NCBI RefSeq assembly: GCF_017876755.1
Contig: NZ_JAGIOO010000001.1
Coordinates: 2,728,001 to 2,792,000, forward strand
DNA from: Crossiella equi
GTDB lineage: Bacteria > Actinomycetota > Actinomycetes > Mycobacteriales > Pseudonocardiaceae
Length of the DNA: 64,000 nucleotides
Direction of reading: 5' to 3'
Below the pieces are notes generated by a model that worked only from the letters and a program-made list of their open reading frames with translations, made no database searches and was not told where the DNA came from. The position numbers and the translations under genes were made by a program. Below, piece after piece: positions 1-64,000 of this stretch; positions within the stretch are counted from its first letter, which is position 1; every line of letters starts with the position of its first letter.

Positions 1-224
1 CGGGCCCGGATCAGCTCCTCGGCCGCCCGGTCCGCCTCGGTGACCACGTCCGTGGCCGTGCTCTTGGTGCCCACCTCACCGGCGAACCGGTGCTGACCAC
101 CCCGCATGCGCTTGACCAGCTCACCGGCCTCGCTCGCCACGTCGACCGCGACGGCCCGCAGCGCGTCCGGATCCACCAACGTCGGTATCCCATCCACCAG
201 ACCCACGGGACCATACGACCACAT
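1..224 (-). CDS. suhB: inositol monophosphatase family protein (SuhB-like), N-terminal part only
   Basis: The reverse strand encodes the N-terminus of a magnesium-dependent inositol-1-phosphate phosphatase; the rest lies beyond base 1. Visible are an amphipathic first helix (DALRAVAVDVASEAGELV) and the family segment GTKSTATDVVTEADRAAEE, where Asp/Thr/Glu precede the metal site. In actinobacteria suhB lies divergent from ppgK and sigA, and that order is seen here. The start is uncertain: an in-frame ATG at 224 has a possible -10 (GACCTT) seven bases upstream and would be leaderless, while a GTG at 176 would give a shorter, more typical N-terminus. The family is clear; substrate (inositol phosphate, or a CysQ-like nucleotide) cannot be settled from a fragment. 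Confidence 0.8.
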   Translation of the reverse strand, partial: MWSYGPVGLVDGIPTLVDPDALRAVAVDVASEAGELVKRMRGGQHRFAGEVGTKSTATDVVTEADRAAEELIRA

Positions 225-278
225 CAACGTTAAGGTCTGCCCACCACGTTTCTGAATCGAACAGGAAGGACCACGGGG

Positions 279-1049
279 ATGAGCGCTACCCGCGGGTTCG
301 GAGTCGATATCGGCGGTTCCGGCATCAAGGGCGGTGTCGTGGACCTCGAGACGGGTGTGCTCGAAGGCGAACGCCTACGCATCCCCACCCCGCAGCCGTC
401 CACGCCGGAGGCGGTCGCCGAGGTCGTGGCGGACATCGTGGCCAAGTTCGGCTGGGAGGGCCCGGTCGGGGTCACCCTGCCCTGCGTGGTCAAGCGGGGG
501 GTCGCCCACAGCGCGGCCAACGTCGACCCCGGCTGGATCGGCACCGACGCGGCGGGCCTGTTCGCCGCCAAGCTCGGCCGTTCCGCCGACCAGGTCGTCG
601 TGCTCAACGATGCCGACGCGGCGGGCCTGGCCGAGATGCGCTATGGCGCGGGTGTCGACCGCGACGGCACGGTGGTCCTGCTCACCTTCGGCACCGGCAT
701 CGGCAGCGCGGTCTTCCTGGACGGCAAGCTCGTGCCGAACACCGAGTTCGGGCACCTCGAGGTCGACGGGCACGACGCGGAGAAGAAGGCCGCGGCCTCG
801 GTCAAGGACGACCTCGACCTGTCCTGGGAGCAGTGGACGCCCCGGGTCTCCAGGTACCTGCGGGTGCTGGAGGACCTCGTGTGGCCCGACCTGGTGATCG
901 CGGGCGGCGGGGTCAGCAAGAAGGCGCACAAGTGGCTGCCCCTGCTGGAGGTGCGCAGCGAGGTCGTCGCGGCGAAGCTGAAGAACGACGCGGGCATCGT
1001 CGGCGCGGCCAGCGCGGCGGCAAGGGGTGGCGCGCGCAACGGGCGCTGA
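279..1049 (+). CDS. ppgK: polyphosphate glucokinase
   Basis: This 256-residue ROK-fold enzyme phosphorylates glucose using polyphosphate (and usually ATP) in the cytoplasm, feeding glycolysis. The phosphate-binding loop [10 protein letters not shown] is at residues 10-19, the catalytic-base region LNDADAAG at 109-116, the second phosphate motif TFGTGIG near 135, and a sugar-contacting EFGHLEV near 155. Length matches actinobacterial PpgK. The ATG follows AGGAAGG by about eight bases. It is divergent from suhB and directly upstream of sigA, the standard actinobacterial order. It lacks the Cys-rich zinc motif of ROK repressors, which separates it from the regulator at 4892-6067. Confidence 0.95.
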
Positions 1050-1060
1050 ATCCCCGTCGT

Positions 1061-1066
1061 TACAAT
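1061..1066 (+). promoter_or_regulatory. candidate -10 element of sigA
   Basis: TACAAT lies in the 136-base gap between ppgK and sigA, about 120 bases upstream of the chosen sigA start. It is one base from the consensus -10. No good TTGACA-like -35 is visible at the right distance, so this is a candidate only. Confidence 0.4.
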
Positions 1067-1185
1067 GGTGGACGCCCTTGGCTCTCTGCGCCGGGGGCTC
1101 TCCCCCGAAGAATTCCGGCGGCCTAGGTTCGCGCCCTTTCGCGCCCTGCGGCCCGCCTGCGAACGATCCCCGCGAAAGGGCGTAC

Positions 1186-2802
<1,617 letters not shown>

Positions 2803-2817
2803 GTCGAACCCGCTTCG

Positions 2818-2854
2818 CTGAAGGCCCGCTCCGGCTCCCGGGGCGGGCCTTCAG
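2818..2854. terminator. bidirectional terminator between sigA and the 65-residue gene
   Basis: CTGAAGGCCCGC (2818-2829) pairs perfectly with GCGGGCCTTCAG (2843-2854) around a 13-base loop. It starts 16 bases after the sigA stop, and its right arm overlaps the stop codon of the convergent gene ending at 2851. There is no clear U-tract, which is common for actinomycete terminators. Confidence 0.8.
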
Positions 2855-3048
2855 TCCTTGAAGGACCCGTCCGCGCGGCGGCGGTGGTTGGCCAGGACGT
2901 GCCCGCACTGGGGGCAGTGGCGGCGCAGGAAGCGCTTGAGCAGGAACAGCACGCCCAGGGACGCCACGTAGACGACGGTCACGAACAGCCGCTTCACCAG
3001 CCACACCAGCCCGGGGTCGGTGCAGGTGCGGCAGTCACGACAGGACAA
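2851..3048 (-). CDS. small membrane protein with two zinc-ribbon-like cysteine clusters
   Basis: A 65-residue protein. I chose TTG 3048 because GGGGGAG sits about eight bases upstream; longer in-frame readings lack a ribosome site. The N-terminus has CRDCRTC, then one hydrophobic helix (WLVKRLFVTVVYVASLGVLF), then a basic stretch and CPQCGH near the C-terminus. Two CxxC pairs on either side of one membrane segment suggest a metal-binding knuckle at the membrane. Similar orphan proteins occur in actinomycetes; I know no function. It is convergent with sigA and shares its terminator. Confidence 0.75.
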   Translation of the reverse strand: MSCRDCRTCTDPGLVWLVKRLFVTVVYVASLGVLFLLKRFLRRHCPQCGHVLANHRRRADGSFKD

Positions 3049-3325
3049 GGGAACTCCCCCACTTCGCCGGATCTCCTGACACAGGAAGATCTCCTGCCAC
3101 CAGGCTGTCCGCCGGGCCCGCCCCACGGCTCGGGGAAGGCACGGGCCCGGCCCGGATTCGGCCCCTAGGGGGCGTTCGCGGGCAGGGGCGCGGTGTCCAC
3201 CGCAAGCCGGGGGCCGAGGTGCCGGAGTGCCGCAGCGGCCCGCCGCCACGCCCGCGCCTGGGCGAATGGCGGCATCCGTACCCCCACTCGGCGGTGCACG
3301 TGAGGTAACAGCTACCGTACTCCGC

Positions 3326-3997
3326 GTGACGAAGCGGAAGACTCAGACTCGGCGGAGTGACCGCCCCCTCGGCAGTTCCGTCTGGCTGCGCCCGGCCCGG
3401 CCCGGCGAGGGCCGTCAGGTCGAGAAGCTGCTCGTGTGGGATCCCGTCACGGGCAAGGCGTTGCGGAGCTCCGTGGACGCCGACCGGGCCGACGGCACCG
3501 ACACCTCGCACGGGCTGGTGCTGGTGGCCGCCGACCGGCACCGCGACGAGCAGATCGTGGGCGTGGCCGCCGCCGGGGTGCCCCGGCAGCTGATCGCCGG
3601 GTTGCAGCTGCCCGCCGAGGCCAACCGGCTGCTGGTGCGGTCGATCATCGGGATCACCGGCATCGCCGTCATGGCCGAGACCGTGCAGCACGGCCTGGTG
3701 GGCCGTCTGCTCAGCGGGATGGCCAAGCACTACCGGCAGGCCGGGTTCCAGTGGGTGTTCGGGCAGTGCCGCATGGGCAACGACGCCTGGCTCACCCACC
3801 TCCGGGGGCTGGGCTTCACCGTGGGGGCCGCCGGGGTCGACATCCGGCTCAACTCCGCGCTGTGGCCGCACAACTCGACGATTCGGACCCAAACGGATCT
3901 GCACGCGTTCTTCCAGCCGCTCACCGAGGAGCCTTCGGTACGGATGGCGATGATGCCGGTACCCAGCGGCATCAACCGGACGCCCGTCGCCGTCTGA
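3326..3997 (+). CDS. GNAT-like N-acetyltransferase family protein of unknown substrate
   Basis: A 223-residue protein. The second half has the GNAT pattern: a beta strand (ITGIAVMAETVQHG), an alpha helix (LVGRLLSGMAKHYRQAG), then FVFGQC-like strand WVFGQCRMGND and the terminal LRGLGFTV motif. The acetyl-CoA loop is not a classic RxxGxG, so catalysis is not assured. GTG 3326 lies seven bases after a TACCGT -10 element at 3313-3318 with no Shine-Dalgarno sequence, indicating a leaderless mRNA; upstream in-frame codons would lie before the promoter. No neighbour indicates a substrate. Confidence 0.7.
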   Translation: MTKRKTQTRRSDRPLGSSVWLRPARPGEGRQVEKLLVWDPVTGKALRSSVDADRADGTDTSHGLVLVAADRHRDEQIVGVAAAGVPRQLIAGLQLPAEANRLLVRSIIGITGIAVMAETVQHGLVGRLLSGMAKHYRQAGFQWVFGQCRMGNDAWLTHLRGLGFTVGAAGVDIRLNSALWPHNSTIRTQTDLHAFFQPLTEEPSVRMAMMPVPSGINRTPVAV

Positions 3998-4514
3998 CCG
4001 GGTCGTGGGGCTGACCCACGGTCAGTGATTGCCCCGACCAGACTGACGTGACCTGACTCACAGGGCCAGTCGCACAACAACTTGGCCACACGACGGAGTT
4101 CGAACCGCAACAGCGGTGCCGAGGCGCACCGGATGCCGTAGCCCTGACCAGGATCGTTACCCAGCGCGACGGCGACTCCACCCCAGTTTCACAAGGTCAG
4201 CCCTAGCCTGGGAACAAGATCCTGGCAAGTCACGTTTACACGGGTTGTAAGACGACAACTTGATAAGGCATCTGGATGTCGATGGGCGATCTTCCAGAGC
4301 GACCATGGACACTCGTAGTGTTCAACCCTGCGACAACCGGGTAGTTCGAGCGTGACCGGCATCGCCACGAGGCCGGGAACACTGACGAACCGCCGGACGT
4401 CTGCATAGAGTGGAACCAGCAACACACTGGCAATGGCCACCACGGCCCGACCCGGTGGGGAGCTGGCAACAACGGGCACCGGACGAGCCGGTGCCGGGAC
4501 GGAGGGAGATTCAC
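3998..4514. other. 517-base intergenic region upstream of the DUF7455 gene
   Basis: No convincing gene. The sequence is less GC-rich than its surroundings, and its reading frames lack actinomycete codon bias. A short stem CGTGGG/CCCACG (4004-4020, loop 5) may end transcription of the preceding gene. A plausible promoter TGACGA (4383-4388), 16 bases, TAGAGT (4405-4410) precedes the gene at 4515 by about 105 bases. Nothing else is recognisable. Confidence 0.5.
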
Positions 4515-4694
4515 ATGCCTGGAACACTCACCCGCCCCGAGCTGACCGCCGCCGACCGTTGCGACCGTTGCGGGGCCGCTGCTCGTGTTCGTGCCGTACT
4601 GCAGTCCGGGGGCGAGCTCCTGTTCTGCGGCCACCACGCGCGGGAACACGAGACGAAGCTGAAGGAGCTGGCGGCGTCCATCCAGGAAGGATGA
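4515..4694 (+). CDS. DUF7455 family small protein
   Basis: A 59-residue protein found widely in actinobacteria, often near sigA. GGAGGGAG at 4501-4508 fixes the ATG. CDRCGAAARVRAVL near residues 16-29 and FCGHHAREH near 40-48 form a Cys/His set suited to one zinc ion, separated by a short beta hairpin, and a charged helix (ETKLKELAASIQ) ends the protein. The family has no established function as far as I know; size and Cys/His pattern suggest a zinc-ribbon adaptor. Confidence 0.85.
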   Translation: MPGTLTRPELTAADRCDRCGAAARVRAVLQSGGELLFCGHHAREHETKLKELAASIQEG

Positions 4695-4724
4695 GCCGCA
4701 CAGCCGACCCTGACCCGACGAGCC

Positions 4725-4761
4725 CCACGGGCGGAGATCCTCACCGGATCTCCGCCCGTGG
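4725..4761. terminator. strong hairpin terminator after the DUF7455 gene
   Basis: CCACGGGCGGAGATCC (4725-4740) and its exact reverse complement (4746-4761) form a 16-bp stem around the 5-base loop TCACC, 31 bases after the stop codon at 4694. Confidence 0.9.
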
Positions 4762-4891
4762 TTCATACCCGGGACTTTTCAGCTCTCAGCGAACACGCGA
4801 CAGGGCAACGGCGGCCGACAGCAGGGTTGCCAGAGAATGTGAACCAGCGGAGCAGGTGTTGACGGACGGTATGCCGGTAAGGAACCCCGGT

Positions 4892-6067
4892 TCAGCCGTT
4901 GGCGAACACCTGCTCAAAGGCAAGCTCCGCGGCGCCCACCAGGGCGGCGTCCGCGCCCAGGGTTGAGGTCACCACCCGGAGCCTGCCCGCGGCCCGGCCC
5001 ACCAGGCTGCGCCCGGACACGGTCTTCGCCACCTCGGCCACCACGGCCGATGGCAGCACGGCCAGCAGCCCGCCCAGCACGATCAGCTCCGGCGCCACCA
5101 CGTTCACCACGTTGGTCAGCCCCAGGGTCAGCCACCCGGCGAAGCCCTCGAGGCGGTGCCGGGCGTCCTCCGGCCGGGTCGCCAGCGAGGCCAGCTCGGC
5201 CACGATCTCGGCACGTTCGGTGCCCGCGGCCAGGTTCAGCGCGCGGCACAGCGCGTCCTCGCCGATCTCGGTCTCCCAGCAGCCCCGGCAGCCGCAGTAG
5301 CAGGGCCGCCCCTGCGGGTTGACCACCATGTGCCCGAGCTCGCCGACGTAGCCGCCGGTACCGCGCAGCGAGGCACCGTCCACGATCACCCCGCCGCCGA
5401 CCCCGACCTCGGCTGACAGGAACACGACATCCGAGCAGCCGCGCGCGGCCCCGCGCACGTGCTCGGCCAGGCCGCCCAGGTCCGCGTCGTTGCCGACCTG
5501 TACCGGCAGGCGCAGCTCAGTGGCCAGCAGGCGACCGAAGGGCACCGCACTCCAGTGCAGGTTGGGCGCCTCGTGCACCAGCCCGTCCCCGCGCCGCACC
5601 ACACCGGGCACGGAGACCCCCACGCGCACGGGCGGACGGCCCAGCTCGGCGGCCAGGGCCCGGCAGGCGGCGGCCACCATGGCCACCACCTTCTCCGGTT
5701 CGCTGCCCCCGCGCCGCTGCGCCCAGGACCGGCCGCCGAGCACCGCGCCGCCGATGCCCACCGCGGCCACGGTGATCTGCTCCACACCGACGTCCACGGC
5801 CAGCACCGGCACGGCCTTCGCCTGGGGCAGCACCAGCAGCGACGGGCGACCGGCGCCCTGCCGCTGCGTGGGCACCTGTTCGGCCACCAGCCCGAGGCCG
5901 GTCAGCTCGTCCACCAGTGCCTTGATGGTGCTGCGGTTGAGGCCCAGCTCCGCGGCCAGCTCGGCGCGCGTGTTCGGGCCGTCCACGTGCAGGCGGCGGA
6001 GCAGCGCGGCCCGGTTGTGCCTGCGGACCTCGTCCGGTCTGGTGCCCGACGTGGGCGCGCTGCTCAC
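4892..6067 (-). CDS. ROK family transcriptional repressor, probably of the xylose transport operon
   Basis: About 391 residues. A winged helix (RAELAAELGLNRSTIKALVD) near residues 33-55 is followed by a ROK sugar-kinase-like domain with AVDVGVEQ, the zinc motif CYCGCRGCWE and a GELGHMVV segment. That is the XylR/NagC layout: DNA binding relieved by a bound sugar. Two adjacent GTG codons (6070, 6067) can start it; GGGAGA upstream is better spaced for 6067. It lies 22 bases downstream of the ABC permease and is likely co-transcribed as the last gene of that operon, giving autoregulation. The sugar sensed is inferred to be xylose from the transporter type. Confidence 0.85.
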   Translation of the reverse strand: MSSAPTSGTRPDEVRRHNRAALLRRLHVDGPNTRAELAAELGLNRSTIKALVDELTGLGLVAEQVPTQRQGAGRPSLLVLPQAKAVPVLAVDVGVEQITVAAVGIGGAVLGGRSWAQRRGGSEPEKVVAMVAAACRALAAELGRPPVRVGVSVPGVVRRGDGLVHEAPNLHWSAVPFGRLLATELRLPVQVGNDADLGGLAEHVRGAARGCSDVVFLSAEVGVGGGVIVDGASLRGTGGYVGELGHMVVNPQGRPCYCGCRGCWETEIGEDALCRALNLAAGTERAEIVAELASLATRPEDARHRLEGFAGWLTLGLTNVVNVVAPELIVLGGLLAVLPSAVVAEVAKTVSGRSLVGRAAGRLRVVTSTLGADAALVGAAELAFEQVFANG

Positions 6068-6089
6068 CACTTCTCCCGTCTACCCCGTT

Positions 6090-7526
6090 TCAGCGGACTC
6101 CGGCCGGTGCCTTGCGGCGGGACAGGGCGTCCACACTGGCCGCGAGCAGCAGCACGAGCCCGGTGACGATCGAGACCACCGCGGCGGGCTCGCCGAGCAG
6201 CCGCAGGCCGTTCTCGATGGTCGCGATGACCGCGCCACCCACGACCGCGTCGCGCACCCGGCCCTTGCCGCCGAACAGCGAGGTGCCGCCGATGACCGCC
6301 GCGCCGACCGCGAACAGCAGCGTGTTGCCGCCACCGGCCTGCGGGTCGACCGAGCCCACCTTGGACGAGTAGATGATGGCACCGATGGCCGCGATGGTGG
6401 AGGCGATCACGAAGACGGACATGCGGATCTTGCGCACGTCGATGCCCGCGCGGCGGGCGGCCTCGGCGTTGCCGCCGACGGCGTAGACGTGGCGGCCGTA
6501 GCGGGTGCGGTCCAGTACGAAGGTGCCCAGCACCAGGAGCAGCAGCACGATCGGCACCACGTAGGGCACGCCCGCGATGGTGATGGAGTCGTTGAGGCTG
6601 CGGTTGAGCGTGAGCAGGTAGGTGCCGACGGCGCCGAGCACGACGACCGCGCCGACCTTGACGAAGACCAGCGAGCTGGGCGAGGCCACCAGGTTGCGGC
6701 GCACGCGGCCGAAGTGCCGGGTGAGCACGACCGCGGCGTAGCCACCGGCGGCGATGAGGAACAGCAGCCAGCTCAGCGTGGTGCTCAGGTTGCCGTTGGC
6801 CACCTCGAAGAGCACGCCGTCGCCGATGCCGAGCGTGCCGCCCTCGCCGATGTACTGGAGCACCACGCCCTGCCAGGCCAGGAACAGCGCCAGGGTCACC
6901 ACGAAGGACGGGATGCCGACCCGGGCGACCAGGAAGCCGGTGAGGCAGCCGATCGCGGTGCCGAAGCAGATGGCCAGCAGGATCTCCACCCACGGGTTGG
7001 CGGGCACGCCCAGCAGCATGATGCCCGCCGCGACCACGGCCGGGACCGCGGCCCACCACAGCCGGGTCAGCACGGCCATCACCGCGGCCAGCAGCAGTCC
7101 GACGATGGTGATGATGAAGACGGACAGGCCCATCTTGCCGAGCAGGTTGCCGCCGCTGGACAGGTGCAGCGCGAAGACCGCGGCGGTGACCCCCGAGGCG
7201 GTACCGGCGGAGAGGTCGATCTCGCCGAGCAGCAGCACGAACACCAGGCCCATGCCGATGACCACGGTGCCCGCGCCCTGGGCGAGCAGGTTGGACAGGT
7301 TGCCCAGCGTCAGGAAGACCTCTGACTGCGTGGCGAAGAAGATGAAGAGCACGGCGAGGCCGCCCAGGGCGGGCAGCACGCCGAGCTGGCCGCCGCGCAG
7401 GCGGGCGCCGTAGTCGGCGAGCGACTGGCCGAAGCTGCGCTGGACGGTGTCGATGCCGAAGTCGGAGACGGCGGTCGAGCTGGCACCGGGCTTGGCGGCC
7501 CCGGTGTCGGCCTGGGTCTCGGTCAT
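6090..7526 (-). CDS. xylH: sugar ABC transporter permease, XylH type
   Basis: A 478-residue inner-membrane permease with about 12 hydrophobic segments, longer than the roughly 330 residues of RbsC and close to XylH. The family stretches GEIDLSAGTASG near residue 106, GGNAEAARRAGID near 355 and GGTSLFGGKGRVRDAVVGG near 418 are clear. It forms the membrane channel for the binding protein and ATPase encoded upstream on the same strand (55 bases from the ATPase gene). The N-terminal 50 residues are hydrophilic and cytoplasmic. Xylose is the best guess for substrate; related pentoses cannot be excluded. Confidence 0.88.
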   Translation of the reverse strand: MTETQADTGAAKPGASSTAVSDFGIDTVQRSFGQSLADYGARLRGGQLGVLPALGGLAVLFIFFATQSEVFLTLGNLSNLLAQGAGTVVIGMGLVFVLLLGEIDLSAGTASGVTAAVFALHLSSGGNLLGKMGLSVFIITIVGLLLAAVMAVLTRLWWAAVPAVVAAGIMLLGVPANPWVEILLAICFGTAIGCLTGFLVARVGIPSFVVTLALFLAWQGVVLQYIGEGGTLGIGDGVLFEVANGNLSTTLSWLLFLIAAGGYAAVVLTRHFGRVRRNLVASPSSLVFVKVGAVVVLGAVGTYLLTLNRSLNDSITIAGVPYVVPIVLLLLVLGTFVLDRTRYGRHVYAVGGNAEAARRAGIDVRKIRMSVFVIASTIAAIGAIIYSSKVGSVDPQAGGGNTLLFAVGAAVIGGTSLFGGKGRVRDAVVGGAVIATIENGLRLLGEPAAVVSIVTGLVLLLAASVDALSRRKAPAGVR

Positions 7527-7581
7527 CTGGGGTTCCTTGGTGTGAAGCGGTGCGCGGGAAGGTCTGCGGCGCGGGGCCGGG

Positions 7582-8352
7582 CTAGATCGTGGCGGCTTCC
7601 GGCTTGGCGATGCCGAGGTCGCCGGTGCGGCCCGCGGTGATCAGCTCGACCGCCTGGGCGTGCGAGAGGCTCTTGGTCGGCACCTGCGCCGCGAGACGGC
7701 CCAGGTACAGCGCCGCGACGGTGTCGGAGACCTCGAAGACGTCGTTCATGTTGTGGCTGATCAGCACCACGCCCAGGCCGTTGTCGGCCAGGCGGCGCAC
7801 CAGGTCGAGCACCTGGCGGGTCTGGGCCACGCCGAGGGCGGCGGTCGGCTCGTCCAGCAGCACGACCTTGCTGTCCCACAGCACGGACTTGGCGATGGCC
7901 ACGGTCTGCCGCTGGCCGCCGGAGAGCGAGGCCACCGGGGTGCGCACCGACTTCACCGTGCGCACGGACAGGTCGGCGAGCACCTTGCGGGCCGCCTGCT
8001 CCATGGCCGCGTCGTCCAGGGTGATGCCGCGCATCTTCTCCCGGCCGAGGAACATGTTGTCGACGATGTCCAGGTTGTCGCACAGGGCGAGGTCCTGGTA
8101 CACGACCTCGATGCCCAGCGCGGCCGCGTCGCGCGGGCTGCCGATGGACACCGGCTGGCCGTCGAAGAGGATCTCGCCGGACTCCACCGGGTGGATGCCC
8201 GCGATGCACTTCACGAGGGTGGACTTGCCCGCGCCGTTGTCGCCGACCAGTGCGGTGACCTCACCCGCCTTGACCACCAGGTCGACGTCGTGCAGCACGT
8301 GCACCGGGCCGAAGCTCTTGTTCACGCCGCGCAGTTCGAGGATGTTGCTCAC
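7582..8352 (-). CDS. xylG: sugar ABC transporter ATP-binding protein, single-domain XylG-like
   Basis: A 256-residue ABC ATPase with Walker A GDNGAGKST near residue 37, signature SLSGGQRQTVAIA near 143, Walker B KVVLLDEPTAALG near 163 and H-loop LISHNM near 197. Classical XylG/RbsA proteins carry two ATPase domains (about 500 residues); this one has one, as is common in actinobacterial sugar systems, so it would act as a homodimer under the permease. It sits between the binding-protein and permease genes, separated from the former by a hairpin. Confidence 0.9.
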   Translation of the reverse strand: MSNILELRGVNKSFGPVHVLHDVDLVVKAGEVTALVGDNGAGKSTLVKCIAGIHPVESGEILFDGQPVSIGSPRDAAALGIEVVYQDLALCDNLDIVDNMFLGREKMRGITLDDAAMEQAARKVLADLSVRTVKSVRTPVASLSGGQRQTVAIAKSVLWDSKVVLLDEPTAALGVAQTRQVLDLVRRLADNGLGVVLISHNMNDVFEVSDTVAALYLGRLAAQVPTKSLSHAQAVELITAGRTGDLGIAKPEAATI

Positions 8353-8393
8353 TGCTGGAACTCCAGTGTGTGGAGGGAACCTCAGACAAGCCG

Positions 8394-8428
8394 ACGGCAG
8401 GGCGGGTTTCGGGGCGCCGCCCTGCCGT
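8394..8428 (-). terminator. intra-operon hairpin between xylF and xylG
   Basis: ACGGCAGGGCG (8394-8404) pairs perfectly with CGCCCTGCCGT (8418-8428). It lies in the 121-base gap after the binding-protein gene. Hairpins in this position commonly stabilise or partly terminate the message, so that binding protein is made in excess over ATPase and permease. Confidence 0.65.
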
Positions 8429-8473
8429 GGCGTTCACCGGTCGGAGAGCCGACCGTGCCTATCGCCGCCGGGC

Positions 8474-9601
8474 TCAGCCGACGGAAATACCCGCGTCCTT
8501 GCAGAGCTGGGCCACGTCGTCCTTGCAGAAGTCCGCGGGCTTCACGAAACCGGAGTCCGTGACGACCTTCACGTTGGCCTTGGTGATGGTCTGCGCGGAC
8601 AGCAGCACCGACTTCACGTCGCGCTTGCCCTCCGGGTCCTTCTCGATGCCGGTGGCCAGCGCGTCGGCCGAGGCCTTGTCGCCCTTGGCCAGCGCGATCG
8701 CGATCTTGGCCGCGTTGGCGGCCTCCTCGGCGATCGGCTTGAACACCGTCATGCACTGGTCACCGCGGAGGATGTTGGCCAGCGCGGCCGGGTCGGCGTC
8801 CTGGCCGGTGACCGGGACCTTGCCGTTGAGGCCGTTCTTCTTCAGCACGGTGATGATCGCGGAGGCGAGGCCGTCGTTGGCGGCGAGCACGCCGTCCACC
8901 TTGCCGCCGTTGCGGCTGAGCTCCTGCTCGAAGATGGTGTTGCCGAGCTGGTTGTCCCACTTCTGCACCCACTGGTCACCAGCGAGCTTGAAGGAGCCGT
9001 TGTCGTAGAGCGGCTTGAGGACCTTCTCCGCGCCGTTCTTGAACAGCGTGGCGTTGTAGTCCTCGGGACCGCCGTTGATCTGCACGATGTTCGGGTTGGT
9101 CTTGCCCTTGAGGCAGTCGACCAGGCCCTGGCCCTGCAGCTCGCCGACCTTGGTGTTGTCGAAGGAGACGTAGTAGTCGGCGCTGCCGCCCAGGGTGAGG
9201 CGGTCGTAGTCGATGGTCGGGATGCCCGCGGCCTTGGCCTTCTTCTGCACCGCGGCGCCGCCCTCGTTGCTCAGGCGGGCGATCATCAGGACCTTGACGC
9301 CCTGGCTGATGAACGAGTCGGCGATGGTGGAGAACTTGCCGGGGTCGTTCTCGGCGTTCTGGATGAGCGGGGTGACCCCCGCGTCCTTGAGCGCCTTCTC
9401 CAGCAGGGGCTTGTCGAAGCCTTCCCACCGGGCCGAGGTCTTCGTGTCGGGGAGGATCACACCGACCTTGGGTCCGCTGCCCTCGGACCCGCTCGCGGCA
9501 GAGGTGCTGCCACCGCCACCCGTGCTGTTGGCGCCACAAGCCGACAGGGCCAGGGCAAGCCCTGAGCTGACGGCGATCAGGCCAAGCGTCTTGCTCCGCA
9601 T
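8474..9601 (-). CDS. xylF: sugar-binding lipoprotein, XylF type
   Basis: A 375-residue periplasmic-binding-fold lipoprotein. AGGAGGAA upstream fixes ATG 9601. The signal peptide ends in the lipobox LALSAC (Cys about residue 22), then a Gly/Ser linker. The mature part has the XylF/ChvE pattern: VGVILPDTKTSARWEG, IDYDRLTLGGSADYYVSFDN, INGGPEDYNA, GVLAANDGLA and GQDADPAALANILRGDQ. It delivers sugar to the XylGH transporter at the cell surface. It is the first gene of the operon; no xylA or xylB is in this window. Confidence 0.9.
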   Translation of the reverse strand: MRSKTLGLIAVSSGLALALSACGANSTGGGGSTSAASGSEGSGPKVGVILPDTKTSARWEGFDKPLLEKALKDAGVTPLIQNAENDPGKFSTIADSFISQGVKVLMIARLSNEGGAAVQKKAKAAGIPTIDYDRLTLGGSADYYVSFDNTKVGELQGQGLVDCLKGKTNPNIVQINGGPEDYNATLFKNGAEKVLKPLYDNGSFKLAGDQWVQKWDNQLGNTIFEQELSRNGGKVDGVLAANDGLASAIITVLKKNGLNGKVPVTGQDADPAALANILRGDQCMTVFKPIAEEAANAAKIAIALAKGDKASADALATGIEKDPEGKRDVKSVLLSAQTITKANVKVVTDSGFVKPADFCKDDVAQLCKDAGISVG

Positions 9602-9663
9602 CCGCCCGTTCCTCCTACTGCCGTGGTCGTGACACTCCGCGACGAGCGTCATGACCCGGAAAT

Positions 9664-9681
9664 GTTGTGGGTCACAACGTA
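9664..9681 (-). promoter_or_regulatory. candidate promoter and ROK-repressor operator of the xyl operon
   Basis: GTTGTG-N3-CACAAC (9664-9678) is a perfect palindrome 63 bases upstream of xylF. Read on the minus strand, a -10-like TACGTT (9681-9676) overlaps its edge and TTCCGA lies 17 bases further upstream as a weak -35. An operator over the -10/+1 region fits repression by the ROK protein encoded at the end of the operon. A second small repeat, CCTC-N5-GAGG, lies at 9683-9695. Confidence 0.55.
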
Positions 9682-9837
9682 TGCCTCGAATAGAGGAATC
9701 GGAAGGGCGCTGAATCAATCCAGAAGGCTAAAAACGGCACGATCGGGGCACAGGCCGGTAACCCGGCCGTAATGCTGATGAGAGCGCATTCGCAGAGGTA
9801 GCAGTGCTTGCGGCCGTTCAGCTGACCGCAATGGTCG

Positions 9838-11571
9838 TTACCATGAGCGGAGCGTGACGATGCGCTCCTCAAGCTCCTCGATGCTGGCCATCGCCGTGGG
9901 CGGACCGCCGCACTGCTTGCGCAGCTCGTTGTGGATCATGCCGTGCGGCTTGTTCGTGCGGTGGTGGACCATCGCCACCAGCGTGTTCAGCTCCTTGCGC
10001 AGGCTGTGGATGCGCTCGGCCACCGACTGGGAGCGGGGCGGCGGCGGGGCGGCCGCGGCGGCCTTGTCCTTGCCGCGCCGGGTGGCGTTGGCCAGCTGCT
10101 GCTCCTGGCGCTGGCGCAGCAGGGTGCGTACCTGGTCCGGCTCCAGCAGGCCGGGCAGGCCCAGGTACTCCTGCTCCTCCTCGGTGCCCGCCAGCGCGGC
10201 GGTGCCGAAGGAGCTGCCGTCGTAGATGACCTGGTCGAGCTCGGCGGAGGCGCCGAGCGCGGTGAAGGCCTTCTCGTCCTCGCCGAGCTCGTCCTGCTGC
10301 TGGTTGGCCTGCTGGAGCAGCTCGTCGTCCCAGCCGTCCTTCTCCCGGTGCGGCTTGCCGAGCACGTGGTCGCGCTGGGCCTCCAGCTCGCTGGCCAGGC
10401 CCAGCAGCACGGGCACGCTGGGCAGGAACACGCTGGCGGTCTCGCCGGGACGGCGCGCGCGCACGAACCGGCCGATGGCCTGGGCGAAGAACAGCGGGGT
10501 GGACGCGCTGGTGGCGTAGACGCCCACGGCCAGGCGCGGCACGTCCACGCCCTCGGAGACCATGCGCACCGCGACCAGCCAGCGCTCGTCGGAGGCGGAG
10601 AACTCCGAGATGCGGCCGGAGGCCTTCGGGTCGTCGGAGAGCACGACGGTCGGCTCGGTGCCGGTGATCTCGTGCAGGATCTTGGCGTAGGCGCGGGCCA
10701 CGGTCTGGTCGGTGGCGATGACCAGGCCACCGGCGTCGGGCACCTCGGCGCGCTTCTGCGTCAGGCGCCGGTCGGCGGCCTGGAGCACGGCGGGCATCCA
10801 CTCGCCGTTGGGGTCCAGCGCGGTGCGCCAGGCGCGCGCGGTCTGCTCCTGGGTGAGCGGCTCGCCGAGGCGGGCGCTGAACTCCTCGCCCGCGTTGTTG
10901 CGCCAGCTGGCCTCGCCGGAGTAGGCGAGGAAGATCACCGGGCGGACCACGCCGTCGCGCAGCGCGTCGCTGTAGCCGTAGGAGTGGTCGGCCTTGCTGC
11001 GCTGCAGGCCCTCAGCGTCCCGCTCGTAGGTGATGAACGGGATCGGGGAGTCGTCACTGCGGAAGGGCGTGCCGGTCAGCGAGAGGCGCCGCACGGCGGG
11101 TGTGAAGGCCTCGCGCACCGCGTCGCCCCAGGACTTGGCGTCGCCGCCGTGGTGGATCTCGTCCAGGATGACCAGGGTCTTGCGGTTCTCGGTGCGCACC
11201 CGGTGCAGCGTGGGGTGGGCCGCGATCTGGGCGTAGGTGACCGCGACGCCCCGGAAGTCGCGCGAGGTCACCCCGGTGGTGTTGCGGAAGTTGGCGTCGA
11301 TGGCGATGCCGACCTCGGCCGCGGCCTGGGCCCACTGGTGCTTGAGGTGCTCGGTGGGCGTGACGATGGTGACCGCCTCGACCGTGCGGTCGGAGAGCAG
11401 CTCCAGGGCCACCCGCAGGCCGAAGGTGGTCTTGCCCGCGCCGGGCGTGGCCACCGCCAGGAAGTCCTGCGGTTTCGAGGTCAGGTACTTGGTCAGCGCC
11501 CGCCGCTGCCAGGCCCGCAGCGGACGGGTGGCCACCGGCGGGGGAGCTTCCAGCTGCTCCGTCACGACCAC
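9838..11571 (-). CDS. DEAD/DEAH-box superfamily 2 helicase
   Basis: A 577-residue SF2 helicase of the XPB/UvsW-like group. I start it at GTG 11571, preceded by GGGAG; the longer frame to 11676 has an unlikely Arg-rich leader. Motifs in order: LRAWQRRAL (Q-like) near residue 18, Walker A ATPGAGKTTFG near 40, TPTEHLKHQW, DEIHH (motif II) near 132, LTGTPFRSD (III) near 160, a helicase-C half with VVLSDDPKASG and EGVDVPRL, and motif VI AIGRFVRARR near 380. A 150-residue C-terminal tail (QRQEQQLANATRR, LRKELNTLVAMVHHRTNKPHG) is not in core helicases. Role in repair or RNA metabolism is unknown. Confidence 0.88.
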   Translation of the reverse strand: MVVTEQLEAPPPVATRPLRAWQRRALTKYLTSKPQDFLAVATPGAGKTTFGLRVALELLSDRTVEAVTIVTPTEHLKHQWAQAAAEVGIAIDANFRNTTGVTSRDFRGVAVTYAQIAAHPTLHRVRTENRKTLVILDEIHHGGDAKSWGDAVREAFTPAVRRLSLTGTPFRSDDSPIPFITYERDAEGLQRSKADHSYGYSDALRDGVVRPVIFLAYSGEASWRNNAGEEFSARLGEPLTQEQTARAWRTALDPNGEWMPAVLQAADRRLTQKRAEVPDAGGLVIATDQTVARAYAKILHEITGTEPTVVLSDDPKASGRISEFSASDERWLVAVRMVSEGVDVPRLAVGVYATSASTPLFFAQAIGRFVRARRPGETASVFLPSVPVLLGLASELEAQRDHVLGKPHREKDGWDDELLQQANQQQDELGEDEKAFTALGASAELDQVIYDGSSFGTAALAGTEEEQEYLGLPGLLEPDQVRTLLRQRQEQQLANATRRGKDKAAAAAPPPPRSQSVAERIHSLRKELNTLVAMVHHRTNKPHGMIHNELRKQCGGPPTAMASIEELEERIVTLRSW

Positions 11572-11751
11572 CGAACTCCCCTCGCCCGCTTGAAGATCAC
11601 ATGCGAAAGCCCTCCGCGACGTCGGTCCCCGAGGGCGCCTTGAGCCTACCCCGGCCGCGGGGGTCCCACGCGCCACGGCCCGCCCGAGGGGGTCACCGGA
11701 GGAGGTGACGACACACCCGTTTTACGGGGTTCCGCATCGCGGCGAGGGGCC

Positions 11752-12918
11752 ATGCAGCATGCTTGCACCGCGATGACTTCGCCGCAGGCAGACCCCGACG
11801 AGCGCGGCAGCCGCGCCGCGCAGCCGAAGCGTGCCCGGCGCGGGCCGCTGCGGCTGTTGGCGCGCACGCTCCAGAAGGCGTGGGACGACTCGATCTTCAG
11901 CGAGGCCGCCGAGGCGGCGTTCTGGCAGACGCTGTCGCTGCCTCCGCTGCTGCTCGGGCTGCTCGGCTCGCTCGGCTTCGTGGCCGACTGGCTGGGCCCG
12001 GAGATCATCCAGGTCGTGCAGACCCGGATCATCGAGCTGTCCGGGAAGGTTTTCACCCCCAACGTGGTGGACGGCGTGATCGGCGACACGGTCACCAACA
12101 TCCTCACCAAGGGCCGCGGTGAGATCGTCTCGGTCGGCTTCCTGATCTCGCTGTGGGCGGGGTCCTCGGCCACCGCCTCCTTCGTCGACGCGATCACCGT
12201 CGCGCACGGCCAGTACGGGGCGCGCAACCTGGTCTGGCAGCGGGTGCTCTCACTGCTGCTGTACCTGGTCACGCTGGTGCTGCTGATCATCGGGCTGCCG
12301 GTGCTGGCGCTGGGGCCGGAGCTGCTGCCGGAGTTCTTCCCGGACAGCTGGAAACCCACGGTCAGCCTGTGGGTGGACCGGTTCTACTACCCGGGCACCG
12401 GCCTGCTGCTCGTGCTCGCGCTGGCCACGCTGTACAAGGTCGCGCTGCCGCGCAAGCTGCCGTGGCACCGGGGGCTGCCCGGCGCGGCGCTGGCCATGGC
12501 CGTGTTCCTGCTCTCCAGCGTCGGGCTGCGCCTGTACATCTCGTGGGTCACCAGCACCGGGTTCACCTACGGCGCGCTGGCCACGCCCATCGCGTTCTTG
12601 CTGTTCGCCTTCTTCATCGGCTTCGCCATCGTGCTCGGCGCGCACTTCAACGCGGCCATCCAGGAGCTGTGGCCCGCCCGCCAGACACGGCGGGAGCGGC
12701 GGCGGTGGCGGCGGCTGGAGATGGCGCGGACCGCGGAGAAGCTGCGCTCGCAGGCCGAGCAGGAGGCCTGGGCCACCGCCGCCGCGAAGGAGGCGGCCGA
12801 CCGGCGGCGCCAGGCCGTCGAGGCGGAGCTGCCGCCGGTGGCCTCGCCCGCCGACGAGAACCCGACGGTGCGGGTGCCGCGACAGGACCCCGGGGGCACC
12901 ACGGAGCAGGCCACCTGA
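11752..12918 (+). CDS. YihY/YhjD family inner-membrane protein
   Basis: A 388-residue integral membrane protein of the YihY (formerly RNase BN/BrkB) family. After a basic N-terminus come about six hydrophobic segments: FWQTLSLPPLLLGLLGSLG near residue 62, IVSVGFLISLWAGSSATASF near 126, a long VLSLLLYLVTLVLLIIGLP near 166, LLLVLALATLYKVA, and two more up to residue 310. The C-terminal 80 residues are charged, coiled-coil-like and cytoplasmic. The start may be ATG 11752 (GAGGGG just upstream) or ATG 11773. These proteins are not nucleases; a transport role is often suggested but unproven. Confidence 0.85.
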   Translation: MQHACTAMTSPQADPDERGSRAAQPKRARRGPLRLLARTLQKAWDDSIFSEAAEAAFWQTLSLPPLLLGLLGSLGFVADWLGPEIIQVVQTRIIELSGKVFTPNVVDGVIGDTVTNILTKGRGEIVSVGFLISLWAGSSATASFVDAITVAHGQYGARNLVWQRVLSLLLYLVTLVLLIIGLPVLALGPELLPEFFPDSWKPTVSLWVDRFYYPGTGLLLVLALATLYKVALPRKLPWHRGLPGAALAMAVFLLSSVGLRLYISWVTSTGFTYGALATPIAFLLFAFFIGFAIVLGAHFNAAIQELWPARQTRRERRRWRRLEMARTAEKLRSQAEQEAWATAAAKEAADRRRQAVEAELPPVASPADENPTVRVPRQDPGGTTEQAT

Positions 12919-13080
12919 GCGATCCGTCCGATGTGGACGGTGCTCGGCGCGGGTGTTGAGCCGTCCGGACGGCGTTGCCCCGGGCACGAACGGCTCGGAC
13001 GGCCCTCCTGGCCTTACGGTTCGCGCGGCCTGCCCCGGTAGCCCTCAGGGTTCGTGCGGCCTGATCAGAAACCCACTGCT

Positions 13081-13170
13081 CGTGCGGTCAGACCAGGCAA
13101 CCCCACGCCTCGGACGGCCAGACCAAGCAACCCCACGATTCGTGCGGCCAGACCAAGCAACCCCACGGCT
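13081..13170 (+). repeat. three tandem 30-bp repeats
   Basis: Units at 13081, 13111 and 13141 share CGTGCGGCCAGACCAAGCAA followed by CCCCACGNCT, with a few substitutions (the middle one starts CGGACGG). A fourth half-unit at 13171 runs into the first long hairpin. The mirror image of the unit, rich in AGTGGGGTTGCC, appears at 13552-13580. Confidence 0.85.
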
Positions 13171-13185
13171 CGTGCGGCCTGACTA

Positions 13186-13311
13186 GGCGTGTTGGCCGTG
13201 TGGGTACCTCGTGTTGGCACGGAGGGGACGGCCGGTTCCCCCAGGCCCGAAGGGCCGCAGGGGCGGCCTCCACGCAGGGCCAACACGAGGTACCCACACG
13301 GCCAACACGCC
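13186..13311. repeat. long hairpin 1: 33-bp perfect inverted repeat
   Basis: The left arm 13186-13218 (beginning GGCGTGTTGGCCGTGTGGG and ending TCGTGTTGGC) is the exact reverse complement of 13279-13311. The 60-base loop contains its own small stem GGCCC/GGGCC. Both ends of each arm carry GTGTTGGC, so the arm itself is a repeat of that motif. Confidence 0.95.
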
Positions 13312-13413
13312 CGGCCCAGGGGCGAAACGGCGAAGCCGTAAGCCCGGAGCAACCCATAAACCCCCGGGGGCGTTACCCCGAGCTCACGGCTACGCCGTCT
13401 CGCCCACCGGCCG

Positions 13414-13536
13414 GGCGTGTTGGCCGGTCCGGTACCTCGTGTTGGCCCTCCAGGCAGGGCCACCCCTTGGCCTTCGGCCTCGGGGAAAGGCCGTCCCCTC
13501 CATGCCAACACGAGGTACCGGCCCGGCCAACACGCC
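13414..13536. repeat. long hairpin 2: second copy of the 33-bp inverted repeat
   Basis: Left arm 13414-13446 and right arm 13504-13536 are complementary at 32 of 33 positions, and differ from hairpin 1 only in the middle (GGTCCGG or GGGCCGG in place of GTGTGGG). Flanks 13156-13185 and 13537-13567 are also complementary, so the outermost arms (13156-13218 with 13504-13567) can pair over about 60 bases, enclosing hairpins 1 and 2. Confidence 0.92.
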
Positions 13537-13637
13537 TAGTCAGGCCGCACGAGCAGTGGGGTTGCCTGGTCAGGCCGCTCGAAAGCCAGCCGTCCGGGAA
13601 TGGCCGCTCGACAGGGAACACCCACGGCGAAAACCCG

Positions 13638-15035
13638 CTAGCGCTGGAGCGCGTGCTCCGCGTTGACGATCCCCCGGCCGTAGAAGCTGTTCTCCGCGCC
13701 CCCGACGCACACCGCGTCCGCCTTGCCGTCACCGTTGGGGTCGTAGAAGTCCGGGCAGGCCTGGGGCGTCGCCGAGTCGCGCACCGCCGCCGCCAGGCGG
13801 TCCGGACCCCACCACGGGTGCTTCGAGGCCAGCAGGGCCGCCACGCCCGTGACGTGCGGGGCCGCCATCGAGGTGCCGCTGTAGGCGGCGTAGTTGCCGC
13901 CCGGGACCGTGGACCAGACCCGCACACCCGGGGCCGCCACGGCGACCGGGCCCACGCCGTGGTTGGAGAAGCGGGCCTTGGCCAGCTTCTCGTCCACCGC
14001 GCCCGCGCCCAGCACACCCGGCAGCTCATGCGGGAGGCGGACGCAGGTGTTGTCGATGTCCCGCCGCACCGGGGTGCCGTCGGCCGGGCTCTCCGCGTCG
14101 GTCCTCCGGTTGGCCAGGTCCAGGCCCGCGTTGCCCGCCGAGGCGACCACCAGGACGCCCTTGCGCTGGGCGTGGGCCACCGCCCTGGCCACCGCGTCCT
14201 TGATCGCGCGCTGGTCCGCGTCGGCCGGGCAGTTGTAGCGCCACGGGGTCGAGCGGTAGCTGTTGTTGGTGACGGCCATGCCCTGCTGGGCCGCCCACAT
14301 GAAGCCGCAGACCATGGACTCGGCGGTCTCGGTGTCGTCGCGTTCGGCCAGCTTCACCGCCGCCACGCGCACGCCCGGGGCCACGCCCACCACGCCGGTG
14401 CCGTCGCGCCGCGCCGCGATCGTGCCCGCCACGTGGGTGCCGTGGCCGTCCAGGGTCGGGCGCCAGGCGCCCGGGGAGCGGTCCGGCCAGCCCGAGAGGC
14501 AGGAGACCGAGGACCGGGTGTCCACCGCCCTGGCCAGGTCCGGGTGGGTGTCGTCCACGCCGGTGTCCAGCACGCCGACCAGGACCCGGCGGCTGCCCTG
14601 GGTGACCCGGTGGGCCGCGTCCAGGCCCAGGACCGGGGCGTCCCAGGCCTCGCCCTCCTTGGGCGGGGTGGCCGGGGGTGGGGTCGGGCCGGTCCAGCCG
14701 ACGTCGCGGCGCGGGGCGAAGTAGGTGGTGGGGACCTTGGTGGTCCTGGTCGCGCCCACCTCGGTGATGCCCGGGCTGCGGCGCAGCCGCGCGGCGAAGT
14801 CCGCCTCGGCCGCGTAGGCCACCAGGACGCCGATCTGGGGGTAGGCGTGCACCACCGTGCCGCCCAGGCGGCGGACCTCGTGCTCGGCCCACCACCCGGC
14901 GAGCACACCGGGGGCCGTGGTCACCACGTGCGGGAGCACCTCGGCCACCGGGGCCGGTGCCGCGGCGGCCGAGGGGGCCAGGGTCACGGGCAGCAACAGG
15001 GCCGCCGCCAGGGTCGCGCGCCAGGGGGTCCGCAT
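13638..15035 (-). CDS. secreted S8 family serine protease (subtilisin-like)
   Basis: A 465-residue exported protease. ATG 15035 opens a signal peptide (RATLAAALLLPVTLAPSAAA); the in-frame extension to 15146 would overlap the upstream gene. An I9-like propeptide region occupies about residues 30-125. The catalytic triad is visible: Asp158 in VLDTGVDDTHPDL, His198 in DGHGTHVAG, Ser389 in SGTSMAAPHVTG; the oxyanion Asn lies in ASAGNAGLD near 301. The C-terminus has paired cysteines (ACPDF, AVCVGG). The upstream beta-helix gene ends 13 bases before the start, so the two are probably co-transcribed secreted proteins. Confidence 0.93.
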   Translation of the reverse strand: MRTPWRATLAAALLLPVTLAPSAAAAPAPVAEVLPHVVTTAPGVLAGWWAEHEVRRLGGTVVHAYPQIGVLVAYAAEADFAARLRRSPGITEVGATRTTKVPTTYFAPRRDVGWTGPTPPPATPPKEGEAWDAPVLGLDAAHRVTQGSRRVLVGVLDTGVDDTHPDLARAVDTRSSVSCLSGWPDRSPGAWRPTLDGHGTHVAGTIAARRDGTGVVGVAPGVRVAAVKLAERDDTETAESMVCGFMWAAQQGMAVTNNSYRSTPWRYNCPADADQRAIKDAVARAVAHAQRKGVLVVASAGNAGLDLANRRTDAESPADGTPVRRDIDNTCVRLPHELPGVLGAGAVDEKLAKARFSNHGVGPVAVAAPGVRVWSTVPGGNYAAYSGTSMAAPHVTGVAALLASKHPWWGPDRLAAAVRDSATPQACPDFYDPNGDGKADAVCVGGAENSFYGRGIVNAEHALQR

Positions 15036-15048
15036 GGCGCCGATCTTG

Positions 15049-16557
15049 TCAGGTGAGGCCGGGCCCCTGGTAGGCGCCAATGTTCGGGACGGCGGGCAGC
15101 GGGTTGCCGAAGATGTCCCGCTCGCCCGCGCGCTGCTCCCGCTCACCGGCGGCCAGCAGCGGGGAGCCCGCGCGCAGGCGGTATCCGCCCAGGTCCAGGC
15201 GGCTGTTGGCCGAGCCGGGGTTCACCAGCTGCGGGTCGGCGGTCACCGCGCGGGCCTCGCGCTGCGGCACCGTCACGTTGAGGTAGGCGTTGGCGGTGTA
15301 GGTGCCGTCGCTGTCCTGGATCGTGGACTGGCCGCCGGAGCGGGCGAAGATGTTGTTGGTGGCCTCGATGTGCGTGCCGTTGTAGTTGGCCACCAGGCGG
15401 GTGTCCCGGCCGGTGAAGAAGGTGTTGTGCAGCAGCCGCACGTTGGTGGCCCGCGCGCAGCCGATGGAGATCACCGCGACCTCGGGGTGGCCGTCGTGCT
15501 GGCTGATGTTGTGCCGGAACACGCCGCCGTCGTTGACCGCGCCCTCGGCGTTGCAGACCAGCAGCGCGCCGCCGTCGTTGTCGTGGCTGTAGTTGTACTG
15601 GTAGACCACGTCGCGGGAGGCGCCGTCGAAGTCGAAGGCCATGCTGTCCCGGGTGCCGAAGCCGCCGCTGACCTCGTTGAACTGGATCAGCGTGCCGTCG
15701 GAGTTCCACGGCCAGATGCCCGCGTTCCAGCCCTGCGAACGCATGTTGAACTGGTGCACCCGGTTGTGCTCGACCAGCGCGCCGATCGTGTTCTGCGGCA
15801 CGATGCCGTCCCCGCCCACGTCGGTGACCACGTTGTGCCGCACCACGAAGTCGCGGATCGGCGCGAACGAGGCGCCCGGGCCGTTCGGGTGCTCGGCGCG
15901 GCGCGCCCAGTGCGAGATGGTGCCGATGCCGGTGCGGTCCACGCGGGTGACCGTGTTGCCCTGCACCAGGATCCCCTGGAACCGGGTGGGCCGCAGGTCG
16001 CCGGTGGCCGCGAACAGGATGCCGCCGGAGGGGTCGGGGTCCTTGTGGTCGGAGCCGTTGACGTCGCGCACGTCCACGCCCTCGACCACGTAGTGGTGCC
16101 CGGCGCCGTAGTTCTCCAGCAGCACGTACAGCCCGGCCCGGCGCTCCTCCGGCCCGGGCGGCGCGCCCTGGTTGCTGATCTGGAGGTCGCGGACCTCCCA
16201 GTACTGCACGTTGCGCAGCAGCACCGCGGCCCGCGCACCGCCCCCGGCCACGTGCGGCTTCGCGCCCTCGCCGTACGCGCCGAGCTGGACCGGCCGCCCC
16301 GGCACCCCGGAGCCCTGGGGCGCCAGCGTGCCCCGGCACTCGGTGCCCCGCCGCAGCAGCAGCCGGTCGCCGGGCTGGAGCACCGCCCGGTTCGCCTGCT
16401 CCAGGCTGTGCCACGGCCACGCCGGGCTCCCGTCGCCCGGCACCGAGGCCGAGCAGTCCAGGTGGAACTCCCGGGTCTGGGCCGAGGCTGGGGGGACCAG
16501 CACGGACATCAGGGCGGTGGAAACCCCGAGCAGCGCGAGTGCGTGGCGGACCGACAT
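15049..16557 (-). CDS. secreted right-handed parallel beta-helix protein, possible polysaccharide lyase or hydrolase
   Basis: A 502-residue exported protein. The signal peptide (HALALLGVSTALMSVLVPP) ends at ASA-Q. The mature protein starts with a segment typical of pectate-lyase-like folds (SLEQANRAVLQPGDRLLLRR), followed by many short repeats with N at ladder positions: VQGNTVTRVDRTG, VRHNVVTDVGGDG, VEHNRVHQFNM, YQYNYSHDNDGG, FRHNISQHDG, LLHNTFFTGRD, ATNNIFARSGG. Such ladders form right-handed beta-helices that bind polysaccharides. The catalytic residues cannot be assigned by eye, so the substrate is open. It shares an operon with the protease. Confidence 0.85.
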   Translation of the reverse strand: MSVRHALALLGVSTALMSVLVPPASAQTREFHLDCSASVPGDGSPAWPWHSLEQANRAVLQPGDRLLLRRGTECRGTLAPQGSGVPGRPVQLGAYGEGAKPHVAGGGARAAVLLRNVQYWEVRDLQISNQGAPPGPEERRAGLYVLLENYGAGHHYVVEGVDVRDVNGSDHKDPDPSGGILFAATGDLRPTRFQGILVQGNTVTRVDRTGIGTISHWARRAEHPNGPGASFAPIRDFVVRHNVVTDVGGDGIVPQNTIGALVEHNRVHQFNMRSQGWNAGIWPWNSDGTLIQFNEVSGGFGTRDSMAFDFDGASRDVVYQYNYSHDNDGGALLVCNAEGAVNDGGVFRHNISQHDGHPEVAVISIGCARATNVRLLHNTFFTGRDTRLVANYNGTHIEATNNIFARSGGQSTIQDSDGTYTANAYLNVTVPQREARAVTADPQLVNPGSANSRLDLGGYRLRAGSPLLAAGEREQRAGERDIFGNPLPAVPNIGAYQGPGLT

Positions 16558-16705
16558 ACCGTCTCCTTCCGGGCACCGATGTCGATCACCATCGGCACCG
16601 TGGGGGAAACGGTTGAGTCACCTATCGGGCAAACATCGGGTCCACGAGTTCGGATTCACCGAAGTGGGGAGAGGCCTTTCCGGCCGGCGCACTACCGTCG
16701 CCGGT

Positions 16706-16966
16706 GTGGATGAGCTGATCGGCGCCGCGAGCACCTCGCGGCGAGCCTGGGGCTGGTCGGTCATCGTGCTCGGGGTGGTGCTGGCCCTGCTGGCGGGCGT
16801 CACCGGCGGGCTCGCGGCGGGACTGGCGGGCACGGCGAGCGGGGTGGCGGCAGCACTGTTCGGCGCGGCGGGCCTGGAGGACGCCGCGCGCGGCACGTGG
16901 TGGCTCGGTCTGGGCCTGGCACTGCTCGTGGTCGGTGGGGGCGCGTCGGTGCTGCTGCGAGCCTGA
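16706..16966 (+). CDS. small membrane protein, unknown function
   Basis: An 86-residue protein with two or three membrane segments: GWSVIVLGVVLALLAGVTGG near residues 14-33, an Ala/Gly-rich helix near 36-55, and WWLGLGLALLVVGGGASVLL near 64-83. GTG 16706 lies seven bases after TACCGT (16693-16698) without a Shine-Dalgarno sequence, the same leaderless layout as the gene at 3326. I do not recognise the family. It is divergent from the beta-helix gene and convergent with the DUF3039 gene. Confidence 0.65.
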   Translation: MDELIGAASTSRRAWGWSVIVLGVVLALLAGVTGGLAAGLAGTASGVAAALFGAAGLEDAARGTWWLGLGLALLVVGGGASVLLRA

Positions 16967-16984
16967 CGCGCCCTCCCCACCGGC

Positions 16985-17239
16985 TCACTCGCCGCCGGGC
17001 GGCAGGCTGTCGTAGATCTTCTTGCAGTCCGGGCACACCGGGGAGCCCGGCTTGGGCGACTTGGTGACCGGGAACACCTCGCCGCAGAGCGCCACCACGT
17101 GCGTGCCCATGACCGCGCTTTCGGCGATCTTGGCCTTGCGCACGTAGTGGAACATCTTCGGCGCGTCGTCGCCGGTGCTGTCGGTGGCGTCCGGGGTGAC
17201 GTCGACCTCGGGAAGAGTCTGGGTACTCACGTGCACCAT
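16985..17239 (-). CDS. DUF3039 family protein
   Basis: An 84-residue actinobacterial protein. The first 30 residues are acidic and probably flexible; the conserved part reads FHYVRKAKIAESAVMG, VVALCGEVF and CPDCKKIYDSLP. One Cys in ALCGE and the CPDCKK pair are suited to bind zinc. ATG 17239 has GAGG four bases upstream. No function is established. It is divergent from psuG. Confidence 0.85.
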   Translation of the reverse strand: MVHVSTQTLPEVDVTPDATDSTGDDAPKMFHYVRKAKIAESAVMGTHVVALCGEVFPVTKSPKPGSPVCPDCKKIYDSLPPGGE

Positions 17240-17283
17240 GATGCCTCACGGGAATGTTCGGTTCAGCCAGAAGGAGGCAGCAG

Positions 17284-18195
17284 GTGCTGCGGGTCAGTGA
17301 CGAGGTGCGGCAGGCACTCGGCGACGGGGGTGCGGTGGTCGCGCTGGAGAGCACGATCCTGGCGCACGGGCTGCCGCCCGGCCGGAACCTGGAGGTCGGC
17401 CGCCAGCTGGAGGAGCTGGTGCGGGCGCAGGGCGCGGTGCCCGCGACCATCGCCGTGCTGGACGGGCAGCCCGTGGTCGGGCTCTCCCCCGCCGAGCTGG
17501 AACGGGTCTGCGATCCGGACGCCGACCTGGTCAAACTCTCCCGGCGCGACCTCGGCGCGGCCCTGGGCCTCAAGCTCAGCGGCGCCACCACGGTGGCCAG
17601 CACCGCCGCACTGGCCCACCAGGCCGGGATCGGCGTGTTCGCCACCGGCGGGCTGGGCGGTGTGCACCGCGGCGCCCGGGACAGCTGGGACGTCTCCGCC
17701 GACCTGGCCGTGCTCGCCCAGACCCCGGTGCTGGTGGTCTGCTCGGGGGTGAAGTCGGTGCTGGACATCCCGGCCACCCTGGAGCTCCTGGAGACCTCCT
17801 CGGTGCCCGTGCTGGGCTACCAGACCGACCGGTTCCCAGCCTTCTACCTGCGCGAATCCGAGCTGGGTGTGCCCTGGCGGGTGGACTCCCCCGCCGAGGT
17901 GGCCGCCGTGGTCGCCGCGCACCGGGCGCACGTGCCGGGCAGCGCGGGGGTGCTGCTGGCCAACCCGATCCCGGCCGAGCACGAGATGGATCGCGCGCTG
18001 CACGACCGCCTGCTCGCCGAGGGCCTCCGGCTGCTCGTCGACCGGGACGTGCACGGCAAGGACGTCACGCCGGTCCTGCTGGCCCACTTCCACCAGGCCA
18101 GCGAGGGTGTGAGCCTGGACGCGAACGCCGGGCTGGTGCTGTCCAACGCCCGCCTCGCGGCGCGGGTTGCGGTCGAGCTGAGCGGAGCGAACTGA
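17284..18195 (+). CDS. psuG: pseudouridine-5'-phosphate glycosidase
   Basis: A 303-residue lyase that reversibly splits pseudouridine 5'-phosphate into uracil and ribose 5-phosphate. AAGGAGG at 17271-17277 fixes GTG 17284. Family hallmarks: VALESTILAHGLPPGRN near residue 19, a Lys for the Schiff base near 83 (DLVKLSRRDLG), TTVASTAALAHQAGI near 103, FATGGLGGVHRGA near 119, VVCSGVKSVLDIPATLE near 150, and LLANPIPAEHEM near 222. Length matches the family. The PfkB kinase gene follows two bases later, completing pseudouridine salvage. Confidence 0.95.
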   Translation: MLRVSDEVRQALGDGGAVVALESTILAHGLPPGRNLEVGRQLEELVRAQGAVPATIAVLDGQPVVGLSPAELERVCDPDADLVKLSRRDLGAALGLKLSGATTVASTAALAHQAGIGVFATGGLGGVHRGARDSWDVSADLAVLAQTPVLVVCSGVKSVLDIPATLELLETSSVPVLGYQTDRFPAFYLRESELGVPWRVDSPAEVAAVVAAHRAHVPGSAGVLLANPIPAEHEMDRALHDRLLAEGLRLLVDRDVHGKDVTPVLLAHFHQASEGVSLDANAGLVLSNARLAARVAVELSGAN

Positions 18196-18197
18196 AC

Positions 18198-19097
18198 ATG
18201 GCACGGATCGTGGTCGTCGGGGACGCGGGCCTGGACGTGGTGGCTCGCCACGACGGCCCCCTGGTGCACGGCGGGGACACCCGCTCGGCGGTGCGCATGG
18301 TGGTCGGCGGCGCGGGCGCCAACACCGCGGCCTGGCTGGCCCACGTGGGCGCCGAGGCGGTGCTCATCGGCCGGGTCGGCGACGACATCGCCGGGCACCG
18401 CGTGCGCGCGGAGCTCGGCGCGGCGGGCGTCACCTGTGCCCTGACCGTCGATGAGAGCGCTTCCACATGCTGTGTGGTGGTGCTGGTGGACGAGCACGGC
18501 CAGCGCACGATGCTGCCCGACCGGGGTGCCATCGCCAACCTGTGCCCGGCCGACATCTCCCCGGAGGCACTGCTGGGCGCGGACCACCTGCACCTGTCCG
18601 GCTACGTGCTGCTGGACGAGAGCTCCCGGGCGGCCGGGGTGGCGGCGCTGGCCGCGGCCCGGGCGGCCGGGCTGACCACCTCGGTCGACCCGCAGGCGGC
18701 CACGCTGATCGCGCGCCTGGGTACGGCGGAGTTCCTGGAGCTGGTGGCCGGGGCCGACCTGCTGCTGCCCAACACCGACGAGCTCGCGGTGCTGACCGGC
18801 TCGACCGACCCGGAGTCGGCGCGGGCGCTGCTGGACGTGGTCGGCGCGGTGGTGGCGACCTCGGGCGACGGCGGCGCGCACTGGGTGGCGCCGGGCGGCA
18901 CGGTCAACGCGGACGCCCCGGTGGTGGACTGCGTGGACTCCACCGGCGCCGGGGACGCCTTCAACGCGGGCCTGCTGGCCACCTGGCGCGCGACCGGCGA
19001 CATCCCGGAGGCCCTGGCGGCGGGGGTGGCGGCGGGCGCCGGAGCGGTTCAGCTCGTCGGCGCCCAGCCTCCCGGTCTGGTCAGCGCGAAACCGTGA
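18198..19097 (+). CDS. psuK: PfkB family carbohydrate kinase, probably pseudouridine kinase
   Basis: A 299-residue ribokinase-fold enzyme. The substrate side shows VVVGDAGLDVVARHDG near the start and GGAGANTAAWLAHVGAEA near 35; the C-terminal PfkB signature DSTGAGDAFNAGLLA near 253 holds the catalytic Asp and the anion hole. It begins two bases after psuG and is translationally coupled, so phosphorylation of pseudouridine is the expected reaction. Other nucleoside or sugar substrates cannot be excluded without the neighbour. Its 3' end overlaps the convergent gene by 17 bases. Confidence 0.88.
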   Translation: MARIVVVGDAGLDVVARHDGPLVHGGDTRSAVRMVVGGAGANTAAWLAHVGAEAVLIGRVGDDIAGHRVRAELGAAGVTCALTVDESASTCCVVVLVDEHGQRTMLPDRGAIANLCPADISPEALLGADHLHLSGYVLLDESSRAAGVAALAAARAAGLTTSVDPQAATLIARLGTAEFLELVAGADLLLPNTDELAVLTGSTDPESARALLDVVGAVVATSGDGGAHWVAPGGTVNADAPVVDCVDSTGAGDAFNAGLLATWRATGDIPEALAAGVAAGAGAVQLVGAQPPGLVSAKP

Positions 19098-19644
19098 TGT
19101 CGCTGGTCTCGGCGAGCTCGTGCGCGACGTCCCACAGCCAGGTGGTGAGGTAGAACGCGCGGCCCAGCTCGTCGCCCGGTTCGGGCTGTTCCCGGCGCAG
19201 GTCGTAGATCGCGTCGGGCACCCGCCAGCTGATCGCGGCGGTGATGCGGTAGTCCAGCAGCACCCGGAACCAGGCCCGGATCTGGCGCTCCTCGCGCAGC
19301 ACGACCAGGCCGCCGCGCTCCGGGAGCGTGGCCCAGACCAGGTTGATGTCCTTGTACAGGCCCGCGAACAGGTCCGGCTCGTGCCAGAGCCGGACCTCCT
19401 CGGACTGCTCCTCGCAGCAGTGCCAGTCGAGGATGGCGTTGAGGCGGCGGTCCTCGGTGGGCTCGGTGGGCAGCGGCAGGCCGAGCTCGGCGCCCAGCGG
19501 GTAGTCGGTGTGGTACTGGTCCATCCGCCACTGCACCAGTGACGCGAAACCGGAGAGGTGGCGCCGCAGCCAACTGGCCTGGGCCGGGGTGAAACTCCCG
19601 ACGACCAGCTCGTTGGTCCGGTCCCAATGGCTGTCTGCGTACAT
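19081..19644 (-). CDS. conserved hypothetical protein, unknown function
   Basis: A 187-residue soluble protein, Trp-rich and acidic, with no signal peptide or membrane segment. I start at ATG 19644 (MYADSHWDRTNELV); the frame extends to 19710 without a better site. Notable stretches are FTPAQASWLRRHLSGFASLV, ILDWHCCEEQSEEVRLWHEP and FYLTTWLWDVAHELAE. It is not a family I can name. Its tail overlaps psuK in antisense by 17 bases. Confidence 0.6.
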   Translation of the reverse strand: MYADSHWDRTNELVVGSFTPAQASWLRRHLSGFASLVQWRMDQYHTDYPLGAELGLPLPTEPTEDRRLNAILDWHCCEEQSEEVRLWHEPDLFAGLYKDINLVWATLPERGGLVVLREERQIRAWFRVLLDYRITAAISWRVPDAIYDLRREQPEPGDELGRAFYLTTWLWDVAHELAETSDITVSR

Positions 19645-19765
19645 CCCTGACCTCGGACTCTGACCAGTTCCCGTACCGATGACTACTGGGCGAGATTCCG
19701 CACCGTCCACCTGAGCCCCCTGTGTTTTGAGCGGAACGTAACCATACCGCCACCCCGGGTGGAGA

Positions 19766-20083
19766 TCAGCCCTCGATTACAGGATGTTGTTTCGAATCGA
19801 TGACGCGGCGGTCCCCACCCCGCCGGAAGCGGTTCACCTTCTCCGCCTTTCGCGGCGGGCGGTCGTTCGCGATCAGCACCGCCATCCACGGCAGCGGTAC
19901 CGACAACATCAGGAGGCCGATGGCCAGCCACGGGATCTGGTAGCAGGCCGCGGCGGCGATGAGGCACGGGATGCGCAGGGACATCATGAGGAAGTACTTG
20001 CGCTTGCGTGCCGCCAGCTGGTCTTCGTAGGACCGCTGGGCCTCCGTGATCAGGACCGGGGTGCCGTTCCTGTCAGTGGACAT
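19766..20083 (-). CDS. DUF3099 family small membrane protein
   Basis: A 105-residue actinobacterial protein. AAGGAGGTGG just upstream fixes ATG 20083. Sequence order: VLITEAQRSYEDQLAARKRK (the conserved family start) near residue 10, two membrane segments (YFLMMSLRIPCLIAAAACY and AIGLLMLSVPLPWMAVLIAN) between 31 and 73, and a basic, cytoplasmic tail (PPRKAEKVNRFRRGGDRR). Function unknown. Confidence 0.85.
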   Translation of the reverse strand: MSTDRNGTPVLITEAQRSYEDQLAARKRKYFLMMSLRIPCLIAAAACYQIPWLAIGLLMLSVPLPWMAVLIANDRPPRKAEKVNRFRRGGDRRVIDSKQHPVIEG

Positions 20084-20576
20084 CCGACACCACCTCCTTT
20101 GTTCATCATTCCACCTGGTCCGGGCATCGGGGAGGGCGCCGGGGTTCGACAGCTTCGATGGTCGGATCCTTGCGCATGGGGTTGCACCGATCCGCATGAC
20201 CATCCCACCTCCACACGGGTGCGCTTATCGACGACCTCGGTTTTTGCCCTGTCTGTCCACATGGTCAGTTCCCTGGACAACCGGGCGGAGCGGAACGGTG
20301 TGGGCCGCAACAAATCCGGATTCCGCCGCGGAACGCTGAGATTGATCAGTCCTGGCACATTCTTGCGCTCGATCCAGGCCGTGCGCAGATGGCCAAGTTC
20401 AGGTTCACCGATTTCCAAGTCACCGCTCTGGCCTAACTCCTTCTGCGGAAACCCCGGGAAGGGGTGTCCGGAAGGGCAGAAGCGGGTAGTGGACATGGCT
20501 CGACAGTAGGCCTGGGTCGGCGCGCCAGGGGGATGGGGTCCGCGTGCCGGGCGTGGCGGGATGCCATCGTGTGGCC
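20084..20576. other. 493-base intergenic region of lower GC content
   Basis: Between the divergent DUF3099 and PucR genes. GC is visibly lower and codon bias is absent on both strands. A minus-strand frame from ATG 20496 runs 148 codons but overlaps the DUF3099 ribosome site and start, and matches nothing I recognise; a plus-strand frame (about 82 codons ending near 20509) is equally weak. It may be a decayed gene. The region must hold the promoters of both flanking genes; CATCGT at 20565-20570 is the likely -10 for PucR. Confidence 0.4.
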
Positions 20577-22109
20577 ATGGTGACGCTGGAGCGGCTGGTC
20601 GACGTGCTCAGTGGGCTGGGCACCCGGCTGGGCAGCGCGCCCCGGGGCCGGGACGTGGAGCTGCGCGGGCTGGCCCTGCACGACCCGACCGAGCCGCACC
20701 CGTGCAGCCCGACCGACGTGCTGCTGGGCATCGGCACCGGCTCGGTCACCGCGGCCGCCCGGCTGGTGCGCTCCACGGCGGCCGCGGTGGTGATCGTGCA
20801 CGGCCCGCCGGAGCTGGACGACCGGGTGCTGGCCGCCTCGAAGAGCTCGGGCGCGGCGGTGCTGGTGGTCGACGCGGCGGTGCCGTGGAGCCACCTGGCC
20901 GGGCTCATCCACACCCTGGTGCTCAGCGGCCAGGGCCCCAGCCGGGACGTGCCGGGCGACCTGTTCGCGGTGGCGGACGCGATCGCGGCGGTGGTCGGCG
21001 GGCCGGTGACCATCGAGGACCTCCAGTCCCGGGTGCTGGCCTACTCCAACCGGCAGGAGGACGTGGACGCCGCGCGCGTGCAGACCATCCTGGGCCGCCG
21101 GGTGCCGCCGGACGTGCTCAAGGCCCTGGCCGACTACGGCGTGTTCAAGCACCTGGCCAACTCCGACGAGCCGCTGCTGGTGCCCGCGCTGACCCCGGGC
21201 CTGTCCGAGCGGCTGATCGTGGCCGTGCGCGCGGGCCGCGAGCTGCTGGGCTCGGTGTGGGTGGAGGTCACGCCGCCGGTGCCGCCGCAGGCGCTGTCCG
21301 CGGTGGTGGACGGCGCGCGCACCGCCGCCCTGCACCTGCTGCGGGCGCGGGCGGGCGCGGACCTGGAGCGCCGTGCGGAGGCCGACGCGGTGCTCAGCCT
21401 GCTGGACGGCACCGCCGACGCCCCGGGCACGCTGTCCCGGCTGGGCCTGCCGCTGACCGACCTGCGCGTGGTGGCGCTGCACGCGCACGCGGGCCTGAAC
21501 GAGCACGGCGCCGCGCTGCTGGCCTTCGAGCGGGCCACCTCCGGGTTCGGCTGGTCGCGGCCGGGGCGCAGCGCGCTGCTGGGCAACGTGCTCTACACCG
21601 TGCTGCCCGACGCCGAGGCGGCCCGGGACTGGCTGCGCTCGCTGCTGCGCGAGCTGCCCGCGGACGTGCAGGTGCACGCGGGGGTGGGCGGCCGGGCGGC
21701 CCCGGCGGACCTGCCCGCCAGCCGCCTGGAGGCCGACGAGTGCCTGGCCGCGCGGGTGGCGGGCCTGGTCAGCGCGGACACCGTGGACTACGACGAGCAC
21801 TGGTCCCAGGTGCTGCTGCTGCGCCTGCGCTCGGCGGCCGAGGCCGGGCGCCTGCCCACCCGCGGCCCGGTGGCCGACCTGGTGCGCCACGACGGCGAAG
21901 GCGGCACGGACTACGTGCGCACGCTGCGGGCCTGGCTGGGCAGCGGCGGGGACATCAAGGCGGCGGCGCGCAAGCTCGCGGTGCACCCGAACACGCTGCG
22001 GTACCGGCTGCGCAAGATCGAGTCGCTCACCGACCTGCGGCTGGACGACCCGGACCAGCGGGTGTCGCTGACCGTGGCTCTGGCGGCCATCGGCGCAGCG
22101 ACAGGGTGA
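20577..22109 (+). CDS. PucR family transcriptional regulator
   Basis: A 510-residue regulator. The N-terminal 150 residues form a PucR/CdaR-like ligand domain (TLERLVDVLSGLGTRLGSAP, AAAVVIVHGPPELDDRV), a GGDEF-like middle follows, and the C-terminal helix-turn-helix (IKAAARKLAVHPNTLRYRLRKIESLTDLRL) is near 460-490, typical of the family. ATG 20577 has CATCGT six bases upstream and no Shine-Dalgarno sequence, so it is probably leaderless. PucR proteins often control purine, amino acid or nitrogen catabolism. Its 3' end overlaps the convergent C45 hydrolase gene by 83 bases. Confidence 0.88.
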   Translation: MVTLERLVDVLSGLGTRLGSAPRGRDVELRGLALHDPTEPHPCSPTDVLLGIGTGSVTAAARLVRSTAAAVVIVHGPPELDDRVLAASKSSGAAVLVVDAAVPWSHLAGLIHTLVLSGQGPSRDVPGDLFAVADAIAAVVGGPVTIEDLQSRVLAYSNRQEDVDAARVQTILGRRVPPDVLKALADYGVFKHLANSDEPLLVPALTPGLSERLIVAVRAGRELLGSVWVEVTPPVPPQALSAVVDGARTAALHLLRARAGADLERRAEADAVLSLLDGTADAPGTLSRLGLPLTDLRVVALHAHAGLNEHGAALLAFERATSGFGWSRPGRSALLGNVLYTVLPDAEAARDWLRSLLRELPADVQVHAGVGGRAAPADLPASRLEADECLAARVAGLVSADTVDYDEHWSQVLLLRLRSAAEAGRLPTRGPVADLVRHDGEGGTDYVRTLRAWLGSGGDIKAAARKLAVHPNTLRYRLRKIESLTDLRLDDPDQRVSLTVALAAIGAATG

Positions 22110-23109
22110 GGCGCTCGCCGCCGCGCGGGACCAGGGTGAGCTCGTGCGCGGCCAGGTCGACCGCGCACGAGCAGAGCGTGGCCGACTCGCCCGCCTCGCC
22201 GTCGCGGAAGACCCCGCGCGGGTGGCGGCTGGTGAGCACGTCCAGCACCCAGTCCACGCCAGCCTCCGGCGGCGGCACCAGGCCCTCCAGGACCTTGGCG
22301 CGTTCGCGGCTGGAGGAGGAGACCGCCTCGGGCAGGCTGAGCCCGCGCAGGTGGTTGGTGTGCCAGAGCAGCTCGTCCTCGGCCACCGCGTGCTGCCCGG
22401 CCGCGGCCTCCACGTGCGCGATCCGGCCGCTGCCCAGCTCGGCCAGGTTGTAGGCGAACCCGCCCGCCGAGGGCAGCGCGCACAGCGCGGCCACCGCCTC
22501 GTCGAGGGTGGCCGACCGCTGCGCGGCACGGGCGGCGAAGTGCCTGCCGGGGCCGAAGCCGGGTTCGCGCAGCGGCAGGTGGTCCACGCCGAAGACCAGG
22601 CCGTGCGCGTTCACCACGAACGCGTTGCTCGGCAGGAAGCCCGGGTACCAGAGCGCGAGCACCGGCACGTCGTCGGTGAGGTCGAGGGTGAGGAGCACCA
22701 GCCCGCCCGCCAGGCCGATCCCGCCGTCCTCGTTGTGGCCGAGCACCCGCCCGCGCAGGCCCAGGTCGGAGCAGCCCGCGCCGGTGGCGGGCGGCGGCAG
22801 GTCGCCACGCAGGTTGACCAGCAGCAACGTCCGCTCGGACAGCGCGGCGCCCTCGGCCAGCGCGGCCAGCTCGGCATATTCCCCGGGCAGGCGCGTGCGG
22901 GTCAGCGCGCTCACCCGGGACAGCCGGACCAGGCCCTCGTCGGTGCGGGCGTAGCGGTCCAGGGCGGGCCACTCGGGCAGGGCGTGCACGGCCTGCCCGA
23001 TCTCGGCCCGGAAGTGCTCACCGAGCGCGGCGAACACCTCCTGGCGCGGTCCGCGCAGCGTTGAGCAGCGCATACCGGCCATCCAGCGGTCGACCACGGT
23101 CACCGGCAT
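22027..23109 (-). CDS. C45 family autoproteolytic acyltransferase/hydrolase
   Basis: A 360-residue Ntn-hydrolase related to acyl-CoA:6-aminopenicillanate acyltransferase. The expected self-cleavage site is Gly112-Cys113 in GAGCSDLG, with Cys113 becoming the N-terminal nucleophile; GHNEDG at about 124-129 is the next conserved block, followed by VNAHGLVFGVDHLP and AYNLAELGSGRIAHVEAA. Length and cysteine position fit the family. Bacterial members cleave or form amide bonds of small metabolites; the substrate here is unknown. The last 28 codons overlap the PucR gene in antisense, so the true C-terminus may be less conserved. Confidence 0.82.
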   Translation of the reverse strand: MPVTVVDRWMAGMRCSTLRGPRQEVFAALGEHFRAEIGQAVHALPEWPALDRYARTDEGLVRLSRVSALTRTRLPGEYAELAALAEGAALSERTLLLVNLRGDLPPPATGAGCSDLGLRGRVLGHNEDGGIGLAGGLVLLTLDLTDDVPVLALWYPGFLPSNAFVVNAHGLVFGVDHLPLREPGFGPGRHFAARAAQRSATLDEAVAALCALPSAGGFAYNLAELGSGRIAHVEAAAGQHAVAEDELLWHTNHLRGLSLPEAVSSSSRERAKVLEGLVPPPEAGVDWVLDVLTSRHPRGVFRDGEAGESATLCSCAVDLAAHELTLVPRGGERLTLSLRRWPPEPRSATPAGPGRPAAGR

Positions 23110-23212
23110 GGGATCACCCGCCCTCTTCCCCGACCAAACCTAGAGGGATCCGACCAACTCCAGGGGGATGGGTGGAGAAGTGGGCGGGAGCGGAACGTGT
23201 GAGGATCTTGGC

Positions 23213-24721
23213 GTGTTCGGTGTGGACCTCAACGACCAGGTGTGTGACCAGCTGCGCGCGGCCTTCCTCGCCGCGGGCTACTCGACCGACGGGACGCTCG
23301 CGGTGCTCGGCCCGCAGGCGCACGCGGCGCTGGGCCGGGGCGAGCTGGAGCCCGCGGCGCGCGCCGTCCGGGACGCGGGGGCGCTGGGCACGCTGGTGCG
23401 CCTGTTCCTGCTCGCCGAACCGGTCCCGGAACGGGAGGCGGCCGCCGCGCTGCGCCCGCTCACCGTGGCCGACGCGGTGCGGGCGGGGCTGCTGCGCACC
23501 GACGGCGAGGTGGTGCGCGCCGCGCTGGACGTGCGCCCCTACGGCGACGAGCAGGGCTCCTGGTGGGTCATCTCCGACCTGGACGCCGACGCCCGCGGCG
23601 GCGCCGTGCCCACCGACCACGTGCTCGGGGTCGGGCACGCCTCGCTGAGCCTGGCCCGGGCCACCGCGCGCCGCCCGGTCGGCACGCTGCTGGACCTGGG
23701 CACCGGCTGCGGCGTGCAGTCGCTGCACGCGAGCAGGCACGCCGAGCAGATCACCGCCACCGACCTGTCCGGGCGGGCCCTGGCGCTGGCCTCGGCCACC
23801 TTCCGGCTCAACCAGATCGACGTGGAGACCACCCGGGGCGAGTGGTTCGCGCCGGTGGCCGGGCGCCGCTTCCAGCAGGTGGTGTGCAACCCGCCGTTCG
23901 TGGTCGGGCCGCCGAGGGTGGACTACGTCTACCGCGACTCCGGGCTGTCCGGGGACGGGGCGAGCGAGCTGGTGGTCCGGCAGATCCCCGGGCACCTCGC
24001 CGACGGCGGGGTGGGCCAGCTGCTGGCCTCCTGGCTGCACGTGAAGGGCCAGGACTGGGAGGAGCGGGTCTCCTCCTGGCTGCCCGCGGAGGGCCTGGAC
24101 GCGTGGTTCGTGCAGCGCGACGTGGCCGACCCGGCGCTGTACGTGGGCACCTGGCTGCGTGACGCCGGGGTCGACCCGCGCTCGCCGGAGGGCCGGGAGC
24201 GGGCCGGGCGCTGGCTGGACTGGTTCGCCGAGAACGACGTCGAGGGCATCGGGTTCGGCTTCGTCACGCTGCGGCACACCCAGCAGGGTCCGGCCGACGT
24301 CGTGTGCGAGGACCTGCGCCAGGCCTACGACGACCCGCTGGGCCCGGAGACCGCGGCCTGGCTGGACCGGGTGGCCTGGCTGCGCCAGCACGGCTCGGAC
24401 GCCGCCCTGCTGGACGCGCGGCTGACCGTGCCGGACCAGGTGGTCCTGGAGGAGGTCTTCTCCCCCGCCGAGGAGGGCTGGGAGGAGCTGGTGCGCCGCC
24501 TGCACCGCCAGGACGGGCCGGGCTGGCAGCACGACCTGGACGACCTGTCCGCCGCGCTGCTCTCCGGCGCCCGGGGGCACCTGCCGCTGTCGGACCTGCT
24601 CGGGCTGCTCTCCGCCGGGCACGGGGTGCCCTACGACCTGCTCGTCATGGGCGCGCTGCCCGCGGTGCGCAACCTGGTCAAGCACGGCATGCTCGTGCCC
24701 GCCGACTGGGTAGTGGCGTGA
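23213..24721 (+). CDS. class I SAM-dependent methyltransferase with NPPF motif
   Basis: A 502-residue protein. An N-terminal helical region (residues 1-140) precedes the Rossmann domain with LLDLGTGCGVQSLHAS near 158, acidic motif TATDLSGRALALA near 181, and VVCNPPFVVGP near 224. NPPF/NPPY marks methyltransferases acting on N6-adenine, N2-guanine or Gln amide groups, including RsmC/RlmG rRNA enzymes and PrmC. About 230 residues follow the catalytic domain, a layout seen in an actinobacterial family of unknown substrate. GTG 23213 lies six bases after GAGGAT and seems leaderless. It overlaps dtd by 4 bases (GTGA). Confidence 0.82.
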   Translation: MFGVDLNDQVCDQLRAAFLAAGYSTDGTLAVLGPQAHAALGRGELEPAARAVRDAGALGTLVRLFLLAEPVPEREAAAALRPLTVADAVRAGLLRTDGEVVRAALDVRPYGDEQGSWWVISDLDADARGGAVPTDHVLGVGHASLSLARATARRPVGTLLDLGTGCGVQSLHASRHAEQITATDLSGRALALASATFRLNQIDVETTRGEWFAPVAGRRFQQVVCNPPFVVGPPRVDYVYRDSGLSGDGASELVVRQIPGHLADGGVGQLLASWLHVKGQDWEERVSSWLPAEGLDAWFVQRDVADPALYVGTWLRDAGVDPRSPEGRERAGRWLDWFAENDVEGIGFGFVTLRHTQQGPADVVCEDLRQAYDDPLGPETAAWLDRVAWLRQHGSDAALLDARLTVPDQVVLEEVFSPAEEGWEELVRRLHRQDGPGWQHDLDDLSAALLSGARGHLPLSDLLGLLSAGHGVPYDLLVMGALPAVRNLVKHGMLVPADWVVA

Positions 24722-25143
24722 GGGCGGTCGTCTCGCGCGTGCTGCGTGCCAGCGTGACGGTCGAGGACGAGGTGGTCGGGGCCATCGACGAGCCCGGCCT
24801 GCTGGTGCTGCTGGGGGTCACCCACGACGACACCGCTGTGACGGCGGACACGATGGCGCGCAAACTGCACGAGCTCCGGGTACTCCGCGAGGAGCGTTCC
24901 TGCGCCGAGACCGGGGCCCCGCTGCTCATCGTGAGCCAGTTCACCCTCTACGGCGCCACCCGCAAGGGCAGGCGCCCGTCCTGGACCGAGGCGGCCCGGC
25001 CGGAGCAGGCCGAGCCGTTGGTGGCCGAGGTGGTGGAAGCCCTGCGTAGACGGGGTGCGCGGGTCGAGACCGGGCGGTTCCGGGCGGCCATGGCGGTGGA
25101 AAGCGTGAACGACGGTCCATTCACCGTGCTGGTCGAGCTTTAA
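24718..25143 (+). CDS. dtd: D-aminoacyl-tRNA deacylase
   Basis: A 141-residue enzyme that hydrolyses D-aminoacyl (and glycyl-Ala) tRNA, proofreading chirality in translation. Family motifs: MRAVVSRVLRASVTV at the N-terminus (start codon GTG), SQFTLYG at residues 73-79, and the cross-subunit NDGPFT at 131-136, which includes the Gly-cis-Pro that excludes L-amino acids. Length is typical. The start codon overlaps the stop of the methyltransferase gene, suggesting coupled translation and a shared link to translation. Confidence 0.95.
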   Translation: MRAVVSRVLRASVTVEDEVVGAIDEPGLLVLLGVTHDDTAVTADTMARKLHELRVLREERSCAETGAPLLIVSQFTLYGATRKGRRPSWTEAARPEQAEPLVAEVVEALRRRGARVETGRFRAAMAVESVNDGPFTVLVEL

Positions 25144-25177
25144 GGGTTCTCTTTAGTCCTTCTCAGCCAATCCTCAG

Positions 25178-25196
25178 GGAGGGGACGCAACCCTCC
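25178..25196. terminator. weak hairpin after dtd
   Basis: GGAGGG (25178-25183) and CCCTCC (25191-25196) pair around a 7-base loop, 35 bases after the dtd stop. It is a possible terminator separating dtd from the sigma factor promoter. Confidence 0.35.
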
Positions 25197-25235
25197 TCCG
25201 GCGGCTGACGTCTTGAGAATTAGAGAGTGGGTACC

Positions 25236-25262
25236 GGGAACGAATCCGTGATCGGCTTCGTT
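25236..25262 (+). promoter_or_regulatory. SigR/SigH-type stress promoter upstream of the sigma factor gene
   Basis: GGGAAC (25236-25241) and CGTT (25259-25262) are separated by 17 bases. This matches the GGGAAY-N16/17-cGTT pattern of the thiol-stress ECF factors SigR (Streptomyces) and SigH (mycobacteria). Transcription would start near 25270, giving a leader of about 135 bases. Mycobacterial sigB and some Streptomyces hrd genes are known to be under such ECF control. Confidence 0.6.
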
Positions 25263-25406
25263 TACCAAGTGTCCAGCCGGGACAGCGAGGGAATCCGAAC
25301 AGGGACGGATCCCACCAGCTGCAGGGGCCGCGCGCAATGAGGCGTCGGCACAGTGACGCACGCCCGCATGACGCCTGTTCGCCGCGCGACCAGGGAGGGA
25401 GCTCCG

Positions 25407-26396
<990 letters not shown>

Positions 26397-26550
26397 CACG
26401 CGCAGTGACCGGGCGGCTCACCCGGATGGCCGCGTTGACTTGTGACCTGCCTCACGGCACGGTACTTCGAGACACGCGGCCACCGCGAGCGGGCCGCCCA
26501 CAGACGACGCGCCGGACGAACCACTTCGTGCGGCGCACACCCCGGGAGGT

Positions 26551-26573
26551 CGGACCCGTCGGGGGCGGGTCCG
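26551..26573. terminator. hairpin terminator after sigB
   Basis: CGGACCCG (26551-26558) pairs perfectly with CGGGTCCG (26566-26573) around the loop TCGGGGG. It is 155 bases after the sigB stop. Confidence 0.55.
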
Positions 26574-26604
26574 GCCTTCCGAACACTTCCCCCACCCCAC
26601 ACTT

Positions 26605-26654
26605 CCGGCCAACACGACACCGAGGGCTCCGGTCCCGGGGATCGTGTTGGCCGG
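26605..26654. repeat. GTGTTGGCC-type palindrome, copy 2
   Basis: CCGGCCAACACGA (26605-26617) is the exact reverse complement of TCGTGTTGGCCGG (26642-26654), with a 24-base loop. The arm core is the same TCGTGTTGGCC sequence found in the arms of both long hairpins at 13186-13536. Confidence 0.9.
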
Positions 26655-26759
26655 TTTCGCGTGCGCGGAACACGGTCTGGCAGCAAGCTGCCACCACGGG
26701 TTGACGCTGCCCGATCACTCTCCGACACTTGCGGACCACACTCCTGGGTGGAGGTTGCC

Positions 26760-28277
26760 GTGAGCGAACGGGTTGACGACCGCATCGACGACGACGCCAG
26801 GACCCTGGCGCGGCTGGGTTACCGCCAAGAGCTCAAACGGACCTGGAGCGGCTTCTCCAACTTCGCCATCTCCTTCTCGATCATCTCGATCCTGTCCGGC
26901 TGCCTGACCACCTTCGGACAGGCCTGGAACAACGGCGGACCGGTCGCCATCAGCTGGGGCTGGCCGGTGATCTCGGCGTTCATCCTCGTCATCGGGCTGT
27001 GCATGGCCGAGCTGGTCTCCGCCTTCCCCACCGCGGGCGGCATCTACTGGTGGGCCTCGAAACTGGGCAAGCCCGTCCACGGCTGGTTCACCGGCTGGCT
27101 CAACCTGGTCGGCCTGATCGCGGTCACCGCCTCCGTCGACTACGGCTGCGCCACGTTCCTCTCGTTCTTCCTGTCCCTGGTCGACCCCACCTGGGAGGGC
27201 ACGCTCGGGCAGGTCTTCGTCCTCTTCGTCATCGTGCTGGCCCTGCACGCCCTGATCAACATCTTCGGCAGCCACCTGGTGGCCCTGCTGAACAACGTCT
27301 CGGTGTACTGGCACGTGGCCGGGGTGGTCGCGATCGTGGCGATCCTGGCCCTGGCCCCCACCGAGCACCAGAGCTTCGCCTTCGTCTTCACCGAGCGCAT
27401 CAACAACTCCGGCTTCGCCGACGGCTCGTACTGGTTCTACGTGCTGCCGCTGGGCTTCCTGCTCACCCAGTACACGATCACCGGCTTCGACGCCTGCGCG
27501 CACGTCTCCGAGGAGACCAAGGGCGCGGCCCGCACCGCCGCCCGCGGCATCTGGCAGTCCATCCTGTACTCGGCCATCGGCGGCTGGATCCTGTTGCTGG
27601 CCTTCCTGTTCGCCGCCACGCACGTCGAGGAGATCAACCAGAAGGCCGGGTTCATCGGCTCGGTGATCACCACCGCGCTGGACTCCAACCTGGCCGTGGT
27701 CGTGGTCGGCATCTCCGCCATCGGCCAGTTCTTCTGCGGCATGAGCTGTGTGACCAGCACCTCGCGCATGGCCTACGCGTTCAGCCGGGACGGCGCCGTG
27801 CCCGGCCACCGGCTGTGGTCCCGGCTCAACGCCCGCCGGGTACCGGTGAACGCGGTGATCGGTGCCTGCGTGGCCGGGCTCGTGCTGACCCTGCCCGCGC
27901 TGTACAAAAGCTCCGCAGGGGTGCCGACCGCCTTCTACGCCGTGGTGTCGGTGGCGGTGATCGGGCTGTACCTGGCGTTCCTCATCCCGATCGCGCTGCG
28001 CCTGCGGGCCGGGGCCGCCTTCACGCCCGGGCCGTGGACGCTCGGCCGCCACTACAAGTGGATGTGCTGGGTGGCCATCGTCGAGATCGTCGTGGTCTCG
28101 GTGTACTTCGTCCTGCCGACCGTGCCCGCCGGGGTGCCCGGGGCCGAGGACTTCAGCTGGACCGCGGTCAACTACGCGCCCCTGGCCGTCGGCGGGCTGG
28201 TGCTGCTGATCGCGGTGTGGTGGTTCGCCTCGGCCCGGCACTGGTTCACCGGGCCGAAGCGGTCCCTGGAGATCTAG
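26760..28277 (+). CDS. amino acid permease, APC superfamily (GABA/choline-type)
   Basis: A 505-residue transporter with about 12 membrane segments. GGAGG precedes GTG 26760. The N-terminal family signature ISILSGCLTTFGQAWNNGGP near residue 45 and FPTAGGIYWWASKLGKP near 87 mark the amino acid-choline transporter group; GFDACAHVSEETKGAARTA near 246 and SRDGAVPGHRLWSRL near 343 are also typical. It would import an amino acid or amine by cation symport. Its stop overlaps the convergent phosphatase gene by 4 bases. No neighbour fixes the substrate. Confidence 0.9.
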   Translation: MSERVDDRIDDDARTLARLGYRQELKRTWSGFSNFAISFSIISILSGCLTTFGQAWNNGGPVAISWGWPVISAFILVIGLCMAELVSAFPTAGGIYWWASKLGKPVHGWFTGWLNLVGLIAVTASVDYGCATFLSFFLSLVDPTWEGTLGQVFVLFVIVLALHALINIFGSHLVALLNNVSVYWHVAGVVAIVAILALAPTEHQSFAFVFTERINNSGFADGSYWFYVLPLGFLLTQYTITGFDACAHVSEETKGAARTAARGIWQSILYSAIGGWILLLAFLFAATHVEEINQKAGFIGSVITTALDSNLAVVVVGISAIGQFFCGMSCVTSTSRMAYAFSRDGAVPGHRLWSRLNARRVPVNAVIGACVAGLVLTLPALYKSSAGVPTAFYAVVSVAVIGLYLAFLIPIALRLRAGAAFTPGPWTLGRHYKWMCWVAIVEIVVVSVYFVLPTVPAGVPGAEDFSWTAVNYAPLAVGGLVLLIAVWWFASARHWFTGPKRSLEI

Positions 28278-28978
28278 GCGACGAACCGCTCGACCCAGCG
28301 GTCGACCTCGGCCTCGGTGGCACCGTGCGCGAGCAGCCAGCCGCGCACCCCGCACTCGTGGGACTCCAGCGCGTTCAGCACGCCCTCGATGGCCTCCGCC
28401 GGGGCGGCCAGCAGGTGGCGCATGGCCACCAGCTGCTCCTCGGTGGGCTCCGGGCGGTTCAGCGCGACCGAGAGCCGCCGCATCAGGCCGGGCATGTTGG
28501 TCTCGGTGAGCACGTAGTCGGCGACGATCCGCTCGCGCGCCACCCCGGCCAGGGCCAGCAGCAGCGCCACCGACACCCCGGTGCGGTCCTTGCCGACCGA
28601 GCAGTGCACCAGCACCGGGCCGGGCGCGGCCCCGGCCAGGCGGACCACGTCCACCAGGCCCTGCGCCGACTCCGCCAGCAGCCGCCGGTACAGGCCCGCC
28701 AGGTCGATCGAGGCCGGGTCCGTGGTGGCGGCTTGCACGACCAGGTCCAGCATCGGGATGCGGTGCACCCGCGTGCCGTCGGCGGTGAGCGGGTGCTCGG
28801 GCAGGCCCTCGCCGCTGCCGCGCAGGTCCAGCACCACCGCGGGCGGCCAGCCCGGCAGGTCCGGCAGGGCATCGCCCGCGAGAGGCGCCTCGCTGCGGAA
28901 GAGCACACCGGGGCGGGTGGTGCCCGTGGCCGTGGGCAGACCGCCCAGGTCGCGGGCGTTGGTCAGGCTGGACGTCAT
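28274..28978 (-). CDS. tyrosine/dual-specificity protein phosphatase (Y_phosphatase3 type)
   Basis: A 234-residue cysteine phosphatase. The P-loop [10 protein letters not shown] near residues 126-135 has the nucleophilic Cys and the phosphate-binding Arg; the N-terminal NARDLGG and [12 protein letters not shown] segments are standard for this actinobacterial group related to MptpB. It could act on phosphotyrosine or phosphoinositides. ATG 28978 has TAGGTT (minus strand) six bases upstream and no Shine-Dalgarno sequence, so it is likely leaderless. It is convergent with the permease and divergent from the fumarase gene. Confidence 0.9.
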
Positions 28979-29097
28979 GCGGCCAACCTACGCGGCCCCG
29001 CGATCCGGACGCGGATCACACCCGGTCCGCGGGGGCCGGTAGCGGCCGACGCGGTAAGTTCGGCAGATACCCGAAAACCGCTGGCAAGGGAGCCCGC

Positions 29098-30759
<1,662 letters not shown>

Positions 30760-30786
30760 TACCGCTTCATCACCGATTGTGAGCTC

Positions 30787-31824
30787 ATGGCAACGTACGC
30801 ACTGCTGATCCTGCCCGCGTTCAACCGGGTGTACGCGGAGTCCGCGATCCGGCTGACCCGCACCGAGCTGGCGGTGTTCGGCCAGGCGGCGTTGCACAGC
30901 GAGATCGACCAGGTGGAGGAGCGGGAGCTGGGTGGCGTCCCGTACGTCACCTTCGAGGCCGGGCAGCTGGACGAGTACGACATCGCCCTGCTGTCCAACC
31001 TCTCCTCGGTCTACGCGCTGTTCCAGGTCGAGGGTGAGCTGCTGCGGCCACTGGCCGTGCGGCCCCTCGACCGGTTCAGCAGCGACCTGCTGACCATCCA
31101 GAAGTACTCGGGCAAGACCAACGAGCACTTCACCAAGCTGCTGCTCAACGTCACCCTGCTCGCGCGCAGCCAGCCCGAGGAGTTCCTCGGCGAGCGGCTG
31201 GCCGTCTTCGACCCGATGTGCGGGCGGGGCACCACGCTCAACCAGGCCCTGATGTACGGCCACGACGCCTACGGCATGGACCTGGACGGCAAGGACTTCG
31301 ACGCCTACGCGCAGTTCCTCAAGATCTGGCTCAAGGACCACCGGATCAAGCACCAGCACGAGGTCACCCCGATCCGGCGGGACAAGGCGCTCATCGGCAA
31401 GCGGCTGAGCGTGAAACTGGGCCAGACCAAGGAGATGTACAAGGCCGGGGACGTGAACCTGCTGTCGGTGGTCAACGCCGACACCGTGCGCAGCCGCGAG
31501 TTCTTCCGCGCCGAGACCGTGGACGCGATCGTCACCGACGCGCCCTACGGCGTGCAGCACGGCTCGCGCCCCACCGCGCGGGCGCTCTCCCGCAGCCCCC
31601 TGGAGCTGCTGCGCGCGGCGGTGCCCGGCTGGAGCCAGGTGCTGCGGCCCGGCGGCGCGATGGGCATCTCCTGGAACACGCACGTGGCCGACCGGGACGC
31701 GCTGCTGAAGGTGCTGGCGGACAACGGTCTCGAGCCGCTGGACGAGGGCCCGTGGCGCGAGTTCGAGCACCGGGTCGACTCCTCGATCATCCGCGACCTC
31801 GTGGTGGCCCGGAAACCCGGCTGA
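30787..31824 (+). CDS. TRM11/TrmG10-like SAM-dependent methyltransferase
   Basis: A 345-residue protein. The N-terminal 140 residues resemble the pre-catalytic (THUMP/ferredoxin-like) part of tRNA guanosine methyltransferases (LLILPAFNRVYAESAIRLTR). The Rossmann domain has FDPMCGRGTTLNQALMYG near 140, GMDLDGKDFDAYAQ near 160 and the catalytic VTDAPYGVQHGSR near 249; D-x-P-Y is typical of N2-guanine methylation. Position-10 tRNA methylation is the obvious guess. The gene follows fumarase by 27 bases with a weak ribosome site, possibly in one transcript. Confidence 0.8.
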   Translation: MATYALLILPAFNRVYAESAIRLTRTELAVFGQAALHSEIDQVEERELGGVPYVTFEAGQLDEYDIALLSNLSSVYALFQVEGELLRPLAVRPLDRFSSDLLTIQKYSGKTNEHFTKLLLNVTLLARSQPEEFLGERLAVFDPMCGRGTTLNQALMYGHDAYGMDLDGKDFDAYAQFLKIWLKDHRIKHQHEVTPIRRDKALIGKRLSVKLGQTKEMYKAGDVNLLSVVNADTVRSREFFRAETVDAIVTDAPYGVQHGSRPTARALSRSPLELLRAAVPGWSQVLRPGGAMGISWNTHVADRDALLKVLADNGLEPLDEGPWREFEHRVDSSIIRDLVVARKPG

Positions 31825-31855
31825 GTCCACAGCGGACAGCGTTCATACTGGCGCG

Positions 31856-33085
31856 GTGGACAACGGCTTCCCGCGCTACCCGTGGCTGCCCCGCGGCGCC
31901 CGCTCGCTCGGCATCGGCGACCCCCTGCCCGTGGCGGGCGGGCGGTACTTCGTGCTCGCGGTGGCCACCCTGGTGCTGCTCGGCAACCCGGTGCTGCTGC
32001 CCTGGTGGGCGGTGCTGGCGGTGCTGGCCGGGCTCGCGCTGCTGACCACGGTGACCGTGGCCTGCTCCCGGGCGCCGCAGTACCCGACCATGTGGCTGGT
32101 CACCGAGCCCGAGCGGATCGGCGTGGTGCACGCGGGCAACCCGGGCGACCCGGAACCGGGCACGGTGACGTGGCTGGCGCGGGCGGAGACCTCGCTGCGC
32201 CAGGGGTCCTGGGCGGGCGCGGCCGAGGAGGCGTACGGGCGCTACCTGGACGCCGCGGGGGCCGCACCGACCGAGCAGGTGCCGGACCCCGGCGAGGAGG
32301 AGGACGAGGACGAGGCGCCCGCGCTGCCCGGCTACGTGCTGTGGGACTCGCGGGGCGCGGCGGTGGTGCACCACCACCAGGCGGACTCCGCCGCCGTCCG
32401 GTCCCTGTTCGACGAGCTCGACGTGCTGCGGGACCAGCTGCCCGCACCGCGCCGCACCCCCTTGGCGACCCGGGTGAACTTCGACGACGCCCGCGCCCTG
32501 GTCCGGGTGGGGGCGGCGCCCGCGCACCGCGTGGAAGCGGCCTTCGGCGGGTACGCGCGGCAGACCGAGATCGACGTGCTGCTCGACCTTGGTCTGCCGC
32601 GCGGTTTCCCGTCCGTGCTGGACACCCTGCCGCCCGCCGAGGTGCGCGCCCTGCCGGTGGCCGACCGCCTCGCGGTGCTGCGCGAGGAGGTGGTCGTGCA
32701 GGGCGGGCGGGACCTCGCCTGGGAACGGGCGAGGGGTACCGGCGCACCGATCAGTCCGGAGTGGACGGAGCAGTGGCTGGCCCGCCTGGACGCACTGGGC
32801 GCGGCGCCCGGAACAGCCCCTGCGCTGGTTCCGGGTGCCTGGCCCGAGGTGGGCGTGACCGCACGGGTGGCGCTGCTCGTGTTGGCGAGCGGCACCGATC
32901 TGTCCGCCCGGCCGGTCCGGGCGGAGCTGGAAAGCCTGGGGATCCCCGGGGAGGCCGCGACCGAGCGGCTGTCCTGGGGTCCGCGTCGCGGGTTGTGGCT
33001 CGCGGTGGACAAGGTGGTGCTCGGTGGCTGCTACCTCGCCGGGATCACCGCGGTGGCCGTGTTCGTGCACTGGCTCGGCTCCTGA
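31856..33085 (+). CDS. conserved hypothetical protein with N- and C-terminal membrane segments
   Basis: A 409-residue protein. Two hydrophobic segments (YFVLAVATLVLLGNPVLL, VLAVLAGLALLTTVTVA) lie at about 29-67 and one at the C-terminus (GCYLAGITAVAVFVHWLG), with a soluble domain of over 300 residues between them that contains an acidic run (PGEEEDEDEAP) near 143. No catalytic motif stands out. GTG 31856 has CATACT (31844-31849) six bases upstream and no Shine-Dalgarno sequence. The topology places the large domain on one side of the membrane. Function unknown. Confidence 0.7.
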   Translation: MDNGFPRYPWLPRGARSLGIGDPLPVAGGRYFVLAVATLVLLGNPVLLPWWAVLAVLAGLALLTTVTVACSRAPQYPTMWLVTEPERIGVVHAGNPGDPEPGTVTWLARAETSLRQGSWAGAAEEAYGRYLDAAGAAPTEQVPDPGEEEDEDEAPALPGYVLWDSRGAAVVHHHQADSAAVRSLFDELDVLRDQLPAPRRTPLATRVNFDDARALVRVGAAPAHRVEAAFGGYARQTEIDVLLDLGLPRGFPSVLDTLPPAEVRALPVADRLAVLREEVVVQGGRDLAWERARGTGAPISPEWTEQWLARLDALGAAPGTAPALVPGAWPEVGVTARVALLVLASGTDLSARPVRAELESLGIPGEAATERLSWGPRRGLWLAVDKVVLGGCYLAGITAVAVFVHWLGS

Positions 33086-33117
33086 GCGCCGGGCTCCTGG
33101 GCGCCGAGCCAGTGCAC
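33065..33117. terminator. bidirectional hairpin between convergent genes
   Basis: GTGCACTGGCTCGGC (33065-33079) is the exact reverse complement of 33103-33117; the loop is 23 bases. The left arm encodes the last residues (VHWLG) of the upstream gene, and the right arm ends five bases before the stop of the convergent lipoprotein gene. Confidence 0.85.
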
Positions 33118-33122
33118 CGGGC

Positions 33123-33578
33123 TCACTTGGTCTCCTGCTTCTCCGTGACGGCCACCGTGCGCTCGCCCAGGGGCTTGTCCAGCTTCACGGTCACCGGCGG
33201 GAAACGCAGGTCCATCGTGCACGCCTCGGCCTTGGCCGGGGTGGTCTCGATGAGCAGGATCTTGACGGTCTTCTCGTCCTGCCCGGTGAGTTCGGCGCGC
33301 ACCTTGCTGCAGCCGCCCTCCTTCCCGAACGTGCCGACCACCGACCCGTCACCCTCGGTCCAGACCCGCTTGGGCTGGTCCTCGGGCAGGGCGGACAGGT
33401 CCGTCTGCGTCTTGGGCAGCGGCTTGCCGCCGGGCGGTGCTTCCGGCTCCTGAGGGTTCTCCGACGTCGGCGGCGGCGGGGGCGGCGGACCGCCCAGACC
33501 CGCGGTGGGCTCGGCACAGGCGCTCAGTGCCAGCACCAGCGCCGCCCCGGCGCCGACCATGTTTGCCAGTCGTCTCAT
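33123..33578 (-). CDS. small lipoprotein, unknown function
   Basis: A 151-residue secreted lipoprotein from ATG 33578. The signal peptide (NMVGAGAALVLALSAC) ends in the lipobox LSAC near residue 20, followed by a Pro-rich stalk (GGPPPPPPPTSENPQEPEAP). The C-terminal 90 residues have alternating hydrophobic strands and two cysteines (GGCSKVRAEL and EACTMDLRF), likely a disulfide-linked beta domain. Domain family not recognised. It is downstream of the aldarate operon but separated by a strong hairpin. Confidence 0.75.
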   Translation of the reverse strand: MRRLANMVGAGAALVLALSACAEPTAGLGGPPPPPPPTSENPQEPEAPPGGKPLPKTQTDLSALPEDQPKRVWTEGDGSVVGTFGKEGGCSKVRAELTGQDEKTVKILLIETTPAKAEACTMDLRFPPVTVKLDKPLGERTVAVTEKQETK

Positions 33579-33640
33579 GCTCAGAAGGACGGACCGCGGG
33601 GTGCGACGGGTTGCACGGGATTTTTCCCGGATCTGAACAG

Positions 33641-33681
33641 CCATGGGACTGGCCGCCCGGCAGGAGCGGCCAGTCCCATGG
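33641..33681. terminator. strong hairpin terminator at the end of the aldarate operon
   Basis: CCATGGGACTGGCCGC (33641-33656) and its exact reverse complement (33666-33681) form a 16-bp stem with a 9-base loop, 26 bases after the stop of the TIM-barrel gene on the minus strand. Confidence 0.9.
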
Positions 33682-33706
33682 CATCGCTGAAGCAGGTTTC
33701 GGGGCG

Positions 33707-34855
33707 CTACCTCAGCGAGCCCAGTGCCTCCCGGACCATGTCCAGGCGGGCGCCGGAGGCCAGTCCGGCGTGGTACAGGTGGAACTCCTCGACCCCGGCC
33801 GAGGCCAGCGCGGACAGCTCGGCGCGCAGCGCGGAGGAGTCGACCGGCTTGGGCGGCAGCGCGAGCACGTAGCCCGCGATGCGCGTACCGGGCGCCAGCT
33901 TCCGCAGCGCCTCGATGCCCGGGATGCTCGCCTCCGGGCCGGGCCAGCACATGGCCACCAGCGCGTCGACCTCGACACCCAGCTCGGGCGCGGCGGTGGC
34001 GAACGGGCCGGTGCCCCAGCGGTCGGCGTTGGCGTGCAGGATCACCCGTGCGCCCGGTGCCAGGGTGCGCACCTCGTTCACCAACAGCGCACGCAGTTCC
34101 GCGACCACCCCGGTGCGCACGGCGGCCAGGGCGTCGGCCAGGTCCTGGCCGAGCGCGGCCTCCACGCTGTCCGGCTCGCCCGCGTCCACCGCGCGGGTCA
34201 CCGCGCCCCGGGCGTCGTCGACGTCGACGCCCGCCGCGGTGTACCGATCCTCGCAGGCGCGGCAGAAGCAGATCGACAGCAGCGCCTGGCGGACCTTGCC
34301 CCAGTCCCCGCCCTCGGTCTTCTCGTGGTGCCCGCCGTGGAAGAAGCCCAGCGGCCCGCAGGCCTCCAGCACCACACCGTCCGGGCGGCCCTGGCCGACC
34401 ACCTCGCGCACCAGGGTCAGCGCGTACTCCACGACCTCCGGCTGCGTGGTGCACAGCGCGTAGGGATAGCTGTCGCCGAAGGCGTTGCGCACCACCAGGT
34501 CCGGCGCGAGGTCGCCGAGTCGGCTGGAGTGGGTGAGCACGGTCCAGGCGTAGACCGGCAGACCCGCGGCCTTGAGCGCGTCGCGGGCGGCGCCGTAGGA
34601 GTCCGGACCGTCCACCCAGGACGGTGCGGCCGGGACGAGCCTGCGCCCGGACCAGGCTTGTTCGCGCACGGGCACGTACAGGGCGGCGTGCCGGGCGTCG
34701 ACGAGGCGGTGCTCCGGGTGCAGCGGGGTGGCGGCCCGCACGGTGTGGTAGCTGGCGGCCAGGGCCACCGCGTCCACACCGAGCCCGGCGATCCGCGCCG
34801 CGGCGGCCGGGTCGCCGATGATGTCCCACGGGTAGACGTGGGCGACGGACTTCAC
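33707..34855 (-). CDS. putative TIM-barrel glycoside-hydrolase-like protein coupled to glucarate dehydratase
   Basis: A 382-residue soluble protein without signal peptide. GTG 34855 overlaps the gudD stop by 4 bases. The pattern of strands and helices suggests a TIM barrel: AHVYPWDIIG and GVDAVALAASYHT at the start, LPVYAWTVLTHSS, DGVVLEACGPLGFFHGGHHEKTE near 183, LLSICFCRACEDRY near 212, VILHANADRWG near 272 and IAGYVLALPP near 325. FCxxC followed by helix is seen in hypothetical glycosyl hydrolase (GHL6-like) families, and Glu/His near 190 could be catalytic. I cannot name the family with certainty. Its place suggests work on uronate- or aldarate-containing compounds. Confidence 0.65.
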   Translation of the reverse strand: MKSVAHVYPWDIIGDPAAAARIAGLGVDAVALAASYHTVRAATPLHPEHRLVDARHAALYVPVREQAWSGRRLVPAAPSWVDGPDSYGAARDALKAAGLPVYAWTVLTHSSRLGDLAPDLVVRNAFGDSYPYALCTTQPEVVEYALTLVREVVGQGRPDGVVLEACGPLGFFHGGHHEKTEGGDWGKVRQALLSICFCRACEDRYTAAGVDVDDARGAVTRAVDAGEPDSVEAALGQDLADALAAVRTGVVAELRALLVNEVRTLAPGARVILHANADRWGTGPFATAAPELGVEVDALVAMCWPGPEASIPGIEALRKLAPGTRIAGYVLALPPKPVDSSALRAELSALASAGVEEFHLYHAGLASGARLDMVREALGSLR

Positions 34856-36123
34856 CACCGGGGACGCTTCCTCTCGTAGTCGGGCTGGAACTTCCGCATG
34901 TAGCCGGTGTCGTCGCGCACGGTCAGACCGCACTTGACGAAGTTCTCGTGCAGGCGGGCCAGCTGGTCGCGGTCCAGCGAGATGCCCAGGCCGGGGCCGT
35001 CGGGCACGCGCATCGAACCGTCCACGAAGGACACCGCACCGGGTTCGATGACCTCGTCCTGGGCGTTCCACGGGTAGTGCGTGTCGCAGGCGTAGGTCAG
35101 GTTCGGCGTGGCGGCGGCCAGGTGCGTCATCGCGACCAGGCTGATGCCCAGGTGCGAGTTGGAGTGCATGGACAGGCCGATGCCGAAGGTGTCGCAGATG
35201 GCGCCGAGGTGCCGGGAGCGGGTCAGGCCGCCCCAGTAGTGGTGGTCGGACAGGATGACCTGCACCGCGTCCTTGGCCACCGCCTCGGGCAGCTGGTCGA
35301 AGGAGACCACGCACATGTTGGTGGCCAACGGCATCGAGGCCTGCTTGGCCACCTCGGACATGCCGTTGATGCCGGGGGTGGGGTCCTCCAGGTACTCCAG
35401 GACGCCGTCCAGCTCCTTGGCCACGCGCAGCGAGGTCGGCACCGACCAGGCGCAGTTCGGGTCGATGCGCAGCGGGTGCTCGGGGAAGGCCTCGCGCAGG
35501 GCGTGGATCGCGGCGATCTCCTCGTCGGGCTCGAACACGCCGCCCTTGAGCTTGATCGAGCCGAAGCCGTACTCCGCCACCATCTTCCGCGTCTGCGCGA
35601 CCATCCCGGCCGGGTCCAGGGCCTCGCCCCACTCGTCCGGCTCGGCCCCGGGGTGCCCGGCCCACTTGTAGAACAGGTAGGCGCTGTAGGGCACCGCGTC
35701 CCGGACCTTGCCGCCGAGCAGGTCGTGCACCGGGCGGCCGAGGATCTTGCCCTGGATGTCCAGGCAGGCCACCTCGAACGGGGAGAACACGCGGTCGACC
35801 GTGCCGCCGGAGGTGAAGTCGCCGGTGAGGCCGTGCTTGTCCGAGCCCGCCACGCCGCCCAGGGACTTCGCCACCGCGGCGTGGATGGCGTTGAGGGCGT
35901 AGACGTCCTGGCCGACGATGAGCGGTACGGCGGCGTCCATGCGGGCCAGGTGCCCGGCGTCGCCGTAGCTCTCGCCGAGGCCGGTGACGCCGTCCTCGGT
36001 CTCGACCTCGACGACCGAGCGCAGCGCCCACGGTTCGTGCACGCCCGCGGAGTTCAGCAGCGGCGGGTCGCGGAAGGCGATCGGGGTGATGGTGACCCGG
36101 CGGATCCGGGTCCCCGCGGTCAC
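34852..36123 (-). CDS. gudD: glucarate dehydratase
   Basis: A 423-residue enolase-superfamily enzyme that dehydrates D-glucarate to 5-keto-4-deoxyglucarate. Key parts: the N-terminal capping residues (VTITPIAFRDPPLLNSAGVH), the KxK base motif in SIKLKGGVF near 191, metal ligands in RIDPNCAW near 224, EDPTPG near 250 and DHHYWGG near 296, and the second base His in SMHSNSHLG near 325. Length is slightly under the E. coli enzyme (446). It overlaps kdgD by 4 bases upstream and the TIM-barrel gene by 4 downstream, all in one operon. Confidence 0.95.
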   Translation of the reverse strand: MTAGTRIRRVTITPIAFRDPPLLNSAGVHEPWALRSVVEVETEDGVTGLGESYGDAGHLARMDAAVPLIVGQDVYALNAIHAAVAKSLGGVAGSDKHGLTGDFTSGGTVDRVFSPFEVACLDIQGKILGRPVHDLLGGKVRDAVPYSAYLFYKWAGHPGAEPDEWGEALDPAGMVAQTRKMVAEYGFGSIKLKGGVFEPDEEIAAIHALREAFPEHPLRIDPNCAWSVPTSLRVAKELDGVLEYLEDPTPGINGMSEVAKQASMPLATNMCVVSFDQLPEAVAKDAVQVILSDHHYWGGLTRSRHLGAICDTFGIGLSMHSNSHLGISLVAMTHLAAATPNLTYACDTHYPWNAQDEVIEPGAVSFVDGSMRVPDGPGLGISLDRDQLARLHENFVKCGLTVRDDTGYMRKFQPDYERKRPRW

Positions 36124-37019
36124 ACCAGCTCCAGTCCGGCGGCCACGATCTCGGCCAGCTCGTCCAGGTGCTCCGGCGCCGGGTCGGTCAGCGGGGCGCG
36201 CACGCCGCCGCAGTCCAGGCCGCGCTGCTTGACCGCGGCCTTGACCAGCGACACCGCGTAGCCCGGGGCCTTGTCGCGCAGGGCGACCAGCGGGCCGTAG
36301 AACCCGGCCAGCAGCGCGTTGACCTTCTCGGTGTTCCCGTCCACGACCGCCTGGTAGAAGGCCAGGGAGATCTCGGGCGCGAAGCAGAACACCGCGGAGG
36401 AGTACAGGTCCACGCCGATGCCCCGGTAGGCGGGCACGGTCATCTCGGCGGTGGGCAGGCCGTTGAAGAACTGGAACGGCTTGTCCACCTCGGCGCGGAC
36501 CGCGAGCACGATGCGCTGCATCAGGTCGAGGTCGCCGCCGCCGTCCTTGAAGCCCACCACGTTCGGGATGTTCGCCACGGCGACCGCGGTCTCCGGGGTG
36601 AACTGCGCGTTGTTGCGCTGGTAGACGATCACCGGCAGGTCGGTGCTGCCCGCGACCTGGCGGACGTACTCCGCGAGGCCCTCGGGCTTGGAGCCGACCA
36701 GGTACGGCGGGAGCAGCAGCAGGCCCTCGGCACCGGCGCGCTTGGCCGCGGCCGCGAACTGCCTGGCCAGCGGCAGCGCGCCGCCGGTACCGGCCAGCAC
36801 CGGCACCCGGCCCGCGGTGGCCTCCACCGCGATCCGCACGACCCGCTCGTACTCCCCCGGTTCCAGCGCGTGGAACTCACCCGTGCCGCAGGCCACGAAC
36901 ACACCACCGGGACCGGCGTCCACTCCGCGCTTGACGTGCTCGGCGAGCACGTCCTCGGCCACCTCGCCGGTCCCGGTGAACGGGGTCACCGGGAAGAACA
37001 ACACTCCATCCAGCTGCAT
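36120..37019 (-). CDS. kdgD: 5-dehydro-4-deoxyglucarate dehydratase
   Basis: A 299-residue DHDPS-family aldolase-fold enzyme that decarboxylates and dehydrates 5-keto-4-deoxyglucarate to 2-oxoglutarate semialdehyde. The Schiff-base Lys158 lies in VVGFKDGGGD, and Tyr133 in IVYQRNN is the proton relay. I chose ATG 37019, which has GTGAGG seven bases upstream; a GTG at 37031 is also in frame. The stop overlaps the gudD start (ATGA). It lies 53 bases after the second permease gene. Confidence 0.93.
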   Translation of the reverse strand: MQLDGVLFFPVTPFTGTGEVAEDVLAEHVKRGVDAGPGGVFVACGTGEFHALEPGEYERVVRIAVEATAGRVPVLAGTGGALPLARQFAAAAKRAGAEGLLLLPPYLVGSKPEGLAEYVRQVAGSTDLPVIVYQRNNAQFTPETAVAVANIPNVVGFKDGGGDLDLMQRIVLAVRAEVDKPFQFFNGLPTAEMTVPAYRGIGVDLYSSAVFCFAPEISLAFYQAVVDGNTEKVNALLAGFYGPLVALRDKAPGYAVSLVKAAVKQRGLDCGGVRAPLTDPAPEHLDELAEIVAAGLELV

Positions 37020-37072
37020 TTTTGACCTCACGACGTCGAGACCGGCGAAAGCGGAAACCCACCCGGGGTTTC

Positions 37073-38017
37073 CTATCCCTTCACGGCACCACTGGTGATG
37101 CCGCGCAGGAACGACTTCTGTAGAGACAGGTACACCACGAGGCTGGGCACCAGCGCGAGCAGCGCACCCGCCAGCACGACACCGGGCCCGACCATCTCAT
37201 CGGAGCGGAGGGTGGCCAGGGCCACGGTGAGCGTGTAGTCGCCGGGATCGGTGGCCACGATCAACGGCAACAGGTACTGGTCCCAGATCATGGTGAAGCC
37301 GAACACCGCGATCACACCGAGCGCGGGACGGCACAACGGCACCACGATCTGGGCGAACACGCGGAACTCCCCGGCGCCGTCCACGCGGGCGGCCTCCTCC
37401 AGCTCCAGGGGGATCTCGCGCATGAACTCGGTCATCACGAAGATGGAGAAACCCCAGGCGCCCAACGGGAGGATCACGCCGAGCAGCGTGCCCTTGAGGC
37501 TGATGCCCAGCACCGGGAGGTCGCCGATCACCAGCGACAGCGGGATCGCGATGACCTCCTCGGGCAGCATCATCGTGGTCAGCACGGCCAGCATCACGAT
37601 GGCCTGGCCGCGGAACTTCTTGCGCGCCAGCGCGTAGGCGGCGAACACGCTCACGCTGACCTGGAGCAGCAGCCCGCCGCCCGCGATGACCAGCGAGTTC
37701 AGCAGGTAGTCCCAGATGCCCTTCTCGGTGGCCTTGTCGAAGTTGACCATCGACGGCTCGTTGGGCAGCAGGGACAGCTTGGTGGGGTCCGGGCTGAAGT
37801 CGAAGGCACCCGAGACCACGGTGATGAGCGGGCCGCAGAAGAGCAGGAAAGCGGCCGCGCACAACAGGATCCGGCCGATCGTACCGCCCGGGGAGGAGCG
37901 GGGCGTGGCCCAGCCGAGCGCGGTCTCGCAGCGCTGGGCGACCCCGACCCGGCGTTTGGCGGGGGCGGGGCGCTCCGGTGTGGACGGAGGTGCCGGGCGC
38001 AGCTCGGTGGTGGTCAT
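37073..38017 (-). CDS. carbohydrate ABC transporter permease (second subunit, CUT1 type)
   Basis: A 314-residue permease with six membrane segments after a 45-residue Pro-rich cytoplasmic N-terminus. The EAA-type loop that contacts the ATPase reads EEAARVDGAGEFRVFAQIVVP near residue 207. MalG-like architecture fits CUT1 import of oligosaccharides or sugar acids. ATG 38017 overlaps the stop of the first permease gene by 4 bases. No ATPase gene is in the operon, so a shared MsiK-type ATPase encoded elsewhere is likely. Confidence 0.9.
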   Translation of the reverse strand: MTTTELRPAPPSTPERPAPAKRRVGVAQRCETALGWATPRSSPGGTIGRILLCAAAFLLFCGPLITVVSGAFDFSPDPTKLSLLPNEPSMVNFDKATEKGIWDYLLNSLVIAGGGLLLQVSVSVFAAYALARKKFRGQAIVMLAVLTTMMLPEEVIAIPLSLVIGDLPVLGISLKGTLLGVILPLGAWGFSIFVMTEFMREIPLELEEAARVDGAGEFRVFAQIVVPLCRPALGVIAVFGFTMIWDQYLLPLIVATDPGDYTLTVALATLRSDEMVGPGVVLAGALLALVPSLVVYLSLQKSFLRGITSGAVKG

Positions 38018-38964
38018 CGCGCCTCCCTGCGCCGTCGGAGCAGCTGGACGAACAGGGTCAGCAGCAGCGTGACCACGAACAGGATCACCGAGCCCGCCGA
38101 GGCCAGCCCCAGCTCGCTGGTCTCGAAGCCCAGGGAGAACACGCGTGTCATCCACACGTCGGTGGAGCCCGCGGGGCCGCCGCCGGTGAGCACGTAGACC
38201 TCGGTGAACACGCGCAGGCCGCGGATGGAGGCCAGCGTCAGCAGGATGGTGACCGCCGGGCGCAGCGCGGGCAGCGTGATGTGGCGGACGCGCTGCCAGG
38301 TGGTGGCCCCGTCGATGGCCGCCGACTCGTAGAGCTGGCGGTCGATCCCGGCCAGGCCCGCGAGCAGGATGACCATGTCGTAGGGCGCGCCCTTCCAGAT
38401 GCCGACCGCCATCACCGACCACAGCGAGGTGTCCGGGTGGTCGAGGAAGGTGGACGGGCCCAGGCCCACCCAGGACAGCACCGAGTTCAGGAAGCCGCCC
38501 TCGGCCGGGTAGTACAGCAGCCGCCAGATCTCACCGACCACCGCGGTGGCCGCCACGACCGGCAGGAACACCGCCGAGCGCACGAACCACAGCGAGCGGG
38601 CGGTGCCCTCCAGCAGCAGGGCCAGGGCGAAGCCGATGAGCATCGCGCCCAGGGTCTGGCCGACCGCGAGGATGACCGTGTTGGACAGCGCGTTGTGGAA
38701 GCGCTCGTCGGTGAGCACGCGGGTGTAGTTGTCCAGGCCGACCCAGAGGTCGCCCAGGAACGGGCGCACCTCGAACAGGCTCAGCCGGATGCCCTCCGCC
38801 ATCGGCACGTACTTGAAGACGGTGAACAGCAGCAGGGCGGGCAGCAGGAACAGCCAGGGCACGAGGGTGGCCGCGAGGCGGCGCCGAGGAGGGCGCCGCC
38901 TCGCGGGGTGGGACCCGACGGCACCGCCGCCACTAGCCGCCGAGCCCACGTCGGTGATGGTCAC
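38014..38964 (-). CDS. carbohydrate ABC transporter permease (first subunit, CUT1 type)
   Basis: A 316-residue MalF/UgpA-like permease with six membrane segments (first: LVPWLFLLPALLLFTVFKYV near residue 35). The EAA loop is ESAAIDGATTWQRVRHITLP near 215. It overlaps the binding-protein gene by 4 bases upstream and the second permease by 4 downstream. Together with them it would import a uronate, aldarate or an oligosaccharide containing one. Confidence 0.9.
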   Translation of the reverse strand: MTITDVGSAASGGGAVGSHPARRRPPRRRLAATLVPWLFLLPALLLFTVFKYVPMAEGIRLSLFEVRPFLGDLWVGLDNYTRVLTDERFHNALSNTVILAVGQTLGAMLIGFALALLLEGTARSLWFVRSAVFLPVVAATAVVGEIWRLLYYPAEGGFLNSVLSWVGLGPSTFLDHPDTSLWSVMAVGIWKGAPYDMVILLAGLAGIDRQLYESAAIDGATTWQRVRHITLPALRPAVTILLTLASIRGLRVFTEVYVLTGGGPAGSTDVWMTRVFSLGFETSELGLASAGSVILFVVTLLLTLFVQLLRRRREAR

Positions 38965-40298
38965 TGAGCCGCCTTCTGCTGGTTGCTCAGCTCCTTCTCG
39001 AGGTTGCCCGCGAGCTTGGTCAGCTCAGCGGAGGCGTCCCCGCACTTGGCGAAGATGGAGTTCAGGGCTTCCGCGGTCTGCTGGCGGAAGGGCTGGAAGT
39101 TGGGCACGCTCGGGAACGGCCGGGCGCTGTCGGCGTAGACCTTGGCCACGGTGTCCCAGCGCGGGTCGTTGTAGACGCTCTTCACATCGACCGTGCTGTT
39201 GACCGACAGCCGCACGACCGGGCGCTGCCCCGACTCGGCCTTCATGCCCAGCTCCTGGGCCTGTTTGCTGACCAGGAACTCGGCCAGCTTCTTCTGGTTG
39301 CCCGGGTTGGGCGAGCCGGCCATCTGGTAGACGACCTCGCCCTCGCCCAGCACGGTCGAGCCCGCGGGCCCGGCCGGGGACGGGATGACCTCGTACTTGT
39401 CCTTGCCCGGCGCCTTGTCGAAGCGGGCGAACATGTACGGGCCGGTGAGGTAGATGCCCGCCTTGCCCTGCTCGAAGTAGTTGTGCGCGTCGTTGGTGAT
39501 CATGGTCAGCGCGTTCGGCAGCGTGACCTTGCTGTCGCAGAACAGGCCCTTGAGCCAGTTCACCGCCTGCAGGGTCTGCGGGCTGCTCACCGCGACCTTG
39601 TACTGGCCGCCGGACTCGGCGAGGATGTCGCCGCCCGCCTGCCAGATGTAGTTCGCCGCCCACCAGGCCAGGTAGCCGCGGTCGGTGGAGCCGGGCGCCA
39701 CGATGCCGAAGGTGTCCTTCGCGTCGCCGTTGCCGTCCGGGTCCTTGGTGGTGAAATCGTTGGCCAGCGCGGCCAGCTCGTCCCAGGTGGTCGGGATGGG
39801 CTTGCCGACCTTCTCGCGCCAGTCCTTGCGCACCAGCAGCACCTGGGCCTGGGTGGAGAAGGGCACCGCGTAGTACTTGCCGTCGGCGGCCTTGCCGTTG
39901 TTCCAGGCGCGCTCGACGATCTGCTCCTGGCCCGCGAAGGACGTGCGGTCCACCTCGGTCAGGTAGCCCTGCTTGCGGTACGGGCCGAGCGAGCCGGTGT
40001 CGGTGATGGCGATGTCGGGCAGGTCCTTGGCCTGGGCCCGCTCCTGCACGCGCTTGTCGAAGTCGTTGTACGGCGGCGGGTTGTAGTTGACCTTGATCCC
40101 CGTCTTCGCCGTGAACGCCGCGAAGATCTTCTCGTAGACCTTCTTGGTGTCGTCCGAGCTCCGCGTCCACACCTCGATGGGTGCGTTCGGGTCGCCCTGC
40201 GGCGCGGATCCGGTGCTGGTGCACGCGGAGAGGACTAGCCCGACCGCCACCGCGCTGGCCGCCATGGCGGTGCGGGACCGGGTGGTGCGACGGTGCAT
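38961..40298 (-). CDS. extracellular solute-binding lipoprotein of the uronate/aldarate importer
   Basis: A 445-residue family 1 binding protein. GAAGGAG precedes ATG 40298. The signal peptide ends at LVLSAC (Cys near 26). The mature protein has the usual N-lobe (PIEVWTRSSDDTKKVYEKIF, NYNPPPYNDFDKRVQ, ITDTGSLGPYRKQGYL) and a Trp-rich C-lobe (YLAWWAANYIWQAGGDIL, GIYLTGPYMFARF). It is the first gene of an operon running to 33707 and is divergent from the IclR regulator. Confidence 0.92.
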   Translation of the reverse strand: MHRRTTRSRTAMAASAVAVGLVLSACTSTGSAPQGDPNAPIEVWTRSSDDTKKVYEKIFAAFTAKTGIKVNYNPPPYNDFDKRVQERAQAKDLPDIAITDTGSLGPYRKQGYLTEVDRTSFAGQEQIVERAWNNGKAADGKYYAVPFSTQAQVLLVRKDWREKVGKPIPTTWDELAALANDFTTKDPDGNGDAKDTFGIVAPGSTDRGYLAWWAANYIWQAGGDILAESGGQYKVAVSSPQTLQAVNWLKGLFCDSKVTLPNALTMITNDAHNYFEQGKAGIYLTGPYMFARFDKAPGKDKYEVIPSPAGPAGSTVLGEGEVVYQMAGSPNPGNQKKLAEFLVSKQAQELGMKAESGQRPVVRLSVNSTVDVKSVYNDPRWDTVAKVYADSARPFPSVPNFQPFRQQTAEALNSIFAKCGDASAELTKLAGNLEKELSNQQKAAQ

Positions 40299-40366
40299 GC
40301 CCAGCTCCTTCGTCAAATCTGCCCCAGAGGTTCGGTTCACCCGACTGCCCTACTGGACATCGCCGT

Positions 40367-40384
40367 TCAGATATGTGAATCTGA
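40367..40384. promoter_or_regulatory. candidate IclR operator between the divergent importer and regulator genes
   Basis: TCAGAT-N6-ATCTGA is a perfect palindrome in the 186-base AT-richer gap. On the minus strand TTCACA followed at 17-18 bases by CATATC overlaps it as a possible promoter of the importer operon. On the plus strand TTGTGA (40392-40397) with TAAAAAT about 17 bases later is a possible promoter of the regulator. A site here could control both directions. Confidence 0.5.
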
Positions 40385-40484
40385 GTCGTACTTGTGAACC
40401 TTGTTGCCGGACTGTAAAAATCGGGCCGTGCGCCTGTCAAGAGGGCGGCACGGGAGAAGAACCCGATTGGACCTGGAGGCAGAG

Positions 40485-41291
40485 ATGACGGAGGCCGTCA
40501 AGGACGCCGCGGTCGCCCCCACGCGCCCGGCGGCCGTGAAGTCCGCCGACCGGACGGTGGAGCTGCTGGAGGTCCTGGCCTCCTTCGACCGCAGGCTGAC
40601 GCTCACCGAGCTGCACCGCGAGCTGAACTACCCCAAGTCCAGCCTGTACATGCTGCTCCAGACGCTGGTGGCGCGCGGCTGGGTCGAGGTCGAGTCCGAC
40701 CGCGGCACCTACGGCATCGGCGTGCGCGCCCTGCTCGTGGGCACGTCCTACCTCGACCACGACCCCGTGGTGCGCACGGCCATCCGGGTGATGGAGCAGG
40801 TGCGCCAGGAGATCAACGAGACCGTGCACCTGGCCCGCCTCGAAGGCGACGACGTGGTGTACCTGGCCAGCCGGGAGTCCGAGCACCACCTGCGCGTGGT
40901 CTCCCGCGTCGGCCGCCGCCTGCCCGCGCACAGCACCGCGCTGGGCAAGGCACTGCTGTCCCAGCGCCCGGCGGAGGACGCCGCCGCGCTGGTCCCCGAG
41001 TCGATCACACCGTTGACCGCCAACACGATCACCGACCGGGCCGCACTGCTCGCGCAGCTGGAGGAGTTCCGCCGCGTGGGCTACTCCTTCGAGCGCGAGG
41101 AGAACACCCCGGGGCTCGGCTGCTTCGCCGTCGCGCTGCCGTACCGCAACCCGGTCACCGACGCCATGAGCTGCTCGGTGCCGGTCGCGCGGCTCACGCC
41201 GGAACACGAGAAGCAGATCGTGGACGCGCTGCTGGGTGCCGCGCGCACCTTGACCGAGCTGCTCCGCCAGCCGGGCCTCACTCCACTGTGA
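40485..41291 (+). CDS. IclR family transcriptional regulator of uronate/aldarate catabolism
   Basis: A 268-residue regulator. GGAGG upstream fixes ATG 40485. The N-terminal winged helix (LTLTELHRELNYPKSSLYMLLQTL) is at about 34-60; the C-terminal effector domain has TVHLARLEGDDVVYLAS, LPAHSTALGKALLS and the conserved GYSFEREENTPGLGCFAVAL near 200. It is divergent from the importer operon and followed by udh and the dehydrogenase, so an aldarate or uronate is the likely effector. Confidence 0.9.
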   Translation: MTEAVKDAAVAPTRPAAVKSADRTVELLEVLASFDRRLTLTELHRELNYPKSSLYMLLQTLVARGWVEVESDRGTYGIGVRALLVGTSYLDHDPVVRTAIRVMEQVRQEINETVHLARLEGDDVVYLASRESEHHLRVVSRVGRRLPAHSTALGKALLSQRPAEDAAALVPESITPLTANTITDRAALLAQLEEFRRVGYSFEREENTPGLGCFAVALPYRNPVTDAMSCSVPVARLTPEHEKQIVDALLGAARTLTELLRQPGLTPL

Positions 41292-41337
41292 ACCTGACCT
41301 GATCCCCTGCATCCTGTTGAGCACGAAGGGTTTCGGA

Positions 41338-42162
41338 GTGACCGAACGCATTCTCATCACCGGGTCCGCCGGTGGGGTCGGCACGCTCATGCGGCCGCGG
41401 CTGGCCCGGGAGGGCCGTGTGCTGCGCCTGCTGGACGTGGCCGAGCAGCCGCCCGCCGCGCCGGGTGAGGCGGTGGAGATCATCACCGCCTCGGTGACCG
41501 ACATGGCGGCGATGGAGGCGGCCTGCGCCGGGGTGGACGCGGTGATCCACCTGGGCGGGTACAGCCTGGAACGCGGCTGGGACGACATCCTGGACGTCAA
41601 CATCAACGGCACGCACGTGGTGTTCGAGGCCGCGCGCCGCCAGGGCGTGCCGCGCGTCATCTTCGCCAGCTCCAACCACGCGGTCGGCTTCGTACCGCGT
41701 GCCGACGGCGAGGTCGCCGGCGACGCGGTGCCGCGCCCGGACACCAACTACGGCGTGAGCAAGGCCGCGGGCGAGGCGATCGCCAGCCACTACGCCGACC
41801 GGTACGGCATCGGCGCGATCTGCGTGCGCATCGGCTCCTGCTTCGAGAAGCCGCGCGATGTGCGCATGCTGTCCACCTGGCTCTCCCCCGCCGACGGCGC
41901 CCGGCTCTTCGAGGCCGCGCTGGCCTTCCCGGACCCGGGTTTCCGCGTGCTGTGGGGAGTCTCGGACAACACCCGCCGCTGGTTCTCCCTGGAGGAGGCC
42001 AAGGCCATCGGCTACGTCTCCCAGGACGACTCCGAGGTCTACGCGGCCGAGCTCCTGGCCGAGCACGGCGAGCCCGACCTCACCCAGATCCCGCACAACC
42101 TGGTCGGCGGCGTGTGGGTCTCCGCCGACTTCGACACCGCGAAGAAGGAGGCCGGTCGGTGA
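41338..42162 (+). CDS. udh: uronate dehydrogenase (NAD-dependent)
   Basis: A 274-residue short-chain dehydrogenase that oxidises glucuronate or galacturonate to the aldaro-lactone. The NAD motif GSAGGVG is at residues 9-15, SSNHAVGF near 112 and the catalytic YGVSK near 137, with the family tail VSADFDTAKKEAGR. Length agrees with known Udh (about 265-275). GTG 41338 follows GAAGG; a TTG at 41317 is a weaker alternative. Its stop overlaps the next start (GTGA). Together with GudD and KdgD it completes the oxidative uronate route. Confidence 0.9.
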   Translation: MTERILITGSAGGVGTLMRPRLAREGRVLRLLDVAEQPPAAPGEAVEIITASVTDMAAMEAACAGVDAVIHLGGYSLERGWDDILDVNINGTHVVFEAARRQGVPRVIFASSNHAVGFVPRADGEVAGDAVPRPDTNYGVSKAAGEAIASHYADRYGIGAICVRIGSCFEKPRDVRMLSTWLSPADGARLFEAALAFPDPGFRVLWGVSDNTRRWFSLEEAKAIGYVSQDDSEVYAAELLAEHGEPDLTQIPHNLVGGVWVSADFDTAKKEAGR

Positions 42163-43673
42163 CCGTCCAGGGCGTTCAGGGTTACAACCCGAGGACCGGC
42201 GAGGTCTACGGCGAGCCGGTCGCGGCCACCCCGGAGGCGGAGGTCAACCGCCTCGCGCAGGCGGCGGCCGAGGCGTTCCCGGTGTGGTCCGGGCTGCCGG
42301 GCGCGCGCCGGGCCGAGGTGCTGGAGAAGATCGCGGACGCGCTGGACGCCAGGAGCGCCGAGCTGGTCGAGGTCGCCGACACCGAGACCGCGCTGGGCCT
42401 GCCGCGCCTGACCGGTGAGCTCAAGCGCACCACCAACCAGCTGCGCCTGTTCGGCGAGGTGCTGCGCGAGGGCAGCTACGCCGAGGCCACCATCGACTCA
42501 CCCAACCCGGACATCATCCCGCCCCGCCCGAACCTGCGGCGGCTGCTCCAGCCGCTGGGCCCGGTCGCGGTGTTCTCCGCCAGCAACTTCCCGTTCGCCT
42601 TCTCCGTGGCCGGTGGCGACACCGCCTCCGCGCTGGCCGCTGGTGCCCCGGTGCTGGTGAAAGCACACTCGGCGCACCCGAACACCTCCGTGGCCACCGC
42701 GGCCGTGCTGTCCGCGGTCATCGCGGCCGAGGGCCTGCCGGAGGGCGTGTTCGGCATCGTCTACAGCACCCCGGCCGGTTCACAGCTGGTCAAGCACCCG
42801 GCGATCAAGGCGGTCGGCTTCACCGGCAGCACCGGCGGCGGGCGGGCGCTGTTCGACCTGGCCTCCGGACGGCCGGACCCCATCCCGTTCTACGGCGAGC
42901 TGGGCAGCGTGAACCCCACGGTGATCCTGCCGGGCATCGCGGCCGAGCAGACCCAGGAGCTGGCCACCGGCTTCGCGGGCTCGCTGACCATGGGCGTGGG
43001 CCAGTTCTGCACCAACCCGGGCCTGGTCTTCGCCCCGGAGTCCCTGGTGGACGACCTGGGCAAGGCGGTCTCCGGCGCGAACGGCGGCGCCATGCTCACC
43101 GCCCGCATGCGTGACTCCTATGAGTCCACTGTGGATGGTCTGGCCAAGCACGCGGGCGTCGAGCTGGTCGCGGTGGGCGAGGCCCCCGAGGGCGGCTGGA
43201 CCGTGGCGCCGCGCCTGTACCGCACCACGCTGGCCGACTTCGAGGCCGACCTGGCCACCCTCGAGGAGGAGTGCTTCGGCCCGGCCGCGATCGTGGTCAC
43301 CTACACCGACCCGGCCGAGCTGCTCCCGGTCCTGGCCCGCGTGCAGGGCAGCCTCACCGCCACCGTGCACGCGGCCGAGTCCGACCACGAGGCGGCGGGC
43401 AGGCTGGCCGAGGTGCTGCGCCGGATCGCCGGGCGCCTGGTGTTCAACGCCTGGCCGACCGGTGTCGCGGTCAGCTGGGCCCAGCACCACGGCGGCCCGT
43501 GGCCCGCCACCACCTCCGCGCTGCACACCTCGGTGGGCGCCACCGCGATCCGCCGCTGGATCGGCCCGGTGACCTACCAGTCCTGGCCGGACCACCTGTT
43601 GCCGCAGGAGCTCCAGGACGCCAACCCGCTGGGCATCCCGCGCCGCCGCGACGGCGTGCTCGGCGTGCACTGA
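42159..43673 (+). CDS. 2-oxoglutarate semialdehyde dehydrogenase (NADP-type aldehyde dehydrogenase)
   Basis: A 504-residue aldehyde dehydrogenase that would convert 2-oxoglutarate semialdehyde, the KdgD product, to 2-oxoglutarate. FSASNFPFAFSVAGGDTASA near 145 and VKAHSAHPNTS near 168 form the cofactor site, GFTGSTGGG near 222, the general-base Glu in GELGSVNP near 247 and the nucleophilic Cys in VGQFCTNPG near 283. This subgroup (KGSADH) is typically NADP-linked. Coupled to udh by a 4-base overlap. Confidence 0.9.
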   Translation: MTVQGVQGYNPRTGEVYGEPVAATPEAEVNRLAQAAAEAFPVWSGLPGARRAEVLEKIADALDARSAELVEVADTETALGLPRLTGELKRTTNQLRLFGEVLREGSYAEATIDSPNPDIIPPRPNLRRLLQPLGPVAVFSASNFPFAFSVAGGDTASALAAGAPVLVKAHSAHPNTSVATAAVLSAVIAAEGLPEGVFGIVYSTPAGSQLVKHPAIKAVGFTGSTGGGRALFDLASGRPDPIPFYGELGSVNPTVILPGIAAEQTQELATGFAGSLTMGVGQFCTNPGLVFAPESLVDDLGKAVSGANGGAMLTARMRDSYESTVDGLAKHAGVELVAVGEAPEGGWTVAPRLYRTTLADFEADLATLEEECFGPAAIVVTYTDPAELLPVLARVQGSLTATVHAAESDHEAAGRLAEVLRRIAGRLVFNAWPTGVAVSWAQHHGGPWPATTSALHTSVGATAIRRWIGPVTYQSWPDHLLPQELQDANPLGIPRRRDGVLGVH

Positions 43674-43682
43674 CCCGCCCGC

Positions 43683-43777
43683 CCGGAACGGCCAGCACAC
43701 CCTGGTGTTGGCCGTTCCGGCACCGTGTTGGCCCACCCCGCACCTCGTGTTGGCCCATCCCGCACCCCGTGTTGGCC
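43683..43777. repeat. GTGTTGGCC repeat cluster, copy 3, with terminator-like hairpin
   Basis: CCGGAACGGCCAGCAC (43683-43698) pairs with 43705-43720 with one mismatch (a G-T wobble in RNA), 10 bases after the dehydrogenase stop. GTGTTGGCC then recurs at 43705, 43725, 43747 and 43769, spaced 20, 22 and 22 bases, with the intervals resembling each other (CAcCCCGCACCTC). This is the same core as at 13186-13536 and 26605-26654. Confidence 0.9.
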
Positions 43778-43841
43778 CTTGCGCGCGTCCGCCCGCGCTA
43801 ATTGGGCGGCGTCCCCGGCCCGTTGCGCCTAACCTGGGCGC

Positions 43842-45035
43842 ATGGCACAGAAGTCGTTCCAGGGAGACGTGATCCCTGGTCAGCACGTCGACATCCGCAT
43901 GTGGACCAAGGCCGAGACCGTTGAGGCGCAAGCCATGCAGCAGCTGCGCAACATCGCCGCGCTGCCCTGGGTCTTCAAGCACGTCGCCGTGATGCCCGAC
44001 GTCCACTACGGCAAGGGCGCCACGGTCGGCTCGGTCATCGCCATGCAGGGCGCCGTCTCGCCCGCCGCGGTGGGCGTGGACATCGGCTGCGGCATGACCG
44101 CGGTGCGCACCTCGCTGCGCGCCACCGACCTGCCCGACGACCTGCGCCGCCTCCGCTCCGGCATCGAGAAGGTCGTGCCGGTGGGCTTCGGCATGCACAA
44201 GAGCGAGGCCTTCAACCAGCGCGACGCCTCCGACTGGACCCAGTTCTGGCAGGGCTTCGACGCGCTGACCTCCGTGGTGCGCCAGGAGTCCGACCGGGCG
44301 CTGCGCCAGATGGGCACCCTCGGCGGTGGCAACCACTTCCTCGAGGTGTGCCTGGACGAGGACGACCAGGTGTGGCTCATGCTGCACTCGGGCTCGCGCG
44401 GTATCGGCAACCTCCTGGCACAGCACCACATGGAGATCGCGCGCGGCCTCACCCACAACGCGGCGCTGCCGGACCCGGACCTCGCGGTGTTCATCGCGGG
44501 CACCCCGCAGATGGCGGCCTACCGCCACGACCTGTACTGGGCGCAGGAGTACGCGCGCCGCAACCGCTCGGTGATGATGCGGCTGGCGTGCGACGTCGTG
44601 CGCAAGCAGTTCCCGCAGGTGAAGTTCGAGGAGCCGATCTCCTGCCACCACAACTACGTGGCGGAGGAGACGCACTTCGGCGAGGAGCTGCTGGTCACCC
44701 GCAAGGGCGCGATCCGCGCGGGCCAGGGCGACCTGGGCATCATCCCGGGCAGCATGGGCACCGGCAGCTACATCGTCCGCGGCCTGGGCAACCCGGACTC
44801 CTTCTGCTCGGCCAGCCACGGCGCGGGCCGCCGCATGTCGCGCAACCAGGCGCGCAAGCGGTTCACCGCCGAGGACCTGGCCGCGCAGACCGCGGGCGTG
44901 GAGTGCCGCAAGGACTCCGGGGTCGTGGACGAGATCCCGGCGGCGTACAAGGACATCAACGAGGTGATCGCGAACCAGCAGGACCTGGTGGAGGTCGTGG
45001 CCAAGCTGCGCCAGGTCGTGTGCATCAAGGGCTGA
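43842..45035 (+). CDS. rtcB: RtcB family RNA ligase
   Basis: A 397-residue RNA 3'-phosphate (or cyclic phosphate) to 5'-OH ligase that uses GTP and manganese. Motifs: MPDVHYGKGATVG near residue 51, VDIGCGM near 79 with the metal-binding Cys, GGGNHF near 162, SCHHNYV near 267 and HGAGRRMSR near 326, where the His is guanylylated. Length fits the shorter bacterial branch. ATG 43842 lies seven bases after TAACCT, leaderless. There is no RtcA, RtcR or archease neighbour, so it may act in tRNA or rRNA repair alone. Confidence 0.93.
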   Translation: MAQKSFQGDVIPGQHVDIRMWTKAETVEAQAMQQLRNIAALPWVFKHVAVMPDVHYGKGATVGSVIAMQGAVSPAAVGVDIGCGMTAVRTSLRATDLPDDLRRLRSGIEKVVPVGFGMHKSEAFNQRDASDWTQFWQGFDALTSVVRQESDRALRQMGTLGGGNHFLEVCLDEDDQVWLMLHSGSRGIGNLLAQHHMEIARGLTHNAALPDPDLAVFIAGTPQMAAYRHDLYWAQEYARRNRSVMMRLACDVVRKQFPQVKFEEPISCHHNYVAEETHFGEELLVTRKGAIRAGQGDLGIIPGSMGTGSYIVRGLGNPDSFCSASHGAGRRMSRNQARKRFTAEDLAAQTAGVECRKDSGVVDEIPAAYKDINEVIANQQDLVEVVAKLRQVVCIKG

Positions 45036-45780
45036 CCGGCGCGGGCAGCACGCGGTAGGCCGGGAGCTTCGCCGCCCGGCCGTCACCGCTGGTCTGCCCG
45101 CGCAACCGGCGCACCACCCACGGCACCAGGAACGTGCGCACCCAGCGCAGGTGGTCGCCGTCCACCACCTCGCCCGCCACCTCCAGCGAGGGCGCCCGGC
45201 CGTCCAGCACCGCGAGCGCGGCCAGGGCCAGTGCCTCGTGCGCGGCGGGGCCGGGGTGCAGCCGGTCCTCGCACCAGCCCGCCATCCCGCGCGGGGCCAG
45301 GGCGGCCAGGTCCATGCAGATCACGTCGTGGCGGCGCGCGACCGCCGCGATGACCCCGTTCAGCCGGTCCGCGCGCAGCTCCATGCGCCGCCGCAACGCC
45401 TGCGGCAGCGGGGCGAACAGGCCGGGCGGCGGCAGGGTCGCGGTCAGCACGGTGGCCCCGGTGGCCCGCAGCCCGCCGAACAGCCCGCCCAGATCGGCCG
45501 CGAACTCACGCGGGTCCAGCTTCGGGCGGATGAGGTCGTTCATGCCGACCACGCAGGTGGCCAGGTCGGGGGCGAGCGCCACCGCCGGGGCCAGCTGCGA
45601 GGCCAGGATGCGGCGCGTGGTCAGCCCGCGCACCGCCAGGTTGGCGTACTGGATGCCGCCCTGCCGCACCGCGAGGTGGTGGGCCAGCCGGTCGGCCCAC
45701 CCCCGCAGCCCACCGGGCACCGGGTCGCCCAGACCCTCCGTGACGCTGTCCCCGACCGCGACGAACCTCTGCCACACCAC
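45025..45780 (-). CDS. SGNH/GDSL-type esterase or lipase
   Basis: A 251-residue intracellular hydrolase. Block I GDSVTEG near residues 10-16 holds the catalytic Ser, block III GMND near 80 the oxyanion Asn, and block V DRLHPG near 175 the Asp and His. No signal peptide. GTG 45780 has TACGGT six bases upstream (minus strand) and no Shine-Dalgarno sequence. Its tail overlaps rtcB by 11 bases in antisense. Substrate unknown. Confidence 0.9.
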   Translation of the reverse strand: MVWQRFVAVGDSVTEGLGDPVPGGLRGWADRLAHHLAVRQGGIQYANLAVRGLTTRRILASQLAPAVALAPDLATCVVGMNDLIRPKLDPREFAADLGGLFGGLRATGATVLTATLPPPGLFAPLPQALRRRMELRADRLNGVIAAVARRHDVICMDLAALAPRGMAGWCEDRLHPGPAAHEALALAALAVLDGRAPSLEVAGEVVDGDHLRWVRTFLVPWVVRRLRGQTSGDGRAAKLPAYRVLPAPVSP

Positions 45781-45796
45781 CGGACCACCGTACCCA

Positions 45797-46444
45797 TCAA
45801 CCCGGAGTGATGAAGCCGGACTCGTACGCGGCGATGACCGCCTGCGTCCGGTCCCGGGCCTGGAGCTTGGCCAGCACGTTGCCGACGTGCGTCTTCACCG
45901 TCTGCAAGCCCACGAACAGCTTCTCCGCGATCTCCGCGTTGGACAGCCCGGTGGCCATCAGCCGCAGCACCGCCTCCTCACGCTCGGTGAGCTGAGCCCG
46001 GGCCAGCGTGTCGGCGGCGCGGCGGCTGCGGTGCTCGGCGGCGAGGGCCCGGATGGCGGAGGGGAACAGCAGCGTGTCCCCGCCCGCGACGATCCGGATG
46101 GCGTGCACGATCTCCTCCGGCCGCGCCCGCTTGAGCAGGAACCCGCTGGCGCCCACCCGCAGCGCGTCGTAGACGTACTCGTCGTTCTCGAACGTGGTGA
46201 CCACCAGGATCTTCGGCGGCTGGGCCACGGTGTCGAGCAGGTGCCGGGTGGCCTGGATACCGTCGACGGCGGGCATCCGCACGTCCATCAGCACCACATC
46301 GGGCCGCAGCCGGTGCACCAGCCCCGGCACCTCGGCCCCGTCGGCGGCCTCGCCGACCACCGCCAGGTCCGGTTCGGCGTTGATGATCGCGCGCAGCCCG
46401 GCGCGGATGAGGTCCTCGTCGTCGACGAGCAGCACGGTGGTCAT
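45797..46444 (-). CDS. NarL/LuxR-family response regulator
   Basis: A 215-residue two-component regulator. The receiver has DDE at about 9-11, the phosphorylated Asp in VLMDVRMP near 54, and Lys near 104 (FLLKRARP). The LuxR helix-turn-helix (LTEREEAVLRLMATGLSNAE, then LQTVKTHVGNVLAKL) is near 150-195. ATG 46444 overlaps the kinase stop by 4 bases, so the pair is co-expressed. Targets are unknown; a membrane protein gene is divergent from the pair. Confidence 0.93.
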   Translation of the reverse strand: MTTVLLVDDEDLIRAGLRAIINAEPDLAVVGEAADGAEVPGLVHRLRPDVVLMDVRMPAVDGIQATRHLLDTVAQPPKILVVTTFENDEYVYDALRVGASGFLLKRARPEEIVHAIRIVAGGDTLLFPSAIRALAAEHRSRRAADTLARAQLTEREEAVLRLMATGLSNAEIAEKLFVGLQTVKTHVGNVLAKLQARDRTQAVIAAYESGFITPG

Positions 46445-47700
46445 GACGCCGCCGTGCGCAGCGGCAGCCGCACGTGCACCCGCCACTGCCCGCCGTGCTC
46501 ACCGGCCTCGACCTGCCCGCGCAGCACGGTCACCCGCTCCCCGATCCCACGCAGGCCACGGCCCCCGCCCTGGCCCCGGCCACCCGGCCGTTCCCCCAGT
46601 GGGTTGGTCATCTCCAGCTCCAGGTTGTCCTCGCGCACGGCCAGCCGCAGGGTGACGGGCACCTTGCCCGCGTGCCGCATCACGTTGGTGAGTCCTTCTT
46701 GGACGATCCGGTAGGCCTCCCGGGACACCGCGTTGGGCACCCCGTCCACGGCCTCGGGCAGCTCGGCGGCCACCTCCACCCCGGCCAGCCGGGTGGTGCG
46801 CAGCAGCCCGTCCAGGTCGGCGAGCGTGGGCTGCGGGGTGCTGCTGCCCCGGGCCTCCTCCCGCAGGATGCCGAGCACGTGGTCCAGGTCGGCCAGCGCA
46901 CTCCGGGCGGCCTCCTCGATCGCCCCGAGCGCGGCCCGCGCGAACTCCCGGTCGGTGTCGAGCACCCGCCCGGCCGCGGCGGCCTGGATGGTCACGACAC
47001 TCAGGGCGTGCCCGACGGAGTCGTGCAGTTCCCGGGCCAACCGGTTCCGCTGCGCCAACCGCTGCGCCAACCGTTCGGCCTCAGCGAGCTTCTCAGCGGG
47101 CGTGGGCCCGAGGAACCATCCGGCCAGCCGGGCCAACACGGCCCCGATCCCGGCAACCAGGTACACCGCCACCAGGCTCAACCCGATGGCGGCCAACGGC
47201 GCCCACCACTTGTCGGCCCCACCCTCGACGGGCAGCACGTCCAGGATGAAGTACGTGGTGTACCGACTGAACGGCAGCGTGAAGGCCCCCACCACGAACA
47301 CCGGAATGATCAACGTCAACAGGCTGACCAGGAACCCGGTGCACAGGTGGATCATCAACCACCCGGCGATCCGCCACCGCACCGCCGCGGGCCGCCGCCC
47401 GGACAGATCGGCCACGGGAATCTCCAGCAACGTCCGCACGGCCGTCGCCTCCAGCACCCCCAGGGCCGGGACGAACGTCGTGCACAACAAGGTGCCCAGG
47501 GCGAAGAACACCGACGTGGTCGCCAAGGACCACCCGGCGGGCAACGGCAACGGCACCTGCCCCCGCAACAGCTCCGCCACCGCCGTCCCGGCGATGAAGT
47601 ACGGCGTGAGCAGCGCACCCCCCAGCACGAGGTAGATCCACCGCAACAGCGTGGACCTGCTCGTCAGGGGCGCGAGCACCTTGCCGACAACACCGGACAC
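46441..47700 (-). CDS. sensor histidine kinase, HisKA_3 (NarX/DesK-like)
   Basis: A 419-residue membrane kinase from GTG 47700, which has CAGGAT seven bases upstream and no Shine-Dalgarno sequence. Five or so hydrophobic segments span residues 17-200 (TLLRWIYLVLGGALLTPYFI, LMIHLCTGFLVSLLTLIIP). The phosphorylated His is in RLARELHDSVGHALSV near 230; the ATPase domain has the N box (REAYRIVQEGLTNVMRHAG) near 330 and a G box (GGRGLRGIGERV) near 385. It partners the regulator downstream. The signal is unknown. Confidence 0.9.
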   Translation of the reverse strand: MSGVVGKVLAPLTSRSTLLRWIYLVLGGALLTPYFIAGTAVAELLRGQVPLPLPAGWSLATTSVFFALGTLLCTTFVPALGVLEATAVRTLLEIPVADLSGRRPAAVRWRIAGWLMIHLCTGFLVSLLTLIIPVFVVGAFTLPFSRYTTYFILDVLPVEGGADKWWAPLAAIGLSLVAVYLVAGIGAVLARLAGWFLGPTPAEKLAEAERLAQRLAQRNRLARELHDSVGHALSVVTIQAAAAGRVLDTDREFARAALGAIEEAARSALADLDHVLGILREEARGSSTPQPTLADLDGLLRTTRLAGVEVAAELPEAVDGVPNAVSREAYRIVQEGLTNVMRHAGKVPVTLRLAVREDNLELEMTNPLGERPGGRGQGGGRGLRGIGERVTVLRGQVEAGEHGGQWRVHVRLPLRTAAS

Positions 47701-47815
47701 GCCGAAGATCCTGACACGCCCCCACCCACGAGGTGTTCCCTCCGGGGAAGCGCCCCCCTCCCCCGCACGGGGGAGGCAAGTCGACCACGGGCGGGATGCC
47801 ACTCATGGCACTCTG

Positions 47816-47981
47816 GGACACGCTGACCAGGCCAGCACCCCCGTCCCGATCCCGTCACTCACCCACCGTCACTCACCCACCGCCGCCGTCCACCGCACCG
47901 CCGCCATCAGCCCCACCCTCATCACCCTCGCCATCGCCCACCCGCCACCGTCCGCCCCACCACCGCCCCAAGGAGCAGCAC
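47816..47981 (+). other. strand-asymmetric, C-rich leader of the membrane-protein gene
   Basis: The plus strand is made almost only of C, A and T with very few G, for example the doubled TCACTCACCCACCG at about 47861-47890. Such a G-poor leader is unstructured and could hold a C-rich (Rho-type) loading site. No gene is credible in it. Confidence 0.35.
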
Positions 47982-48398
47982 ATGCCGAGCACCCGGTCCG
48001 TCGCCCGCGCCGCCGCGCCGTGGCTCGGAGCCGGGACCTGCCTGTGGGCCCTGGCCTTCACGGCGGTCACCTTCCTGACCGGCCGCCTCGACGGTGGGCT
48101 GTCCCTGCTGCCCGAGGGCAGCTCGCCGACCCTGATCCTGCTGCGGTTGGCGGCCATCCTGCTCATCCCGGCAGGCGGCGTGATCGCCCTGGCCCTGACC
48201 CAGCCGTGGGGCGCGAGCTTCCCCCGCCCGCTCCTGCTGACCGTGGTGGGCACGGGCGCGGCGCTGGCCCTCGCCCAGGCGGCGTACGGCGTGTTCGGCG
48301 GCGAGCCCTCGGCCCTGGCCCAGTGGGCCTGGTTCCTGGTGATGGGTCTGCTGTTCCTGGCCACGGCACTGGTGAGCCGTTTCACAGACCGCGACTAA
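47982..48398 (+). CDS. small four-segment membrane protein, unknown function
   Basis: A 138-residue protein. AAGGAG upstream fixes ATG 47982. Four hydrophobic segments: TCLWALAFTAVTFLTG, ILLRLAAILLIPAGGVIALAL, LLLTVVGTGAALALAQAAYG and WAWFLVMGLLFLATALVS. No charged or catalytic motif. It is divergent from the histidine kinase gene and may be a target of that system, which is inference. The frame extends upstream to 47733, but that part is Pro/Ser low-complexity and lacks a ribosome site. Confidence 0.7.
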   Translation: MPSTRSVARAAAPWLGAGTCLWALAFTAVTFLTGRLDGGLSLLPEGSSPTLILLRLAAILLIPAGGVIALALTQPWGASFPRPLLLTVVGTGAALALAQAAYGVFGGEPSALAQWAWFLVMGLLFLATALVSRFTDRD

Positions 48399-48656
48399 GG
48401 CAATTCTGGCTCCTTATGCGTTCTTCACAGCTTTCCACTGAGTAGCGTGCCCGATTCGCGGGCTTCGGCGCCGTTTCGCCCGGATCACCACGGGTTCCGG
48501 GGTGGATTTCTTATACCAGTACATTACCTTTCCGGTTGAGCGCGCACCAACGCACGTCTTACCCCGTTAGTGGGACGTCATGGACAGCCCTTCCGGATCA
48601 TGAGTAGCGTTCAAGGCATCCCATCACCCCACCGCACAATTCCGGGGAGCACCGTG

Positions 48657-50489
48657 ATGCCACCACGAGACTGGTGTGCCACCGAGTCCGCGAAAATAAC
48701 AACACTTCTGCGCGAACGCGGCCAGACCGAGGGACCCGTTCTCTTCGGTGCCGGTTTCGGCCCGTCCGGGCTACCGCACATCGGCACGTTGTGCGAGGTC
48801 ATCCGTACTTCTTTCGTTCGACAGGCGTTCACCGAGGCGACCGGCCGTCCCACCCGCCTGATCGTCACGGCGGACGACATGGACGCGTTGCGGAAAGTCC
48901 CCGACGGTTTCCCGAACCGTTCCCTGCTCACCCGCCACCTGGGCCTCCCCCTGCACCGGGTCCCCGATCCGTTCGAGCAGCATGAAAGCCTTTCCACCGC
49001 AATCACGACCCGTCTCCGCCGAATCCTGGAAGACTTCGAGGTCGACTGCGAACTGACGAGCAGCGCCGAGGCCTACTCATCTGGTAAGTACGATGACACA
49101 ATCCGCCGTTTCCTGGCGGACCTCCCCGCCCTGAACGCCCTGATCGGCGCCTCGGTGGGCCCGGTCCGCCGGGAGTCCTACAGCATCCTGATGCCGGTCT
49201 CCCAGCACACGGGCCGCATCATCGAACACACCCGCGTCCTGGCCGTGGACCCGGCCGAAGGCACCCTGACCTACGAGATCCCGGCCGACCTGATCATCCA
49301 ACGCCCGGACCTGGCCTACGGCGTGGAACCCCACGAGTACTACGCGGGCGAACCAATCGGCGAACCAATCACCATCTCGGCCCTGGGCGGCGCCTGCAAA
49401 CTCCAGTGGAAGGCGGACTGGGCGATGCGCCTGCTGGCCCGGGGCACGGCCTACGAGATGCACGGTGAGGACCTGACCTCCTCGGCCCAGGTGGTCCGCC
49501 AGCTCTTCACCCGCCTCGCCGAACACCCCCCGATCCTCTTCGCCTACGGCCTCTTCCTGGACGACCGAGGCCACAAGATCTCCAAATCCCGGGGCAACGG
49601 CTTCTCCCTCCCCGAGGCCCAGGACTACCTCTCCCACGAAGCCCTCCGCCTCCTCCTCTACCGCAAACCCCGCCGCCCCCGCCGCTTCGCCCCAGCCCTG
49701 ACCCCGGCCATCAACGACGCGGTCCGCCATGAACAGCACCGCGCGACCCACCCCAGAACCGGCGAAGCCGCCCGCCTCCGCCTGCACCGCATCGGCCTGG
49801 CCACCCCGACCCGGACACCGGCCGACACCCAACCCACCGGACCTGCCCACATCACGCCGCCGACCACCGGCGGAATCACCCAAGCCCCACCAGCTCCCGG
49901 TACGGCCGCCCAGCGCACCGCACCGGCGACCGGCACAACCGCCCGAACCCAGGACGAGACCCCGGGCACACCAGGAACACCCGCCAACCCGCAGCCGCCA
50001 GTCCCAGGTCAGCTGGCCGACCGCCCCGGGGCAGCCGACAGCCTCCCGGTCAGCGCGTCCGCCCCGAGCTTCACCACGCTGATTCGCATCCTCGCCGCCT
50101 GCGCCCCCGTCGACTTCGCCGCGGCGGTCGAGTTCCTGGCCCGCTACGGGCGTCGCGTACCACACCCCGAGCTGGTGCGGGCCTGGAACTTCCACGAGGC
50201 CCGGCGCCCCACCGACCAGCCGTGGACGCCGTCGGCGGAGGAAGCAGTTGTGCTGCGACGGGTGGCCGAGGTGCTGGAGAGCGCGCCGCCCAGCGAGGTG
50301 GCCGCGCGGCTGCGTCGTGTGCTCATCGACCACGGACTGGCGGAATCCTGTCGCACGCTCTACCTGGCCCTGCTCGGCCGCCCGCACGGGCCCCGGCTGG
50401 CCACCTGGGTCCGGCTCACCGGGCCCAAACGCTGTCTCCGCCTGCTGCGCGAGTCCCTGTCCCGCACCGAACGAGGTGGTAACCCGTGA
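48657..50489 (+). CDS. lysK: lysyl-tRNA synthetase, class I, with a long Pro/Thr-rich insertion
   Basis: A 610-residue class I LysRS. The HIGH-type motif is in GFGPSGLPHIGT near residue 32, the KMSKS-type motif KISKSRGN near 308, GEDLTSSAQVV near 268, and the C-terminal cage with the conserved ALLGRPHGPR near 587. Between the catalytic core and the cage lies an insertion of about 90 residues (370-465) rich in Pro, Thr and Ala (for example TPPTTGGITQAPPAPGTAA). GGGGAG precedes ATG 48657. The stop overlaps the next start (GTGA), so it is coupled to an aldehyde dehydrogenase, an unusual setting for a synthetase. It may be housekeeping, a resistance copy, or a biosynthetic lysine-activating enzyme. 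Confidence 0.88.
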   Translation: MPPRDWCATESAKITTLLRERGQTEGPVLFGAGFGPSGLPHIGTLCEVIRTSFVRQAFTEATGRPTRLIVTADDMDALRKVPDGFPNRSLLTRHLGLPLHRVPDPFEQHESLSTAITTRLRRILEDFEVDCELTSSAEAYSSGKYDDTIRRFLADLPALNALIGASVGPVRRESYSILMPVSQHTGRIIEHTRVLAVDPAEGTLTYEIPADLIIQRPDLAYGVEPHEYYAGEPIGEPITISALGGACKLQWKADWAMRLLARGTAYEMHGEDLTSSAQVVRQLFTRLAEHPPILFAYGLFLDDRGHKISKSRGNGFSLPEAQDYLSHEALRLLLYRKPRRPRRFAPALTPAINDAVRHEQHRATHPRTGEAARLRLHRIGLATPTRTPADTQPTGPAHITPPTTGGITQAPPAPGTAAQRTAPATGTTARTQDETPGTPGTPANPQPPVPGQLADRPGAADSLPVSASAPSFTTLIRILAACAPVDFAAAVEFLARYGRRVPHPELVRAWNFHEARRPTDQPWTPSAEEAVVLRRVAEVLESAPPSEVAARLRRVLIDHGLAESCRTLYLALLGRPHGPRLATWVRLTGPKRCLRLLRESLSRTERGGNP

Positions 50490-51757
50490 CCGTCACCGAC
50501 ACCCCTATTCCGTCCACTGTGGACTTCCTGGACGTGCGGCAGCGCGCCGCCGCCTTCGCCACCGAGCTCCGGGAGCGCGGTGCGGACATCGTCCGCAGCC
50601 TGTCCGGCTACGAATGCGCCGGGGTGGCCCTGGACGAGATCGAGCGCTCGGTGGAGTTCCTGGACAACCTGCACCACAACCGCGAGTACTTCCGCGGCCG
50701 CGTGCAGGGTGTGACCAGCTTCCTGCCGCTCAACCAGCCCCTGTACGCCACCGTGTGCTTCGGCGTGGTGCCCTCGCTCATGGCCGAGGATGCCGCGTTC
50801 CGGCCACCCACCGTGATGCACCCGCACTACCGCAAGCTGGCCGAGGTGCTCGACCTGCCCCGGCACTTCCCGAACCTCCGGGTGAGCTACCAGGACCGCG
50901 AGGTGTTCGTGGCCCAGCGGGCCCGCCGGACCGACGCGGTGGTGTTCACCGGGTCGCCGGACAACGCGGCCAAGGTGCGCAGGCTCTTCCTCAAGCGCAC
51001 CCTGTTCATCCTCAACGGTTCCGGCCACAACCCGCTCGTCGTCACCGAGACCGCGGACCTGGCCCTCGCCGTGGAGTCCGCACTGCGCGTGGTCCTTTAC
51101 AACCAGGGCCAGGACTGCGCGGGACCCAACGCGATCCTCGTGCACCGCACACGGCTCGCCGAGTTCCGGGAGGCCCTGGTGCTGCGCCTGCGCGGCATCG
51201 AGCACCGGGTGGGCCCGTACGCGGACCCGGAGAACCTGGTCGGGCCCAACAGCGACCCCGACCACGCGTTGAAGATCATCCGGATGTTCAAGGAGGACAG
51301 GGACTTCTGCGTCTACGGCGGTGACATCAACCCGGTGAGCGGGCTGATCCGGCCGACCGTGTTCGAGAAGGACCTCAGCCTCGGCGGCAACTACCACGAG
51401 TTCTTCGCACCCGTGTTCTACCTCCAGCCCTATGACGACGACGCGGACCTGGCGCTGTACTTCACCGACCACCGCTACCGGAACAACGCCATGTACATCT
51501 CGCTGTTCGGCGACAGCGACTACGTGGACTCCCTGCTCGCGACACCGCTGCACGAGGAGGACTCGATCCTGCGGAACACAGACCTGCACCTGACCGAGAA
51601 GGGCTACCTGCCCTACGGTGGCCAGGGCCCGGCGGCGTCCTGCCGGTACGTGGACGGCGAGCGGGTGCTGGGTGCCACGTCACCGCAACGCGACATCTAC
51701 CAGCACCTGGTGGCCCCACGCCTGGGCACAGGGTGCTGGCCGGGTTCAGCGTGCTGA
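50486..51757 (+). CDS. aldehyde dehydrogenase superfamily protein lacking the general-base glutamate
   Basis: A 423-residue ALDH-fold protein, about 70-90 residues shorter at the N-terminus than usual. The cofactor-side PLNQPLYA near 82 and FTGSPDN near 155 are recognisable. The nucleophile is Cys211 in GQDCAGPN. The segment normally ELGGKNP reads NGSGHNP, so Asn177 replaces the general-base Glu; the 34-residue spacing to the Cys equals that of canonical ALDH (268 to 302). The same Glu-to-Asn change is known in CoA-acylating methylmalonate semialdehyde dehydrogenase. The enzyme may therefore transfer acyl groups or run as a reductase. It is coupled to LysRS upstream and MFS downstream. Confidence 0.85.
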   Translation: MTVTDTPIPSTVDFLDVRQRAAAFATELRERGADIVRSLSGYECAGVALDEIERSVEFLDNLHHNREYFRGRVQGVTSFLPLNQPLYATVCFGVVPSLMAEDAAFRPPTVMHPHYRKLAEVLDLPRHFPNLRVSYQDREVFVAQRARRTDAVVFTGSPDNAAKVRRLFLKRTLFILNGSGHNPLVVTETADLALAVESALRVVLYNQGQDCAGPNAILVHRTRLAEFREALVLRLRGIEHRVGPYADPENLVGPNSDPDHALKIIRMFKEDRDFCVYGGDINPVSGLIRPTVFEKDLSLGGNYHEFFAPVFYLQPYDDDADLALYFTDHRYRNNAMYISLFGDSDYVDSLLATPLHEEDSILRNTDLHLTEKGYLPYGGQGPAASCRYVDGERVLGATSPQRDIYQHLVAPRLGTGCWPGSAC

Positions 51758-52944
51758 GCAGTCGTTGGGAGCCGGTCGCCGCGATCAGCACGGTCGCGGT
51801 GGTCGGCCTGGCGACGGGACTCGCCATCCCGCTGGTGTCCCTGAGGCTGGGCGCGGCCGGGGCGTCGGGCACCCTGGTGGGCCTGGCCGCCGCACTGCCC
51901 GCGCTGGGCATCCTCTGCGCCGCTCCACTGACCGGTGTACTCACCCGGCGGCTCCGAGTCAAATCGGTGCTGCTGGGCGCTTTGGGGGCCTCCGCGCTCA
52001 GTCTGCTGCTGCTCACCACGACCGACGACCTGCTCGTCTGGCTGGTGCTGCGCTTCACCGTCGGCGCGGCGGCCGGACTGCTCCTCGCCCTCGGCGAGAC
52101 CTGGATCAACGCGGTGGCGGAGGAAGGTTCGCGCGGCCGCTGGGTGGCCGTCTACACCTCGGTGTTCACCGTGTGCCAGGTGTGCGGGCCGGGGCTGCTG
52201 GCCCTGTTCGGTTCGAGTGGAGAACTACCCGTTCTGGTGACAGTGGCCGCGCACGTCCCCGGCCTGCTTCTCCTGCTCGGCACCCGCTGCGCGGTGGAGA
52301 ACACCCACGGGCCACGGGGTTTCGGGCTGCTCGGCTTCTTCCGCGCCGCGCCGTCCATCGTCCTGGCGGTGCTGTTGTTCAGCTTCTTCGACAGCGTGGT
52401 GCTCGCGCTGTTCCCCTTGTACGGCATGGCCTACGGCCTGCCGGAGAGCGTCGCGGTCCTGCTCGCGGGCGCCGTGTTTTTGGGCGATGCCCTCCTTCAG
52501 GTACCGTTGGGGGCGCTGGCTGACCGGGTGAACCGGCCGCGGCTGCACCTGACCTGCGGTGTGGTGGTGCTGATCGCGGCGCTGGTCATGCCGGTGCTCA
52601 TGACCAGGCCCGTGCTGCTCTGGCCGTCCCTCGTGGTGTTGGGCGGCGCCGCGGGCGGTGTGTACACTCTCGCGCTCGTGCTCGTCGGCGAGCGCTTCCG
52701 GGGTGGCGACCTGGTCACCGCAAACGCATGCGCCGCCACCCTGTGGGGACTGGGCTCCCTGGCGGGTCCTCCGTTGGGCGGGATGGCGGTGCAACTGGTG
52801 CGTCCGGACGGCCTCATGCTCAGCCTCGCGGCGGTGGCGATGCTGTTCCTGGCCGCCGGCGCTACGGTGACGGCATGGCGACCGACAAGCCGATCCCCTC
52901 GGTGTGGACCCGACCGAAACGCGGCCGGGAGCAGCCCGCACTGA
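51733..52944 (+). CDS. MFS transporter
   Basis: A 403-residue major facilitator with about 12 membrane segments and the antiporter-like loop TRRLRVKSVLLGALGAS near 73 and ADRVNRPRLHLT near 263. It starts at GTG 51733 or GTG 51751, both inside the ALDH gene. The last 25 residues (WRPTSRSPRCGPDRNAAGSS) are hydrophilic and are read from DNA that also encodes the start of tetR. It would export a small molecule; no substrate is fixed. Confidence 0.85.
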   Translation: MLAGFSVLSSRWEPVAAISTVAVVGLATGLAIPLVSLRLGAAGASGTLVGLAAALPALGILCAAPLTGVLTRRLRVKSVLLGALGASALSLLLLTTTDDLLVWLVLRFTVGAAAGLLLALGETWINAVAEEGSRGRWVAVYTSVFTVCQVCGPGLLALFGSSGELPVLVTVAAHVPGLLLLLGTRCAVENTHGPRGFGLLGFFRAAPSIVLAVLLFSFFDSVVLALFPLYGMAYGLPESVAVLLAGAVFLGDALLQVPLGALADRVNRPRLHLTCGVVVLIAALVMPVLMTRPVLLWPSLVVLGGAAGGVYTLALVLVGERFRGGDLVTANACAATLWGLGSLAGPPLGGMAVQLVRPDGLMLSLAAVAMLFLAAGATVTAWRPTSRSPRCGPDRNAAGSSPH

Positions 52945-53588
52945 GCCGGGCCCAGATCGTGGCCGAGGCCGTCGCGCTGCTCGACGCCGACGGCCTGGAC
53001 ACCCTGAGCATGCGCAACCTCGGCGCGCGGCTCGGCGCGGGCGCCACCTCGCTGTACCGGCACGTGGCCAACAAGGACGAGCTGATCGAGCTGGTCGTGG
53101 ACGAGGTGTACGGCGAGCTCCAGGTACCGGCCCCCAGCCGGGACTGGCGCGCGGTGGTCTCGGACTGCGCACGCGGCGTGCGGGAGATGGTGCTGCGCCA
53201 CCCCTGGCTGGCCTCCGTGCTCGGCCAGGTCGGGCTGCACTACCTGGGCCCGAACGTCATGCGCCTCAACGAGGCCATGCACGGCCTGTTCGCCGCCGCG
53301 GGCTTCGAGGCCACCGAGGCCGACCTGGCCCTGAGCGCGGTGATGTCCTACGTCATCGGCATGGCGGTCAGCGAGGCCGCCTGGCTGACCACCCTGGCCC
53401 GCAGCGGCCAGGACGAACAATCCTGGGCGGCCAGCCTGCGCCCGGTCGAGCAGGAGGCGGCGGAGAGCTTCCCCCATTTGCTGCGCCAGTTCACGGCCAG
53501 CCCCCCGGACCTGCGCCAGGCCCGGGAGGAACGCTTCGCCTACGGCCTGGACCGCGTATTGGACGGTCTGGCGACCCGGCTCGCCTGA
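52875..53588 (+). CDS. TetR family transcriptional regulator
   Basis: A 237-residue repressor. The N-terminal helix-turn-helix (LSMRNLGARLGAGATSLYRHV) is near 42-62, then the TetR_C-like ligand domain with WLASVLGQVGLHYLGPNV near 113. ATG 52875 lies seven bases after TACGGT (52862-52867), so it can be transcribed leaderless from inside the MFS gene, overlapping it by 70 bases. It probably controls this cassette or the exporter. Confidence 0.88.
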   Translation: MATDKPIPSVWTRPKRGREQPALSRAQIVAEAVALLDADGLDTLSMRNLGARLGAGATSLYRHVANKDELIELVVDEVYGELQVPAPSRDWRAVVSDCARGVREMVLRHPWLASVLGQVGLHYLGPNVMRLNEAMHGLFAAAGFEATEADLALSAVMSYVIGMAVSEAAWLTTLARSGQDEQSWAASLRPVEQEAAESFPHLLRQFTASPPDLRQAREERFAYGLDRVLDGLATRLA

Positions 53589-53728
53589 GTCCGGCCAGGT
53601 CACCAAGTCGAGCACCACCGGCGAGCAAGGCCTGCGGGCAGCCAGGCCAGGTCCGTGCACAGGGGACCGGCAGACCGCGGGGCTGGGCTTGCCTCACTGT
53701 CCGGCCCGCACTTTCACGGCGCTGCCCG

Positions 53729-54589
53729 TCAGCCCGGCCCGGCCACCTTAGTGGGGGTGCCCGCGGCACCGCGGCGGCCCCATCTGCCCGGGCCCACCGT
53801 CCGGCCGGTGCCGCTCAGCCTGCCCAGTCCGGCCAGGCCCGCGACGGTCAGGGCGAGCAGCAGGACCGTGCTGGCCGACGCCAGGAAGACCTCGCCCCGG
53901 TCGGTGTGGGCGAAGATGCTCACCGGCAGGGTGCGCCAGTCCGGTGGGTACAGCATGATCGTCGCGCCTACCTCGCCCATGGACAGGGCGAGTGCCAGGC
54001 TCGCGGCACCCGCCATGGCCGGGCGCAGCAGGGGCAGCTGGACGCGCCACAGGACTCGGGCCGGGTGGGCGCCGAGGCTGGCGGCCACCTGGGACAGGGC
54101 CGGGTCGGCGCGGGCCAGGGCGGCCGCGACCATGCTGTAGGTGAAAGGCAGCACGATCATCAGGTGCGCCAGCAGGACGAGCCAGCGGGTGCCGTTGAGC
54201 AGCAACGGCGGACGGCTGAACGCCAGCAGCAGGGCCAGGCCCAGCACCACCGAGGGGACCGCGACCGGGAGGTGCAGCACCAGGTCGACCAGGCGGCGCG
54301 GCAGGCGGGGGAGGCGGCGGACCGCGAGGGCGCCCCAGGTGCCGAGCAGGACCGAGGCGGCGGAGGCGATCACCGCGGTCTGCAGGCTGACCAGGGCACT
54401 GGCCAAGCCGTCACCGGAGACCGCGTCGGCCAGGTGCGTGCCGGTGAATTCCTGGGGCAGTACGCCGTTCCAGGCCGCCGCGGCCGAGGCGAGCACGATC
54501 ATGGCCAGCGGGGCGAGCACCACCACCCCGAACAGCAGCGCGAACAGCGCCCACAGCAGGTAGCGGCTACGCCGCGTCCAGACCAGCAC
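53729..54589 (-). CDS. phnV: phosphonate ABC transporter permease (PhnV-like)
   Basis: A 286-residue permease with six membrane segments (first: YLLWALFALLFGVVVLAPLAMI). The EAA-type loop is QVAASLGAHPARVLWRVQLPL near 182. GTG 54589 follows GGAGCGGG and overlaps the end of the first permease gene by 23 bases. The C-terminal 45 residues are Gly/Thr/Arg-rich and cytoplasmic. It is the last gene of the phosphonate operon. Confidence 0.82.
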   Translation of the reverse strand: MLVWTRRSRYLLWALFALLFGVVVLAPLAMIVLASAAAAWNGVLPQEFTGTHLADAVSGDGLASALVSLQTAVIASAASVLLGTWGALAVRRLPRLPRRLVDLVLHLPVAVPSVVLGLALLLAFSRPPLLLNGTRWLVLLAHLMIVLPFTYSMVAAALARADPALSQVAASLGAHPARVLWRVQLPLLRPAMAGAASLALALSMGEVGATIMLYPPDWRTLPVSIFAHTDRGEVFLASASTVLLLALTVAGLAGLGRLSGTGRTVGPGRWGRRGAAGTPTKVAGPG

Positions 54590-55367
54590 GGCCCGCTCCT
54601 GTTCTGGTGAACACCCACCGGTAGAGGCCGTACAGGGCCAGGGACAGTGCCACGTTGACCACCGCCACCACACTCGCGCGGGGGAAGTCGAAGTTCACGA
54701 TGCCGAGGGTGTAGACGAGCATCGGCAGGGTCACCACGTCCTTGGCACCGATGAACAGCACGATGCCGAACTCGTTCATGGTGAGCAGCAGCGTCAGGCA
54801 GGCACCCGCCGCGAGCGCGGGCCGTGCCTCGGGCAGCACCACCCGCCACAGCACGCGCCACGGCCTGGCACCGAGGCTGGCCGCCACGTCCAGCTGCGCG
54901 GTGGGCAGCTGCCGGAACGCCGCCAGTGCCGGACGCAGTACAAACGGGGTGTAGAAGGTGATCTCGGCCAGCAGCACACCCCACGGGGTGTACAGGAAGT
55001 CGAGTGTGCCCTGCCCCAGCACGGCGTTGAGCACACCCGCGCTGCCGTAGAGGAAGGTGAACGACAGCGCGATGAGGAAGGACGGGAAGGCGAGCACCGC
55101 GTCGACCAGCCTCGACGCGAACCCGGCTCCCGGGAACGGCGCGTAGGCCAGCACCAGTGCCAGGAACGTGCCCAGCACGAGGCACCCCGTCGTGGCGGAC
55201 ACGGCCAGCAACACCGTGCGCCACACCGAGTCCAGGAACTGCTCCGAGCCGAGCACACGCGGCCAAGAGCCCGCGCCGACCGACTCGCCCACCACGAGCG
55301 CAAGCGGGTACACGAAGAAGCCGAGCACCACCAGCAAGGGCGGCAGCAGCCAGAGCAGCCGCTTCAC
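54567..55367 (-). CDS. phnU: phosphonate ABC transporter permease (PhnU-like)
   Basis: A 266-residue permease with six membrane segments from RLLWLLPPLLVVLGFFVYP. The EAA-type loop reads DVAASLGARPWRVLWRVVLPE near 160. It overlaps the ATPase gene by 4 bases. With the downstream permease it forms the heteromeric channel of a 2-aminoethylphosphonate-type importer (binding protein, ATPase, permease, permease order). Confidence 0.85.
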   Translation of the reverse strand: MKRLLWLLPPLLVVLGFFVYPLALVVGESVGAGSWPRVLGSEQFLDSVWRTVLLAVSATTGCLVLGTFLALVLAYAPFPGAGFASRLVDAVLAFPSFLIALSFTFLYGSAGVLNAVLGQGTLDFLYTPWGVLLAEITFYTPFVLRPALAAFRQLPTAQLDVAASLGARPWRVLWRVVLPEARPALAAGACLTLLLTMNEFGIVLFIGAKDVVTLPMLVYTLGIVNFDFPRASVVAVVNVALSLALYGLYRWVFTRTGAGRAGLDAA

Positions 55368-56413
55368 CGGGGCACCAACGGACAGCCGTCGGGCACGGTG
55401 ACGCCCACCCGCTCACCGAGCGCGGGCAGACCCTCCACAGTGGACACCTCGGCGCGCACGGAGCCCAGGCCGTGCAGGTCGAGGTCGAGCCGGAACCCGT
55501 TGCCGCGCCACTGCATCCCGACCAGTCGCGCGGCCAGGCCGGTGCCGTCGGGGTGGACGGTGAGCCGGTGGGGCCGTACGCCGAGGGTAGCGTCCTGGCC
55601 GGTGCGCGTGTCAACCCGGCTGTCCGCGCGCACGCGCAGGTCCCCGAGCTGCACGAGCGGCTGCGTACCCGGACTGAGCACACGCACCGGCAACAGGTTG
55701 GCCGCACCGAGGAAGGAGGCGGTGAACGCCGAGGGCGGCCGCTGGTACAGCTCGCGCGCGGGCCCGATGTCCACCAGCCGCGCGTCCCGCATCACCGCGA
55801 TCCGGTCCGCCAGTGCGAGGGCCTCGGCCTGGTCGTGCGTGACGTGGATGACGGAGACCTCGGGCAGCTCCGCGCGCAGGCGCAGCAGCTCGGCCACCAT
55901 CTCCTCGCGCAGCGCGGCGTCCAGGGCGGACAGCGGTTCGTCCAGCAGCAGCACCGGTGGCCGGATGGCCAGGGCTCGGGCGATGGCCACGCGCTGCTGC
56001 TGCCCGCCGGACAGCTCCCTCGGGTAACGGCTGGAGTAGCCGGTCATGCCGACCAGGCCGAGCACCTCGGTCACCCTCCGCTGGATCTCCCGACGCCCCA
56101 CCCGGCGCGCGCGCAGCCCGAAGGCCACGTTGTCGAAGACCCGCATGTGCGGGAACAACGCGTAGCTCTGCACGACCACACCGAGGCCGCGGCGGTGCGG
56201 CGGCAGGTCGGTGACGTCCACCCCACCCAGGTGCACCCGCCCGGCGCTCGGCGTGAGGAACCCAGCGATGGCCTTGAGCGCGGTGGACTTGCCGGAGCCG
56301 GACGGCCCGAGCAGAGCCAGGGTCTCCCCCGCCGCCACCGACAGGCTCAGTCCGTCCAGCGCCGTGGTGGCGCCGAACCGCACGCTGACGCCGTCCAGCC
56401 GGACCGCGGTCAC
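55364..56413 (-). CDS. phnT: phosphonate ABC transporter ATP-binding protein (PhnT-like)
   Basis: A 349-residue ATPase of the spermidine/iron/phosphonate group. Walker A GPSGSGKST near 36, Q-loop VVVQSYALFPHM near 80, signature RELSGGQQQRVAIARAL near 132, Walker B VLLLDEPLSALD near 154, H-loop VTHDQAEA near 190. A TOBE-like C-terminal domain (about 240-349; LGVRPHRLTVH) follows. GTG 56413 overlaps the binding-protein stop by 4 bases. Confidence 0.9.
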   Translation of the reverse strand: MTAVRLDGVSVRFGATTALDGLSLSVAAGETLALLGPSGSGKSTALKAIAGFLTPSAGRVHLGGVDVTDLPPHRRGLGVVVQSYALFPHMRVFDNVAFGLRARRVGRREIQRRVTEVLGLVGMTGYSSRYPRELSGGQQQRVAIARALAIRPPVLLLDEPLSALDAALREEMVAELLRLRAELPEVSVIHVTHDQAEALALADRIAVMRDARLVDIGPARELYQRPPSAFTASFLGAANLLPVRVLSPGTQPLVQLGDLRVRADSRVDTRTGQDATLGVRPHRLTVHPDGTGLAARLVGMQWRGNGFRLDLDLHGLGSVRAEVSTVEGLPALGERVGVTVPDGCPLVPR

Positions 56414-57426
56414 CGGCCGACCGCCTTGCCGTAGGCGGCCAGGTCGGTCTCCAGGCGGTCCAGCACGGCGGTCCAGTCCGGCTGCCACAGCACCACACCG
56501 GAGAGCTCCGCGCGGATGCGGTCGGCCAGCTCGCCCTCGGCGCGCACGTCGGCCCGCCCCGGGGTGCCGAAGCCCTCGGGCGCGGTGCGCTGGACCTCCG
56601 GGGAGAACAGGAAGGCCAGCAGCTTCTTCGCGGACTCGCCGTGCGGGGCGTTCGCGGCCAGGCCCGCGTGGTACGGGATGGCGAAGGTGGAGCGCTCCCC
56701 GGCGGCGTTGGCGGGGAAGAAGATCCGCATGTTCGCCTTGTCGTTGTTGATCAGCGCGAGGTTCATCTGCAGGTCGCCGTTGGCCACGAACAGCTCACCC
56801 TTGGCCACCTTGGGCTGGAGCTTGCCGGTGGAGGCGGACGGGCCGACGTTGTTGGCTTCCAGGCGCTTCAGGTACTCCAGCGCGCCGTCCGGGCCGAAGA
56901 CGTGCTGGAGCTGGAGCAACACCGCTGTGCCGTCGCCCGCCTGTCCCGGCGTGGAGTACTGGAGTTTGCCCTTGAACCGCGGCTCGAGCAAATCGTCCCA
57001 CGTACGCGGGGCCGGAGTGGCGCGGTCCGGGTTGTACACCATGACCAGGTAGTTGTTGACCATCGCCGCGTGCCGGTTGCCCGGGTCGCGGTCGGTGGCC
57101 TGGTCGGCGCCGGGCACGGCGTGCTCGGCGAGCAGGCCGAGCCTGGCGGCGCGCTGGGCGAAGGGCGGCAACGTGACCAGCACGTCGGCCTGCGGGTTGG
57201 CGCGCTCCTTCTCCATCCGGGAGACGATGCCGCCGGAGCCGTCCTCGACCACGTTCACCTTCACGCCGGTCCGCTGCGTGAACTCGGCGAACCGCTTGGC
57301 GTACCAGTCCTTGAGGCCGTCGGCGCTGTAGACGACCACGGTGTCCGAGCCGCCCCCGCCCCCGGTGCCGCCGCAGCCGGAGGCGAGCAGGAGCAGGGCG
57401 AAGGTGGCGGCGAGCACCCGTCGCAT
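56410..57426 (-). CDS. phnS: phosphonate-binding lipoprotein (PhnS-like)
   Basis: A 338-residue binding protein. GAAGGAG fixes ATG 57426 over a GTG at 57441. The signal peptide ends at LLASGCGG (Cys near 18). The mature part follows the iron/AEP-binding group: VVVYSADGLKDWYAKRFAEF, VVEDGSGGIVSRMEKERANP, ADVLVTLPPFAQ, YLVMVYNPD and LQYSTPGQAGDGTAVLLQL. Those features match 2-aminoethylphosphonate-binding proteins, and the neighbours support it; iron or phosphate substrates are less likely. Confidence 0.85.
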   Translation of the reverse strand: MRRVLAATFALLLLASGCGGTGGGGGSDTVVVYSADGLKDWYAKRFAEFTQRTGVKVNVVEDGSGGIVSRMEKERANPQADVLVTLPPFAQRAARLGLLAEHAVPGADQATDRDPGNRHAAMVNNYLVMVYNPDRATPAPRTWDDLLEPRFKGKLQYSTPGQAGDGTAVLLQLQHVFGPDGALEYLKRLEANNVGPSASTGKLQPKVAKGELFVANGDLQMNLALINNDKANMRIFFPANAAGERSTFAIPYHAGLAANAPHGESAKKLLAFLFSPEVQRTAPEGFGTPGRADVRAEGELADRIRAELSGVVLWQPDWTAVLDRLETDLAAYGKAVGR

Positions 57427-57437
57427 GGCGTTCTCCT

Positions 57438-58079
57438 TCACGGGATCAGCAGATCGGGTAGTTCATGCACAGAGCCGAGGACGTGGGTTGCGCCCGCGGC
57501 GGTGAGGGTGGCAGTGTCGTGGGCACCGGTGAGGACACCCGCGGCGATCGACGCGCCCGCGCGGAGTCCACTGTGGACGTCGGATGCGGTGTCGCCGACG
57601 ACCGCGATGTGCCGGACGTCATCAACGCCCAGCCGCAGTGCGGCGGTGAGCACGAGGTCTGGGTATGGACGGCCTCGACCGGCTTCGGCCGGGGTGAGGC
57701 TGAGGTCCACCAGGTCGCGCCAGCCGAGCGCGGCCAGGATGCGATCGCGGGTGGGCGGCGCGAACCCGGTGGCCAGTGCCACGCGGATCCCGTTGTCCCG
57801 CAACGCGGTGATGGTCTCGGCCGCGCCCGGCAACGGCTCGCAGTGGCCCGCGTCGACCAGGTCGGCGTAGGCGGCCTCGAAGGCGCGGTTCGCGGCCTGG
57901 GCACGGTCCTCGTCGCCGAACAGCGTCCGGAAGACGGTGATCTTGGACTCGCCCATGGTGCGGCGGACGTGGTCCAGCATGTCAGGAGTGGCGTCCACGG
58001 CGGTGGTGAACGCGCGCTCCACGAGGCCCTCGTCGAGCACCGTGGTGCCCGCCATGTCCAGTACTGCCAGCGTGATCAC
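57438..58079 (-). CDS. phosphonatase-like HAD hydrolase
   Basis: A 213-residue HAD-superfamily enzyme of the phosphonatase-like (TIGR03351) group. Motif I DMAGTTV (nucleophile Asp8), a Lys in the cap motif MGESKITVFR near 47 that matches the Schiff-base Lys of PhnX, motif II LATGFAP near 100, and motif III/IV VVGDTASDVHSG near 160. It would split phosphonoacetaldehyde to acetaldehyde and phosphate. It overlaps the FAD oxidase gene by 4 bases, and that partner is the usual one for this group. Confidence 0.88.
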   Translation of the reverse strand: MITLAVLDMAGTTVLDEGLVERAFTTAVDATPDMLDHVRRTMGESKITVFRTLFGDEDRAQAANRAFEAAYADLVDAGHCEPLPGAAETITALRDNGIRVALATGFAPPTRDRILAALGWRDLVDLSLTPAEAGRGRPYPDLVLTAALRLGVDDVRHIAVVGDTASDVHSGLRAGASIAAGVLTGAHDTATLTAAGATHVLGSVHELPDLLIP

Positions 58080-59191
58080 AGTCCGGCCTCCTCTGCGGTG
58101 GTCTCGGCGATGGCGGGTGAGCAGGTCATGCCGCGGCCGCCGGGCCCGGCCACGACCCAGGCGTTGGCGGCCACCTGGACGCGGTGCACCACGGCACCGG
58201 TCAGGCTCTGCGCGTACACGCCCGCCCAGCGGCGGCGGATCGTGGGCAGCGGGCGGCCGAGCAGCGACTCGGTCACCTCGCGCAGGTAGGCGTACGGCGC
58301 CTCGTCGGTGTCGAACGGGAACGGCTCCGCGTAGCCGTGGGTGTCGCCGATGGTGAGCCCGCCGTCGCGGCGCTGCACCACGAGCAGCTGCATGGCGTAC
58401 TCGGCGGCCACCGGCGGCTGGGGCTGGTGCGCGCGCAGGGCGTCCAGCTCGGCTCCGGCGTAGGCGGGGTAGTAGCGCAGGCTGTCCGCGTCAGCGACCG
58501 CGGTGGGGAAGTCCTCGCCGAGCGGGTCGGTCTGCATCATCTGCAGCCGCACCCGGCGCAGCGGCAGCTCGCCCGCGACCTCGCGGGTGAACCCGCCGAG
58601 CCGGTCTCCGGTGCACAGCAGCACCAGGTCGGCGCCGTGGTGGGCGCCGTGGTCGTCACGCACGCCGGTGGCGGTCAGCTCGCGCGCCTCACGGCCGGGC
58701 AGCCAGGTGTAGCGACCGGTGCCAGTGAGGTGCGCGCGCAGGGCGGGCTGGGCGGTGCGCGGTTCGACCGCGCCGTCCCGCTCGCACCACAGTGCTGCCC
58801 GGAAGTCCCCGCGCAGCGCGGGGTTGCGCAGCCGTGCCGCCTCGGGGTCGAGCAGGGTGGTACCGCGGCGGGCGGCGGCGCCGGAGTCGACGAAGGCCCG
58901 GGCGACGGCCAGTTCGGCCTCGGTCCGCAGCACGGTCAGGGAACCGGCCGGGCGGAAGCCGAGGTCGGGTACGACCGCGCCCAGCTCCGCCCACAGCTCC
59001 CGGGCGCGCAAGGCGGTGTCCAGCTCGGCCCCGTCTGACCGGCCGCTCACCCAGACCAGGCCGAAGTTGCGCACCGAGGCGCCACGGGCCTCGGGCTCAC
59101 GTTCCAGCTGGACGACCTCGTGGCCACGTTGAAGGGCCTGCCAGGCGTGCATGGTCCCCAGCACGCCGCCACCCACGATCAGTACTCGCAC
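58076..59191 (-). CDS. phosphonate-associated FAD-dependent amine oxidase (TIGR03364 type)
   Basis: A 371-residue flavoprotein of the glycine-oxidase fold. The FAD motif VLIVGGGVLGTMHA is at residues 3-16, then EREPEARGASVRNFGLVW near 35, LLCTGDRLGGF near 200, and the C-terminal GPGGRGMTCSPAIAE near 350. The family is found beside phosphonatase-like hydrolases and is thought to oxidise 2-aminoethylphosphonate or its N-methyl form to phosphonoacetaldehyde. GTG 59191 has AACCGT seven bases upstream (minus strand), so it starts the operon leaderless. Confidence 0.87.
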   Translation of the reverse strand: MRVLIVGGGVLGTMHAWQALQRGHEVVQLEREPEARGASVRNFGLVWVSGRSDGAELDTALRARELWAELGAVVPDLGFRPAGSLTVLRTEAELAVARAFVDSGAAARRGTTLLDPEAARLRNPALRGDFRAALWCERDGAVEPRTAQPALRAHLTGTGRYTWLPGREARELTATGVRDDHGAHHGADLVLLCTGDRLGGFTREVAGELPLRRVRLQMMQTDPLGEDFPTAVADADSLRYYPAYAGAELDALRAHQPQPPVAAEYAMQLLVVQRRDGGLTIGDTHGYAEPFPFDTDEAPYAYLREVTESLLGRPLPTIRRRWAGVYAQSLTGAVVHRVQVAANAWVVAGPGGRGMTCSPAIAETTAEEAGL

Positions 59192-59268
59192 GGCGCACAC
59201 GGTTGTCCGCGCAACCGAAGCGACGGCGACGAGCGACCGAACCCGAGGTGAACTCCCAGGCAAGAGAC

Positions 59269-59281
59269 AACTAGACCAGTT
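59269..59281. promoter_or_regulatory. candidate GntR/UTRA operator upstream of the phosphonate operon
   Basis: AACT-N5-AGTT is a short palindrome; read on the minus strand it is AACTGGTCTAGTT. ACTGGTCTAG equals one half of the DasR-type site (ACTGGTCTAGACCACT) used by the HutC/UTRA branch of GntR regulators. It is about 80 bases upstream of the flavoenzyme start, and the UTRA regulator is encoded at 59711-60475. Confidence 0.55.
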
Positions 59282-59702
59282 ATCTGCCTGTTATTTTTGG
59301 CTGAGTCGGGCGTCGCTCACGCTGGAGCAGGGCGAGCAACGCGGCGCGGTACCCGCCCGCCGGGAACCGGTACGGGCCCAGGTGCTCGTAGCCCTCGGGC
59401 CACAGCTCGTCGAACGGCGTCTGCCAGGCGAAGTCCGTCCAGACGACCTCGTCCCCGGTGTGCTCGATCCACACGGACAGCGCACCGCAGCCGAGGTCGC
59501 CGCACAGCGGGCACACGAACAGCGCCTGACGGCCGTCGGCGAAGGAGGGCGGGCCCTCACCGAGCAGCCGGGTCACGTCGTCGACGAGGTGGCCGGGCCG
59601 GAGCACCGAGGTGTGGTCACCGAGGCGGGCGAGCCCGTGCAGGCCCACCCCGTCCAGCACGAAGTCGAACCAGCCAGCGGGTACCAGGCGGAAGGTCAGC
59701 AC
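59280..59702 (-). CDS. hypothetical protein with a CPLCGDLGCG cluster
   Basis: A 140-residue soluble protein. GTG 59702 lies five bases after TAGGGT (minus strand) and lacks a Shine-Dalgarno sequence; the longer frame lies inside the regulator gene. It contains FRLVPAGWFDFVLDGVGLHG, FVCPLCGDLGCGALSVWIEH near 77-96, and WTDFAWQTPFDELWPEGYEH. Three cysteines in ten residues suggest a metal or disulfide site. Similar short proteins are known in Streptomyces as orphans. It lies between the regulator and the phosphonate operon; a role there is only inferred. Confidence 0.7.
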   Translation of the reverse strand: MLTFRLVPAGWFDFVLDGVGLHGLARLGDHTSVLRPGHLVDDVTRLLGEGPPSFADGRQALFVCPLCGDLGCGALSVWIEHTGDEVVWTDFAWQTPFDELWPEGYEHLGPYRFPAGGYRAALLALLQRERRPTQPKITGR

Positions 59703-59710
59703 CCCCGACC

Positions 59711-60475
59711 CTACGGCCGGAGCTTGGTGACGAAGCTGAACCGGTCGCCGCGGAACAGGGAGCGCACGCGCTCGATGGGCGCGCCGGACGGGTCGGCGGA
59801 CACGCGGTGCAGCAACAGCATCGGCAGCGCCGGGTTGGTGCCGATGAGCAGCGCCTCCCGGGGCGTGGCGAGCACGGTCTCCAGCCGCTCGTCGGCCTCG
59901 GCGAACACCACGCCGAGCCGTTCCTGCAGGCACGCGTACAGCGACCCGGTGGGCTCGAACACCTCGAGCAACGTCGGGTAGCGCTCCTCGGACAGGTAGG
60001 TCGACTCCAGGCCCACGCGCTCCTCATCGGCGAGCAGCACCCGCTCGATGTGCACCACCGGGGCGCCCTGGCCGATGCGCAGGTCGGCGGCCAGCCCGGC
60101 GTCGGCGGCCAACCGTTCCACGGTGATCACGTTGCGCCCTGGGCGAACACCCTGCTTGCGCATGCCCTCGGTGTAGGACGACAGCGAGAGGGGCTGGGTC
60201 AGTTTGGGTGGTGCGATCGAGGTGCCGCTGCCGTGCTTGCGCTGGAGCTTGCCCTCCAGCACGAGCTCGCCGACGGCTTGCCGCAGCGTGACCCGGGACA
60301 CCCCGAACCGCTCGGCCAGCTCGCGCTCGCTGGGGAGCATGCTGCCCGGCCCGAGCTCCTCGATCACCGCGCGCAGTTGCACCTTCACCGCGTAGTAACG
60401 GGGAATGCGGCCGTGTTCGGGGATCCCGTCGCGCACCGGTTCACCGGCGCGGTGCGAGGGCTGGGCAGGTGGCAT
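59711..60475 (-). CDS. GntR family (HutC/UTRA) regulator of phosphonate use
   Basis: A 254-residue regulator. The GntR winged helix (MLPSERELAERFGVSRVTLRQAVGE) is near 48-70, followed by a UTRA effector domain (LSSYTEGMRKQGVRPGRNVI, YLSEERYPTLLEV, ATPREALLIGTNPALPMLLL). ATG 60475 has TAGGGT (60488-60483) seven bases upstream, leaderless. UTRA domains sense small phosphorylated or amino-sugar-like ligands, and PhnF belongs to this branch. It is upstream of, and in line with, the phosphonate genes. Confidence 0.9.
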   Translation of the reverse strand: MPPAQPSHRAGEPVRDGIPEHGRIPRYYAVKVQLRAVIEELGPGSMLPSERELAERFGVSRVTLRQAVGELVLEGKLQRKHGSGTSIAPPKLTQPLSLSSYTEGMRKQGVRPGRNVITVERLAADAGLAADLRIGQGAPVVHIERVLLADEERVGLESTYLSEERYPTLLEVFEPTGSLYACLQERLGVVFAEADERLETVLATPREALLIGTNPALPMLLLHRVSADPSGAPIERVRSLFRGDRFSFVTKLRP

Positions 60476-60495
60476 GGGCCCAACCCTAAGCGGTG

Positions 60496-63231
60496 TCACC
60501 GCAATCGGCGCGGCCCGCTGTCCTGTCGGGACGGTGGTGTCCCGAGGCTTACGCGCGCGCTGGTCACGAACGCGCCCGCCGCGGAGGCCAGCACGGGCTC
60601 CAGGGCCAGGGAACGCACCTCCGGCAGGTCCTCCGCCAGGGCGGCAACGCGGATCACCAGGTCGGCGAGTGCGGCCAGGTCGGCGGGTTCGGCGCCCCGG
60701 TAGCCCATCAGCAGCGGGGCGGCCTTGGGGGCGCGGACCAGGGCGTCGGCGTCCGCGTCGGTGAGCGGGACGGCCCGGTAGGCGCGGTCGCCGAGCAGGT
60801 CACTGACCACTCCGGACAGTCCGAAGGAGACCAGGGTGCCGAACGAAGGGTCGTCCTGGAGGGAGAGCACACAGGAGGCGCCCTTGGGGGCCATGCGCTG
60901 CACGTAGACCTCGTCGGCGGCGGAGACCTCGCGCAGGTCCTCATACGCCGAGCGGACCGCGTACTTGCCGGGCAGGTCCAGGCGCACGCCGACCAGGTCG
61001 GTGCGGTGGCGCAGGTGCTCGCTCACGGACTTCAGGGCCACCGGGTAGCCGAGGTCCTCGGCCGCGGCCACCGCGTCGTCCACTGAGGACACCACGCGGT
61101 AGGGCACCACGTCGATGCCGTAGCAGGCCAGCAGCTCCGAGGCCTCCTCGTCGGTGAGGGAGGTCTCGGCGGCGGTCAGCCAGCCCTCGACCAGCTGCCG
61201 GGCCTGGTCCGCGCGGATGTCCTCTGGGCGGTGGAACATGCCCTGGGGGGCCGAGCGCCAGCGCGCGTAGCGGACCGCCCGGGACAGGGCCAGCACCGCG
61301 CGTTCCGGGCTCGGGTAGGACGGCAGTGAGCCCTTGCCGGGGGAGCCGTCCGGGCCGGGCACGGCCAGCTCGTCCGGGATGCCCTCGGCCGCGAGGAAGG
61401 TGCTGACCACGGGTTTGGTGGCACCGCAGCCCACCGAGACGGCCTCGCGCAGCGCCCGCGCGTAGGCCGTGCCGGGCACCGCCACCGGCGGGGCGAACAC
61501 CGCGACCAGGGCGTCCACGTCCTCGCGGCACACCGCGTCCCGGATGGCGCCCGCGAACTCCTCGGGGGTGGCGGCCGGGCCGACGTCGATGGGGGCGCTG
61601 GCCAGCTCCAGGCCCTGGGCCAAGGCGGAGTCCGCGGCGAGCATGCCCAGCGCCGAGGAGTTGCCGACCACCGCGACCCGCGGCCCGGCGGGCAGCGGCT
61701 GGTGGGCGAACAGCAGCGCGGTGTCGAACAGCTGGGCCAGGGACTCGACCCGGATGACCCCGGCCTGCTCAAACAGGGCCTGCACGCTCGACTCGTCCAC
61801 CTCGACCGAGGTCGCCTGGAGACCGGGCCGCACCGCGTGCCGCCCGGACTTCACCGCGATGATCGGCTTGGACCGGCCGAGTCTGCGGGCCAGCCGCCCG
61901 AACTTGCGCGGGTTGCCGAAGGACTCGAGGTAGAGCAGCACGACGTCGGTGGCCGGGTCGGTCTCCCAGTACTGGAGGAGGTCGTTGCCGGAGACGTCGG
62001 CGCGGTTGCCCGCCGAGACGAAGGTGGACAGGCCGAGCCCGCGTTCGGCGGCGGTGGCGAGGATGGCGCTGCCCAGGGCACCGGACTGGCAGAAGAACCC
62101 GGTGCGCCCGCGGCCGGGCAGGGTGGGTGCCAGGGAGGCGTTGAGCCGGAACGCGGCGTCGGTGTTGACCACGCCGAGCGCGTTCGGGCCGACCACGCGC
62201 ATGCCGTGGGCCCGGGCCTCGCGCACCAGCTCGCGCTGCCGCTCCTCGCCCTCGGCGCCGGTCTCGGCGAACCCGGAGCTGACCACGACCAGGGCTTTCA
62301 CGCCCTTGGCCAGACAGGCGTCCATGACCCCACCGACCCCGGCCGCGGGCACCGCCACGACGGCCAGGTCCACGTCGTCGGGGATGTCCAGCACGGACGG
62401 GTAGGCGCGCACGCCGCGGACCGAGCGGTGCTCGGCGTTGACCGGGTAGACCGGTCCGGCGAAGTCGGCCACCAGCAGGTTGCTGAGCACGGCGTGGCCG
62501 ACCTTGCTGTGGTCGGTGGACGCGCCGATGACGGCGACCGAACGCGGATGCAGCAGGTTGTGCACGCTGCGCGCCTCGGCGGCCTGCTCCCGGGAGTGCG
62601 CGACGGCCAGCGACTCCTCGGTGGGGTCGATGGCGAACTCCAGGTGCAGCACGCCCTCGTCGAAAGCGCGGCTGACCTCGTAACCGGCCTCGCGGAACAC
62701 GCGCACCATCTGCCGGTTCTCCGCGAGCACCTCGGCCACGAACCGCCGCAGCCCGACCTCGCGCCCGGCCGCGGTGAGGTGTTCGAGCAGGATCGAGCCC
62801 AGGCCCCGGCCCTGGTGGTCGTCCTCGACCACAAACGCCACCTCGGCCAGGTCGCCGTCCGGCTCACCGGGGCTGACCTGCGTTTTCACCAGCGCGGCCT
62901 TGCCGGTGCCGCTGAGCCGGTCGAACCGCCCGACCGCGGTGATCTCGTCACCGAGCAACGCCACCAGCGCGACCCGGTTGTGGTGGTCGACGGTGGTGAA
63001 GCGCTTGAGGTCGCGGTCCGGGATGCGCGGGTACGGCCCGAAGTAGCGCAGGTAGCGGGTGCGCTCGGAGAGCCGTCCGTGGAAGGCCCGCAGCCGTTCG
63101 GCGTCGTCGGGGGTGATGGGCCGCAGGTGCACCGTGCCGCCATCGGTCAGCACGACGTCGGCCTCCCAGGACCGGGGGTAGTCGTACGGGTCGCGCTCCT
63201 CGGCGGTGGGTGGGCGCTCGTCGACGGTCAC
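60496..63231 (-). CDS. pat: protein lysine acetyltransferase Pat (GNAT domain fused to NDP-forming acyl-CoA synthetase-like domains)
   Basis: A 911-residue protein. The GNAT domain is N-terminal (residues 25-200; acetyl-CoA loop DDHQGRGLGS near 137). A CoA-binding Rossmann domain (HPRSVAVIGASTDHSKVGHA) starts near 227, ligase-CoA domains span about 360-640 (GFFCQSGALGSAILATAAE), and an ATP-grasp domain (GIDVVPYRVVSSVDDAV) covers 690-880. Salmonella Pat has the GNAT domain at the other end; the N-terminal order seen here is common in actinomycetes. It would acetylate and inactivate acetyl-CoA synthetase. It lies 9 bases after the deacetylase gene. Confidence 0.92.
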   Translation of the reverse strand: MTVDERPPTAEERDPYDYPRSWEADVVLTDGGTVHLRPITPDDAERLRAFHGRLSERTRYLRYFGPYPRIPDRDLKRFTTVDHHNRVALVALLGDEITAVGRFDRLSGTGKAALVKTQVSPGEPDGDLAEVAFVVEDDHQGRGLGSILLEHLTAAGREVGLRRFVAEVLAENRQMVRVFREAGYEVSRAFDEGVLHLEFAIDPTEESLAVAHSREQAAEARSVHNLLHPRSVAVIGASTDHSKVGHAVLSNLLVADFAGPVYPVNAEHRSVRGVRAYPSVLDIPDDVDLAVVAVPAAGVGGVMDACLAKGVKALVVVSSGFAETGAEGEERQRELVREARAHGMRVVGPNALGVVNTDAAFRLNASLAPTLPGRGRTGFFCQSGALGSAILATAAERGLGLSTFVSAGNRADVSGNDLLQYWETDPATDVVLLYLESFGNPRKFGRLARRLGRSKPIIAVKSGRHAVRPGLQATSVEVDESSVQALFEQAGVIRVESLAQLFDTALLFAHQPLPAGPRVAVVGNSSALGMLAADSALAQGLELASAPIDVGPAATPEEFAGAIRDAVCREDVDALVAVFAPPVAVPGTAYARALREAVSVGCGATKPVVSTFLAAEGIPDELAVPGPDGSPGKGSLPSYPSPERAVLALSRAVRYARWRSAPQGMFHRPEDIRADQARQLVEGWLTAAETSLTDEEASELLACYGIDVVPYRVVSSVDDAVAAAEDLGYPVALKSVSEHLRHRTDLVGVRLDLPGKYAVRSAYEDLREVSAADEVYVQRMAPKGASCVLSLQDDPSFGTLVSFGLSGVVSDLLGDRAYRAVPLTDADADALVRAPKAAPLLMGYRGAEPADLAALADLVIRVAALAEDLPEVRSLALEPVLASAAGAFVTSARVSLGTPPSRQDSGPRRLR

Positions 63232-63240
63232 GGCATGTCC

Positions 63241-64000
63241 TCAGTCCCGGGGGTCGTCGGGGTCCAGTCCGTGCAGCGGGAAGACCGCGCGCCGGGTGTC
63301 ACGGATGGCGCTGTCCACGGCACCGGAGTCGGCACCGTCCCACGGCTGGTACCCAGGGTCGCACTCGTCGGTCATCGCGGACGGCAGCGGCACGTGTGGG
63401 GCGAGTCGCGCCGTGTGGGCCACCCAGTCCGCGGGCAGGGCGGTGGCCGGGTCCAGGTCGCGGTCCAGCGCGGTCGCCAGCAGGTGGGTCCACGAGCGGG
63501 GTACCACGCGGGTCAGCGCGTAACCACCGCCGCCGAGGACCAGCCACTTGCCGCCCGAGTACCGCTCGGCGAGCTCGCGCAGCGCCTGGTAGGTGGCGCG
63601 GTGCCCGTCCACGGACAGCCCGAGGTCGGCCAGCGGGTCCTCGCGGTGGGTGTCGGCACCGCACTGGGTGACCAGCACCTGCGGCCGGAAGGCCTGGAGC
63701 AGCGAGGGCACGGTGGCGTGGAAGGCCCGCAGCCAGCCCGCGTCGGTGGTGCGCGGCGGCAGGGCGATGTTCACCGAGGTGCCCTCCGCCTCCCCGACCC
63801 CCAGCTCACGGGCGAAGCCGGTGCCCGGCCACAGGGTCAGCGGGTGCTGGTGCAGCGAGATCGTGAGCACGCGCGGGTCGTCGTAGAAGGCCGCCTGGAC
63901 GCCGTCGCCGTGGTGGACGTCCACGTCGAGGTAGGCGACCCGCTCGACCCCTCCGGCGAGCAGGTCGGCGATGGCCACCGAGCAGTCGTTGTAGACGCAG
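63241..64000 (-). CDS. acuC: acetoin utilisation/histone deacetylase family protein AcuC, C-terminal part
   Basis: 253 residues of a zinc-dependent class I-type lysine deacetylase; the N-terminus lies beyond base 64000 (the frame continues upstream with CVYNDCSVAIADLL). The zinc site is in YLDVDVHHGDGVQ (Asp and His), SLHQHP and CGADTHRED follow, and LVLGGGGYAL carries the catalytic-side Gly run. AcuC removes acetyl groups from acetyl-CoA synthetase. Directly upstream of pat in one operon, giving opposed enzymes on one message. Confidence 0.92.
   Translation of the reverse strand, partial: CVYNDCSVAIADLLAGGVERVAYLDVDVHHGDGVQAAFYDDPRVLTISLHQHPLTLWPGTGFARELGVGEAEGTSVNIALPPRTTDAGWLRAFHATVPSLLQAFRPQVLVTQCGADTHREDPLADLGLSVDGHRATYQALRELAERYSGGKWLVLGGGGYALTRVVPRSWTHLLATALDRDLDPATALPADWVAHTARLAPHVPLPSAMTDECDPGYQPWDGADSGAVDSAIRDTRRAVFPLHGLDPDDPRD

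Follow-up and report, generated by a model that had tools for sequence, protein, structure and literature searches.

A class I lysyl-tRNA synthetase-like protein coupled to an aldehyde dehydrogenase-like protein suggests an unfamiliar route from an amino acid to a reactive aldehyde

The locus analysed here raises the question of what a gene resembling a lysyl-tRNA synthetase (LysRS) does beside genes for an aldehyde dehydrogenase (ALDH)-like protein and a transporter. The four genes described in an earlier sequence-only reading of the window, that is, of the whole analysed stretch of 64,000 nucleotides from Crossiella equi, were recovered with both open reading frame positions and Pfam families in agreement:

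48657-50489, + strand: class I LysRS-like gene, 610 aa, PF01921 tRNA-synt_1f (264 bits); proposed activating (adenylating) part
48774-48785, + strand: PHIG, the HIGH-type motif of the LysRS-like protein, residues 40-43, by alignment (H41 invariant)
49575-49589, + strand: KISKS, the KMSKS-type motif of the LysRS-like protein, residues 307-311, by alignment
49824-50048, + strand: Pro/Thr-rich insert of the LysRS-like protein, residues ~390-464, by alignment; pLDDT <50
50486-51757, + strand: ALDH-like gene, 423 aa, PF00171 Aldedh (84 bits); proposed reductase part
51014-51016, + strand: Asn177 codon of the ALDH-like gene, at the general-base Glu position, by alignment
51116-51118, + strand: Cys211 codon of the ALDH-like gene, nucleophile; Cys kept in 20 of the 21 rows of the alignment
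51751-52944, + strand: MFS transporter gene, GTG start (open reading frame from 51733), PF07690 MFS_1 (108 bits); proposed exporter
52875-53588, + strand: TetR regulator gene, ATG start, Pfam TetR_N and TetR_C_1; neighbour outside the conserved cassette

Re-counting on the open reading frames returned the overlaps of 4, 25 and 70 bases given earlier for the three junctions of this four-gene set. The 25-base overlap between the ALDH and MFS genes is probably an artefact of the choice of start, since the MFS start overlaps the ALDH gene by 7 bases in all six actinobacterial relatives and the in-frame GTG at 51751 produces the same 7-base overlap in the window. Control of the cassette by TetR, as proposed in the sequence-only reading, did not hold up as a conserved feature. 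No TetR relative was detected at any of the 29 cassette loci (E 1e-3), and the tail of the window MFS protein diverges from its relatives just before the tetR overlap; because of these two observations we regard tetR as a local neighbour and dropped it from the conserved unit.

We searched 84,980 species genomes with the ALDH-like protein as query, which revealed these 29 loci, and in 28 of them a class I LysRS-like gene or its remnant lies directly upstream of the ALDH gene. A single uninterrupted reading frame encodes both parts at 16 of the 22 proteobacterial loci, and Pfam recognised both domains in each of two fusions examined. The two parts adjoin each other in 6/6 actinobacterial loci as well as in nine of nine further Pseudonocardiaceae genomes (ALDH identity at least 73%). 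Trees of the LysRS and ALDH parts place the lineages in the same order. Thus, the suspected co-occurrence is real, and the LysRS-like and ALDH-like proteins are coupled. Several observations count against the reading preferred below: four proteobacterial copies are broken or reduced, the ALDH of locus L035 (N177 type, 42% identity) has no LysRS-like neighbour, and the MFS gene, a homologue of which follows in 20/29 loci, is absent from 8 of 9 Photorhabdus loci. Comparison of the fusion L024 with E. coli genomes at the DNA level gave no match. The neighbours examined, only some of which were run through Pfam, differ between lineages, and hence we claim no larger conserved cluster. The leupeptin pathway of Photorhabdus and Klebsiella was considered as a possible home of the cassette; excerpts of PMC11480411 contained no details of its enzymes.

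The LysRS-like protein of the window matches PF01921 alone in Pfam and carries no ANL (AMP-binding) domain. Its structure model has the class I LysRS 1irx as the top Foldseek match and aligns with it along the full length. The class I motifs are intact: PHIG and KISKS are invariant in 18 cassette rows, including K307, I308, S309 and K310, and H41 is additionally invariant in all canonical rows aligned. In its catalytic part the protein shares 38-42% identity with alphaproteobacterial LysRS, with which the HIGH and KISKS motifs and the pocket residues agree. G33, W251 and Y297, which we take to be lysine contacts, are unchanged, whereas F34, H269 and G298 are invariant in the 18 cassette rows and different in all 8 canonical rows compared. 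The Pro/Thr-rich insert is a low-confidence region of the window protein that is absent in 14 aligned relatives, and the C-terminal anticodon-cage part is retained with a GPRL-type motif near its end.

The ALDH-like protein passes the PF00171 cut-off (84 vs 23 bits). Alignment to solved ALDHs confirmed the earlier observation that Asn177 stands opposite the general-base Glu with the nucleophile at canonical spacing, Cys211 following 34 residues further on; the oxyanion-hole Asn83 is also present. Among 21 aligned ALDH rows the general-base Glu occurs in 0, the Cys in 20 and the oxyanion Asn in 21. The protein keeps the NAD(P)-dependent ALDH fold with its FTG motif, although the nucleotide motif is altered, its second Gly being replaced (FTG[ST]P[DE]NA), which makes use of the cofactor less certain and so counts against a reductase. 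Pfam found tRNA-synt_1f and Aldedh in the window proteins and two fusions, with weak LuxC and tRNA-synt_1 matches in L013; for LuxC (PF05893, cut-off 21) L013 scored 28 bits and L035 19.3, and neither the window protein nor L016 was listed. The layout of the carboxylic acid reductases (CAR), an ANL domain with a carrier protein and a terminal reductase in one chain, was found in none of the window proteins or the two fusions.

More distant relatives of the ALDH-like protein are tied to another class of adenylate-forming enzyme. Those of about 30% identity were ANL-ALDH fusions in 7/7 scanned, and an ANL domain was fused to, or lay within about 3 kb of, the distant ALDH relative in 13 of 14 regions examined; nine of the 14 regions also encode a TPP enzyme. 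One more distant relative, L099, has no ANL domain nearby and speaks against the pattern. The activating partner of this ALDH family has thus been exchanged. Since the two parts are fused elsewhere and the wider ALDH family is tied to ANL adenylate formers, the core of the sequence-only proposal, in which the synthetase activates and the ALDH-like protein accepts the amino acid, is strongly supported; its TetR component is not.

Hence, we propose that the LysRS-like and ALDH-like proteins work together as an enzyme of two parts, which most proteobacterial carriers make as a single chain. With ATP, the class I core of the synthetase would activate lysine, or an amino acid closely resembling it, to the aminoacyl-adenylate; the ALDH-like part would receive the aminoacyl group on its Cys as a thioester, and reduction by NAD(P)H would release an alpha-amino aldehyde, lysinal, that could cyclise to an imine or dimerise and may be exported by the MFS protein. 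We infer lysine as the substrate and a direct hand-over, for which tRNA is probably unneeded, so that the pair would act as a carboxylate reductase with a tRNA-synthetase core in place of the ANL domain as activating module. This sequence of activation, transfer, reduction and export has, in our estimate, a probability of about 0.6. A structure model with a pTM of 0.55 is too uncertain to show how the two active sites are oriented towards each other. A broader interpretation stands at roughly even odds: a bifunctional, carrier-free enzyme that reduces free lysine to lysinal would need only one exporter to make up a minimal natural-product pathway, and this pathway would have been transferred laterally between actinobacteria and proteobacteria associated with insects or plants.

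Among other explanations, the same enzymatic scheme acting on a different basic or modified amino acid, such as ornithine, beta-lysine or hydroxylysine, is a tentative but serious possibility. The cassette-specific F34, H269 and G298 would fit such a change, while the unchanged presumed lysine contacts and the resemblance of the catalytic part to alphaproteobacterial LysRS argue for lysine itself. We consider a tRNA-dependent route unlikely, in which Lys-tRNA formed by the LysRS-like part would be the ester that the ALDH-like part reduces. Glutamyl-tRNA reductase, which reduces Glu-tRNA in haem synthesis, offers a precedent, and the retained cage region with its GPRL-type motif and the full-length match to 1irx agree with it, but the ALDH relatives sit beside ANL enzymes, where no tRNA is needed. 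Moreover, the ratio of C-terminal to catalytic identity is 0.36-0.58 in 7 pairs that join different cassette lineages or include L030, versus 0.66-0.80 in 4 canonical pairs (33-64% catalytic identity), which is a hint only, because four within-lineage cassette pairs have normal ratios of 0.74-0.87. The LysRS-like protein may still charge tRNA, since the cage part is present and conserved normally within cassette lineages.

Slightly less probable again is an aminoacyl transfer, in which the activated amino acid, once taken by the ALDH Cys, would move on from it to form an amide or ester with an amine or some other acceptor. The absent hydrolytic Glu fits any acyl-thioester chemistry, the altered nucleotide motif points the same way, and the fold matches include MshC, an amide-forming enzyme related to class I synthetases; against this stand the retained NAD(P)-dependent ALDH fold and FTG motif, the lack of a conserved acceptor-making gene among the neighbours examined beside the cassette, and the recurrent TPP enzymes, which typically act on aldehydes or 2-oxo acids. 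A housekeeping or self-resistance LysRS that is by chance a neighbour of an unrelated ALDH operon, alternatives already raised in the sequence-only reading, is very improbable. The window LysRS is the only class I candidate over the family cut-off in its genome, and synthetase copies for self-protection are known (excerpts of PMC1475646). It is not the sole LysRS, because two class II LysRS exceed the family cut-off in the same genome; at least one occurs in each of 12/12 other carriers tested. A resistance role would leave the fusion with the ALDH in 16 loci unexplained, and scores fall far below the NCBIfam lysine--tRNA ligase equivalog cut-off of 648 bits (window 338, L016 379, L024 281).

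Reduction of an acid to an aldehyde requires prior activation, which known reductases obtain from ANL domains, LuxE-type proteins or, for glutamate, charged tRNA. Literature searches aimed at the LysRS-like/ALDH-like pairing found no description of it. If our proposal is true, joining a synthetase core to an ALDH would give an amino-acid reductase that needs no carrier and is as specific as a translation enzyme. It would open a direct route to reactive alpha-amino aldehydes, and would show how a synthetase, redundant next to its class II counterpart, acquired a second role. Alpha-amino aldehydes can give pyrazines, according to excerpts of PMC8658869.

Several known systems share parts of this scheme. 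The cassette LysRS-like protein has the catalytic fold, motifs and pocket in common with class I LysRS (1irx; alphaproteobacterial enzymes) and differs in its C-terminal part, fast-changing across lineages, in its linkage or fusion to an ALDH and in its occurrence beside class II LysRS. LuxC/LuxE, CAR (A-PCP-R) and glutamyl-tRNA reductase all reduce an ATP-activated acyl group to an aldehyde; they use other activators, CAR and glutamyl-tRNA reductase also other reductase folds, and LuxC is an ALDH relative whose likeness here reaches the PF05893 match of one fusion, L013. The ANL-ALDH fusions and ANL/ALDH/TPP sets (L039-L041, L042-L044, L062 and others) likewise combine an adenylate former with a related ALDH that lacks the general-base Glu, but the ANL domain replaces the class I LysRS core, the ALDH is ~30% identical, and Phe or His occupies the Glu place where the cassette ALDH has Asn. 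The MetRS-like/cupin hydrazine synthetases, as described in excerpts of PMC11705231, have a class I synthetase-like domain that supplies free aminoacyl-adenylate to a fused partner, though with another synthetase, another partner fold and N-N bond formation rather than reduction. GriC/GriD of grixazone biosynthesis in Streptomyces griseus, in the excerpted account of PMC10179220, comprises an activating enzyme that forms an acyl-AMP and a partner that reduces this to the aldehyde; both it and the present pair couple an adenylate-forming partner to a reductase, here a proposed one, GriD being compared by its description, and whereas GriC is an AMP-binding protein, the activating partner here is a class I synthetase core.

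Our re-reading of the window placed the four open reading frames as claimed in the sequence-only reading, and Pfam confirmed the family assigned to each:

48657-50489, class I LysRS-like protein
50486-51757, aldehyde dehydrogenase (ALDH)-like protein
51733-52944, MFS transporter
52875-53588, TetR regulator

The claimed 4-base LysRS/ALDH overlap stood and is possible in five of the six actinobacterial relatives (a 16-base gap separates the two genes in locus L007). The 25-base ALDH/MFS overlap is probably an artefact of start choice: in 6/6 actinobacterial relatives the MFS gene begins 7 bases before the ALDH ends, and a window GTG at 51751, in frame with the MFS gene, likewise yields a 7-base overlap. 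The tail of the window MFS gene (52860-52944), which extends 70 bases into tetR, is unlike that of its relatives, and judged from this divergence it looks as if tetR may have arrived through rearrangement. The cassette is preceded, at a distance of a few kilobases, by an RtcB RNA ligase gene (43842-45035, 444 bits). On the minus strand at 53729-58079, translations judged by eye only suggest an ABC importer operon that includes a HAD-type hydrolase and seems separate from the cassette.

The ALDH scan revealed 29 loci, comprising six actinobacterial, 22 proteobacterial (nine Photorhabdus, five Xenorhabdus, five Pseudomonas, Brenneria, an Enterobacteriaceae MAG and a Thiomonas MAG) and one from a Paceibacter MAG (L035). 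The six actinobacterial loci carry LysRS, ALDH and MFS in this order as separate genes. A single uninterrupted LysRS+ALDH frame of 938-971 aa is found in 16/22 proteobacterial loci, and Pfam, run on two of these fusions (L013 and L016), detected both domains in each. In L028, LysRS and ALDH share one frame that leaves the contig end; L027, which begins at a contig end, meets a stop after its first two codons and then continues as a single open frame. LysRS/ALDH lie in pieces in L026, L031 and L034, and only a C-terminal LysRS remnant, in a different frame, precedes the ALDH in L032. These broken or reduced copies (L026, L031, L032 and L034, in that order from Photorhabdus asymbiotica, Brenneria alni, a Thiomonas MAG and Pseudomonas syringae pv. 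cilantro) indicate that the trait is dispensable in places. The LysRS-like gene also adjoins the ALDH in 9/9 further Pseudonocardiaceae genomes, namely those with an ALDH of at least 73% identity. Co-occurrence of the four families was borne out for the LysRS/ALDH pairing and, in 20/29 loci, for a window-related MFS gene downstream (absent from 8/9 Photorhabdus loci and from L035), but not for TetR, earlier counted as part of the cassette: at E 1e-3 none of the loci (0/29), some of them cut by contig ends, yielded a relative of it. The L035 ALDH is 42% identical and has the same Asn as Asn177 of the window protein; no LysRS-like gene was found beside it, and the rest of that genome gave one weak LysRS-like match (E 7e-4). 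This N177-type ALDH (L035:9144-11251) shares a 4-base overlap with a SET-domain gene.

The window LysRS-like protein is the single PF01921 protein above cut-off in its own genome, and it had been considered that it might be the sole, housekeeping LysRS. The check for class II LysRS speaks against this alternative, since two proteins of the same genome exceed the TIGR00499 cut-off; class II LysRS was likewise above cut-off in 12/12 other carriers tested. The window protein reaches 338 bits versus the 648-bit cut-off of the lysine--tRNA ligase equivalog. In a tree of 26 LysRS rows, the 18 cassette rows form a single clade (support 100/99) adjoining three alphaproteobacterial class I LysRS, with 38-42% identity in the catalytic part; of these three, one bears the annotation lysine--tRNA ligase and has mnmE and mnmG in its vicinity, and the remaining two come from records without gene annotation. 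The HIGH and KISKS motifs are common to the cassette proteins and these alphaproteobacterial enzymes, as are most of the examined pocket positions; F34, H269 and G298 are specific to cassette rows as compared with eight canonical rows. G33, W251 and Y297 are presumably lysine contacts. The C-terminal part is still alignable to the anticodon cage. The ratio of C-terminal to catalytic-part identity, calculated per LysRS pair, was 0.36-0.58 in seven cassette pairs crossing lineages or involving cassette member L030, 0.39-0.47 in three cassette-alphaproteobacterial pairs, 0.74-0.87 in four within-lineage cassette pairs and 0.66-0.80 in four canonical pairs; a further, close canonical pair reached 0.94. 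These ratios offer only a hint that tRNA binding may be relaxed in the cassette LysRS.

Alignment to solved ALDHs upheld the proposal that Asn177 faces the general-base Glu position, with Cys211 at the usual spacing 34 residues further on. All 21 ALDH rows in the alignment conserve the oxyanion Asn and none has the general-base Glu (Asn 13, Phe 7, His 1); 20 keep the catalytic Cys, the exception being L041, the third own-genome fusion listed below, with Arg. In CoA-acylating ALDHs the absence of this Glu suits a thioester that is reduced or handed on, not hydrolysed, and by analogy the cassette ALDH would fit the same fate. Its nucleotide motif retains FTG and has lost the second Gly. AlphaFold2 models of fusion L016 (pLDDT 78, pTM 0.55) and of the window LysRS (pLDDT 80, pTM 0.77) both gave class I LysRS 1irx as top Foldseek match (E 1.1e-21 and 9.5e-23), followed for the fusion by NAD(P)-dependent ALDHs (1uxv, E 2.3e-17).

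ALDH relatives of ~30% identity included 11 long frames, and all seven that were domain-scanned are fusions of an AMP-binding adenylate-forming (ANL) domain with Aldedh, three of them from the own genome (L039-L041, L065-L067):

C1:6151761-6152873, ANL-ALDH fusion gene
C1:3537991-3539121, ANL-ALDH fusion gene
C1:2539225-2540322, ANL-ALDH fusion gene

The two ANL queries were taken from L062 and L039, and L065 is therefore a self-match. From 19 larger ALDH regions searched, two cassette members (L069, L070) were set aside, and L105-L107 are generic weak ALDH matches without ANL. In 13 of the 14 remaining regions, a chosen subset of the relatives found, an ANL domain is fused to the ALDH or lies within ~3 kb (none was found in L099), and nine of the 14 encode a TPP enzyme. 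Three Streptomyces plasmid regions have the order ALDH, TPP enzyme, AMP/CoA ligase, with a small gene intervening in one; they neighbour ATP-grasp and GNAT genes, and L042 and L044 also NikS and cysteine synthase. Recurring sets of ALDH-like, ANL/AMP ligase and TPP genes (L042, L043, L044, L068, L071, L072, L098, L100, L103, L104) look like an undescribed biosynthetic module. In the ALDH tree the 24 LysRS-linked rows form a single clade (support 100/99) with L035 as sister, opposed to the ANL-linked rows and L099. From these partners and this split it follows that the ALDH family is associated with acyl-adenylate makers, the place of the ANL enzyme being occupied in the cassette by a class I synthetase.

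The close form is patchily distributed, with the own genome the sole carrier among 296 sampled actinobacteria by ALDH and among 198 by LysRS-like protein. Within Pseudonocardiaceae the close form occurs in 10/297 genomes, own genome counted, and 22 more have ~30% ALDH matches only; counting carriers known beforehand, it occurs in 5/298 genomes of the genus of fusion L016 and 2/149 of the family of fusion L024. The window ALDH is 56-63% identical to proteobacterial copies, which together with the patchy spread suggests that the cassette may have been transferred horizontally. In both the ALDH and the LysRS tree, Actinobacteria group with Xenorhabdus/Photorhabdus to the exclusion of Pseudomonas, a join of moderate support (89/86 and 82/69 respectively).

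In the simplest account, the synthetase core would adenylate an amino acid, the acyl group would move from the adenylate to the ALDH Cys, hydride would reduce the Cys-bound acyl group, and the product would be exported. We infer that lysinal, if formed, could close to a seven-membered imine; pyrazines are obtainable from amino aldehydes, according to PMC8658869. A search by title and abstract start, with subscription journals mostly outside its coverage, found no description of a LysRS-ALDH pair or fusion. We rate the cassette as a probable two-part adenylating reductase whose activating module is new. In PMC10179220, GriC forms an acyl-AMP that GriD reduces, a precedent for a separate acyl-AMP maker and reductase. 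The MetRS-like/cupin enzymes, in which the synthetase domain supplies the adenylate to its fused partner, as PMC11705231 describes, are a precedent for a synthetase domain serving as adenylate maker.
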